Shown here: positions 1 through 64,000 of the stretch, one piece after another | Numbering within the stretch: position 1 is the first letter of the stretch | Layout: every line of letters starts with the position of its first letter | Origin: Nitrosomonadales bacterium | Lineage (GTDB): Bacteria; Pseudomonadota; Gammaproteobacteria; Burkholderiales; Gallionellaceae | DNA length: 64,000 bases | Direction of reading: 5' to 3' | NCBI GenBank assembly: GCA_025408405.1 | Contig: JANYJE010000013.1 | Location: 18,490 to 82,489 of the forward strand | Made by a program: the position numbers and the translations under genes | Notes under the pieces: model-generated | What the model saw: the letters and a program-made list of their open reading frames with translations, nothing else | What the model was told of the DNA's origin: nothing | The model's database searches: none

Positions 1-1015
1 ACTTCATCATCTCCCCCGCCCGCAGCGGTACCAACTTGGAACCACCGAAGTCGACCGTGTGCGGCATGTGCCACTCTTCTCGACGCAACGTGACCTTCTC
101 CGCATTGCGCGGCAGGCCGTAGTAGTCTGCGCCATAAAAACTGGCAAAGGCTTCGAGCTTGTCCAGCGCGCCCGCTGCCTCGAACACTTCGGCATACAGC
201 TCGATGGCGGCATGCGCAGAGTAGCAGCCGGCGCAGCCGCAGGCGTTCTCCTTGGTGTGCTGCGCGTGCGGGGCGCTGTCGGTGCCGAGGAAGAATTTCT
301 TACTGCCGCTGGTGGCGGCTTGCACCAGTGCCTGGCGGTGCGTCTCGCGCTTGAGGATGGGCAGGCAATAGTAGTGCGGGCGGATGCCGCCGACCAGCAT
401 GGCGTTGCGGTTGTAAAGCAGGTGCTGCGGCGTGAGTGTGGCGGCGATGGTGTCGGGTGCACTCGTCACAAACTGCGCGGCCTCCTTGGTGGTGATGTGC
501 TCAAACACCACGCGCAGGCCGGGCAGATCTTGCAGCAACGGCTGCATGACGCGCTCGATGAACACAGCCTCGCGGTCGAAGATGTCGATGTCGGCGCTGG
601 TGACTTCGCCGTGCACCAGCAGCGGCATGCCGCAACGCTGCATTTCCTCAAGAGCTGAATAAGTCTTGCGCAGGTCGGTGACGCCGGCATCGGAGTTGGT
701 GGTGGCACCCGCCGGATAAAGCTTAACGGCGTGCACGATGCCGCTGGCTTTGGCTTTTTTGATTTCATCCGCAGAAGTATTGTCCGTGAGGTACAGCGTC
801 ATCAGCGGCTCGAACTGCATGCCTTTGGGGAGTGCGGCGAGGATGCGAGCGCGATATTCCTGGGCTTGCGCGGTGCTGGTGACCGGCGGCCTGAGGTTGG
901 GCATGACGATGGCGCGGGCGAACTGGCGCGCGGTGTCGGGTAAGACAGATGCCATCAGCGCGTCGTCGCGCAGGTGCAGGTGCCAGTCGTCGGGGCGGGT
1001 GAGTTTGAGTTCCAT
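1..1015 (-). CDS. pyrC: dihydroorotase (3' end at or just beyond the window edge)
   Basis: Minus-strand reading from ATG at 1015 gives [41 protein letters not shown]..., with the HLHLRD metal-binding motif; frame is open to the left edge (absent from ORF track because it runs off). Confidence 0.93.
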
Positions 1016-1074
1016 AGTGGTCATTCTATCAATAAGGCCTTTTGTTTAAATGCGCGGGAATGACGGATAGGGAT

Positions 1075-1941
1075 TTATTCCTGCTTTTTAATTTCCAGTG
1101 CGCGCTGGTACAGCTCGTTCTTGCCGGCCCCGGTAATCTGCACGGCCAGTTGCACCGCCTGCTTGAGCGGCAGCTCGGCCAGCAGGGTGGCCAGCACATG
1201 TTCGATCTCGGCGCTGAGCCCTTCTGCGCGCGCTGGTGCGGCAGATACCAGCACCACAAATTCGCCGCGCTGATGGTTGGGGTCGCTGTTCAGCCACGCC
1301 ATCGCCTCACCCAGTTTGCAGCGGTGAATGCTCTCGAACAGCTTGGTCACTTCGCGCGCCAGGACGATTTCGCGATCACTGCCGAACACACTGTGCAGGT
1401 CGGCAACGCATTCGAGAATGCGGTGTGGCGCCTCGTAAAACACCAGGGTGTATGGCGCCTCTATCAATATCTGCAACTCGCGGCAGCGTGCGGCTGATTT
1501 ATTCGGCAGGAAGCCGTAAAACAGGAAATGCGGCGTGGCGAAGCCTGCGGCGGAGAGCGCCGCCACGGCGGCGCTGGCGCCGGGAATGGGGATGACGCGA
1601 AAGCCCGCCGCGCGCACGGCCTCCACCAGCAGGGCGCCGGGGTCGCTGACCGCAGGTGTCCCTGCATCGCTCACCAGCGCCACGGCCTGGCCCTGTTGCA
1701 GCATGGCTACTACCTTCTCCGCCGCGCCGCGCTCGTTGTGCTGGTGCAGTGCCTGCAGGCGCTGCGCGGTAATGCCATAGTGGGTGAGCAGGTGCGAGGT
1801 GTTGCGCGTGTCTTCCGCCGCGATGACGTCGGCAGAGGTCAATATATCCAGCGCCCGCAGGCTGATATCACGCAAATTTCCAATCGGGGTGGCGACTACA
1901 TATAATGCGCACTCTAATTTCAGTTTTTGACCGCTATGCAA
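1075..1941 (-). CDS. rsmI: 16S rRNA (cytidine-2'-O)-methyltransferase
   Basis: LYVVATPIGNLRDISLRALDIL...AAEDTR...SDAGTPAVSDPG motifs of RsmI/YraL. Confidence 0.93.
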   Translation of the reverse strand: MHSGQKLKLECALYVVATPIGNLRDISLRALDILTSADVIAAEDTRNTSHLLTHYGITAQRLQALHQHNERGAAEKVVAMLQQGQAVALVSDAGTPAVSDPGALLVEAVRAAGFRVIPIPGASAAVAALSAAGFATPHFLFYGFLPNKSAARCRELQILIEAPYTLVFYEAPHRILECVADLHSVFGSDREIVLAREVTKLFESIHRCKLGEAMAWLNSDPNHQRGEFVVLVSAAPARAEGLSAEIEHVLATLLAELPLKQAVQLAVQITGAGKNELYQRALEIKKQE

Positions 1942-3312
1942 CGTTCTTCCTTCTGGCTTTTATTGTTGGTGGCACTATACGTTAGCGCTTGTGCCAGCGC
2001 TACCCGCGGCACGCCAGCCGCCGCACCGGCGGCACCTGTTGCGGCTGTGCCGGCTGTGGCCGCCCAGCCGCAAGCGACTCTCTCAGCACTTCCGCCCAGT
2101 TCGATTGAAATGAGTACGCTGCCTCCCGGTGCGTTGCCGCTGCCGACCGCCGACAACCCGGCGCCGCATATCGCGCTGCTGCTGCCGCTCAAGTCTCCCG
2201 CCTTTGCACGCGCGGCAGAAGCCGTTCAGCAAGGCTTCCTGGCGGCGGCCAGCAAGCAGCCAGGCCTGCCGGTACGCGTGTATGGCAGTTCGGACGACAC
2301 CCGCGACATTATTTCTCTGTACCGGCAGGCGCTGGCCAACGGCGCGGTGGCCGTAGCCGGTCCGCTGACGCGCGATGGCGTGGCGATTCTGGCTGGCTAC
2401 CAGGGAATTGCAGTGCCGACGCTTGCGCTCAACACCACCGAGGCCAAGCCCAGCACGTCTAAGTTGTTCTTTTACGGGCTGACCGCCGAAACCGAAGCGC
2501 GCCAGATTGCCCAGCAAGCGGCACGCGCCAAGTATCGCGACGCAACCATTATCAGCACCGGCTCGGCACTGTCCAAGCGCCTGGCTCTGGCTTTTGCCGA
2601 GGAATGGAAAAACCTGGGCGGCAATGTCACCGCCGAAGTGGTGTACAACAACAACCCTGCTGCGCTGGTCGATCTTCCCGTTGCACCGTGGCCACCCGGC
2701 ATGTCACCGCCCGTACCCGCATCTGCGGTTTCTGCTGATGGCGAGCCCACTGTTATCAAGCGCCCCTTACCACCGCCGGTTGCACCCAGCAACGTTGCCT
2801 TCCTGGCTGCTGACAGTACCCAGGCGCGCCTAATACGCCCGTATTTCAACCCCAGCCTGCCTGTTTATGGCACTTCGCAGCTGTTCAACGGCAATGGCGA
2901 TACGCTCACCAACTACGACCTCAACGACATTCGCTTCGTCGACATGCCGTGGCTGGTGCAGCCCGATCATCCTGCCGTGGTGTTCTACCCGCACGCCAAT
3001 CCGCCGCTGGAAGCGGACATGGAGCGCCTGTATGCGCTCGGTGTCGACGCCCATCGCCTGCTGCATATCCTGCTGCAGAACGCACAACGCACGGCGCTGC
3101 CACTGGACGGGGTAACCGGGCGCATCCGCCTGAAGGATGCCAACACTTTCCAGCGTGAATCGGTTTCCGCCTTGTTCAGGCTGGGACGCGGCCTGACACC
3201 TGAAGCACTCACCGCCATCAACGCGGCCAAGGCCGCCGAGAAAGCGGCGGAGATCGCCGCGCGCAAGGCAGCCGAGAGCGCGAGTAGTAGCGTACCCACA
3301 CCGACGCGATGA
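1927..3312 (+). CDS. lpoA: penicillin-binding protein activator LpoA/LppC-like lipoprotein
   Basis: Lipoprotein signal (LLLLVALYVSACAS), periplasmic-binding fold sequence (HIALLLPLKSPAFARAAEAVQQGF); synteny rsmI-lpoA-yraN-diaA-dolP. Confidence 0.82.
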   Translation: MTAMQRSSFWLLLLVALYVSACASATRGTPAAAPAAPVAAVPAVAAQPQATLSALPPSSIEMSTLPPGALPLPTADNPAPHIALLLPLKSPAFARAAEAVQQGFLAAASKQPGLPVRVYGSSDDTRDIISLYRQALANGAVAVAGPLTRDGVAILAGYQGIAVPTLALNTTEAKPSTSKLFFYGLTAETEARQIAQQAARAKYRDATIISTGSALSKRLALAFAEEWKNLGGNVTAEVVYNNNPAALVDLPVAPWPPGMSPPVPASAVSADGEPTVIKRPLPPPVAPSNVAFLAADSTQARLIRPYFNPSLPVYGTSQLFNGNGDTLTNYDLNDIRFVDMPWLVQPDHPAVVFYPHANPPLEADMERLYALGVDAHRLLHILLQNAQRTALPLDGVTGRIRLKDANTFQRESVSALFRLGRGLTPEALTAINAAKAAEKAAEIAARKAAESASSSVPTPTR

Positions 3313-3653
3313 GCTCGGCGGGTGCGCAAGCCGAGCAACTGGCTGCGCAGTTTCTGCAACAGCACGGCTTGAAGCTGTTGCAGAGCAATTACCGCTGCCG
3401 TTTTGGCGAGATTGATCTGATCTGCCAGCACCATGACACCCTCGTTTTCGTGGAAGTACGATTGCGCAGCCACGCCGGCTTTGGCGGTGCCGCCGCCAGC
3501 ATTGATGCACGCAAAAAGGCCAAGCTGGTACGCAGCGCACAACATTATCTGGCCGCACTCGCGCATATTCCGCCCTGCCGCTTCGATGCGATCCTGATGC
3601 AATCCACGGATATCCATGGCATTGAATGGGTCAAGAATGCTTTTGCCGTCTGA
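3309..3653 (+). CDS. yraN: YraN family (UPF0102) putative endonuclease
   Basis: AEQLAAQFLQQHGLKLLQSNYRCRFGEIDLICQHHDTLVFVEVRLR; 4-nt overlap with lpoA. Confidence 0.92.
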   Translation: MSSAGAQAEQLAAQFLQQHGLKLLQSNYRCRFGEIDLICQHHDTLVFVEVRLRSHAGFGGAAASIDARKKAKLVRSAQHYLAALAHIPPCRFDAILMQSTDIHGIEWVKNAFAV

Positions 3654-4288
<635 letters not shown>

Positions 4289-4289
<1 letters not shown>

Positions 4290-4840
4290 TGATTGCTCGT
4301 AGTCTGAATTTGCTGTTGCTGGCCACCGTGGTGGGTTTTTTGAGCGCCTGTGTTCCCGTAATCACCAAGGGAGATGACCGACGCACGACCGGTATCTACA
4401 TTGAGGATGGCACGATAGAAGATACTGCCATGAGCCGCATCAAGGAAAAGTACAAGGATACGGTGCATGTGAACATCGCCAGTTACAACCGTATGGTGTT
4501 GGCTACCGGCGAGGTTCCCTCCGACACGGTAAAAGCGGATATCACCCGGATTATCGGCGGCGTGCAAAACGTCAAGGATATCAATAACGAACTGGTGATC
4601 GGCCCAATGGCCACCCTGTCTTCGCGCAGCGGCGACGCCATGATCACCGGCAGTGTCAAATCCCGCTTCAATGAAAGCAAAGACCGCATGCGCGCCGACC
4701 ATGTAAAGGTGATCACCGAGAATGGCATTGTTTACCTGCTGGGCATGGTAACGCACAGTGAGTCTGAATTCGCCACCGAGATTGCCGCAACCACCAAGGA
4801 CGTAAAAAAGGTTGTGCGCGTATTCGAGTATCTGGACTAA
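4289..4840 (+). CDS. BON-domain outer-membrane lipoprotein (DolP/YraP-like)
   Basis: Lipoprotein signal (TVVGFLSACVPV) followed by two BON repeats; follows the diaA-like gene as dolP does in E. coli. Confidence 0.85.
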
Positions 4841-4845
4841 ACAGT

Positions 4846-5331
4846 TTGTACCCCACCCCTGACTTTGAACACAAGATTTGCAGCCATGCGGATCTGGCTG
4901 CGCGTGTTGCGACGCTGCCGCGCCCGCTGGTATTTACCAATGGCTGTTTTGATGTGTTACATCGCGGCCATGTCACTTACCTTGCACAAGCTCGCGCACT
5001 GGGCGCTGCGCTGGTTCTCGGCGTAAACAGCGACGCCTCGGTCAAGCGCCAGGGCAAGGGAGATGACCGCCCGGTCAACCACGAGGACGACCGCATGGCG
5101 GTGTTGGCCGCACTGGGCGCGGTGGATCTGGTGGTTCTGTTCGATGCTGACACACCCATCGATCTGATTCTGGCCTGCCACCCGGATGTGCTGGTCAAAG
5201 GCGGCGACTGGACACCGGACAAAATAGTCGGCAGCAAGGAAGTGGTAGGCTGGGGCGGCACGGTGCACAGCATTCCCTTTCTGCACGAGCGCTCCACCAC
5301 CGCGCTGCTCAAGAAAATCCGCGCCTCCTAA
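4846..5331 (+). CDS. rfaE2: D-glycero-beta-D-manno-heptose 1-phosphate adenylyltransferase (HldE domain 2)
   Basis: VFTNGCFDVLHRGHVTYLAQARALG nucleotidyltransferase signature; stand-alone domain; TTG start. Confidence 0.9.
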   Translation: MYPTPDFEHKICSHADLAARVATLPRPLVFTNGCFDVLHRGHVTYLAQARALGAALVLGVNSDASVKRQGKGDDRPVNHEDDRMAVLAALGAVDLVVLFDADTPIDLILACHPDVLVKGGDWTPDKIVGSKEVVGWGGTVHSIPFLHERSTTALLKKIRAS

Positions 5332-5348
5332 TTTTCAGGTCGATTGCC

Positions 5349-5696
5349 ATGACGACTCCAACCGAAATCACCCTGCACCAGCAATCCAGAGTTCTGGAAA
5401 TTGCCTTCGACGATGGATCGAGCTTTCGCCTGCCATTCGAGTTCCTGCGCGTATTTTCTCCTTCTGCCGAAGTGCAGGGCCACGGCCCCGGGCAGGAAGT
5501 GCTGCAATTCGGCAAGAAGGACGTCAACCTGACTTCGGTCGAACCCGTGGGCAGCTATGCGCTCCAGCTCAACTTCGACGATGGTCACGACAGCGGCCTA
5601 TATACCTGGGATAGGCTGTACAGCTTCGGCAAGAACCAGGATGCCATGTGGCAGGATTACCTGGCGCAACTCAAGGCGGCGGGCAAGGGCCGCTAA
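5349..5696 (+). CDS. DUF971 domain protein
   Basis: EITLHQQSRVLEIAFDDGSSFRLPFEFLRVFSPSAEVQGHGPGQEVLQ; immediately upstream of ubiE. Confidence 0.88.
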   Translation: MTTPTEITLHQQSRVLEIAFDDGSSFRLPFEFLRVFSPSAEVQGHGPGQEVLQFGKKDVNLTSVEPVGSYALQLNFDDGHDSGLYTWDRLYSFGKNQDAMWQDYLAQLKAAGKGR

Positions 5697-5711
5697 CTGC
5701 TACACCCCAAC

Positions 5712-6458
5712 TTGGAGCAAATGATGAGCAAAACGACTCATTTCGGTTTTGAAACTGTGGCCGAGAACGAAAAGGCCAAGCGCGTCGCGGGCGTGTTCAC
5801 CTCGGTCGCCGGCAAGTACGACATCATGAACGACCTCATGTCCGTCGGCCTGCACCGCGTGTGGAAACACTTTGCAGTCAGCGTCAGCGGCGTGCGCACA
5901 GGTCAGCGCGTGCTGGACGTGGCGGGCGGCTCGGCTGATCTTTCGCGGCTGTTCCTGAAAGAGGTTGGCGAAAGCGGACAGGTCGTGCTCACCGACATCA
6001 ACAACGCCATGCTGCGCGTGGGCCGCGACCGCCTGCTGGATGAAAGCATCGCCACCCCTGTCACGCAATGCGATGCCGAACACCTGCCCTTCCCTGACAA
6101 CTACTTCGACTGCGTCAGCATCGCCTTCGGCCTGCGCAACGTCACCCACAAGGATGCCGCGCTACGCGAAATGAAGCGCGTGCTCAAGCCGGGCGGGCGC
6201 GTCATCGTGTTGGAATTCTCCAAGGTCGCCAAGCCGCTGGAGAAAGCTTACGACTTCTACTCGTTCAAGCTGCTGCCCAAGATGGGCGAGCTCATCGCCG
6301 GCGACGCCGACAGCTACCGCTACTTAGCCGAATCCATCCGCATGCACCCGGGACAGGAAGAATTGAAGCAGATGATGGAAGAAGCCGGGCTGGAACGCGT
6401 CGAATACTTCAACATGACGGGCGGGGTGGTGGCGGTGCATCGGGGGTATAAGCTGTAA
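5712..6458 (+). CDS. ubiE: bifunctional demethylmenaquinone/ubiquinone methyltransferase
   Basis: [45 protein letters not shown] and C-terminal [16 protein letters not shown]. Confidence 0.97.
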
Positions 6459-6494
6459 GCGCCAAGCCATCTACTTTATTAACTCTCGGGGAAA

Positions 6495-7418
6495 GTGATG
6501 TCGAGTCTTAGACAATATTTCGACACGGATTTTGACTACGCGCTGCGAGTAAATTTCACTTTCCCAGCAGCAACCCTTCCATGTGTTGCCGCTCTCCTTT
6601 ATGACGCAAATGCAGAAGCTGCCTTCCTTTCCTTCTATTTTGAAGATGCAACTCTTCGACCCGAGCAGTTTGTTTCATTCTTAGAGCCAATTAAGTACGG
6701 ATCAATGCAGCTGTCGCTCCAAGGTGGAATTGTGTTGCCTGCCGCACGAGTTTTCCAAGGCGCATTGCGAATCCACAATGAGAACCCTTTCAAGGTCGAG
6801 TACCAGTTCTTTGGTGACCCATCTTGGCATGACTTGCTTGCCACCGCCCCAACCCGCCGGATCTTTATTTATGCCGAGACAGCACTAACAGCAGAAGAAA
6901 TTTGCAATTTACAAGCGTCCGCCAAAAACTTGGGACATGAACTACAGTTTAGGGACGCAGCCTATGCAAAAGAACGGACATTGCGTGAAAAGCCACTAGC
7001 TTTTATTAGCCACGACTCCAGAGATAAAGAAGCAATTGCTCGACCAATTGCGCTCAATCTTCAGAGAAAAATCTGCCCCGTTTGGTACGATGAATTCTCT
7101 TTGTCACTTGGAGATAATCTTCGCGAGAAGATCGAGCGTGGCCTTCGTGAGTGCAAGAAGTGCGTGCTAATCCTAAGTCCAAATTTCTTAAGCAATCGTG
7201 GCTGGGGAAAGAAAGAATTCGAATCAATATTTACACGTGAAATTTTGGAAGATGCTCGCCTTGTTCTGCCAGTTTGGTGTGGTGTTAGCAGACAAGACAT
7301 CTTTAACTACAGCCCATCTCTGCTGAACGTAAAAGGTGTCGATTGGAATATGCTCGGCGAAGAAGAGGTGTGCAGGCAAATATATCTTGCCGTCAGCAAT
7401 GCAACTTCTTCCACGTAG
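6495..7418 (+). CDS. TIR-domain protein with uncharacterised N-terminal domain
   Basis: C-terminal KPLAFISHDSRDKEAIARPIALNLQRKICPVWYDEFSLSLGDNLREKIERGLRECKKCVLILSPNFLSNRGWGKKEFESIF is a TIR/TIR_2 domain; about 165 N-terminal residues not recognised. GTG at 6495 or ATG at 6498. Confidence 0.85.
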   Translation: MMSSLRQYFDTDFDYALRVNFTFPAATLPCVAALLYDANAEAAFLSFYFEDATLRPEQFVSFLEPIKYGSMQLSLQGGIVLPAARVFQGALRIHNENPFKVEYQFFGDPSWHDLLATAPTRRIFIYAETALTAEEICNLQASAKNLGHELQFRDAAYAKERTLREKPLAFISHDSRDKEAIARPIALNLQRKICPVWYDEFSLSLGDNLREKIERGLRECKKCVLILSPNFLSNRGWGKKEFESIFTREILEDARLVLPVWCGVSRQDIFNYSPSLLNVKGVDWNMLGEEEVCRQIYLAVSNATSST

Positions 7419-7511
7419 GATAGACAGGGCAAGAACCCCTTCTTGTCACTTGCACCCCGCCCCCGTTTGCGCGATGATGCGCATCACATTTGCAATGCAC
7501 GAGGTATTCCC

Positions 7512-7781
7512 ATGAAAACCGCCACCATGCCGCCGCTGCGCGTGCAGCCCGAACTGCGCCAAGCTGCCGAGGAGATGTTGCGTCCCGGCGAGACGCTTTC
7601 GGCATTCGTCGAGGAATCGCTGCGCCGCAACGTGGAGCGGCGCCGAGCGCAGCAGGAGTTCATCGCGCGCGGGCTGGCTTCGCGTGATGCCGCGAAGGAA
7701 AGCGGAGAATACGTTTCGGCCAAAAAAGTATTGAGCAAGCTGAGCGCAAAGCTGAAGAAGGCACAACAAGCTGCGAAATGA
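7512..7781 (+). CDS. YlcI/YnfO- or RHH-type antitoxin
   Basis: MKTATMPPLRVQPELRQAAEEMLRPGETLSAFVEESLRRNVERRRAQQEFIARG; small protein overlapping a downstream ParE-like gene by 4 nt. ATG at 7512 preferred over the 7443 ORF start. Confidence 0.82.
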   Translation: MKTATMPPLRVQPELRQAAEEMLRPGETLSAFVEESLRRNVERRRAQQEFIARGLASRDAAKESGEYVSAKKVLSKLSAKLKKAQQAAK

Positions 7782-8083
7782 GTTATCGCATCCGTTTTAC
7801 CCTGCGGGCAGAGGATGATTTACTGCGCTTGTTCGATTTCCTGCTGGGGCAGGATGTCGCCGCCGCCGCGCTGGCCGAAAGCGCCCTATACAAAGGCATT
7901 GAGGCGCTGGAACTGTTTCCCTTTTCCTGCCGCAAGGCGGATGCCGAGTCCGACAACCCGTTCCTGCGGGAACTGATCATCCCGTTCGGAACCGCTGGCT
8001 ATGTCGTCCTGTTCGAGATTGAGAATCATAAGACCGTGACGATACTGGCGGTGCGCCACCAGCGCGAAGACGATTATCTTTAA
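7778..8083 (+). CDS. ParE/RelE-family toxin
   Basis: MSYRIRFTLRAEDDLLRLFDFLL...NPFLRELIIPFGTAGYVVLFEIENHKTVTILAVRHQREDDYL, with the ParE-type C-terminal ILAVRHQRE..Y. Confidence 0.87.
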   Translation: MSYRIRFTLRAEDDLLRLFDFLLGQDVAAAALAESALYKGIEALELFPFSCRKADAESDNPFLRELIIPFGTAGYVVLFEIENHKTVTILAVRHQREDDYL

Positions 8084-8104
8084 CCTGACTATATCTGGAG
8101 AATC

Positions 8105-8446
8105 ATGAGCAGCTTACCGAAATGCCCAAAATGCAATTCCGAATACACCTACGAAGACGGCAACATGTACGTGTGCCCGGAGTGCGCGCATGAATGGAGT
8201 AAAGACGCCGCACCGGAAAGCGCGGAGGTGAAGCGCGTGATCAAGGATGCCTCCGGCAATGTGCTGAACGACGGCGACAGCATCACGGTGATCAAGGATC
8301 TGAAGGTCAAGGGTTCGTCATTGGTGGTCAAGGTGGGCACCAAGGTGAAGAACATCCGCCTGGTCGAGGGCGACCACGACATCGACTGCAAGATCGATGG
8401 TATCGGCGCGATGTCGTTAAAATCGGAGTTTGTAAGAAAAGCATGA
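8105..8446 (+). CDS. yjdM: zinc-ribbon YjdM/PhnA family protein
   Basis: [28 protein letters not shown]...[57 protein letters not shown]. Confidence 0.93.
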
Positions 8447-9303
8447 TTAAAAACAGCTCATGGTTCGACATGCTCACCATGAACGTGGTGGTAGTTGCCT
8501 TGGTGCTGGCAGCGCAAGGTGCGCTTGCCGCCGATGTGTTGCCGCGCCCCGATCACATCGTCGTCGTGATGGAAGAAAACCAGCCCTACAGCAAGATCAT
8601 CGGCAACCGCGACACGCCTTACATCAATGCACTGGCAAAGCGCGGCGTGCTATTTACTCATTCCTATGGCGTCACCCATCCCAGCCAGCCGAATTACCTG
8701 GCACTTTTCTCCGGCAGCACGCACGGCATCGGCAGCAATGCTTGTCCGCTGGAGTTGAAAGGCGAGAATCTTGCCAGCGCGTTGATCGCTCAGGGCCTGA
8801 GCTTCGCCAGTTACGCCGAATCCATGCCGGAAGCGGGCTTTGAGGGTTGCATCTATGGATCTTACATGCGCAAACACAATCCGGCGGCGAACTGGAAAGA
8901 GCTGGCTGCGTTCAACCGGCCGTTCCCTGCATTTCCGCAAGACTTCAACCAACTGCCGACCGTTGCACTGGTGATACCCGATCAGCGCCACGACATGCAC
9001 GATGGCAGCATCGCGCAAGGAGATGACTGGCTTGCGCAAAACATCGGGCAATACGCGCAATGGGCGATGAGTCACAACAGTCTGCTGATCGTCACCTGGG
9101 ATGAGGACGATGGCAGCGGAGACAATCAGGTCGCCACGATCTTTGCGGGTGCGATGATCAAACCCGGTCGCTCTGCACAGCGCGTCAACCACTACACGGT
9201 TCTGCGCACGATCTCCGCGATGTACGGCCTGCCCACTCTGGGCGAAAGCGCGCAGCAGCTTCCGATCAGCGGCGTCTGGCTTTCCTCGGGCAAAAAACAT
9301 TAG
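8443..9303 (+). CDS. secreted phosphoesterase/acid phosphatase family protein
   Basis: Signal peptide then [19 protein letters not shown]...[19 protein letters not shown]...[19 protein letters not shown]; overlaps yjdM by 4 nt. Confidence 0.85.
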
Positions 9304-9310
9304 CCACGAT

Positions 9311-9988
9311 TTGCAGCCCTTGCGTCCCGCTTTGAACATCGCCCTCTCTCCCTACTCTCCACCCACAGGCGTTTTGCAGCTGATCCATGCCGGTGAATCT
9401 CTATTGGTGGTGAACAAACCTGCCGGGCTGCTGGCGGTGCCGGGGCGCGGGGAAGACAAACAGGACTGTCTGGCATTGCGGGTGCAGCAGAAATTTGCCG
9501 ATGCCTTGGTGGTGCATCGCCTCGATATGTCGACCTCAGGCTTGATGCTGTTCGCGCGTGACAGCGAGATGCAGCGCACTTTATCCAGGCTGTTCCGCGA
9601 ACGCCTGGTGGAGAAGCGCTATGTGGCGGTGGTTGCGGGCAAGCTTGATGCTGGAGGCGAGATCAACCTGCCCGTCGCCGCCGACTGGCCGAACCGCCCG
9701 CTACGCAAGATCGATCACGCTACCGGCAAGCCAGCACTCACACGCTATCGCCTGGTTGCGTATGACCCCGCCGCCGACTGTAGCCGTGTGGAGCTGGAAC
9801 CGGTCACCGGGCGCACACATCAGTTGCGGCTACACATGGCGAGCATAGGCCACCCGATTCTGGGCGATGAACTGTACGGCAAGGCCGCTTGCCGTACAGC
9901 GCGCCTGTTGCTGCACGCGAGCCGGCTGGATTTTGCCCATCCCCATGGAGGTGCGCTATTGCAATTTGCCAGCACGCCCCCATTTTGA
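9311..9988 (+). CDS. RluA-family pseudouridine synthase
   Basis: LLVVNKPAGLLAVPGRGEDKQDCL...VVHRLDMSTSGLMLFAR, ...GRTHQLRLHMASIGHPILGDELYG. Exact start uncertain. Confidence 0.9.
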   Translation: MQPLRPALNIALSPYSPPTGVLQLIHAGESLLVVNKPAGLLAVPGRGEDKQDCLALRVQQKFADALVVHRLDMSTSGLMLFARDSEMQRTLSRLFRERLVEKRYVAVVAGKLDAGGEINLPVAADWPNRPLRKIDHATGKPALTRYRLVAYDPAADCSRVELEPVTGRTHQLRLHMASIGHPILGDELYGKAACRTARLLLHASRLDFAHPHGGALLQFASTPPF

Positions 9989-10094
9989 TTTCCGCGCTGG
10001 TATGGCCTGGTCACGCATGCAATAGAATCCGCCGTAGCCCGTGTCTTTGCTATACTCACGCCCACTTTGTTTAACCCAAGATTATGAGGAATAC

Positions 10095-10937
10095 ATGAAA
10101 CGTTTTTTGTCGCTGTTAACCGTTACCCTTGCCAGCTTGACTCTCCTTGCCGCGAATGCTGAAGCCGCACGTTTTGGCGGTGGCAGCAGCATAGGCAAGC
10201 AGCGCAGCATGACCACGCAGCCAGCCCCGAAGGCTCCTGCTGCTGCTCCGGCACCTACAACCGCTCCTGCTGCTGCACCTGCGGCCGGCAATAAATGGCT
10301 GGGACCTCTGGCTGGCTTGGCTATTGGCGCCGGCCTGGGCGCCTTGTTTATGGGCGGCGGCATGGGTGGCATGGGTGGCGCCATGGGCAGTATTCTGATG
10401 ATGGTTGCGCTCGCCGCACTGGTGATGTTCGCCATCTCCATGTTCCGCAAGAAACAGCAGCCTGCGATGCAGTACGCCGGCCAGGGTGCGCCTTATGCGC
10501 AGCCTGAAGCACAGCAATACACCGGCTCTGCCTCTCCTGTCGCAGCCCCTGTTGCCAGCAATATTCCTGCGGACTTCCCCGTTGAAGCCTTTCTGCGTAG
10601 CGCCAAGATGTCTTTCATCCGCCTGCAGGCCGCCAATGACCGCAAGGATCTGAGCGATGTGCGCGAGTACACCACGCCGGAGATGTACGCCGAAGTTTCC
10701 ATGCAGTTCCAGGAACGCGGCAACATAGCGCAAACAACCGAGGTCGTGAGCATCAATACCGAATTGCTGGAAGTCGTTAATGAGAACGATCACGCTATCG
10801 CCAGTGTGCGCATGAGCGGCCAGTTGCGCGAGAACAACGGCGCGCCGGAAAACTTCGACGAAGTATGGCATGTGCAGAAGGATTTGAAAGACAGCAAGGC
10901 GGTTTGGCTGTTGTCCGGTATCCAGCAGATTTCCTGA
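10095..10937 (+). CDS. Tim44-like domain protein
   Basis: Signal peptide, Ala/Pro-rich and Gly/Met-rich (GGGMGGMGGAMG) segments, TM helix, C-terminal Tim44-like domain. ATG at 10095. Confidence 0.85.
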   Translation: MKRFLSLLTVTLASLTLLAANAEAARFGGGSSIGKQRSMTTQPAPKAPAAAPAPTTAPAAAPAAGNKWLGPLAGLAIGAGLGALFMGGGMGGMGGAMGSILMMVALAALVMFAISMFRKKQQPAMQYAGQGAPYAQPEAQQYTGSASPVAAPVASNIPADFPVEAFLRSAKMSFIRLQAANDRKDLSDVREYTTPEMYAEVSMQFQERGNIAQTTEVVSINTELLEVVNENDHAIASVRMSGQLRENNGAPENFDEVWHVQKDLKDSKAVWLLSGIQQIS

Positions 10938-10939
10938 GC

Positions 10940-11509
10940 ATGCTCCAGCTGCCAGCCTCCGCACTGAACCATCTGCTCAGCCAGAGCGGCTGGGCGTTGC
11001 AGCGGCTGGCTCGATTTGCAGGGAAAACGGCGCGGTTTAATATCGCGCCGTTTTCTTTTGGCTACACCATACAGGCCGACGGGACCGTGCTTAATGCCGC
11101 CAAGGATGCCAGTGCGGATGCCAGCTGCAATATTGCGCCCAGCTTGTTGCCGCGTCTGGCACTGCACGATGAAGCTGCGTTTGCGCAGATTCAAAGCACG
11201 GGGGATGCCGCCCTGCTCGCCGAAATTTTTTACCTGAGCAGGAATCTGCGCTGGGATGTGGCGGAGGATCTGAGTCGCATTACCGGTGATGTGGCGGCTG
11301 AACGCCTGGTGCAGCGTGCCCGTGCACAGCAGCAACAGCTGCGCGACAGCTCGTTGAATTTCACCCAGGCGCTGGCTGAATACTGGACAGAGGAACAGCC
11401 CTTGCTGGCGAAGCCCGCGCATATTGCCAGCTTTGTCAGCCAGGTCGACAAGCTGCGCGATGACGTGGCACGTCTGGAACTACGCCTTAACCGTTTATCC
11501 AAAAAGTGA
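10940..11509 (+). CDS. ubiJ: ubiquinone biosynthesis accessory factor UbiJ (SCP2 domain)
   Basis: SCP2-like fold sequence with C-terminal coiled coil [21 protein letters not shown]; directly upstream of ubiB. ATG at 10940. Confidence 0.85.
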
Positions 11510-11513
11510 ATCC

Positions 11514-13058
11514 ATGCTGCGCCTGTTACGCCTGATTAAAATCATTTTCATCGTGCTGCGCTTCGGCCTGGACGAGTTTCTGCTGGCGCATGCGCGCACA
11601 CGCTGGCTGCTGCTGCCGCTTAGGATGGTGCTGTTTACCCGCGACACCTCTGCCCCGCGTGCCGTACGCCTGCGTCTGGCACTGGAAAGCTTGGGGCCGC
11701 TGTTCGTCAAATTCGGCCAGATGCTTTCAACCCGGCGCGATTTGATTCCTAGCGATATTGCCGATGAGCTGGCCAAATTGCAGGATCAGGTGCCGCCCTT
11801 CCCATCCGCGCAAGCGGTGGCATTGCTGGAAGCGGTTTATCAGAAGAAGCTCGATCAGGTCTTCAGCAGCTTCGATTCCATCCCTGTCGCCAGCGCTTCC
11901 GTGGCGCAGGTGCATTTCGCGGTGCTGCCTGACGGGCGCGAAGTCGCCGTGAAGATTTTGCGCCCGGGCATAGAGCACACCATCGCGCACGATATCGCCC
12001 TGCTCGATGTGGGTGCGTCGCTGCTCGAAAAATGGTGGGAAGATGGCAAGCGCCTGAAGCCGAAGCTGGTGGTCGCCGAGTTCAACAAGTACCTGCACGA
12101 CGAGCTCGATTTGATGCGCGAAGCCGCCAGCGCCAGCCAGCTGAAACGCAATTTTTCCACCTCACCCTTGCTGCTAGTGCCGGAAATGTATTGGGACTGG
12201 TGTTCCAGCACGGTGATGGTGATGGAACGCATGAGCGGCATCCCGATCAGCCAGATCGATGCACTGCGCGCTGCAAACATCGATCTTTCGCGGCTGGCCT
12301 CGAATGGCGTGGAAATTTTCTACACCCAGGTATTCCGCGACGGTTTTTTCCATGCCGACATGCACCCGGGAAACATCATGGTGGCGGCTGACGGCCGCTA
12401 TGTTGCACTGGATTTCGGCATCATGGGCACGCTCACCGATAGCGACAAACATTACCTCGCGCAAAACTTTATTGCCTTTTTCCAGCGCGACTATAAGCGT
12501 GTGGCTGAAGTGCATATCGAGTCCGGCTGGGCGCCTGCGGATACCCGTGTAGATGAGCTGGAAGCCGCCATCCGCTCGGTGTGCGAGCCGATTTTCGACA
12601 AGCCATTGCGCGAGGTCTCCTTCGGCCGCGTACTGTTGCGTCTGTTCCAGACCTCGCGCCGCTTCGGCATCGAGATCCAGCCGCAGCTGGTGCTGCTGCA
12701 GAAAACCTTGCTCAATATCGAGGGACTGGGGCTGCAACTCGACCCTGAGCTGGATTTGTGGAAAACCGCCAAACCCTGGCTGGAGCGCTGGATGAGCGAA
12801 CAAATAGGCTGGCGCGGCTTCCTCAAGGCGCTCAAAGCTGAGGCACCCAACTACGCCACCTGGTTGCCCCAGTTGCCGCGCCTGATTCACCAGCAGCTAA
12901 GCCGCCAATCCGGTGCACAGATAGAGATCGTGCTGCAGGAATTGCTTGCCCAGCAAAAGCGCAGGAATCAGATATTGCTGTTGGGTGTTGGGCTGATGCT
13001 GATTGTTGCGGCTAGTGCCGCTTTGCTCGCCGCAAGGTTCCTGTTCCAGGCCGCTTAG
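11514..13058 (+). CDS. ubiB: ubiquinone biosynthesis protein kinase-like UbiB
   Basis: [43 protein letters not shown]...ASVAQVHFA...[14 protein letters not shown]...DFGIMG; two C-terminal TM segments. Confidence 0.96.
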
Positions 13059-13067
13059 CCAGCAGGC

Positions 13068-13850
13068 TTACGTTTCTTTGCGTTCGTCAAAGAAGCCGCT
13101 TTTGACCAACTCTATCGTCAGCGCCATGTAGTCCGCCGCACCGGGGCTATGAGGCGCAAAGGCAAACACGTCAAGCCCGTGCATCGGGCTGGTGGCAAGC
13201 GCCACATTTTCCCCGATGCGGGTGTTGCATACCAGGCTGCCGTACCTATCCCTGAGTTTGTCGTAGATGTCATAGGCCAGTTTGCGCCTGGAATCAAAAC
13301 GGGTGACAACAATGCGGCGCTCGAACTTTCTGTTCATCCTTTTTTCCAGTACATTGAGCGCGGAATCGAGGCGGTGCACGCCTTGCAGCGAGAGATAATC
13401 GGCAGATACGGGAATCAGCACACGGTCGGCAGCAATCAGCGCATTCAGCGTCAGCACGCTGAGCATGGGACAGCAATCAATCAGAATGGGTGCACCAGTG
13501 AGCGCCAGCTCTTCTTTCAGGCCCTGTTTCAACAGGTTTGCAACATTCGGGTCGCCGCCGTACAGGGCGTCAATCTTGGACAGCGCCAGTGAAGACGCAA
13601 CGATCTGCCAGCCTGCCGGGGTGTCGCGCAACAATTTGGCGAGCGGCGTTTTGTGCTCGAAGAATTCCGCCATATTAAGATTGGCGGAATCATCTCTTTT
13701 CAGCCCGCAAGCAAGAGTGAGGTGACCTTGCGGATCCATATCCAGGGCAATAGGGTGACGCTTTGCTTTGGCCAGTGCGGCTGCAACATTGAGACAGGTA
13801 GTGGTTTTGCCCACTCCCCCTTTTTGATTGAATACGGCGATAGTCGCCAT
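13068..13850 (-). CDS. orphan ParA-family ATPase
   Basis: [40 protein letters not shown] (deviant Walker A), PILIDCCPMLSVLTLNALIAADRVLIPVSAD; no adjacent ParB-like gene. Confidence 0.9.
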   Translation of the reverse strand: MATIAVFNQKGGVGKTTTCLNVAAALAKAKRHPIALDMDPQGHLTLACGLKRDDSANLNMAEFFEHKTPLAKLLRDTPAGWQIVASSLALSKIDALYGGDPNVANLLKQGLKEELALTGAPILIDCCPMLSVLTLNALIAADRVLIPVSADYLSLQGVHRLDSALNVLEKRMNRKFERRIVVTRFDSRRKLAYDIYDKLRDRYGSLVCNTRIGENVALATSPMHGLDVFAFAPHSPGAADYMALTIELVKSGFFDERKET

Positions 13851-13988
13851 CTAGTTTGCCCTCGAGTGTCGGGCTGATGCAAGCAAATACAGCATGCACC
13901 GGTGTTCGACCGGAAGCCATGCCGCTGTGCAATTGCTAGTGATTAGCACGGAGCCTTCGCACACACTCCTGATTCCAGCCCTTTGAGA

Positions 13989-15815
13989 TTACTCAACGGT
14001 GACAGATTTGGCCAGATTCCGGGGTTTATCTACATCAGTTCCCTTTTGCAATGCCACGTAATATGCCAGCAGCTGCAAAGGGATGGTGTGCAGAATAGGG
14101 CTTAGAAAGCCCGCGTGTTCCGGCATTTGCATGACATGCACGCCTTCGCTGGACTGGAAGCGCGTGTTGGCATCGGCAAACACGTATAGCTCGCCGCCGC
14201 GCGCGCGCACTTCCTGCAAGTTGGATTTGAGTTTCTCCAGCAATACGTCGTTGGGTGCCACGGCAACGACCGGCATATCCTTGTCTACCAGTGCCAGCGG
14301 GCCATGCTTCAGCTCTCCTGCTGGATAGGCTTCGGCGTGTATATAGGATATTTCCTTGAGCTTTAGCGCGCCTTCCAGGGCGATCGGATAGTGCAGCCCG
14401 CGTCCCAAGAATAGTGCGTTGTGTTTGTTCGCGAAGTTTTCTGCGAGCTTGGCAATGGCCGGTTCCAGTTTCAAAACGGCTTGCACCGCGCTGGGAAGAT
14501 GGCGCAAATCGTGCAGATGCTTTTGCTCTTGTTCCGCGTTCAGCTTGCCGCGCTGTTTGGCCAGCACCAGAGTGAGCAGGAAGAGTCCCGCCAATTGGGT
14601 GGTGAAAGCCTTGGTCGAGGCTACACCGATCTCCGGGCCTGCGCGGGTGAGCAGGCGCAATTTGGACTGGCGGATAATCGCGCTTTCCGGAACGTTGCAG
14701 ATAGCCAGGGTATACAGGTGGCCCGTGGCTTTGGCGTGATTAAGCGCAGCCAGTGTGTCGGCTGTTTCGCCCGACTGTGAAATGGTTACCACCAGAGTCT
14801 TGGGGTTCGCCACACTGGTGCGGTAACGGTATTCGCTGGCGATTTCCACGGTGCAGGGTATACCGGCAATTTCTTCCAGCCAGTAGCGCGCCACCATGCC
14901 GGCGTGGTGGCTGGTTCCGCAAGCCAGAATCAGTATGCTGTCTATCTGGGTAAATGCTGCCGCCGCTTCTGCGCCGAAGATGCCTGGAATCAACGACTGG
15001 CTGTTGCACACCGCTTCCAGTGTGTTTGCGAGCGCTTGTGGCTGTTCGTGAATTTCTTTCTGCATGTAGTGCTGATACTCGCCCAGCTCTACACTTTCAT
15101 TATTGAGCTCGCTGGTGTGGACGGTGCGCTGTACAGATTTACCATGCGCATCAAATACGCGGTAACCACTCAGGCTGATTTCGGCTACATCGCCCTCTTC
15201 CAGATACACCATTCTTTTGGTGACAGCAAGCAATGCCGACATATCGGAGGCAATGAAGTATTCCCCATCACCCACGCCCAGCAACAAGGGACTGCCCTTG
15301 CGTGCACATATCAGCTGCCCCGGATTATCCGCTGCCAGCACGCCGATGGCGTAAGCACCCACCAGCTCGGCCAAGGTGGCTTGGGTTGCTGCCAGCAAAG
15401 TGCTCCCCTTGGTATAGTGGCTGTGTATCAGGTGTGCGATAACCTCTGTGTCCGTATCAGAAGTGAAGCTGTAGCCCTGCGCCGTCAGCCTTGTGCGCAG
15501 CTCTTCATAATTTTCGATAATGCCATTGTGCACAACGGCAATCAGGTCGCCGCTTAGATGCGGGTGAGCGTTGCGCTCACTGGGTACGCCATGGGTGGCC
15601 CAGCGTGTATGCGCTATGCCCAGATGGCCGCTGGTATTTGCGCTTCTCTGGCTGAGTTCGGCAACGCGGCCTGTGCTGCGTACGCGCTGCAATTTCTTCT
15701 GGTCAACCACGACCAGCCCGGCTGAATCGTAGCCGCGATACTCAAGCCTCTGCAAACCCTGCAACAGGATGGGCACTACATTTCGCTGCGCAACCGCGCC
15801 AACAATACCGCACAT
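13989..15815 (-). CDS. glmS: glutamine-fructose-6-phosphate aminotransferase (isomerizing)
   Basis: [34 protein letters not shown]-terminal KSVTVE. ATG at 15815 preferred over ORF start 15869. Confidence 0.97.
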
Positions 15816-15881
15816 GGTTAATTCCGTGAGTCGATGGGAGGTGCGAATTGTACCAAGATCATGCTGCACATCCCAAACTGA

Positions 15882-17243
15882 TTACTTCTTTTTTAGCGGT
15901 CGCTGCCACCCAGCCACGGTCAATTGTTTTGCGCGTGACAGCGTCAGAGTATCTTCTGGCGCATTCTTCGTAATGGTAGATCCTGCCCCTATCGTTGCCC
16001 CGCGGCTGATAGTGACCGGTGCAACCAATTGCGTATCTGAACCGATGAAAACATCGTCCTCGATGATGGTTCGATGCTTGTTCACGCCATCGTAATTGCA
16101 GGTGATCGTGCCTGCTCCTATGTTCACACGGCTCCCAACACTGCTGTCGCCGATGTAGCTGAGGTGATTGGCCTTGCTGTGATCGGCAATTTCGCTGTTC
16201 TTGATCTCGACAAAATTACCTATGTGCACGTCTGTGTGCAGTTTGCTGCCAGGGCGCAAACGCGCATAGGGCCCGATGCGGCAGTTAACACCAATTTCGG
16301 ATTGTTCAATATGGCTGTAAGGCGCGATCTGGGTTGAGGCTGCCACACTGCTGTTGCGAATAATGCTGTAAGCACCTATTCTGACGTTGTTGCCCAGATG
16401 TACCTCGCCCTCGAATATGCAACCGACATCAATTTCTACATCGCGCCCGCACACCAGCTTGCCGCGCACATCAATACGCGCAGGATCGGCCAGCGTGACG
16501 CCCTGCAATAGCAGATGCCTGGCTTGTTCCTGTTGCCACATTCGCTCCAGCTCAGCCAGTTGCAGCTTGCTGTTGATTCCAAATACCTCCCAGTCATGCG
16601 CGGGTTGTGCCGTATTCACGTCTACGCCTTGCGCAACTGCCATGGCTACGATGTCGGTCAGGTAATACTCGCGCTGCTTGTTATCGTTGCGCAGTTGGCT
16701 CAGCCACTGGCGTAACAATTGCGTGGGTGCCGCCAGAATGCCGGTGTTTACTTCCTTGATGTCGCGTTGCGCTGCTGTGGCATCTTTTTCTTCTACAATG
16801 CTGATGACCTTGCCGGCTTTATCCCGCTCGATGCGACCATAGCCCGTGGGGTGTTCCAGGCGCTGGGTAAGCAAGGTGAGAGCGTCGGGGGTTTGCAGCA
16901 ACTGCTTGAGCGTGGCGTGTTGTATCAGTGGCACATCGCCGTACAGCACCAGTGTGACGCTGTCGTCTGCCAATAGCGGCAATGCCTGCTGTACAGCGTG
17001 CCCCGTCCCCAGTTGGGGTTCCTGCAGCACAAAGCTGCTATTGTAATTCGCCATCGCAGCCGGAACTGCATCACCACCATGCCCATATACCACGCAGATC
17101 TGCACAGGCGCCAGGACTGCCGCGGTTTCCAGCACATGCTGTAGCAGTGGTTGGCCGGCAAGTGCGTGCAGCACTTTGGGCTTGTCGGAATGCATGCGCG
17201 TGCCCTTGCCCGCTGCGAGAATAACAATATTTAACCTGATCAT
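15882..17243 (-). CDS. glmU: bifunctional UDP-GlcNAc pyrophosphorylase / glucosamine-1-P acetyltransferase
   Basis: [33 protein letters not shown]; left-handed beta-helix hexapeptides; [28 protein letters not shown]. Confidence 0.97.
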
Positions 17244-17280
17244 GGCGTCTGCTTGTTACGAGATGGTAGATTATAAACAA

Positions 17281-17304
17281 AGAAAGCGGCCTAAGCCGCT
17301 TTCT
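17281..17304 (-). terminator. probable Rho-independent terminator of the atp operon
   Basis: AGAAAGCGGC-ctaa-GCCGCTTTCT perfect stem in the atpC-glmU gap, T-rich on the minus-strand 3' side (TTTGTTTATAAT). Confidence 0.75.
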
Positions 17305-17330
17305 CTGATCTGCCCAGTACTACCTTTAGC

Positions 17331-17756
17331 TTAGTGCGGATGAGACTTGCGTAGCTTGGAAATTGCCTGCAATTGCGCAATTGCTTCAGCCAGTTCTGCC
17401 TGAGCCGCTGCATAATCAATGTCGGCAGTGCGATTTTTCATTGCTTCTTCAGCAGCGCGCTTGGCTTCAATGGCACGAGCTTCGTCCAGATCAGCACCAC
17501 GAATTGCAGTGTCTGCGAGTATGGTCACTACGTGTGGTTGCACTTCCAGCATGCCACCAGAAACGTAGATCAGCTCCTCACTCTGATCCGGCAATTTGAT
17601 GCGCACTGATCCGGGCTTGATGCGAGTGAGCAACGGAGCATGGCGAGGATAAATCCCCAGCTCGCCCATCTCACCCGGAACGACCACAACTTCGGCCATT
17701 CCCGAGAACATGGATTGCTCTGCACTCACTACGTCTACTTGTACGGTCATTGCCAT
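17331..17756 (-). CDS. atpC: F1Fo ATP synthase epsilon subunit
   Basis: [42 protein letters not shown]. Confidence 0.96.
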
Positions 17757-17769
17757 ATCAATACCCTAA

Positions 17770-19218
<1,449 letters not shown>

Positions 19219-19230
19219 TTATCGTGTGCC

Positions 19231-20100
19231 TTAGTTAACTGCTGCTGCACCACCGACAATTTCGGAAATTTCTTTAGTAATCGCTGCCTGACGTGCTTTG
19301 TTGTAAACCAGCTTGAGTTCGCCAATAACCGTTTTAGCGTTATCGGAGGCGGCCTTCATCGCTACCATGCGTGAGCTTTGCTCTGAAGCCTGATTCTCAG
19401 TTACTGCGGAATATACCAGCGACTCGATATAGCGCATTAGCAGCTGATCCACCACAACCTTCGCATCGGGCTCGTAAATATAATCCCACGAAGCTTCTCT
19501 CTTTTCAGCCATTGCCTCACCCGAGAGCGGCAGCAATTGCTCAAACACCGGCTCCTGCTTCATGGTGTTTACGAAGTGGTTATAACTCAGGTAAATTGCA
19601 TCTACCTCGCCGACCACATAGGCATCCAGCATGACTTTCACCGCACCAATCAAATTTTCAATGTGCGGCGTATCACCCAGTCCGGTTAAGTGTGACTGTA
19701 TGCGCGCACCGACTCGGGTCATGAAGCTGAAACCCTTATTGCCAATCGGGCTAACCCGGATACCTGCACCCGAACCTTCAAATTCCTTCATGCGATTTAC
19801 CACCAGTCGCAAGACGTTGGTGTTCAAGCCACCGCACAATCCTTTATCCGAGGTAATCAGAATCACTCCAACATTCTTAACGCTTTCGCGTTTAACCAGG
19901 AATGGATGCTTGTACTCCGGGTTAGCGTGTGCCAAGTGTGCTGCTACCTGACGGATTCTCTCTGCATAGGGACGGGCTGCACGCATACGTTCCTGCGCTT
20001 TGCGCATTTTTGCTGCCGCAACCATTTCCATGGCGCGCGTAATCTTGCGCGTATTTTCAACGCTCTTGATTTTCGTGCGTATCTCTTTGCTGCCAGCCAT
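19231..20100 (-). CDS. atpG: F1Fo ATP synthase gamma subunit
   Basis: [39 protein letters not shown]. Confidence 0.97.
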
Positions 20101-20114
20101 GATTAAACTCCCGC

Positions 20115-21656
20115 TTAGTAAACTGCGGTGGACTTGAAGGTTTCGATTGCTGCAGACAATTTCTTCTCATTGTCCGCGCTCAAATCCTTGGTCGTATTAA
20201 TTGCATCAATCAGGTCGGCATGCTTGGACTTGATGTGCGCATGCACAGCGGACTCAAACGCCAACGCTTTCTTAACTTCAACGTCGTCGAAATATCCCTT
20301 GTTTACGCAGAACAGGGTGACTGCCATTTCTGCAACAGACAATGGAGCGTACTGCAATTGCTTCATCAATTCTGTTACCAGGCGACCACGCTCCAGCTGC
20401 TTGCGGGTTGCCTCATCGAGATCAGATGCAAACTGAGCAAACGCTGCCAGTTCGCGATACTGCGCCAGCGCCAGACGCACACCACCACCGAGCTTCTTGA
20501 TGACCTTGGTTTGCGCCGCACCACCTACGCGAGATACCGAAACACCGGCATTGATCGCCGGGCGGATACCCGCGTTAAACAAGTCTGTCTCAAGGAAGAT
20601 CTGACCGTCGGTAATCGAAATAACGTTAGTTGGAACGAATGCTGATACGTCGCCAGCTGCGGTTTCAATGATAGGCAGTGCTGTTAGCGAGCCGGTCTTG
20701 CCCTTCACCGCACCTTTGGTAAATGCCTCTACGTATTCAGCGCTTACTCGAGCGGCGCGCTCCAGCAAACGTGAGTGCAGGTAGAACACATCACCAGGGT
20801 AAGCTTCACGACCAGGCGGGCGACGCAGCAACAGGGAGATTTGACGGTATGCCCAAGCTTGCTTGGTCAGGTCATCATAAACAATCAGCGCATCTTCACC
20901 GCGATCGCGGAAATATTCACCCATTGTGCAACCAGCATATGGAGCAAGGAATTGCATTGCAGCGGAGTCTGAAGCTGTGGCAGCAACCACGATGGTGTAG
21001 CCCATCGCGCCGTGCTCTTCAAGCTTGCGCACCACGTTAGCAACGGTCGAAGCTTTCTGACCGATCGCCACGTAGACGCAGGTCATGCCCTGACCCTTTT
21101 GGTTGATAATGGCGTCCACCGCAACAGCCGTCTTACCAGTTTGGCGGTCGCCGATAATCAACTCGCGCTGACCACGGCCAATAGGCACCATGGAGTCAAC
21201 TGACTTCAAGCCCGTTTGCACCGGCTGGTCTACAGATTTACGCTCAATAACGCCGGGAGCAACTTTTTCAATCTTGTCCGTCATCTTGGCGTTAATAGGA
21301 CCTTTACCATCGATTGGCTGGCCCAGTGCGTTAACTACGCGACCGCGCAATTCAGGACCTACTGGCACTTCAAGAATGCGGCCCGTACATTTAACTGTAT
21401 CGCCTTCGCTGATATGCTCGTATTCACCCAGCACAACAGCACCGACTGAATCACGCTCAAGGTTCAGCGCCAGTCCAAATGTGTTGCCAGGAAACTCCAG
21501 CATTTCGCCCTGCATTACATCAGACAGTCCGTGTATACGCACGATACCATCGGTCACGCTAACCACAGTGCCTTCGGTGCGCGCTTCTGTCAGCGCCTCG
21601 AAATTCTCAATGCGGCTGCGAATCAAATTACTAATTTCAGAAGGGTTGAGCTTCAT
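20115..21656 (-). CDS. atpA: F1Fo ATP synthase alpha subunit
   Basis: [19 protein letters not shown]..., [19 protein letters not shown]; start at 21656 rather than ORF start 21752. Confidence 0.97.
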
Positions 21657-21687
21657 CTGCTTTTCCTTAATTTCGATAAATCTGTTA

Positions 21688-22224
21688 TCAAGCCAGCGCG
21701 TTGGCCAGTTCGGACAGGTGGGTACGAGCGGAGCCGTCGATAACCTTGTCACCGGCGCGTATCACTATCCCGCCCAGCAATTTTTGGTCAGTTTCGCAGT
21801 TAAGCCGAATTTCACGACCTAATCGTTTCTTCATCGCCGCAGTAATTTTTTGCTTCTGTGTGTCATTCAAATCAAATGCAGAAGTCACTACAACATCTAC
21901 ACTTTTTTCAGCTTCTGCACGCATCACTTCAAATATAGCCGCAATTTCTGGCAGCAGAATTAAGCGCTGGGCTTCAACCAGCAACTTGATAAAGTTGGCC
22001 GTCGACTTGCTCAACTTGTCTCCACCGCACAAAGAGAGCATCAAGCCTTGCAACTGACTCCTTGCCACACGAGGGCTTGTTATGAGTGCACGAACCTGCA
22101 CATTTTCAACCGCGTTAACAGCTGACTGCAGCACGTCCGACCAGCTTTTCAATTCGTTGTTCTTGCGTGCCTCATCAAACGCAGCTAAAGCATAAGGGCG
22201 TGCAACTGTGATGGCTTCAGACAT
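21688..22224 (-). CDS. atpH: F1Fo ATP synthase delta subunit
   Basis: [19 protein letters not shown]..., [27 protein letters not shown]. Confidence 0.95.
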
Positions 22225-22229
22225 AGCGA

Positions 22230-22700
22230 TTAAATTTCCGCGACTAATTTTTCAAGCAGATCGTTGTGTGCCTTAGCATCAATTTCGCGACCCAGAATTT
22301 TTCCAGCACCTGCCAGCGCAACGGCAGAAACTTGCGTGCGCAACTGCTCTTTTGCACGGAAGACTTCCTGCTCAATTTCCGCTTTGGCCGCAACAACAAT
22401 ACGCTCACTCTCAGCGTGAGCCTGGATTTTAGCGGCTTCAACAATTTCGCTGGCACGTTTGTCGCTCAACGCAATAATTTCTGCTGCTTTTTCCTTGGCT
22501 TCACGGATGAAATCTGCTGAACGATGTGCCGCCAATTCCAGATCGTGCTTGCCGCGTTCAGCCGCTGCCAATCCGTCAGCAATCTGCTTCTTGCGTGCTT
22601 CCAGTGCCGCCATGATAGGCGGCCATACAAACTTCATGCAGAACCATACGAACATGGCGAACATGATCGTCTGGCCGAGAAGGGTCGCATTAATGTTCAT
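22230..22700 (-). CDS. atpF: F1Fo ATP synthase b subunit
   Basis: [44 protein letters not shown]. Confidence 0.96.
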
Positions 22701-22744
22701 GCAAAGACCTTTACTTGTTTATTTTAAGAAAGCTTGCGCTTTAA

Positions 22745-22999
<255 letters not shown>

Positions 23000-23031
23000 T
23001 TAAAAATATTAAGTAAGTTGGTTGAACTGGT

Positions 23032-24244
<1,213 letters not shown>

Positions 24245-24318
24245 GGCATTTGTCCAACACAATTTCGAATAGTAGCAACATATAAATTAGCTGTCAAAAA
24301 ATTATACCTAGCGTTTAT

Positions 24319-25185
24319 TTATATTTCCCCTGTCACACCCATTTTCAATAAAATACCTTCGAGTTGATCCAAGGATTTATATTCAATTACAAGCTTGCCC
24401 TTCCCCTTTGCTCCATGATTTATTCCAACTTTTGTGCCCAGTTGATCAGCCACTCTTTCCTGTAGTCTTATGATGTCTCGGCTGTGTTGAATTTTTTTCT
24501 GTACTGGTTTTTCTGCCGAACTCAGCATGTCGTGTACTAATTTTTCTGCTTCGCGCACTGACAATCCGTCCGCCACAATTTTATTTGCTGCAGCAATCTG
24601 ATTTGCCCCCTCCAGCGCCAGTAATGCACGCGCATGCCCCATGTCCAACCGCCCAGTAGCAAGATGGTCTTGTACGACCTGCGTCAATTTTAGAAGTCTC
24701 AACAAATTTGTCGCTGCACTACGTGAACGACCCACCGCATCAGCTGCTGTTTGATGAGTCATTTGGAATTCGTCAATCAGGCGCTGGATACCTACCGCCT
24801 CTTCCAAAGGGTTCAGATTTTCGCGCTGAATATTCTCAATCAGCGCCATAGCCAGTGCTGCGCTGTCAGGCACCTTGCGAACTAGCACAGGAACCAGTGT
24901 CAATCCCGCCAGCTTTGCTGCTCGCCAGCGACGTTCACCCGCTATAATTTCACAGCTGCCATTGGTCAATTCTCGCGCGAGAATTGGTTGAATTATGCCC
25001 TGCACCTTTATAGAGGCAGCCAATTCGTTTAATGCCGATTCGTCCATGTGGCTTCGCGGCTGATATTTTCCAGGTTTGAGCTGCTCTATTCTCATATCCC
25101 TGAGCACCTCTTCTCGCTCATTGCTGTTTCCCGACAACAATGCGTCCAATCCGCGCCCCAGCCCCTTATTTATTTTTGCCATCAT
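24319..25185 (-). CDS. parB: chromosome partitioning protein ParB
   Basis: KGLGRGLDALLSG, LKPGKYQPRSHMDESALNELAASIKVQGIIQPI...GERRWRAAKLAGL. Confidence 0.97.
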   Translation of the reverse strand: MMAKINKGLGRGLDALLSGNSNEREEVLRDMRIEQLKPGKYQPRSHMDESALNELAASIKVQGIIQPILARELTNGSCEIIAGERRWRAAKLAGLTLVPVLVRKVPDSAALAMALIENIQRENLNPLEEAVGIQRLIDEFQMTHQTAADAVGRSRSAATNLLRLLKLTQVVQDHLATGRLDMGHARALLALEGANQIAAANKIVADGLSVREAEKLVHDMLSSAEKPVQKKIQHSRDIIRLQERVADQLGTKVGINHGAKGKGKLVIEYKSLDQLEGILLKMGVTGEI

Positions 25186-25197
25186 CTTTAGTCCTGT

Positions 25198-25977
25198 TTA
25201 AACTGATTCCACCATTACCGCATTATTGAGTAATTCTCCCGCCAGAGCCAAATAGGCTTGCGTGCCTCTGGACTCCTTATCATGGTATAAAGCTGGCAAT
25301 CCAAAGCTTGGCGCTTCTGCTAAGCGCACGTTTCTAGGGATAACCGTGCGGTAAACTTTGTCTCCAAAATGTTGCATCAATTGGTCGGAGACCTGCTGGG
25401 CGAGGGTATTGCGCGGGTCATACATGGTACGCAGCAAGCCTTCGATCTGAAGTTCTGGGTTGAGGTGGGCACGAACTTTGCGGATCGTGTTTACCAAGTC
25501 GCTCAACCCTTCTAGGGCGTAGTACTCACACTGCATTGGAATCATCACTGACTTTGCGGCGCAGAGTCCGTTAAGGGTTAGCAGGTTTAGTGCCGGCGGA
25601 CAGTCAATCAAAATATAATCATATTCATCCTGCACCAAGTGCAGGGAAGCCTTGAGTCTGGTTTCACGGCTATCCAAATCCACTAACTCAATTTCTGCGC
25701 CAGCAAGCTCACGGTTGGCTGGCAAAATATCGTATTTACCAGCATTGGAGTGGGTGCGCACTTCTCTTGCATCCTTTGACCCCAATAAAACATCGTAAAC
25801 CGAAGCGGGCAAATTTGTTTTGTCAATCGCACTCCCCATTGTCGCGTTGCCTTGCGGGTCGAGGTCAACCAGAAGCACCCTCTGCTTTGCGGCCGCCAGG
25901 CTCGCTGCCAGATTGACGGAGGTTGTGGTTTTCCCCACACCACCTTTTTGATTGGCAATTGCTAGTATTTTGGTCAT
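25198..25977 (-). CDS. parA: chromosome partitioning ATPase ParA
   Basis: [46 protein letters not shown]; adjacent to parB. Confidence 0.97.
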
Positions 25978-25978
25978 T

Positions 25979-26599
25979 TCATATCGCTTTCAACACTACC
26001 AGACACCGTGCAGCATCCAAACCCGGTACTTGTAACGGGATAATCTGCTCCACCACCACATCACCAGGCAAGCGTTGCAACTCTTGATCTGGTGTACCTT
26101 TCATTGCTGCCCAGCGGCCTTTTTCGGCCAGCAAGTGACGCGTCAACTGAACAAAATCAGCTGTTTCAGCAAATGCCCTAGAAATAATCCCATCGAATTT
26201 TTCATGCGCCAGAAACTCCTCAACTCGTCCGCAATATACAGAAATATTTGCCAATCCAAGCTCAATAACGGCTTGTTGAACGAAGCTGGTTTTTTTGCTA
26301 TTGCTGTCCAGTAGTGTGAACCGCCAATCTGGGCGGACAATGGCCAGAACAACACCTGGCAAACCCGCTCCGCACCCCACATCCAGCCAACTACCAGGCC
26401 AAAGATGCGGAAGTACAGCCAAGCTATCCAGCAAGTGATAGCTGACCATTTGATCAGCCTGACGGATAGCTGTCAGGTTATAAACCTTGTTCCATTTTTG
26501 GAGGAGTTGCAAATAATCCAGCAATTTTTGCTGGATATCTGCAGAAAGATCCAGCTGCATCATTGCGCATCCTTGCTCCAAATCTTGTGACAAGCTCAT
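25979..26599 (-). CDS. rsmG: 16S rRNA (guanine527-N7)-methyltransferase
   Basis: [47 protein letters not shown]. Confidence 0.96.
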
Positions 26600-28515
26600 G
26601 CGCCCTGCTGCGCCTTCTGTCCATTTTCCTCTTTGTCATCATATTTGAATCCACGCTTCAGGTGTACCAGTAGCAATGAAATTGCCGCCGGCGTCATTCC
26701 TGAAATGCGCGCCGCCTGACCCATGGTTTCTGGTTGGTGCTGATTCAATTTTTGCTGCACCTCTATTGACAACCCGCGAACTTGCCTGTAATCCATTTTG
26801 CTTGGCAGCAAGGTGTTTTCGTAATTTTCTTGGCGCGCAATTTCATCTCGCTGACGCTCAATATAGCCTTGATATTTGGCCTGAATTTCAACCTGCTCTG
26901 TTATTACCTCATCATTCAAACCCCCGCCCGCGCACGGCAAAGTCATCAGGCTTGCATAATTGACATCTGGGCGGCGCAATAAGTCGTACAGCGTATACTC
27001 CCGTTCAATGCCTTTTCCCAGCACCCGTTCAGCGTCAGCTTGAGCCAAAACACTTGGGTTAATCCAAGTCGATTTCAGGCGTTCTTTTTCTTTTTCTATT
27101 TCGCCTCTCTTAAGGTCAAACGCAGCCCAGCGCATGTTGTCGACCAGCCCTAGCTGCCGCCCAATTTCCGTTAGGCGCAAATCAGCATTATCCTCGCGCA
27201 ACTGCAAGCGGTATTCTGCGCGGCTGGTAAACATTCGGTATGGCTCCGAAACCCCCCGCGTTATCAGGTCATCCACCAGCACTCCTAAATAGGCCTCATC
27301 TCGGCGCGGGCACCAACTTTCTTCCTCGCGGGCGTAGCGTGCTGCATTCAGACCCGCTAGCAATCCTTGTGCGGCAGCTTCTTCATAACCGGTGGTGCCA
27401 TTAATTTGCCCAGCAAAGAACAGCCCTGAAATTGCTTTACTTTCAAGCGATCTTTTTAATGCACGTGGATCAAAGTAATCGTATTCGATGGCATATCCCG
27501 GGCGTGTAATATGCGCATCCTTCATGCCTTTAATTGACCGCACCAACGCCAGCTGCACATCGAATGGCAAACTGGTTGATATGCCATTGGGATAGACTTC
27601 GTGAGTTGAGATACCTTCTGGCTCAATAAAAATCTGGTGTGATTCTTTATTTGCAAAACGGGTTATTTTATCTTCAATTGACGGACAGTAACGCGGCCCC
27701 ACGCCTTCAATTACACCCGTAAAGAGTGGCGACCTGTCCAACCCGCCGCGAATTATGTCGTGCGTTTTTTGATTTGTCTGAGTTAACCAACAAGAAAGTT
27801 GCCGAGGATGCTGTCCCGCACTCCCCATAAATGAAAATACCGGCTCCGGCGTATCTCCAGGCTGCTCTTGCATAGCAGAGTAGTCGATGGTTCGTCCATC
27901 GATGCGTGGCGGAGTGCCCGTCTTGAGCCTGCCTATGGGCAACTTCATCTCCCTTAATTTGTGCGAAAGACTTACCGATGGCGGATCGCCTGCGCGCCCT
28001 GCCTGATAATTGGACTGCCCTATATGTATTAGGCCAGACAGAAATGTACCTGTAGTCAACACCACACTCTTAGCTTTGAAGCGCAAACCGAGTTGAGTTA
28101 CTACGCCGCTTATCCGCTCACCATCCAGCAGCAAGTCGTCTACCGCCTGCTGAAACAGCCATAGGTTTTCCTGGTTTTCCAAGCGCCTTCTGATTGCTTG
28201 CTTGTATAATGCCCTGTCAGCCTGCGCTCGCGTTGCGCGCACAGCTGGGCCCTTCGATGAGTTCAGAATGCGGAATTGAATCCCACCCTCGTCCGTTGCG
28301 GCGGCCATTGCCCCACCAAGCGCGTCAACTTCTTTCACCAAATGTCCTTTGCCAATCCCCCCGATCGAGGGATTGCACGACATCGTCCCCAGCGTTTCAA
28401 TGTTGTGCGATAACAACAAAGTAGCCCGCCCCATGCGTGCGCTGGCCAGGGCAGCCTCTGTTCCAGCATGCCCCCCGCCCACCACAATTACATCGAATTC
28501 TTTGGGAAAGTTCAT
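26596..28515 (-). CDS. mnmG: tRNA uridine-5-carboxymethylaminomethyl modification enzyme
   Basis: [29 protein letters not shown]...[22 protein letters not shown]. Confidence 0.97.
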
Positions 28516-28586
28516 TTGAGCGTTACTAAATCGAAGGTAGGAATGATACATCAAATTCGCGAGTGCTAATTATTCTTGGCTACTAA

Positions 28587-28602
28587 TGTTTCACGTGAAA
28601 CA
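28587..28602. promoter_or_regulatory. parS centromere site
   Basis: TGTTTCACGTGAAACA, a perfect 16-bp palindrome identical to the canonical bacterial parS core, in the mnmG-mnmE gap. Confidence 0.95.
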
Positions 28603-28610
28603 TTCCCAAG

Positions 28611-29969
28611 TTATTTGCCGATACAGAACCGGCCAAATATTTCCCCTAGAAGGTCATCCGAACTAAATTCGCCTGTAATGCTATTCAGACACTCTTGAGC
28701 CAAACGCAACTCTTCCGCAAATAACTCTGCGTGAACAACTTCTTGTGCAGCCTGCAGTAGGTGTTTCTGAGCACTAAACAGTGCTCGGATATGGCGCTCA
28801 CGTGCCATGAAAACTCCGCCCTCATTATGCCAACCAATTAGAGCGAGTAATTTATTGCGCAATAAGTCCAACCCAGCACCCGTTTTTGCTGAAAGATATA
28901 TATTCGCATCATTATCATCTGCTTCTATAAGGCGCCCACTCTCTTGCAAAAGATCAACTTTATTGAAAATGTGCATCCGAGGTATTTTCGGCGGCAATGC
29001 ATTTAATATATTTTCATCATCCTCACTTATAGTGTTTCTGGCGTCGAGCATTAACAGAATGACATCGGCCTTTTCGGCAGCAGCGCGAGTGCGTTCTATG
29101 CCCATCATCTCAATCTTATCTTGCGATTCTCGCAAGCCTGCGGTATCAATAATATGCAGCGGGATGCCATTTATTTGTATTGATTGTCGTATTAGATCGC
29201 GCGTAGTTCCAGGTATATCACTCACCAGCGCCACCTCTTCCCCACTCAGGAGGTTCAGCAGACTAGACTTCCCAACGTTAGGCTGACCGACTAACACAAC
29301 CTGAGCGCCCTCCCGCAACAGGCTGCCTTGCTGGGCCAACATGAGTGTTCTATCTAAGTCTGTGATTATTTTGCCGAGTTTAGAGTTTCGCTTGTTCACA
29401 TCAAGAAAATCAAGCTCTTCTTCAGGGAAATCCAGCATTGCCTCTACCAGCATGCGCAGATCGATAAGTTGTGACACAAGCTGGTGGATAGAAAAAGAAA
29501 ACTCACCCTGCAGCGAACGCATCGCACTTCTTGCAGCCTGCGCGGTGGTAGCATCGATCAAATCAGCCACGCTTTCGGCCTGAGCCAAATCAAGCTTATC
29601 ATTTAGATATGCACGCTGGGTAAATTCGCCCGGCTGAGCCAGCCTCGCTCCTAACTCTAGGCATCGTTGCAACACTAGTTGCAAAACCGCTGAGCCACCA
29701 TGGCCCTGCAACTCAAGCACATCTTCACCAGTGTAAGAATTTGGTGCAGGGAAATAAATTGCTATCCCTCGATCAATGACAGCGCCGCTAGCATCGAGAA
29801 ATGCTGCAACAGTAGCGTTTCTAGGCGACAGGTGACGGCCCGTTATACACACCACCATATCCGCAAGGTCGTGTCCCGATACGCGAACCACACCTATGCC
29901 GCCACGCCCATGGGCGGTGGCGATCGCAGCTATGTTCTCAGGTTTTATTGGCACCGAGCGCTTCCGCAT
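28611..29969 (-). CDS. mnmE: tRNA modification GTPase
   Basis: [20 protein letters not shown]..., [17 protein letters not shown]-terminal FCIGK. Confidence 0.97.
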
Positions 29970-31560
29970 CAGATTTGCGCGTGATATACCACTGCTGAGC
30001 TATAGAAAGTATGTTGTTCACAACAGAATAAAGAACTAAGCCCGCCGGAAAAAAGAAAAACACAACACTAAAGATAATCGGCATAAGTTGCATCAATTTG
30101 GCCTGCAAAGGATCAGGAGGCGTTGGGTTTAGCTTACTTTGAATTAACATGCTTATACCCATAATTAACGGCAGAACGTAATATGGATCAGGCCTCGACA
30201 AGTCTGTAATCCAGCCATAAAAAGGTGCGTAGCGCATTTCAACACTTGACAGAATTGCCCAGTACAGCGAAATAAAGACGGGTATTTGAATAAGAACAGG
30301 CAGGCAACCACCGAGCGGATTAATTTTCTCGGTTTTATACAAATCCATCATGGCACGATTGAGCTTTTCGCGGTCATCTCCATACTGCTTTTTGATCTTC
30401 TCAAGCTTGGGCGCCACCAAGCGCATTTTTGCCATAGATCTGTAACTTGCGGCGGAGAGAGGAAAGAAAAGCAGTTTAATTAATATGGTCAGAATAATGA
30501 TAGCAATGCCCCAATTGAGGATGGCTTGATGTATCTGAATAAGCGACCAGAAAATTGGGCGAGCAATAATGGTCAACCAGCCATAGTCAACGGTCAAACC
30601 AAGTCCTGGGGCAATCTTGTCAAGTGTGGCTTGAGCGGGACCGACATACAATGGCACAGAAATCTTGCCAGTCTGGCCAGGTGCAATCCTGTCAACTGGA
30701 ACTATAACGCCTGCTGAATACATCCCATTATCCAATTTCCGGGTGAAATATTCTCTTGGGGTATTTTCTTGCGGTAGCCATGCACTTACAAAATAATGCT
30801 GCAGCATGCCAATCCAACCGTTATCTGCAGACTTTGGATATTTAGTATTGCCCTTTTCTATGCTTGAAAAGTCCACTTTCTGGAATTTTTCTTGCTCGGT
30901 GTAAACGGCAGGGCCTGTGTAAGTTGGTACAAATTTGCTTGCGCCTGTCGGCTCAAACGTGTCTCGTACCAACTGGAAATAGGCCGATGCGTTTATGGCT
31001 TCTTTGCCACTGTTTTCAATTTGATATCCAACATCAATGAGATAGCTTCCGCGGTGAAAAACAAATACTTTATTGACCACGATGCCAGGGCCTAATGCTG
31101 CTTGCAAGCGAACTTCCAGTGAGTCTTTGCCCTCACTTAGCTGGTAGCTTGTTGACGGTGCTGTGAATATCGTGTTGTGCGTCGGCAGTCCAGAACCTAG
31201 TAAGCCAGTCTGAGCCATGTATGTATGCTGCTCTTGCTGCTGCAGTAAAACAAATGGCTTGGTTTTATCATCAGTATTCAGATGATTAAAAAACTCCAAA
31301 TGACGCAAATCTCCGCCAACCGTGCTAATTTCGGCTTTCAGAAAATCTGTTTTTACAACAATTTTCTGGCCTGACGGGCCTTTCTGTTCTGCGGTTACGA
31401 TTGAAACTGCCGAAGCTGATTTAAGCTGAGGCGCTTGTAATGGCGCTGATACAGGTTTTTCTTGGTAAGTCTCAGGATGTTGCTGCTTTTGCCAACCGCC
31501 CCATAGTAAAAATAGTGAAAACGTAAAAATCAGAAAAAGGAAGAAACGTTGGAAATCCAT
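29938..31560 (-). CDS. yidC: membrane protein insertase YidC
   Basis: [23 protein letters not shown]..., [58 protein letters not shown]-type insertase domain. Confidence 0.97.
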
Positions 31561-31582
31561 TTTGCGTACACCTAATAATTAT

Positions 31583-31795
31583 TTACGGGGCAGGATCATA
31601 GCCACCGCTGTTCCAAGGGTTGCAACGCAACAATCGTTTTATACTTAGCCAGCAACCTTGAATTGCGCCATGTTTGGTGATAACGTCAGTTGCATACTGC
31701 GAACAGCTGGGTGTAAAACGACAAGTTGGTGGCATCAGAGGACTAATCAGGTATTGATACATCTTGATTAGTCGAATTAGCGTTGCTCGTATCAT
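31583..31795 (-). CDS. yidD: membrane protein insertion efficiency factor
   Basis: LIKMYQYLISPLMPPTCRFTPSCSQYATDVITKHGAIQGCWLSIKRLLRCNPW. Confidence 0.96.
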   Translation of the reverse strand: MIRATLIRLIKMYQYLISPLMPPTCRFTPSCSQYATDVITKHGAIQGCWLSIKRLLRCNPWNSGGYDPAP

Positions 31796-32187
31796 TATGA
31801 TTTTGCAGCTAGCAGCAGGGCTATTAACTCGGATCTAGCTTCTAATGAAGCATCTATAGCCAAGTTACGCCTAATTCTAATAACAAAATCAAACGCAGGA
31901 AGATCGGTCATGTTTTGACGAAAAGCCTCTCTAATTAGACGCTTAGCAAAGTTTCGTGCCACAGCCTTGGGCATCGTTCTTTTGCTTACAATCATTCCAA
32001 GACGCGCATAATTATTTGCAGTTCTAACAAGATGGACCGCAAACCATTTATTTATCAAGTAGCCATTTCGTAATGCCAGTTCAAAATCCTTACGTTGTTT
32101 AATGCGACAGCGTGAAGGGAATGAATTATTAATACTAAACTGCGAGGCGAGCACGGCCTTTAGCTCTGCGAGCTGCAATAACAGCAC
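31795..32187 (-). CDS. rnpA: ribonuclease P protein component (start uncertain)
   Basis: [17 protein letters not shown]...[29 protein letters not shown]; no ATG near the expected start. GTG at 32187 or 32154 are candidates, both inside rpmH. Confidence 0.9.
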
Positions 32188-32269
32188 GGCCGCCCTTTGT
32201 TTTCATGCGAACCAGAAAGCCATGAGTGCGCTTTCTTTTTGTAACTGATGGTTGATATGTACGTTTCAT
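32135..32269 (-). CDS. rpmH: 50S ribosomal protein L34
   Basis: Manual minus-strand translation: [44 protein letters not shown], 44 aa (below ORF-track length cut-off). Confidence 0.97.
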
Positions 32270-32346
32270 TATAAAAGTCCTAGTGGTTTTTGAAAGCCTG
32301 TGATTACAATATTTTACTGTGCCTGTGTCAAGTATAATTTTATCCC

Positions 32347-32355
32347 TGTGGATAA
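32347..32355 (-). promoter_or_regulatory. DnaA box
   Basis: TGTGGATAA = reverse complement of consensus TTATCCACA, in the rpmH-dnaA gap. Confidence 0.75.
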
Positions 32356-32407
32356 CTTTTACGGTTAGATGTAGAATATTTATAATTTATTTAACTAACA
32401 GAAGTTT

Positions 32408-33745
32408 ATGACAGATTTATCTCTATGGGATTTTTGCCTTGATTTCTTTGAGAAAAGCCTCCCTCCACAGCAATTTAACTCTTGGATTAAGCCATTGGTA
32501 TGCATTATCAATGGCGAACACATAACATTAACTGCCCCAAACAGCTTCACGCTAAAGGTTATTCAGGAACGCTTTTTGCCAGACATATCAAGACTAGCGC
32601 TATCTTTTAATATAAACAATCCAGTAGTTGAATTTAAAATTGGAAAAAAAACCGCAAATCCTAGCATTCCAAAAAAGATTCCTGTAATAGAAACTGGACG
32701 AACTGACGTTAAGATTCAAAGAAATCACAGCAAACTCAACACATTACTTGCTTTCGATAATTTTGTGACTGGCAAGGCCAATCAATTGGCTCATGCTGCA
32801 GCAATGCAAGTAGCAAATTTCCCTGGAACTACTTATAACCCTTTATTTATTTATGGTGGAGTGGGACTAGGTAAAACCCACTTGATTCAATCTATTGGAA
32901 ATTTTGTCAAAAAGGACAATCCAGAGGCAAAAATTTGCTATGTACATGCGACAAATTACATCTCTGATGTCGTTCGTGCATTTCAAACCAAACGCTTTGA
33001 TGAGTTCAAACAATTTTATAATTCATTAGATTTATTGCTAATTGATGACATACAGTTCATAGCAGATAAGCCTGGTACACAACAAGAATTTTTCTACACT
33101 CTTAATTCACTAATTGATACAAATAAACAAGTAGTTATAACATGTGATACTTTTCCAAAGGAAATATCCGGAATTGAACCGCGGCTTACATCAAGATTTA
33201 GTTGCGGCTTAACTGTTGCAGTAGAGCCACCGGGTCTTGAAATGCGCGTGGCAATACTGCTGCAAAAAGCAGTATTGCTAGGTCACCCAATTAATGAGGA
33301 TGTTGCTTTTTTCGTTGCTAAACATGTTCGCTCCAACATTAGAGAACTTGAGGGCGCACTAAATAGAATTGTTGCATATGCCAAGTTTCATAAGCATGGA
33401 ATTTCTGTTGAGACGGCTAAAGAAGCTTTAAAAGATTTACTTGCTGCACAAAATAAACAAGTTTCTATAGAAAATATTCAAAAAACTGTAGCCGATTTTT
33501 ATAGATTGAAAGTTGTTGAGTTAATATCCAAAAAACGTACGCGCACAATCGCGCGTCCAAGGCAAATGGCCATGTGCCTAGCAAGAGAGCTAACTCAATT
33601 AAGTCTGCCGGAAATTGGGAATGCATTTGGTGGGAGAGATCACTCCACAGTTTTACATGCATGTAAAACAATAGAGAATCTAAGGAACCTAGACCATTCA
33701 ATAAATTCAGATTTTAATTTATTAAACCAAACATTGAGAAACTAA
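32408..33745 (+). CDS. dnaA: chromosomal replication initiator protein
   Basis: NPLFIYGGVGLGKTHLIQSIGN, LLLIDDIQFIADKPGTQQEFFYTLNSL, GGRDHSTVLHACKTIE. Confidence 0.98.
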   Translation: MTDLSLWDFCLDFFEKSLPPQQFNSWIKPLVCIINGEHITLTAPNSFTLKVIQERFLPDISRLALSFNINNPVVEFKIGKKTANPSIPKKIPVIETGRTDVKIQRNHSKLNTLLAFDNFVTGKANQLAHAAAMQVANFPGTTYNPLFIYGGVGLGKTHLIQSIGNFVKKDNPEAKICYVHATNYISDVVRAFQTKRFDEFKQFYNSLDLLLIDDIQFIADKPGTQQEFFYTLNSLIDTNKQVVITCDTFPKEISGIEPRLTSRFSCGLTVAVEPPGLEMRVAILLQKAVLLGHPINEDVAFFVAKHVRSNIRELEGALNRIVAYAKFHKHGISVETAKEALKDLLAAQNKQVSIENIQKTVADFYRLKVVELISKKRTRTIARPRQMAMCLARELTQLSLPEIGNAFGGRDHSTVLHACKTIENLRNLDHSINSDFNLLNQTLRN

Positions 33746-33943
33746 CATTACTATTAGTAACTAGTTATAATTTGTGCATATTTGATTAATTCTAATAAAT
33801 ATAAATAATTATGCACAATTAGTTAACACTGAAATAGTTTGCTTTAATTAATATTAATAATCATTAACTAATTGAATGAAAATAAATAATTAAGTTATTA
33901 ACAGATTTGTTCGACATTATTATTGTTATTAAGGATATAAAGA
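33746..33943. other. probable oriC / DNA-unwinding region
   Basis: Extremely A+T-rich dnaA-dnaN gap with TTATGCACA (33809-33817), near-match TGTGCATAT (33773-33781, reverse) and TTATTAACA (33895-33903). Confidence 0.6.
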
Positions 33944-37479
<3,536 letters not shown>

Positions 37480-37606
37480 GAGTGCATAGGCCTATATTGA
37501 CAGGCTTGTGCGCAAGGTTCAATTACAACTCACGGTAAATGTGACACACCCGTTTGTGGTTCCAGCGACCGGTTGAACTCGCCTGTAAATTAAAAATACA
37601 AGAGCG

Positions 37607-40207
37607 CTAAGCTGTGGTCTTTTTGACAGAGGGTTTCTTGTTAGCAGGTGTTTTCTTTTTAGTAACAGCTGATTTTTTTTCTACACTTGCTTCCTTTTTG
37701 GCGGCAACTTTTTTCACCTTCTGATTTGCAGACACTTTCTTGCTGGTAGCACGAACTTTTGCTACTGGTCCTTTAGCTACTCGAGCGGCCAATAAAGTAA
37801 GCGCTTCCTCCAAAGTAATCTCTTCGAGGGAGATATCTTTGGGTAAAGTGGCATTTACTTTGCCGTGGCGAACATAGGGGCCATATCTGCCATTACATAT
37901 GTCCACCGATTTCTTATCTTCAGGATGATCGCCTAATTCACGTAGCACGGAGTTTGATGTTCTTGCTTCAGATAATAAGGTGAGCGCACGTTCAAGATCA
38001 ATGGTAAAGATGTTATCAGCTTTTGGAATAGACTTAAATTTTCCATCATGGCCTATATAAGGACCAAAGCGACCAATATTAACAATAACTTTTTTGCCTG
38101 TTTCAGGATGCTCACCCAGCTCTTTGGGAAGCTCCAGCAATTGCAAAGCAGCGGCAAGATCAGCGTCTGCTGGTGGAAGTTCTTTAGGCCAAGAAATGCG
38201 TTTTGGCTTTTTCTTCGCGCCCTCTTCCACTTCACCCAGCTGAACGTAATAACCGTAAGGGCCGCGCAATAGTAGCACTGGCAGGTTGGTTGCAGGATCA
38301 TGGCCAAGTTCTTTACGGGCATCAGCTGGATCAACTTCACCAGAAGTATTTCGGGTGTAATCACACTCAGGATAAGCAGTGCAGCCAACAAAACTGCCGC
38401 GCTTGCCAAGTCTTGTTGCTAACGGCTTGCCACACTTGGGGCAAGCTTCATCCAATAGCTCCTGAGTGACATCTTTGCGCTCAATGTTCTTCTTCTCTTG
38501 AATTAGTTTGTCAAAATCGCGCCAGAATGCATCAAGAACTGGGATCCAGTCGCGCTTACCCTCAGAAATTTCATCCAGTTCATCTTCCATCTGAGCAGTA
38601 AAACCGTAATCAACATAGCGCGTGAAATGCTCTGACAGAAATCGGTTAACAACGCGCCCAACATCAGTAGGAGTAAAGCGTTTCTTATCTAACAGCACAT
38701 ATTCGCGCGCTTGTAGTGTAGAAATGATGCTTGCATAGGTAGACGGACGGCCAATACCATGCTCTTCTAGTGTTTTAACCAGGCTTGCCTCGGTAAACCT
38801 AGGGGGGGGCTGAGTAAAGTGTTGCTCACCATATAGCTTGTCAAGTTGTAGCGTTTCACCCTCCTCCAGAGGGGGGAGTTTAACCCCTTCCTCTTCAGCA
38901 CTGTCATCAGCGTCCTCTTGGTAGACAGCAATAAATCCAGGAAAAACCAAGGTTTGCCCACTGGCACGAAAAAGTGTGTCGTCTCCACCTAGGCGAATAT
39001 CTACGCTTACTGTATCAAAGCGCGCCGAAGTCATCTGGCTGGCAAGAGTGCGTTTCCAAATCATTTCATAGAGGCGAGCCTGATCAACGGTTAAAAACTC
39101 TCGAATGCTATCTGGTGTGCGGGTAATCGAGGTTGGGCGAATCGCCTCGTGAGCTTCCTGAGCATTTTTGGCTTTGCTTTTGTATGCAGGTGATGTGCTT
39201 GGGAGATAATCAACAGAAAAATTGGTACTAATATAGCTGCGAATTTCATCAACAGCTTCCTTGGCTAGAGATACGGAATCAGTACGCATATAGGTGATTA
39301 AACCTAGTGTTTGCCCACCGATATCTATTCCCTCATAAAGTTGCTGCGCAATGCGCATGGTGCGATCCGCGGACATGCCAAGTTTGCGTACACTTTCCTG
39401 TTGTAATGTAGATGTAGTAAAAGGCGCAGTCGCATGTCTTTGTTTAGATTTTTTTTCTACTCTGACAACCCGAGGCGGCAATTTAGCAGCCCTAATATTG
39501 TCGTAAATTTTTTGGTAAGCCTCGACACTATCTATAGATAATTGATCTAGCTTCTTGCCATGATACTGAAACAGCTTAGCGCCAAAGGGAATGCTGTTTT
39601 TTTGGCTGTCCAAGTGCACAGTCCAATATTCCTGCGATCGGAATGCTTCAATTTGCTGCTCACGCTCTACAATCAGTCGTAACGCAGGGCTTTGTACACG
39701 ACCGGCAGAAAGTCCAGGCCGAATCTTGCGCCACAGCAATGGAGAAAGGTTAAAGCCAACCAGATAGTCTAGAGCTCGCCTGGCTTGTTGCGCATTAACC
39801 AGTGGAATAGAGATCTCACGAGGGTGAGCAACTGCTTCGCGTACAGCTGATTGAGTAATTTCATAAAAAACGACTCGTTTCATTACCTTGTTTTTTAAGG
39901 CGCGCTTACCTTTCAGCAGTTCGGATATATGCCAAGCAATTGCTTCTCCCTCGCGATCAGGGTCAGGCGCCAAATAAATATTGTCAGCGGTGGCTGCTGC
40001 TTTAGCGATTGCATCTACATGTTTACTATTACGTGCAATAACCTCGTACTGCATTGTGTAGTTATTGTCAGTGTCAATGGCTCCAGTCTTGGGAACAAGG
40101 TCTCGCACATGACCAAATGAAGCAAGCACTTCAAAGTCTTTGCCAAGGTATTTTTTAAGTGTTTTAGCTTTAGCAGGTGACTCAACTATAAGAAGATTAG
40201 ATGCCAT
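37607..40207 (-). CDS. topA: DNA topoisomerase I
   Basis: LLIVESPAKAKTLKKYLGKDFEVLASFGHVRDL; GLITYMRTDS; one Zn-ribbon; Lys/Ala-rich C-terminal tail. Confidence 0.97.
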   Translation of the reverse strand: MASNLLIVESPAKAKTLKKYLGKDFEVLASFGHVRDLVPKTGAIDTDNNYTMQYEVIARNSKHVDAIAKAAATADNIYLAPDPDREGEAIAWHISELLKGKRALKNKVMKRVVFYEITQSAVREAVAHPREISIPLVNAQQARRALDYLVGFNLSPLLWRKIRPGLSAGRVQSPALRLIVEREQQIEAFRSQEYWTVHLDSQKNSIPFGAKLFQYHGKKLDQLSIDSVEAYQKIYDNIRAAKLPPRVVRVEKKSKQRHATAPFTTSTLQQESVRKLGMSADRTMRIAQQLYEGIDIGGQTLGLITYMRTDSVSLAKEAVDEIRSYISTNFSVDYLPSTSPAYKSKAKNAQEAHEAIRPTSITRTPDSIREFLTVDQARLYEMIWKRTLASQMTSARFDTVSVDIRLGGDDTLFRASGQTLVFPGFIAVYQEDADDSAEEEGVKLPPLEEGETLQLDKLYGEQHFTQPPPRFTEASLVKTLEEHGIGRPSTYASIISTLQAREYVLLDKKRFTPTDVGRVVNRFLSEHFTRYVDYGFTAQMEDELDEISEGKRDWIPVLDAFWRDFDKLIQEKKNIERKDVTQELLDEACPKCGKPLATRLGKRGSFVGCTAYPECDYTRNTSGEVDPADARKELGHDPATNLPVLLLRGPYGYYVQLGEVEEGAKKKPKRISWPKELPPADADLAAALQLLELPKELGEHPETGKKVIVNIGRFGPYIGHDGKFKSIPKADNIFTIDLERALTLLSEARTSNSVLRELGDHPEDKKSVDICNGRYGPYVRHGKVNATLPKDISLEEITLEEALTLLAARVAKGPVAKVRATSKKVSANQKVKKVAAKKEASVEKKSAVTKKKTPANKKPSVKKTTA

Positions 40208-40226
40208 GAATTGCTATACGCCGAGG

Positions 40227-40682
40227 TTAATGTAGTTGGCCGGAATTAGCCGGAGTGAGAAGATCTTCGATTATCAATGGATCTAAATCTTCGTGTTGAT
40301 TCCACAGCACCATAAGTGCAATTAGCTTAATCTTGTCTAATGGAAGATCTTCTCGTTCAAGTGCAACAGCACGGTCAATGATCATTTCGCGTTCTACGGG
40401 AGAGATTATTTTGCTGTGCTCCCAAAATGAAATAAATTGTATTCCCGCATTACTGATACGCTGCATTTCCAGATCTGCAAAACAACGTAAACCAGCGTGA
40501 TTTATAGCCGCAGGATAATCGGTATTAGATAAGTGTTTAAGGCCAGTAAGCCAAATCAAAGCTTTGTTTATGTCACTATCATCGAAACCAGCAGCACTTA
40601 ATTTAATGGACAGCTTGTCTGAATCAGGGTAGCTGCCTGCATCAAAGTAGCTTTCAAATAAAAACATCAAAATATCAAACAT
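40227..40682 (-). CDS. smg: Smg/DUF494 family protein
   Basis: MFDILMFLFESYFDAGSYPDSDKLSIKLSAAGFDDSDINKALIWLTGL; between topA and dprA. Confidence 0.92.
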   Translation of the reverse strand: MFDILMFLFESYFDAGSYPDSDKLSIKLSAAGFDDSDINKALIWLTGLKHLSNTDYPAAINHAGLRCFADLEMQRISNAGIQFISFWEHSKIISPVEREMIIDRAVALEREDLPLDKIKLIALMVLWNQHEDLDPLIIEDLLTPANSGQLH

Positions 40683-40701
40683 GGTGCTCCATCAATCAAT
40701 T

Positions 40702-41775
40702 TCAAACAACACGCTGATACAACCCTCCAGGAAGTGTAGCAACCTGACCATCTAACTCAAGTTGTAACAGGATGGCGGATAGTGCCTCAATCGTCAAGCC
40801 ACTACGCATACATAAGGTATCAATGTCGAGCGGCTCATAATCTAGGTGTGCAAAAATTGGGTGAACATTGAGTTTTTTAGTAGGTGGCTTGTCAAGGGGT
40901 GCAAATACACGCAACTCTTCCAAGATATCATTTGCATGATCGACCAATTTAGCACCTTGCTTGATCAATGTGTGACAACCTTTGGCTTGAGGCGAATGAA
41001 TGGAACCAGGAATAGCAAAAACCTCGCGACCTTGTTCAAGTGCCATGCGAGCAGTAATAAGTGAGCCACTTTGTAATGATGCTTCAACAACTAAGCAGCC
41101 CAAACTCAGGCCACTGATAATCCGATTGCGTCGAGGAAAATTGGAAGCTATAGGCGGCGAGCCAAGAGAAAATTCAGAAATCAAACAACCAGAACTAGCC
41201 AATTGATGGGCTAAATCCCGATTTGCTGCAGGGTAAACTTTATCCAAGCCGGTGCCCACCACTGCAATACTGGATCCCCGGCCACGCAAACCACCTTGAT
41301 GCGCAGCTGCATCAATTCCATGTGCCATTCCGCTGACAATACACAAATCTGAGTTGCTGGCAGCTTGAGCAAAAGCTTCAGCATTATGCAAACCTTGTAC
41401 TGTCGCATTTCGGCTCCCCACTATGGCGAGTGAACTGTGATTGAGTAAATCACGCCGCCCTTTTATGTAAAGCAACGGCGGGGGATCAGCAATATTTAGC
41501 AAAGCTTGGGGATAGTCTGTGTCGGCAAGAGTAACAATACTGTTAAGCGGATCTTGCAGCCAGTCTATAACAGGGGCGAGTGCCAGTTGGTTGATCCCAT
41601 TTGAAATGGCATTCGCAATGACCGGTCTGACCACTTGCCTTAATAAATCTTTGGGGGTGGCAAGGATATTGGTGGGCGAGCCAAAAGTCTGTAATAGATT
41701 GCGAAGGCCTTCATTGCCTAAGCCAGGTATCTGGCTCAAAGTAATCCATGACGCTAACTCTGCGTCGATTGGCAT
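40702..41775 (-). CDS. dprA: DNA-processing protein DprA
   Basis: LAIVGSRNATVQGLHNAEAFAQAAS, VSGMAHGIDAAAHQGGLRGRGSSIAVVGTGLDKVYPAANRDLA. Confidence 0.96.
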   Translation of the reverse strand: MPIDAELASWITLSQIPGLGNEGLRNLLQTFGSPTNILATPKDLLRQVVRPVIANAISNGINQLALAPVIDWLQDPLNSIVTLADTDYPQALLNIADPPPLLYIKGRRDLLNHSSLAIVGSRNATVQGLHNAEAFAQAASNSDLCIVSGMAHGIDAAAHQGGLRGRGSSIAVVGTGLDKVYPAANRDLAHQLASSGCLISEFSLGSPPIASNFPRRNRIISGLSLGCLVVEASLQSGSLITARMALEQGREVFAIPGSIHSPQAKGCHTLIKQGAKLVDHANDILEELRVFAPLDKPPTKKLNVHPIFAHLDYEPLDIDTLCMRSGLTIEALSAILLQLELDGQVATLPGGLYQRVV

Positions 41776-41780
41776 ATCAA

Positions 41781-42890
41781 TCAGGGCGTGACAGCATTAT
41801 CCAGAATTTGTACCGGCAGACTTGCTTCAACAACTAGGCCATAAGAAACCATTTCAAAAGTGCGAAACACAAAGATCAGGCCATAGCGGTAATCAGGCAA
41901 TTGCTCTCGCTTTCCAAACAAAACAGTATCCTCACTCACAAATTCACCTTTATGAAATAGCGCAAGAACATGTCCAGTTTCAAGACCATCGCGCCGCCCC
42001 TTATTTAAAGCTATTACAGAATTTTTACCGCCTTGACCAACACCACCGTAGATTGAAATTACGCGAGCAGAAATTTGAGACTCAGGCGGGCGCGGAATGT
42101 AGTTATTAGGAAGGGCAACAGTTGATTGAACTAAGCGGTCACCCTTGTGAATGTCAAGAATCGAATTGGTAATTCTAAGCGTACTGATATCAGCAAGCTT
42201 TTCTACTGTAGCATCTCCCAGATAAATAGCTTCGTACCCTAAACTCTTATTTGATTCAGGATCAATAAACTCGTTGCCAGGACGGAATATTTGCCATGTA
42301 TCACCTTGGTCTACAGGCATATTCTTGGCATAAATAAGATCCATATTACTAACAAGAGCACGCTTTTCGAGTGTTCCAACTACGACTGGTGCACCATTAA
42401 GACCTTTTTCATCAATTACTAATGGCTTGCTAAGGAATGGACCAATAGCACTAGCAGGAATACTCGCAATAGCAACCTGATCGCTACTCATAACCCTGAC
42501 TTTGGGAGATAATTTCTCAATTACGCTGGATTTTTCAGGCGCAATGCCGGGAACCAGATTAGTTGCAGATAAATTCGCGTTAGCAGCATTGTCATTGTTA
42601 AAGGATTCTGTTGTTTTGACAGGCTCACCCACATGCAAAGTTTTGCTAACAGAATCAAGAAAAATTACGTTGCCAGGATAAATCCAGTGTGGATCTTTTA
42701 CCGTGTCCTTGTTTAATCCCCATATTTGAGGCCATTTCCAAGGGTCTTTGAAAAATTTTCCAGAAATATCCCAAAGCGTATCACCCTTAACAACAACGTA
42801 GCGATCCGGTGCGTTTTCACGAATTACCAGTTCATCAGCAGAGGCGAGAATAGGCAAAAGAAAACAAATCAGCGATATAATCTTGCGCAT
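41781..42890 (-). CDS. LysM peptidoglycan-binding domain protein
   Basis: Signal peptide plus YVVVKGDTLWDISGKFFKDPWKWPQIWGLNKDTVKDPHWIYPGNVIFL. Confidence 0.92.
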   Translation of the reverse strand: MRKIISLICFLLPILASADELVIRENAPDRYVVVKGDTLWDISGKFFKDPWKWPQIWGLNKDTVKDPHWIYPGNVIFLDSVSKTLHVGEPVKTTESFNNDNAANANLSATNLVPGIAPEKSSVIEKLSPKVRVMSSDQVAIASIPASAIGPFLSKPLVIDEKGLNGAPVVVGTLEKRALVSNMDLIYAKNMPVDQGDTWQIFRPGNEFIDPESNKSLGYEAIYLGDATVEKLADISTLRITNSILDIHKGDRLVQSTVALPNNYIPRPPESQISARVISIYGGVGQGGKNSVIALNKGRRDGLETGHVLALFHKGEFVSEDTVLFGKREQLPDYRYGLIFVFRTFEMVSYGLVVEASLPVQILDNAVTP

Positions 42891-42979
42891 GGCAAACCCC
42901 AGCTAAGTAAATGAATGCGGTGCAATGTTTGCACAACTGTTTAAATTCTGCATCTAGTCACTTAAATTAGCAAGCTTTT

Positions 42980-43483
42980 ATGGCAATTCATCAAATACTT
43001 CAATACCCGGACGAACGTCTGCATACCATTGCAAATAAGGTCAGTGCGGTCACGGAAACAACTCGTAAGTTTATTAATGACATGGCTGAAACGATGTATG
43101 CTGCTCCAGGCATCGGTCTTGCAGCCACCCAAGTGGATGTACATCAATGCATCATAGTAGTAGATGCATCAGAGACGCATGACAAGCTTATTGCGTTCAT
43201 TAATCCTGAATTAATAGCCTGCAGTGGCGAAAGTGAGTGTGAAGAGGGATGTTTATCAGTACCCGGCATTTACGAAAAAGTGCGGAGAGCAAAAAAAATT
43301 ACGGTACGCGCACTAAATGTCGAAGGAGAAACATTTACATTGGATGCAGAGGGCTTGCTGGCCGTTTGTATCCAGCACGAAATGGATCACCTGCAAGGCA
43401 AGGTATTCGTAGAGTATCTCTCTCACCTTAAACAAACGCGCATACGCTCAAAGCTAAAAAAACGTAGACGCGAAACGATGTAA
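42980..43483 (+). CDS. def: peptide deformylase
   Basis: APGIGLAATQVDVHQCIIVVD, EEGCLSVPG, QHEMDHLQGKVFVEYLS. Confidence 0.97.
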   Translation: MAIHQILQYPDERLHTIANKVSAVTETTRKFINDMAETMYAAPGIGLAATQVDVHQCIIVVDASETHDKLIAFINPELIACSGESECEEGCLSVPGIYEKVRRAKKITVRALNVEGETFTLDAEGLLAVCIQHEMDHLQGKVFVEYLSHLKQTRIRSKLKKRRRETM

Positions 43484-43494
43484 CGGGAAAAGCA

Positions 43495-44427
43495 TTGAAA
43501 ATAATTTTCGCAGGCACCCCAGCTTTCGCTGCAAAAGCCCTGCAAGCCATACTGGCGCAACAATACGATGTAGTAGCAGTACTCACGCAGCCAGATCGAC
43601 CTGCTGGGCGAGGTATGCAGCTTACTCCCAGCCCTGTAAAACTGTTGGCTGAGCAACACAATATTCCAGTGTTGCAGCCGCACACCCTGAAATCTGTTGA
43701 GATCCAACATCAATTGGCGAATTATCAGGCCGATGTTATGGTCGTAGCGGCTTACGGCTTGATATTGCCTCCACCGGTTTTGCAACTGTCACGCCACGGC
43801 TGCCTGAATATCCACGCATCACTGCTCCCGCGATGGAGAGGAGCTGCGCCTATTCAGCGAGCGATTCTGGCGGGAGATGAGGTAACCGGAATTACGATAA
43901 TGCAGATGGATGAGGGGTTGGATACTGGAGATACTCTACTGAAGAAAATTTGCCTGATTGCTCCCGATGACACTGCGCAAACATTATTAGAAAAATTGTC
44001 TGAACACGGAGCGGAGGCCATCCTTGAGGTTTTACAAAAAATGCAACATGGAACACTAAGTGCAACCGCCCAAGACTCAGCGCAGGCAAACTACGCAAAT
44101 AAGCTAAACAAAATCGAAGCACAACTGAACTGGACTCAAAGTGCGGGCCAATTGGAACGCGCTGTCCGAGGGTATAATCCCTTTCCGGTAGCATTTGCAA
44201 AATTCAATAGTATCCCCATCAAAATATGGCAGGCAAAAATACTTGACGATATGCATGGCGAACCTGGAACCATTTTGGCAATAGACAAACACGGAATACA
44301 GGTTGCCTGCGGACAGGGCGCACTGTGCTTAGAGATGCTGCAACGACCCAATGGCAAGGTATTGCCATTCAACCAATTTTTGCAAGGCTTCAACCTCAAG
44401 ACGGGTGACCGCTTTGAGGTGATCTGA
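43495..44427 (+). CDS. fmt: methionyl-tRNA formyltransferase
   Basis: KIIFAGTPAFAAKALQAIL...LNIHASLLPRWRGAAPIQRAILAGDEVTGITIMQMDEGLDTGD; TTG start. Confidence 0.96.
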   Translation: MKIIFAGTPAFAAKALQAILAQQYDVVAVLTQPDRPAGRGMQLTPSPVKLLAEQHNIPVLQPHTLKSVEIQHQLANYQADVMVVAAYGLILPPPVLQLSRHGCLNIHASLLPRWRGAAPIQRAILAGDEVTGITIMQMDEGLDTGDTLLKKICLIAPDDTAQTLLEKLSEHGAEAILEVLQKMQHGTLSATAQDSAQANYANKLNKIEAQLNWTQSAGQLERAVRGYNPFPVAFAKFNSIPIKIWQAKILDDMHGEPGTILAIDKHGIQVACGQGALCLEMLQRPNGKVLPFNQFLQGFNLKTGDRFEVI

Positions 44428-44428
44428 A

Positions 44429-45700
44429 ATGCACATCATTCAGCAAGCAGCAGTTAGTGTGGTTAATCAGGTAATGAGTGGGCGCAACCTCAACCAGGTG
44501 TTGAGCGAAGTAGTGAGTGTGCAGGGCGAACTTACCCATCAACAACGCGGAGCATTGACCGACATTAGCTACGGCACGTTGCGTTACTACGGGCAGTTGG
44601 CCAAGATTCTGGATGCTTTGCTGGACAAACCGCTGCAAGACCCACAAATCAGATACATGTTGCTGATTGCGTTATATCAGCTACAGTACACTAAAGCCGC
44701 AGAACACGCAGTGGTTGATCATGCAGTAAGCGCTATTCGTAAACGCAATCCGGCGGCAAGCGGTTTGGTAAATGCTGTACTAAGAAACTACCTGAGAAAT
44801 AAAGATCAGCTTATTCAGGCGGCAATGCAAGCAGAAGAGGGGCGCTACTCATACCCACAATGGTGGATAAATGCGATCAAATCTCAGTATGCTGCACAGG
44901 CAGAGGGAATATTGCTCGCGGGGAATCAACATCCGCCGATGACCTTGCGGATAAATCGCAGGCGCACGACAGCTCTGGAATATCTGAAACTACTAACTCA
45001 ACATGAGATTCATGCTCGAATTGTTGAGCCTAATGCCATCATGCTGGATCACGCAGTAACAGTGAACAAGTTGCCAGGATTTCTCGATGGTCTAGTTTCA
45101 GTTCAGGATGCAGGTGCTCAATACGCTGCGGCCATTCTGGATATTCACGATGGCATGTACGTACTTGATGCATGCGCCGCCCCGGGAGGAAAAAGCGCTC
45201 ATTTACTGGAAATTGCAGAAATCGAACTGGTTTCACTGGACAAAGATGCGCAAAGGTTACAGCGTGTACGCGAAAATATGCAGCGTTTGCAATTGAATGC
45301 CACGCTGGTAGTCGGCGATGCAGTAAAACCAGACAGTTGGTGGAATGGGAAGCTATTTCAACGAATTTTGGCAGACGTGCCCTGCTCTGCTTCCGGTGTG
45401 GTACGCCGCCACCCCGATATTAAATGGCTTAGACGGCCATCGGACATAGAAAATTTTGCGCAACAGCAACAGCAGATATTGGCAGCCTTGTGGCCACTTC
45501 TGGCTGCTGATGGTAAGTTACTCTATGCAACATGTTCCATTTTTGCGCGAGAGAATCAGCAGTCCGTCAATGAGTTTTTAAATCAACACCCAGATGCCAG
45601 GCAACTGCCAATAACGGCGCCAGATGTCAATTACGGACAGATTTTGCCCGATGACCAGCATGATGGATTTTTTTATGCATTGCTGCACAAGCAGGTTTAA
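44429..45700 (+). CDS. rsmB: 16S rRNA (cytosine967-C5)-methyltransferase
   Basis: DACAAPGGKSAHLLEIAEIELVSLDKD, ADVPCSASGVVRRHPDIKW. Confidence 0.96.
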   Translation: MHIIQQAAVSVVNQVMSGRNLNQVLSEVVSVQGELTHQQRGALTDISYGTLRYYGQLAKILDALLDKPLQDPQIRYMLLIALYQLQYTKAAEHAVVDHAVSAIRKRNPAASGLVNAVLRNYLRNKDQLIQAAMQAEEGRYSYPQWWINAIKSQYAAQAEGILLAGNQHPPMTLRINRRRTTALEYLKLLTQHEIHARIVEPNAIMLDHAVTVNKLPGFLDGLVSVQDAGAQYAAAILDIHDGMYVLDACAAPGGKSAHLLEIAEIELVSLDKDAQRLQRVRENMQRLQLNATLVVGDAVKPDSWWNGKLFQRILADVPCSASGVVRRHPDIKWLRRPSDIENFAQQQQQILAALWPLLAADGKLLYATCSIFARENQQSVNEFLNQHPDARQLPITAPDVNYGQILPDDQHDGFFYALLHKQV

Positions 45701-45713
45701 GGCAAGCTATTTT

Positions 45714-46307
45714 ATGGTGGTAATTGCCATGATATGGCTTGGCATAACCACAGCAAATGCACAGGGAATAGATGTCAGAAGAGCGGAAATCCGCCAGGCG
45801 GAAGATGGATATCAAATCGCAGTAGACTTCAATATCAGCTTATCATTTTATGTAGAGCAGGCATTGATTCGCGGCATTACGTTGAACTTTGTAAGTGAAT
45901 ATAAGCTTACTCGTTCACGTTGGTATTGGCTGAGTGAGGTGGTAGCAAATAGCGAGCAAATAACAAAGCTTTCGTACAGCGCATTGACAAGGCAATATCG
46001 AATTGCGCGAGGCACATTATTTCAAAACTTTGACAGTCTTGAAGAGGCGCTAGTGGTTCTGGGTCACCAGACATCCAGCCCCATGTCGTCTGAGTTATTT
46101 AACTCCAGTAACGGCTATCTTGTTTCACTGCTTAAGAAAGATCCGGTTTATTCCGCCAATGTTCGCATGAGCCTGGATGTCTCGCAGTTGCCCAAACCCC
46201 TGCAAGTCAATGCGCTGGCTGGCGATGACTGGAGTCTGGACTCGGCGGTATATTCCTGGGTAATAACTCCCGCAGCAATAGCGGCAGCCAGGATTACGTT
46301 ACCGTGA
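45714..46307 (+). CDS. DUF4390 domain protein
   Basis: Signal peptide then VRRAEIRQAEDGYQIAVDFNISLSFYVEQALIRGITLNFVSEYKLTRSRWYW; lies between rsmB and ntrY. ATG at 45714. Confidence 0.85.
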   Translation: MVVIAMIWLGITTANAQGIDVRRAEIRQAEDGYQIAVDFNISLSFYVEQALIRGITLNFVSEYKLTRSRWYWLSEVVANSEQITKLSYSALTRQYRIARGTLFQNFDSLEEALVVLGHQTSSPMSSELFNSSNGYLVSLLKKDPVYSANVRMSLDVSQLPKPLQVNALAGDDWSLDSAVYSWVITPAAIAAARITLP

Positions 46308-48427
46308 AATATATAATCATAATCAGCGGGGCAATTGGCGTTCTGCTCCTCTACTTGCTGTCTAGCGCCAGCGCAAATACTGATCTGTTCTCACATAATT
46401 ACAGCAGTTTGCTGACACTTACAGGTTTGCTGACCGTTTGTCTGAGTTTGCTCGTGGGATATCAGTTATGGCAGTTGCGCAGAAAACTTAAAGCAAAGGT
46501 ATACGGTGCAAAACTGACTTTGCGCTTAGTTGTTTTTTTCACCTTGTTAGCTATTTTGCCTGGCTTGCTGGTGTATGCCGTTTCAGTGCAATTTCTCGAC
46601 AAAAGCATTGAGTCGTGGTTCGACGTGCGTGTAGAAAAAGCATTGGAGGGCGGCCTGAATCTAGGACGCAGTTCGCTAGAAAATGGATTGCAAGAATTGC
46701 GCAAAAAAGCTCAGTTCGTTTCCCACATGTTAATTGACCAGTCTGCTGAGGAGCGTGCAGCTACATTAAGTAACATGATAGACAAAGAGGCTGCTCAAGA
46801 GGCAGCGTTGTTTAACATTAAAGGGGAGCTACTGAACTCGGCAGCCAGCAATATGCATCAGCTCCTTATACCCGATGCCAAAGTTTTTCAGCAGTTAAGA
46901 CAAAATGGCCAACTCAGTGTTGTAGATACACTGCCAGATAACAGCCTGATCCTGCGGGTTATGGTGATTGTCCGGCCAGTTCACCGGCCAGGTGAAGAAA
47001 GAATTTTGCAATTTGTCCAACCTGTACCCAAGCAATTTTCAGAGGATGCAGAAACAGTCCAGGCGGTTTACCGTGACTATCAGGAGTTATCAATATCGCG
47101 CGTTGGGCTGAAACGCTTGTATGGCATTACCCTAACCTTATCACTGCTGATCGTGTTGCTAAGCGCAGTGTCAGCAGCATTTTTTTTGAGCGCTCGTCTC
47201 AGTGAGCCACTAGTGGCTCTGGCAGAGGGAACGCGAGCCGTGGCACAGGGGAATTTCAGTGGAAAATATCCGATTCAAAGTACCGATGAGCTAGGAGCAT
47301 TGACCGGTCTGTTCAATCAGATGACCGCACAATTATCTGATGCAAAAAAACTTAGTGAGTGGCAACAACGACAGGTAGAGAAAACCAAAGCATATCTGGA
47401 GAGTGTATTAACGCATTTGTCATCAGGTGTACTAGTTGTGGATGAAAAATTGCGCTTACGCTCGGCAAACACCAGCGCTGTACAAATACTGGATGTAGCA
47501 TTGACGGACATGCGAGGTGTTTCATTATTGGCTCTAGCAGAGCAGCATAATCTATTGCGGCCATTTATTGACGAAATACTACAAGCATTTAGCGATACAA
47601 ATCACGTTGAATGGCAACGTCAAATTGAGCGCATGAGCAAAAATGGCAATCAGATTTTGTTGTTGCGTGGTACGCGATTATTCTCGACGGCGGAAGCCGG
47701 CTATGTCGTGGTGTTTGATGACATTACACACCTGCTGCAGGCGGAGAGACAAGCAGCGTGGGGTGAAGTTGCGCGTCGCTTAGCGCATGAAATAAAAAAT
47801 CCGCTCACCCCCATTCAGCTTTCAGCCGAGCGCTTACAGTACAAGTTAAGTGAAAAACTCGAGGAAAGCGATGCAAAACTATTGCATCGGGCGACCCAGA
47901 CCATAGTGAGTCAAGTGGCGGCAATGAAAAACATGGTAACTGAGTTTGCCGATTATGCGCGCTCACCTGCGGCCAAACTTACCAGTCTGGATATGCACCT
48001 GTTGTTGTATGAGGTGTTGGGCCTGTATGAGGCAAACAGCAGTCCAATTACGCAAAAACTAGAGGCCACGCAGACCAGAATTAATGGCGATGCTACGCGG
48101 TTACGCCAGGTTATTCATAATTTGTTGCACAACGCGCATGATGCTTTGCAGAATGTAGCGCAACGAGAAATTATTTTGCTGACGGAAAATATTCCGACTA
48201 GGTTTAAATTAAGCGTATTAGACAATGGCAGCGGATTTCCAGAGCATGTACTGGCCCGTGTATTTGAACCTTATATGACAACTAAAGATAAGGGAACAGG
48301 ATTGGGGTTGCCCATTGTTAAAAAAATTGTGGAAGAACATGGTGGATCTATTCACATAGAGAACAGGCAGACTGGTGGCACATGTGTAAGCATAACATTG
48401 CCGTTAATAGCAGAGGGGGGGCAATGA
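46304..48427 (+). CDS. ntrY: NtrY-like membrane sensor histidine kinase
   Basis: N-terminal TM region, HAMP, PAS, AWGEVARRLAHEIKNPLTPIQLSAERL H-box and GTGLGLPIVKKIVEEHGG G2 box; GTG start overlapping the preceding gene by 4 nt. Confidence 0.93.
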   Translation: MKYIIIISGAIGVLLLYLLSSASANTDLFSHNYSSLLTLTGLLTVCLSLLVGYQLWQLRRKLKAKVYGAKLTLRLVVFFTLLAILPGLLVYAVSVQFLDKSIESWFDVRVEKALEGGLNLGRSSLENGLQELRKKAQFVSHMLIDQSAEERAATLSNMIDKEAAQEAALFNIKGELLNSAASNMHQLLIPDAKVFQQLRQNGQLSVVDTLPDNSLILRVMVIVRPVHRPGEERILQFVQPVPKQFSEDAETVQAVYRDYQELSISRVGLKRLYGITLTLSLLIVLLSAVSAAFFLSARLSEPLVALAEGTRAVAQGNFSGKYPIQSTDELGALTGLFNQMTAQLSDAKKLSEWQQRQVEKTKAYLESVLTHLSSGVLVVDEKLRLRSANTSAVQILDVALTDMRGVSLLALAEQHNLLRPFIDEILQAFSDTNHVEWQRQIERMSKNGNQILLLRGTRLFSTAEAGYVVVFDDITHLLQAERQAAWGEVARRLAHEIKNPLTPIQLSAERLQYKLSEKLEESDAKLLHRATQTIVSQVAAMKNMVTEFADYARSPAAKLTSLDMHLLLYEVLGLYEANSSPITQKLEATQTRINGDATRLRQVIHNLLHNAHDALQNVAQREIILLTENIPTRFKLSVLDNGSGFPEHVLARVFEPYMTTKDKGTGLGLPIVKKIVEEHGGSIHIENRQTGGTCVSITLPLIAEGGQ

Positions 48428-49047
48428 CGACCAAAGAAATACTGGTAGTAGACGATGAAATCGGCATACGTGAATTACTCTCTGAAATTCTGTTTGACGA
48501 AGGATATCGCGTTCATCTTGCAGAAAATGCACAGCAAGCGCGAGAATTCCGCGCGCAGCAAACACCGAATCTAGTGTTACTGGATATCTGGATGCCTGAC
48601 ACAGATGGGCTTGTTTTGCTCAAGGAGTGGGTTGACCAAGGTTTGTTAACTATGCCGGTAATAATGATGTCAGGGCACGGTACGATTGAAACAGCATTGG
48701 AAGCAACACGAATTGGTGCGGCGGATTTTCTAGAAAAACCAATAGCCTTGCAGAAGCTACTCAAAACAGTGGCCCAAGTCATTCAACAGGGAGCAAAGCC
48801 CAAGACTCAAGTGGAAGGGCAAACACAGAACTATGATGAACCTAGCTTGCCACTATTTCACCTGCCGCTAGATTTACCTTTGCGCGAAGCGCGAGAGCAT
48901 TTCGACAACCTCTATTTTAATTATCAAATGAACAAGGAAAACGGAAATGTAACTCGTGTAGCAGACAACATAGGCATTGAACGCACACACTTATACCGCA
49001 AGCTAAAACAACTAGGTATAAAAATGACGAAAAAACACACAGATTGA
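48424..49047 (+). CDS. NtrX-like response regulator lacking the sigma-54 AAA+ domain
   Basis: Receiver ILVVDDEIGIRELLSEILFDEGY...NLVLLDIWMPDTDG joined by a short linker to Fis-type HTH LREAREHFDNLYFNYQMNKENGNVTRVADNIGIERTHLYRKLKQLGI; no GAFTGA or Walker motifs. Confidence 0.9.
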   Translation: MTTKEILVVDDEIGIRELLSEILFDEGYRVHLAENAQQAREFRAQQTPNLVLLDIWMPDTDGLVLLKEWVDQGLLTMPVIMMSGHGTIETALEATRIGAADFLEKPIALQKLLKTVAQVIQQGAKPKTQVEGQTQNYDEPSLPLFHLPLDLPLREAREHFDNLYFNYQMNKENGNVTRVADNIGIERTHLYRKLKQLGIKMTKKHTD

Positions 49048-49212
49048 TGACATTTGCGTCCAATAAGCCCTAAAGATCCGAACAATTAATTAATGCGGCT
49101 AGATGGCAGGTTATGGCCGGAGTTGCCCAAAACAGGGCGGTACGGCATAATTACACATTTGTAGTATAAAAATAATTTAGCCCGTTAAGGGACGATCTTA
49201 GGAGGCTGTAAA

Positions 49213-51228
49213 ATGGCTATGGCGCGAAATGTAAAACCCCCAAAGTTTAATGATGTGACAGGTGCGATTCGCGCTTTAGCGATGGATGCAGTGCAAAAGG
49301 CTAATTCTGGCCATCCAGGCGCACCTATGGGTATGGCGGAAATCGCTGAGGCACTGTGGAATCACCACCTGCGCCATAACCCGGCGAATCCTAAATGGGC
49401 AGATCGCGATCGTTTTGTACAATCGAATGGTCATGGCTCCATGCTTATCTATGCGCTGTTGCATCTGACAGGCTACGATTTGCCTCTGGAGGAGCTAAAG
49501 CGCTTCCGCCAAATGCATTCCAAGACACCCGGCCACCCAGAATATGGCTATACCGTGGGTGTTGAAACCACAACAGGTCCTTTAGGTCAGGGCATCACCA
49601 ACGCCGTGGGTATGGCGATGGCAGAAAAATTGCTGGCAAATGAATTTAACCGTCCCGGGCATGAAATTGTTAACCACCACACTTACGTATTCATGGGCGA
49701 TGGTTGCCTGATGGAGGGTATTTCACACGAAGCCTGTGCCTTGGCGGGTACTTGGGGTCTGGGCAAGCTGATCGCATTCTGGGATGACAATGACATCTCT
49801 ATCGATGGACATGTAGGCGGCTGGTTTACAGACAACACGCCCAAGCGTTTTGAAGCTTATGGCTGGCACGTAATTGCCGATGTGGAAGGTCATGATTCCG
49901 CAGAGCTTGATGCGGCAATCAAAGCCGCTAAGGCGGTAACGGACAAGCCAACACTGATTTGCTGCAAGACCATAATCGGAGCCGGCTCCCCAAACAAGGA
50001 AGGAACGCATGACGTTCACGGCGCGGCACTGGGTGATGCGGAAATTGCGGCTACACGTGCGCATATTGGCTGGAACTATCCACCGTTTGAAATTCCGGCA
50101 CACGTTTACCAAGCTTGGGATGCACGCACCAAAGGTGCAGGCATGGAAAAGTTGTGGAATAATAATTTTGCCGAGTATCGTGCAAAATATCCAGAAGAGG
50201 CAGCAGAGTTTGAGCGCCGCATGAAGGGCGATTTACCGGCTAACTGGACGAAACACGCAGCAGAAGTTATGAAGCAAATTAATGAGAAGGCGGAAACAAT
50301 CGCTACGCGTAAGGCTTCTCAAAATGCAATTAATGCGCTCGTTCCCGCGCTGCCAGAATTTTTGGGAGGATCGGCTGATCTGACAGGTTCGAATCTGACA
50401 AACTGGACAGGTGCCAAGCACGTGCACGGTACCAAGCCAGGCAACTACATTAGCTACGGCGTGCGCGAATTTGGCATGTCACACATCATGAACGGTATGG
50501 CGTTGCACGGTGGCTTGATGCCTTTCGGCGGTACCTTCCTGATGTTCTCGGAATATGCGCGCAATGCGTTGCGCATGTCGGCTTTGATGAAGCAGCGCGT
50601 GATCTATGTGTTTACCCATGACTCCATCGGTCTGGGTGAAGACGGTCCGACTCATCAACCGGTAGAGCAAACGACCACATTGCGTTATATCCCGAACATG
50701 GATGTATGGCGCCCATGCGACACAGTGGAATCAGCGGCATCCTGGATTAACGCGGTAGAGCGCAAGACTGGGCCATCCTCACTGATATTCAGCCGCCAAA
50801 ACCTGAATTTCCAGAAGCGCGATGCCGCGCAGATGGCGAATGTTCGCAAAGGTGGCTATGTACTGTCAGAGGCTGGTAACAGCAAGGCGCAGGCCATTAT
50901 TATTGCAACGGGTTCGGAAGTTGCACTGGCAATCGAAGCTCAAAAAATTCTGGCACAGGAAGGTATTCATGTACGCGTAGTTTCCATGCCATCCACCAAC
51001 GTTTTTGATCGCCAGGATCAGGCTTACAAAGATAGCGTATTGACTAAAGGTGTGAAGCGAGTAGCCGTGGAAGCCGGTGTAACCGGCTTTTGGCATAAAT
51101 ATGTCGGGCTGGAAGGCGCTGTCATCGGCATGGATTGTTTTGGTGAATCCGCACCAGCGGGAGAGCTGTTTAAACACTTCGGTTTTACCACAGAGAATGT
51201 AGTGAAGACCGTTAAAAGCATACTGTAA
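49213..51228 (+). CDS. tkt: transketolase
   Basis: [75 protein letters not shown] upstream. Confidence 0.97.
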
Positions 51229-52254
<1,026 letters not shown>

Positions 52255-52267
52255 TTGTTTGAACCCG

Positions 52268-52299
52268 GGGCTGGCATCTCTGCCAGCCCTTTGTTTTTT
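52268..52299 (+). terminator. Rho-independent terminator between gap and pgk
   Basis: GGGCTGGCA-tctc-TGCCAGCCC followed by TTTGTTTTTT. Confidence 0.88.
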
Positions 52300-52319
52300 G
52301 TATGTTCAAAGGAAACAAC

Positions 52320-53516
52320 ATGTCTGTTATTAAAATGGCCGATCTGGATTTGAAGGGCAAGCGTGTGCTGATTCGCGCCGACCTCAACGTTCCAGTCAAG
52401 GACGGAAAAGTTACCTCAGATGCAAGAATTACTGCGTCCATGGCTACCATCAACCATGCTTTAAAAGCCGGTGCCCGCGTGATGGTCACATCGCATCTGG
52501 GGCGCCCGGAAGAAGGCGTATATTCCGAAGAAAATTCCCTCAAGCCAGTTGCTGCCGTCATCTCGGCAAAGATAGGTAAACCAGTGCGCCTGATTAAAGA
52601 TTGGGTAGATGGCGGCTTTGAAGTGGCTGCGGGAGAACTGGTGTTGCTGGAAAACTGTCGTTTTAACAAGGGCGAGAAAAAGAGCCTGGATGAAACAGCA
52701 AAGAAATATGCAGCCTTGTGCGACGTATTTGTAATGGATGCCTTTGGCACCGCACACCGTGCTGAGGCGTCTACTCATGGCGTGGCTAAATATGCTCCAG
52801 TGGCCTGCGCAGGCATACTGCTGACAGAAGAACTGGAAGCTTTAACCAAGGCGTTGCTGAACCCGGCGCGACCAATGGTCGCGATCGTTGGCGGATCAAA
52901 AGTGTCCACCAAACTGACGGTGCTGGAATCATTGTCGGAAAAATGCGAGCAGCTGGTGGTTGGTGGCGGTATCGCGAATACCTTCCTCAAAGCCGTGGGA
53001 AAACCTGTCGGCAAGTCTTTGTGTGAAGACGACCTGGTTCCAACAGCGCAGGCCTTGATGAAAAAGATGACCGCGCGTGGCGCGACTATCCCCATTGCAA
53101 CAGATGTGGTTGTAGGCACAGAAGCACCTTTCCTGCCTGGCAAAGAAAACACCCCTGCAATCCTGAAAAACGCCAATGATGTTGCCGAAAACGAAATGAT
53201 TTTCGATATTGGTCCCAAGTCGGCTCAGGAAATTGCTGACATCATCATGAAGGCTGGCACTGTTGTGTGGAATGGCCCAGTTGGAGTATTCGAGTTTGAC
53301 CAATTTGGCGAAGGCACCAAAACTATAGCCATGGCCATAGCCAAGACCAAGGCTTTCACGCTGGCGGGCGGTGGCGACACTATTGCGGCAATTCAGAAGT
53401 ACGACATTTTTGACAAAGTTTCATACATTTCGACTGCTGGAGGCGCCTTCCTGGAATTCCTCGAAGGCAAAACATTGCCGGCAGTGGAAATTCTGGAGCA
53501 GCGTGCTGCCAAGTAA
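52320..53516 (+). CDS. pgk: phosphoglycerate kinase
   Basis: [43 protein letters not shown]; start MSVIKMADL at 52320. Confidence 0.97.
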
Positions 53517-53563
53517 TTCGCATACTGCAGCGATTGTTGCAGAAAAATATTTAAAAATAAACC

Positions 53564-55003
53564 ATGCTACGTAGAACAAAAATTGTTGCAACCCTAGGGC
53601 CCGCTTCCAGCAGCCAGAAAGTGCTGGAGCAGCTTATTAGTGCCGGGGTTGATTTGGTGCGCATGAACTTTTCGCATGGCACAGCGCAAGATCACATGGC
53701 TAGGGCAGAGACGGTACGTGCCGCAGCCAGGGCGTGTGGGCGCGTAGTGGGTATTCTGGCTGACCTGCAGGGCCCGAAAATTCGTGTGCGCAAGTTTGAA
53801 AATGACAAGATCATATTGAACCCTGGCGACACGTTTATTCTGGATGCCGAATGGGATGCACTGGGTAACCAGGAGCGTGTAGGTCTGGATTATAAAGAGT
53901 TGCCCAAAGATGTCAGCAAAGGTTCGGTACTGTTGCTGAATGACGGCATGCTTGAATTTGATGTGGTTGAAGTCAAAGGGAGCGAGATTGTTTGCAAGGT
54001 GGTTCGCGGCGGTGTGTTGTCAAACAACAAAGGTATCAACCGCAAGGGCGGAGGATTAACCGCTCCGGCACTGACTGAAAAGGATATGGAAGACATCAAG
54101 ACAGCCGCACTGATCAAGGCGGATTATCTGGCTGTCTCCTTCCCACGCTCGGCTGATGACATGAAATTGGCGCGCAAGCTGATGCATGAAGCCGGCGGCA
54201 AGAGCCTGATGATGGCCAAAATTGAGCGTGCGGAGGCCATTCCGGTGCTGGGCGAGATTATCGACGCGTCAGATGCCATTATGGTGGCGCGTGGCGATTT
54301 GTCCGTGGAGGTGGGTGATGCGGCGGTGCCGGGCTTGCAGAAGCGCATGATCAAAATGGCGCGCGCGCGCAACAAGCTCGTTATCACTGCAACGCAGATG
54401 ATGGAATCCATGATCACCAACCCGATTCCAACCCGCGCAGAAGTCTCTGACGTGGCGAATGCGGTGCTGGATGGAACCGATGCGGTAATGCTGTCAGCTG
54501 AAACGGCGGTGGGTGATTACCCAGTAGAAACCATAGAAGCCATGGTACGCATCTGCCTGAAAGCCGAGCAGGAGGTGGAAGAAAGCGAGATAGATCGACG
54601 CCTGACTCACACCAAATTCTCACGCATAGATCAGTCTATTGCTATGTCGGCCTTATATGCAGCATCGCACTTCAAGGTGAAGGCGATTGTTTCATTGACA
54701 CAGTCAGGATCAACCACGCTGTGGATGTCGCGGATGAATGCGGGTGTACCGATTTTTGCATTAACTCCGATAGATTCAACGCTAAGTAAGGTGACTCTGT
54801 TTAGCGGAGTACACCCTATCGCCTTCAATCTTGAATCCAAGTTTCCATCGGAAGTGTTGCGTGCAGCGGAAGATGAGCTGGTTCGGCTGGGGCTGGTAAA
54901 AGAAGGTGACATGATGGTGATGACTATAGGCGAAGCCATAGGCAAAAGCGGCCACACAAACACCATGAAAATAGTGCGAGTAGGCGATCACCGTGCTGAG
55001 TAA
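53564..55003 (+). CDS. pyk: pyruvate kinase
   Basis: RRTKIVATLGPASSSQKVLEQLISAGVDLVRMNFSHG, MMAKIERAEAIPVLGEII. Confidence 0.97.
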   Translation: MLRRTKIVATLGPASSSQKVLEQLISAGVDLVRMNFSHGTAQDHMARAETVRAAARACGRVVGILADLQGPKIRVRKFENDKIILNPGDTFILDAEWDALGNQERVGLDYKELPKDVSKGSVLLLNDGMLEFDVVEVKGSEIVCKVVRGGVLSNNKGINRKGGGLTAPALTEKDMEDIKTAALIKADYLAVSFPRSADDMKLARKLMHEAGGKSLMMAKIERAEAIPVLGEIIDASDAIMVARGDLSVEVGDAAVPGLQKRMIKMARARNKLVITATQMMESMITNPIPTRAEVSDVANAVLDGTDAVMLSAETAVGDYPVETIEAMVRICLKAEQEVEESEIDRRLTHTKFSRIDQSIAMSALYAASHFKVKAIVSLTQSGSTTLWMSRMNAGVPIFALTPIDSTLSKVTLFSGVHPIAFNLESKFPSEVLRAAEDELVRLGLVKEGDMMVMTIGEAIGKSGHTNTMKIVRVGDHRAE

Positions 55004-55092
55004 AGGGTTGAACCCGGATCGGGTTCACTCGTACACTTACGGTTTAATGTTTGGTTGATTGAATAATTTAATTAGTTTAGAAGGGGTAGAAA

Positions 55093-56157
55093 ATGGCTCT
55101 CGTCTCATTACGTCAACTGCTGGACCATGCAGCAGAAAATGGCTACGGCCTGCCAGCGTTCAACGTGAACAATCTGGAACAAGTCAAAGCCATCATGGAA
55201 GCTGCTAATGAATGCAATAGTCCTGTGATCATGCAAGGCTCTGCAGGTGCACGCAAGTACGCCGGCGAACCATTTCTGCGCCATCTCATTGAAGCTGCTG
55301 TGGAGATGTACCCGCATATCCCGGTGGTTATGCATCAGGATCACGGTGCTTCGCCAGCAGTCTGTATCAACGCGATCAAGTCCGGCTTCTCCAGCGTGAT
55401 GATGGACGGCTCGCTGATGACCGATGGCAAGACACCCTCTTCCTTCGAGTACAACGTCAACGTCACTCGTAGCGTGGTTGAAATGTCGCATGCAGTCGGT
55501 GTATCCGTTGAAGGCGAACTGGGTTGCCTGGGTTCTCTGGAATCCGGCCACGGCGAAAAAGAAGACGGCCACGGCGCAGAAGGAGTGCTGAGCCACGATC
55601 AACTGCTGACCGACCCGAACGAAGCGGCGGAATTCGTTAAGCTGACCCAAGTTGACGCATTGGCGATTGCCATCGGCACATCGCATGGCGCATACAAATT
55701 CACCAAGCCGCCCACAGGCGATACCTTGGCGATCAGCCGCATCAAGGAAATCCACGCGCGCATCCCCAACACCCACCTCGTGATGCACGGTTCCTCTTCC
55801 GTGCCGCAAGAATGGTTAAAAATCATCAACGAATTCGGTGGCCAGATGCCACAGACCTACGGCGTACCAGTTGAAGAAATCGTCGAAGGAATCAAGCACG
55901 GCGTGCGCAAAGTGAACATCGACACCGACTTGCGCATGGCCTCGACGGGTGCTACTCGTCGTTACCTGGCACAGAACCCCAAGGACTTTGACCCGCGCAA
56001 GTTCATGGCTGAAACAACCAAGGCGATGCATGCAATCTGCAAAGCACGTTATGAAGCCTTCGGTTCCGCAGGCCAAGCCGGCAAGATCAAACCGATCGCG
56101 CTGGACAGCATGGCTGCTCGTTATGCCAAGGGCGAACTGAAAGCAGTAGTTAAGTAA
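55093..56157 (+). CDS. fba: class II fructose-1,6-bisphosphate aldolase
   Basis: [64 protein letters not shown]. Confidence 0.96.
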
Positions 56158-56172
56158 GTGTAGCAAGCCGTA

Positions 56173-56210
56173 AACAAACAAGGCGACCTGCGGGTCGCCT
56201 TTTTGTTTGT
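56173..56210. terminator. bidirectional terminator between convergent fba and cbbR
   Basis: AGGCGACC-tgcg-GGTCGCCT + TTTTTG, extended by flanking AAACAAAC / GTTTGT; T-tract on both strands. Confidence 0.85.
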
Positions 56211-56265
56211 CCATCTAAGCGAAGCTGTGAGCGGCGTGTGTAGGTGCAGGGCAGCCAGGCAAAGA

Positions 56266-57207
56266 TTACTTCGCACGATTGCGTTTGCTCACCATCGGTG
56301 CGGCCAGTCGCTCCGCCTCCTCCAGCAGGAACTTAAAAAAAGCATTCGCCGCGGTAGAAAGGCGTTTGTTTTTTCGCTGCACAATGTGCCAGTCGCGCAC
56401 GATCGGGAGGCCGACCACGTCAAGGATGCACAGGCGTTTTGTTTCGAGTTCCAGCTCGATGCCATGGCGCGAGATGATGCCGATACCGATGTGGGCATGC
56501 ACGGATTGTTTGATTGCTTCATTGGTATCCATTTCCATGTGCGATGGTAATGGCAAATGATGGCTGGCGAAAAAACGCTCGACTACACCCCGCGTGCCGG
56601 AGCCGATCTCGCGCAGCAGAAAAATCTCTTTCGACAATTGGCGTGGCTGGATATTTTTCTGTTTTGCTAGCGGATGGCCGGGTGCGGCTATCACCACCAG
56701 AGGATTCTGCATGAACGATTGCGACACCATGTCCGCACCTTCCGGCGGTTGTCCCATGATGGCGAGATCTGCGACGTTGTCGACCAGTTGTTTGATCACC
56801 GCGTCGCGGTTGGCGACGGAGAGACTGACGTTGATCTTGGGGTGAAGCTGGATGAACTTGGCGAGCAGTTGCGGCATGAAGTAGTTAGCCGTACTCACTA
56901 CAGATATGTTGAGGTGGCCGTGCTCCAGCCCTTTCATCTCGGCGAACACCGCACTCATCTCCTGCATTTGCTGCAGGATGCTGCGGCTGTAGTGCAGCAG
57001 CTCGCTACCCGCTTCGGTGAGATACAGCTGTTTCCCAACCTGTTCGAACAATGGCAGACCGATATTCTGTTCTAGCTGCTTGAGTTGCATCGAGACGGCA
57101 GGTTGCGACAGGTAGAGTTCCTTCGCGGCGCGCGAATGGCTGAGATGACGTGCGGTCATCTCGAAAACTTGCAGCTGGCGCAGGGTGAGGTGGATCATGC
57201 TTGCCAT
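56266..57207 (-). CDS. cbbR: LysR-family transcriptional regulator, CbbR-like
   Basis: LTLRQLQVFEMTARHLSHSRAAKELYLSQPAVSMQLKQLEQNIGLPLFEQ; divergent from cbbM. Confidence 0.92.
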   Translation of the reverse strand: MASMIHLTLRQLQVFEMTARHLSHSRAAKELYLSQPAVSMQLKQLEQNIGLPLFEQVGKQLYLTEAGSELLHYSRSILQQMQEMSAVFAEMKGLEHGHLNISVVSTANYFMPQLLAKFIQLHPKINVSLSVANRDAVIKQLVDNVADLAIMGQPPEGADMVSQSFMQNPLVVIAAPGHPLAKQKNIQPRQLSKEIFLLREIGSGTRGVVERFFASHHLPLPSHMEMDTNEAIKQSVHAHIGIGIISRHGIELELETKRLCILDVVGLPIVRDWHIVQRKNKRLSTAANAFFKFLLEEAERLAAPMVSKRNRAK

Positions 57208-57327
57208 GATAGCATTTATTATAAGGGATGCTTATGGGTACAATAAAAAAGATTGACTGTTGTTTATGATTGGCAGGCGTATAGTTCGCTTCGTAGTAAT
57301 TCATATCGATTTTTATCCGGAGAAAAC

Positions 57328-58707
57328 ATGGATCAGTCAGCGCGTTATTCAAATCTAGACCTTAAGGAAGCCGAGCTTATCAAGAATGGTGGTCACATTC
57401 TGGTTGCCTACACCATGACCCCAGCAGCGGGCGTCGGCTACCTGGAGGCGGCAGCGCACATCGCGGCTGAATCTTCCACCGGTACCAACGTTGAAGTAAG
57501 CACTACAGATGATTTCACCAAGGGCGTTGACGCGCTGGTGTATTTTATCGATGAAGCCAAGGGCATCATGAAGGTGGCTTACCCGAACGACCTGTTCGAC
57601 CGCAACGTGACTGATGGTCGCGCCATGATCGTATCATTCTTGACCTTGGCAATCGGTAACAACCAGGGTATGGGCGACATCGAATGCCTGCAAATGCAAG
57701 ACTTCTACGTTCCACCACGCATGCTGCAACTGTTCGATGGTCCGGCAAAGGACATCTCTGATCTGTGGCGCATTCTGGGTCGTCCGGTCGTGAACGGCGG
57801 CTACATCTCCGGCACCATTATCAAGCCTAAGCTGGGTCTGCGCCCTGAGCCTTTCGCTAATGCTGCTTACCAGTTCTGGCTGGGTGGTGACTTCATCAAG
57901 AACGATGAGCCACAAGGCAACCAAGTGTTCTGCCCGATCAAGAAGGTTCTTCCTCTCGTTTACGACGCGATGAAGCGCGCGCAAGACGAAACCGGTCAAG
58001 CCAAGCTGTTCTCCATGAATATTACTGCTGACGACCACTATGAAATGTGCGCACGTGCCGATTACGCGCTGGAAACATTTGGCCCGGATGCAGACAAGCT
58101 TGCATTCCTGGTTGACGGTTATGTTGGCGGCCCAGGCATGGTAACGACAGCACGTCGTCAATATGCAGGTCAATACCTGCACTACCACCGCGCAGGCCAC
58201 GGTGCCGTGACTTCCCCGTCTTCCAAGCGCGGTTACACAGCGTTCGTGCTGGCGAAGATGTCCCGTCTGCAAGGTGCTTCCGGTATCCACGTGGGTACCA
58301 TGGGATTCGGCAAGATGGAAGGCGGCAAGGATGACAAGGTTATCGCTTACATGATCGAGCGCGACAGCTGCCAGGGTCCGTTCTACCATCAAGAATGGTA
58401 CGGCATGAAGCCAACAACCCCGATTATCTCCGGCGGCATGAACGCGCTGCGCCTGCCAGGCTTCTTCGAGAACCTCGGCCACGGCAACGTGATCAACACT
58501 GCGGGTGGCGGTTCTTACGGCCATATCGACAGCCCGGCTGCTGGCGCGATCTCTCTGCGTCAGTCGTACGAGTGCTGGAAGTCTGGTGCGGATCCAATCG
58601 AATTCGCCAAAGAGCACAAAGAATTTGCTCGCGCATTCGAATCGTTCCCGAAAGATGCAGATAAGATATTCCCGGGCTGGCGTCAAAAGCTGGGCGTTCA
58701 CAAGTAA
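57328..58707 (+). CDS. cbbM: ribulose-1,5-bisphosphate carboxylase/oxygenase, form II
   Basis: [69 protein letters not shown]; no small-subunit gene. Confidence 0.97.
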
Positions 58708-58735
58708 ATCGAACGTCCGGTTGCAAAATAAAAAG

Positions 58736-58765
58736 CCCCTGCCGAGATTTTGCAGGGGTTTTTTT
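58736..58765 (+). terminator. Rho-independent terminator between cbbM and cbbQ
   Basis: CCCCTGC-cgagatttt-GCAGGGG followed by TTTTTTT. Confidence 0.85.
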
Positions 58766-58793
58766 ATCAGCCAATAAATATTGAGGAACAGCA

Positions 58794-59609
<816 letters not shown>

Positions 59610-59640
59610 TCCCCCAGCCCAATTCAAGAGTGACGGCGAG

Positions 59641-61884
59641 ATGACAGCCACTATCGAAGAGCGCCAAAAACTCGAGAGTAACTTTGCGCGCGTGCAGAGT
59701 GTATTTGATGATTGCATGGCAGCTGCCCGCAAGCACCTCAGTGCAGAGGGTATCCATGCCTACATTGAAGGTGCGAATGCAGTCAATAGAACCGGACGCG
59801 GCGAAGAGCCGGTGCTGGTGTTTCTTGAGGAAATGCCACAGGTTGCCGCTCAACTCGGCGAGGGTGTTATCGAAGAGGTGGTGGTATTTACGCGCACTCT
59901 GGCGCGTTCTCCCAACAGCAAGGCTATCCCCAATTTTCTGCAAAGCCTGGCGGCAGCGGCGCGTGCGCTGGAGAGCCGCGAGCTGTTCAGCGAATACCTC
60001 AATCTGGTGGTGCAAACTGCGGTGCGCACCAGCCCCAAGGTGCACGGCATAGATTCGATGTATACCAGTCCGTGCCTGCCTGACTTTTTGAATAGCGCAC
60101 CCTTTCTGTTCAGTCAGCTTTCCTTGGGCGGCATCAAGAATTGGGTGGATTACGGCGTACTCGCCTACCCCAACGATCCAGAGCGGCAGCAGGAATATTT
60201 TCAGCTGAAGTCGGCTGACAGCCGTGCCGTGATGCAGCGCGAACGGCACGGCACCTTGTTCACCGAAAACGAGCGCAAGCTGGACATGTATTTGCGCGGC
60301 CTGTGGCAAAGCGATGCGCAGTTTGTGCCTTATTCGCTGGCTTTTGACGAAATTCGCAAACCGGTTCCCTATCTCAATGAACAGGGGCTGCATCTGCCGG
60401 ATGTGTACGACAACCTGCCCAACGGTGTGCGCGGAATCGACCGCTATCGCGCCCTGCTGGCGCATCTGAGTGCACACCGACGCTGGACCACGAATCTGAT
60501 TGCCGACAATCTGAGCCCGTTCCAACGCATGGCCGTCGAGGTATTCGAGGATGCGCGCGTGGAATATCTGGCCTTGCTTGAATTTCCGGGCCTGCGTTTG
60601 CTGTGGTGCAAATTGCATCCTGTCCCGTGCGAGAATATCGAGAAAATTGAGGGCACATCGTACATCCGCCATCGCTTGGCCATGCTGTCGCGCGCCCTGC
60701 TTGACCCGCAGCACGGCTATCAAAACCCGGCGATCCTGAAGTATGTGGCGCGTTTTAACGAATTGATGCTCAAGGGCAATACGCGCACCTATGACATCCA
60801 GTTGCTGGGCGTGCAGTTCATTGCAGAAACCAAAGTGGCGAGCGACTCTTCCGGAAAAATACATTTCGATGACACTGAAGTCGATTATCGCGACGACAAT
60901 CGCATGATGTGGCTGTTTATCGAAGAGGGCGACGAAGAGGTATATGAAGAGCGCCAACGTCCGCCCGAAGAAATGGAAGACGAGTTCAAGGTGCCGCCGC
61001 GCCTGTATCCCGAGTGGGACTACAGTGCCGAGCACTACCGTCCAGACTGGGTAAGTGTGTATGAGCACCTGCAACCCAAAGGCAACCCGGCGCACATCGA
61101 CCAGTTGCTGAACAAGCACCAGGCCCTGGCCAAGCGCCTGAAAAAAATTATCGATATGCTCAAACCGCAGAACAAGGTGCGCATACGCTATCAGGAAGAA
61201 GGCGCCGAACTGGATCTGGACGTGGCGATACGTTCCTTGATTGACCTCAAGAGCGGTGCCCAGCCCGACGTGCGCATCAACATGAGCCATCGCCATGATG
61301 GCCGCAGCGTTGCGATCTCCTTGCTGCTTGACCTGTCAGCCTCGCTGGGCGACGTGCCTGAGGGCTGCACTCAGAGCAAGCTGGAGATAAGCCAGGAAGC
61401 GGTGTCCTTGTTGGCCTGGGCAGTTGATCAGATGAACGATCCCCTGGCGATAGGCGGTTTTCATTCCGATACCCGCCACAACGTGCGTTTCTGGCACTTC
61501 AAGGGCTATAAAGAACCCTGGGGCGACGAGATCAAGGGCAGGCTGGCGGGTATGGAAGCCAATTATTCTACGCGTATGGGTGCCGCTATCAGGCATGCAG
61601 GTCATTACCTGAGCCATCAGAAGGCAGACAAGAAACTGTTGCTGGTGCTGACGGACGGTGAGCCGGCAGACATCGACACCCATGATCCGCGCCTGTTGAT
61701 CGAGGATGCACGCGTGGCAGTGCGTGAAATGGATCAGGAAGGTATTTACACCTACTGCATCAATCTCGATCCCAGGGCTGATGAATATGTGGCCGATATC
61801 TTCGGTAAGAATTACGCGGTGATCGATAACATTGCGCGCCTGCCCGAGCGTTTGCCGCAACTATTCATGTCTCTGGTCAAGTAA
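59641..61884 (+). CDS. cbbO: CbbO VWA-domain RuBisCO activase subunit
   Basis: C-terminal VWA with MIDAS LLLDLSASLGD and LLLVLTDGEPADID; downstream of cbbQ; ATG at 59641. Confidence 0.94.
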   Translation: MTATIEERQKLESNFARVQSVFDDCMAAARKHLSAEGIHAYIEGANAVNRTGRGEEPVLVFLEEMPQVAAQLGEGVIEEVVVFTRTLARSPNSKAIPNFLQSLAAAARALESRELFSEYLNLVVQTAVRTSPKVHGIDSMYTSPCLPDFLNSAPFLFSQLSLGGIKNWVDYGVLAYPNDPERQQEYFQLKSADSRAVMQRERHGTLFTENERKLDMYLRGLWQSDAQFVPYSLAFDEIRKPVPYLNEQGLHLPDVYDNLPNGVRGIDRYRALLAHLSAHRRWTTNLIADNLSPFQRMAVEVFEDARVEYLALLEFPGLRLLWCKLHPVPCENIEKIEGTSYIRHRLAMLSRALLDPQHGYQNPAILKYVARFNELMLKGNTRTYDIQLLGVQFIAETKVASDSSGKIHFDDTEVDYRDDNRMMWLFIEEGDEEVYEERQRPPEEMEDEFKVPPRLYPEWDYSAEHYRPDWVSVYEHLQPKGNPAHIDQLLNKHQALAKRLKKIIDMLKPQNKVRIRYQEEGAELDLDVAIRSLIDLKSGAQPDVRINMSHRHDGRSVAISLLLDLSASLGDVPEGCTQSKLEISQEAVSLLAWAVDQMNDPLAIGGFHSDTRHNVRFWHFKGYKEPWGDEIKGRLAGMEANYSTRMGAAIRHAGHYLSHQKADKKLLLVLTDGEPADIDTHDPRLLIEDARVAVREMDQEGIYTYCINLDPRADEYVADIFGKNYAVIDNIARLPERLPQLFMSLVK

Positions 61885-61967
61885 CAGGAATACATGAATG
61901 GAGAGACGGGGCAAAAACGGGTAAAATTACGAAGTTGTGAAAATTTAAAACATAAGGAAATAACAAG

Positions 61968-62972
61968 ATGAGCAAGAATCTGGTGCAATTCATTATCGAA
62001 GAACAACGACACATCCCAGGCGCAAGCGGCGACTTTACGGGCCTGCTTAGCGACATTATCACCGCCTGCAAGCAGATTGCTCATAGTGTTAACAAAGGTG
62101 CACTGATAGGCGTGCTGGGCAGTGCAGGCAGCGAAAACATACAGGGTGAGACCCAGAAAAAACTGGACGTGATCACCAATGACATTTTCATCGCGGCCAA
62201 TGAGTGGAGCGGCCACCTGGCTGCCATGGCGTCTGAAGAAATGGATGAAATCTATCCAATTCCTGCCCGGTATCCAAAAGGCAAGTATCTGCTGACGTTT
62301 GATCCGCTGGACGGCTCGTCCAATATCGACGTGAATATTTCTGTTGGTACCATCTTCTCGATTTTGCGTTGCCCGGAAGGCGTGACCAACCCCAGCGCAG
62401 CTGATTTCATGCAGCCAGGCACCAAACAGGTGTGTGCAGGCTATGCCCTGTATGGCCCCTCAACCATGCTGGTGATTACCACCGGCAACGGTGTGAATGG
62501 CTTCACGCTGGACAATGACATCGGCGAATTCATGCTGACTCACCCAAAGATGACCATCCCAGTCGACACACAGGAATTTGCCATCAACATGTCCAACCAG
62601 CGTTTCTGGGAAGCGCCGGTACAGCGCTACGTGGACGAGTGCGTGAAGGGCAAGACACCGGGCGGCCGCGAAAAGAATTTCAACATGCGCTGGGTTGCTT
62701 CCATGGTAGCAGAGGTACACCGCATCCTTATTCGCGGCGGCATTTTCATGTACCCGTTTGATACCAAAGAGGCAGGCAAGGCAGGAAAGCTGCGTCTGAT
62801 GTACGAAGCCAACCCGATGTCGTTTATCGTGGAACAGGCGGGCGGTCTGTGTTCCACAGGACGCGAGCGCATCATGGAAGTGAAGCCAACTGGTTTGCAC
62901 CAGCGCGTACCCGTCATCCTCGGTTCGAAAAACGAAGTCGAGCGTGTAGTGGGCTATCATAAAGGGGCGTAA
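61968..62972 (+). CDS. fbp: class I fructose-1,6-bisphosphatase
   Basis: [47 protein letters not shown]. Confidence 0.96.
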
Positions 62973-62975
62973 GTC

Positions 62976-63470
62976 ATGAGCAAGCCTCTGGTTGCGATTA
63001 TCATGGGCAGTGCCAGCGACTGGGAAGTGATGCAACAGGCCGCGCGCCAGTTACAAGACTTCGGTGTCGCCTACGACGCTCGGGTAATTTCGGCGCACCG
63101 GTCACCCGACCTGTTGTTTGACTACATCAAGGAAATGGCGGCGCAGGGCGTGCAGTGCTTCATTGCCGGAGCCGGCGGTGCGGCGCATCTGGCCGGGGTG
63201 ATCGCCGGAAAGACCAGCATGCCCGTGCTGGGAGTGCCCATTCCCTCAAAGTACCTCAAGGGCATGGATTCCTTGCTGTCTATCGTACAGATGCCGAAAG
63301 GCATACCGGTCGCCACCTTCGCGATTGGTGAGGCGGGGGCCGCCAATGCCGGCTTGTTTGCCGTAGCCATGCTGGCTATGACTGACGCCGCAATGGCCGC
63401 GCGCCTGGCGGCTTTCCGCAAGCAGCAGGCAGAGGCGGTTGCTGCAACCACCCTGCCCCCGTTAAAGTGA
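62976..63470 (+). CDS. purE: N5-carboxyaminoimidazole ribonucleotide mutase
   Basis: [66 protein letters not shown]. Confidence 0.97.
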
Positions 63471-63480
63471 GTCACACAAG

Positions 63481-64000
63481 ATGAGCGTACTGCACGAATC
63501 CAAGTTGACCAGCCTGCCACTGTTGCATCGTGGCAAGGTGCGCGATCTCTATGCGGTGGATGAGCAGCATTTGCTGATCGTGCAGACTGACCGCCTGTCC
63601 GCTTTCGATGTCATTCTGCCCGATCCTGTCCCTGGAAAGGGCCAGGTCTTGACCTCGCTGTCGAATTTCTGGTTTGGCAAGCTGGGACATATCATTCCCA
63701 ACCACTTGTCCGGCATTGCACCGGAACAGGTGGTGAAGACGGAGGCAGACCGCGCGCAGGTCAAGGGGCGCGCATTTGTAGTGAAACGCCTCAAGCCCTT
63801 GCCGATAGAGGCGATAGTGCGCGGCTATCTGGTTGGCTCAGGCTGGAAGGATTACCAGAAAACCGGGGCGGTGTGTGGAATCAAGCTGCCTGCAGGATTG
63901 CTGGAAGCACAGAAATTGCCGCAGCCGCTGTTTACTCCCTCCACCAAGGCGGCAGTGGGCGAGCATGACGAGAACATATCCTTCACCCAGGCAGTTGAGC
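63481..64000 (+). CDS. purC: phosphoribosylaminoimidazole-succinocarboxamide synthase (truncated by window end)
   Basis: From ATG 63481: [54 protein letters not shown]... open to the window edge. Confidence 0.95.

Follow-up and report, generated by a model that had tools for sequence, protein, structure and literature searches.

A two-domain TIR protein with an unrecognized N-terminal domain as a candidate single-gene anti-phage system

The stretch of DNA analyzed here (64,000 nucleotides, hereafter the window) encodes a protein that joins an unrecognized N-terminal domain to a C-terminal TIR domain of the AbTir type. From its domains, its catalytic residues, the absence of a partner gene and the mobility of the gene, all of which are read from sequences and structural models, we consider it probable that a single gene here encodes a self-contained anti-phage protein of the "sensor plus TIR NADase" kind, which acts by SpbK-like abortive infection. 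The original prediction had raised a single-gene system as a possibility. It has become the best reading, because no partner is found near the gene or its homologs and the genome encodes no SIR2_2 protein. The sensor–TIR kind of protein is already known; what is new here is the putative sensor domain, which is unrecorded in the libraries searched. Our literature search found no paper that names this combination of N-terminal domain and TIR, although descriptions beyond the literature searched may exist.

The open frame at 6495–7418 on the forward strand, which the original prediction had taken for a genuine gene, is borne out, but its start is moved. In the first reading, translation began at GTG 6495. 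ATG 6498 appears to be the better start, since the homologs begin M-A/S-T/S-x-x-x-Y-F and a probable ribosome-binding site read off the sequence, GGGGA (6488–6492, forward strand), lies 5 nt upstream. With its start taken from the homolog N-termini, the gene spans 6498–7418 (forward strand) and encodes 306 amino acids followed by a stop codon; residue numbers below count from ATG 6498, such that E240 here is E241 when counted from the GTG. The gene was also described as more AT-rich than its neighbors, and its GC content of 0.46 and GC3 of 0.44 compare with 0.54–0.64 and 0.65–0.82 in the flanking genes measured. As a separate observation, the window as a whole (1–64000) has a smooth V-shaped GC profile centered on replication origin genes, running from 0.61 at the left end through 0.35 at 32–36 kb (dnaA, dnaN) to 0.56 at the right end, and the dip around the origin is deep and roughly symmetric.

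The TIR domain comprises residues 168–297 (6999–7388, forward strand), in agreement with the earlier placement of a TIR domain from about residue 167 to the end. Pfam TIR_2 matches residues 169–264 at 2e-16, and the score of 61 bits against a curated cut-off of 28 places the protein in the TIR domain superfamily; the Pfam TIR model (PF01582) matches at 3e-6. A phmmer search of the PDB returns AbTir (7uwg) at 2e-25 over residues 168–295 and BtTir at 1e-20, followed by BtpA/TcpB and PdTIR, and Foldseek with the AF2 model also returns AbTir (7uxu, E 3.5e-10, TM 0.80 on the target); BtTir, too, is close in fold as well as in sequence. In the full-length model, the TIR regions around residues 191–220 and 231–260 are of moderate or low confidence only. 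The closest solved relative is AbTir, an NADase of Acinetobacter (A. baumannii).

The NADase activity of AbTir needs each of S140, R151, D167, V193, W204, E208, R215, and Y238 (PMC11374754). These residues align with S171, R182, D198, L224, W236, E240, R247, and Y271 of the window protein, which is identical to AbTir at all of these positions except L224. The presence of a WxxxE motif with its glutamate, together with the equivalents of S140, R151, D167, R215, and Y238, assigns the domain to the AbTir type of catalytic TIR. W236 (7203–7205, forward strand; AbTir W204), in the WxxxE motif, and E240 (7215–7217, forward strand; AbTir E208) are invariant in 23 of 23 aligned homologs, as are D198 (7089–7091, forward strand; AbTir D167) and the string CPVWYDEF within which it lies. 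In AbTir, NADase activity is lost in the D167A variant and activity is likewise lost in W204A, with W204 reported as necessary for 2'cADPR (PMC11374754), and E208 has the role of the catalytic glutamate (PMC11374754, PMC10022894). The original prediction had placed the glutamate after the conserved tryptophan, codon 7215–7217, at the catalytic site, and its alignment with AbTir E208 makes E240 the predicted catalytic glutamate. Because the residues essential in AbTir are kept and W236, E240, and D198 are invariant, the NADase chemistry of the domain is very likely intact, and we infer that the protein is an active NAD+-cleaving enzyme. Some TIR domains make signals rather than deplete NAD+, a distinction that sequence cannot draw.

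The N-terminal domain comprises residues 1–165 (6498–6992, forward strand). These residues were earlier reported as unrecognized, and they remain so, also at the level of the fold: none of the Pfam, NCBIfam, or PADLOC models matches them at threshold, and a profile built from 21 sequences hits no solved protein among the PDB sequences (best E 0.2). From an alignment of 21 homologs, AF2 confidently predicts one domain (mean pLDDT 91.2, pTM 0.86) of alpha/beta type with eight strands in the order H-E-E-E-H-E-E-E-E-H-E-H. The first half of the model consists of a helix (4–10), three strands (16–21, 30–36, and 41–48), and a second helix (55–62), and the second half consists of four strands (73–79, 88–93, 99–104, and 118–126), a helix (132–144), a strand (148–152), and a final helix (154–163). 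Four residues, Y47, R121, Y125, and R152, are nearly invariant in the homolog alignment. The original prediction had proposed a fold search of this region, and Foldseek returns no significant match in either the PDB (best E 0.14) or the viral models. Among the viral models, RPB5 subunits score best (E from 1.3e-3, with TM 0.39, to 0.1; TM 0.36–0.40 overall), a match too weak for the domain to be called an RPB5-like known fold, and two restriction enzymes, MspJI (TMq 0.41) and EcoT38I (TMq 0.37), rank low in the PDB search at E 0.7–0.95. The N-terminal part of RPB5 groups with restriction-endonuclease-like folds. A degenerate nuclease-like fold may be considered as a lead only. Beyond the probable single-gene function, a more tentative proposal, plausible but short of probable, is that the domain has a new sensor fold, recognizes a protein of the phage directly, and sets off assembly of the TIRs, in which case the protein would represent a single-gene immune family of its own, widely exchanged and absent from Pfam, NCBIfam, and PADLOC.

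Homolog loci were collected from a scan of GTDB genomes (27), from IMG/VR (five), and from profile searches (five more); some end at contig edges, and one (L015) is frame-broken. More than 30 homologs, from at least seven phyla, have exactly this pair of N-terminal domain and TIR. Carriers in the GTDB scan include Nitrosomonas, Azospira, Caballeronia, Methylobacter, Stutzerimonas, Nitrospira, and Bacteroidales, as well as Anaerolineales, Planctomycetes, Opitutaceae, Pyrinomonadaceae, and a Mycobacterium. In the intact hits from profile searches of ≈770 genomes and from contig scans, the N-terminal domain always occurs with a TIR. An N-terminal domain joined to another effector was considered as well, and the sole N-only match (L081) looks like a truncated remnant. 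Full-length matches, with the window's own genome included, occur in four of 399 genomes of the order, three of 369 of the class, and one of 399 of the phylum sample, and no family member is found in the other 59 near relatives. As judged from these sequences, the family is rare, sporadic, and horizontally spread; transfer is indicated by the 93% identity of the Methylobacter (L010) and Nitrosomonas (L012) proteins and the 81% identity of the Methylobacter and planctomycete (L011) proteins across such distant carriers.

The two domains diverge at different rates. Relative to the window protein, identities in the N-terminal domain and the TIR are 66/82, 61/78, 48/78–81, 36/71, and 28/62 percent. 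In pairs without saturation, dN/dS is 0.03–0.29 in both domains, values that point to purifying selection on each, and dN is 1.3–3 times higher in the N-terminal domain than in the TIR. Faster divergence of this kind is expected of a sensor that faces variable targets, and it would fit a conserved effector combined with a more variable sensor, short of proving an arms race.

When the genes lying up to 8 kb from 33 loci are compared all against all, no family recurs at more than two of the loci, and there is therefore no conserved partner gene. The immediate neighbors are mostly housekeeping genes, and most chromosomal homologs stand singly outside dense defense islands, which counts against the anti-phage reading. 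A sizeable minority of homologs have phage, integrase, transposon, restriction, PDC-S15, or PDC-S21 neighbors. Near one homolog (L014) lie a type I restriction R gene and the gene for a DUF4062 protein, and L027 has restriction-type genes in common with L014; an FRG/PDC-S15 gene lies near L031, and L035 sits directly between a phage-type tyrosine integrase and a DUF4917/PDC-S21 defense candidate. Two others (L032 and L071) adjoin resolvases, and L069 and L070 adjoin genes that we take to be transposase genes. Of the five homologs on IMG/VR viral contigs, four have phage late, lysis, or structural genes as neighbors; the genes adjoining viral-contig homologs encode a major head protein (L037), head and portal proteins (L041), a tape-measure protein (L040), and a DNA methyltransferase with an Rz-like spanin (L039). 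Overall, these neighborhoods suggest a possible enrichment of defense and mobile genes near the homologs. The neighborhood survey proposed in the original prediction thus gives a divided answer, with phage and mobile carriage and some defense neighbors on one side and, on the other, a majority of chromosomal copies that are single amid housekeeping genes.

Several local arrangements are recorded in their own right. The integrase, TIR, and DUF4917 (PDC-S21) genes of L035 form a compact cassette (70–3437), and the tyrosine integrase near L013 (1988–3439) is of the same DUF6538 type. An insertion sequence adjoins L070 (1468–3805), with parts on both strands that look like IS66-type copies flanking the homolog. 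In another proteobacterium, a yjdM/PhnA-like gene (L030, 9330–9671) lies directly upstream of a distant TIR homolog, and yjdM is close in the window as well. Two distant homologs from different phyla (L031, 7568–9733, and L033, 6797–8593) lie directly behind lepA.

In the window, ubiE lies upstream of the TIR gene, and a toxin–antitoxin pair and yjdM lie downstream. Relatives likewise have ubiE and then yjdM, with variable content between them. In a member of the same genus (L045), the gap is only ≈118 bp and the site is empty; in L047, it holds a DUF4145-like gene and the same antitoxin/ParE pair (62–70% identical); L044 and L046 have unrelated small genes, the former with a remnant of the pair; and in L054 an apparent HigBA pair separates ubiE from tim44. 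Among the relatives compared at this site, only the window genome has the TIR gene, which is horizontally acquired. A search for scars of its acquisition around 6459–7419 gives no clear repeats, promoter, or terminator beyond chance. The ubiE–yjdM gap itself (6459–8104) is a variable insertion site among relatives, and the pair within it (7512–8083) consists of an antitoxin with a YlcI/YnfO N-terminal domain and a ParE toxin. The earlier observation that a toxin–antitoxin pair adjoins the TIR gene is correct in that the pair is real, but it is a separate resident: because L047 carries the pair without a TIR gene and L044 carries a remnant, the pair belongs to the site and not to the TIR gene.

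The closest worked-out analog of the window protein is SpbK from the ICEBs1 element of Bacillus subtilis, which is likewise a single gene encoding an N-terminal sensor and a C-terminal TIR NADase in a mobile-element context. The N-terminal domain of SpbK, a 94-residue four-helix bundle, docks on the SPbeta phage portal YonE, which clusters the TIR domains and switches on NAD+ cleavage (PMC12847820). The window protein instead has a predicted alpha/beta domain of ≈165 residues, and at E 1e-3 the PADLOC spbK model picks up only two of 23 family members. The resemblance is one of logic, in that a sensor–TIR gene has no conserved neighbor in 33 loci, and not one of N-domain homology; we propose the same logic with a different sensor. 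AbTir, described as a nonimmune TIR (PMC10022894), and BtTir share a TIR ≈35% identical to that of the window protein, but the N-domain profile finds neither of them nor any other solved protein. The best PADLOC match of the window protein is PDC-S66, an uncharacterized phage defense candidate in which ≈145 residues precede a TIR. This model matches 23 of 23 family members, but the match covers only 145–276 of its 282 positions, is mainly confined to the TIR, and leaves the N-terminal parts without alignment; a plasmid DUF1883–TIR protein matches the same model likewise over the TIR only. Such plasmid-borne proteins also pair an N-terminal domain with an AbTir-like TIR, but a DUF1883 identity for our domain is rejected by hhalign profile comparison (probability 0.1%). 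No SAVED, STING, APAZ, NACHT/TPR, or CARF domain is among the Pfam, NCBIfam, and PADLOC hits of the protein, and models of CBASS, short pAgo, TIR–NLR, and CRISPR Cat1 systems match its TIR only. On the tests made, the protein is not a member of Thoeris ThsB, SpbK, PDC-S66, CBASS, pAgo, or NLR systems. The original prediction saw no Thoeris, CBASS, or pAgo partner, and none is found near the gene or its homologs.

The main rival to a self-contained system is a ThsB-like sensor and cyclase, in which the TIR would make a cADPR-type messenger that switches on an effector whose gene lies elsewhere in the genome. ThsB1/ThsB is the second-best PADLOC match (4.5e-23), the ThsB1 model shares the layout of the window protein (TIR at about 166–299 of 303) in a protein of similar size (≈300 amino acids), the match extends weakly into the second half of the N-terminal domain in L014, L035, and L071, and AbTir itself makes 2'cADPR (PMC10022894). 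The window protein, however, matches the ThsB1 model over the TIR only (169–294 of 303), and in planta ThsA activity was not enhanced by AbTIR, a producer of 2'cADPR (PMC10022894). Full-length ThsB1 relatives were sought for an N-domain comparison, and 299 genomes gave TIR-part matches only. No ThsA is found among the families listed at 1e-10 for the nearest ORFs of the homolog loci, and the window's own genome has no SIR2_2 protein in a search whose controls matched; a STALD search of this genome also gave no match, as did its control. The absence of ThsA-type neighbors and of SIR2_2 weakens the ThsB-like explanation, which we regard as rather unlikely.

Less likely again is a prophage-derived accessory gene that benefits its element, through superinfection exclusion or element stabilization, rather than the chromosome; the enzymology would be the same. 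The phage late, lysis, or structural genes beside four of the five IMG/VR homologs speak for it, but the window copy, set between ubiE and the toxin–antitoxin pair with yjdM, has no phage gene nearby. It is very improbable that the protein is a host-interaction effector acting on eukaryotic cells as Brucella BtpA does: its TIR is also similar to BtpA/TcpB, but the family is carried for the most part by free-living environmental bacteria and phage contigs, the N terminus (MSSLRQYF) has by eye no obvious secretion signal, and no secretion-system genes are recognized nearby. We give equally little weight to the idea that the gene is part of the adjoining antitoxin/ParE module or a nonfunctional leftover, given that the L047 site holds the pair without the TIR gene and L044 a remnant, the TIR homologs have no recurrent toxin–antitoxin neighbor, the frame is open, and dN/dS among homologs is well below 1.

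Under the single-gene reading, the TIR domains would be held apart and inactive in the uninfected cell. Upon infection, the N-terminal domain would bind a product of the phage, which may be part of the virion, as is the case for SpbK and for Sau-Thoeris, in which the major head protein is sensed by a TIR protein (PMC12578639). This binding would cluster the protein, and the clustered TIR domains would assemble head to tail, with active sites forming between neighbors. Cleavage of NAD+ would then yield nicotinamide together with ADPR or cADPR isomers, and the population would be protected because the infected cell stops growing or dies. The trigger, the oligomerization, the loss of NAD+, and the protection are the steps that we infer.

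If this reading is true, a compact one-gene immune sensor would join the short list of TIR systems, and its trigger could be found by simple escape-mutant genetics. Its sensor domain would lie outside existing defense-finding models, and the genomes that carry it would be under-annotated because those models lack the N-terminal domain. Because the family is small, well aligned, and predicted to fold well, the specificity of the sensor would be directly mappable.
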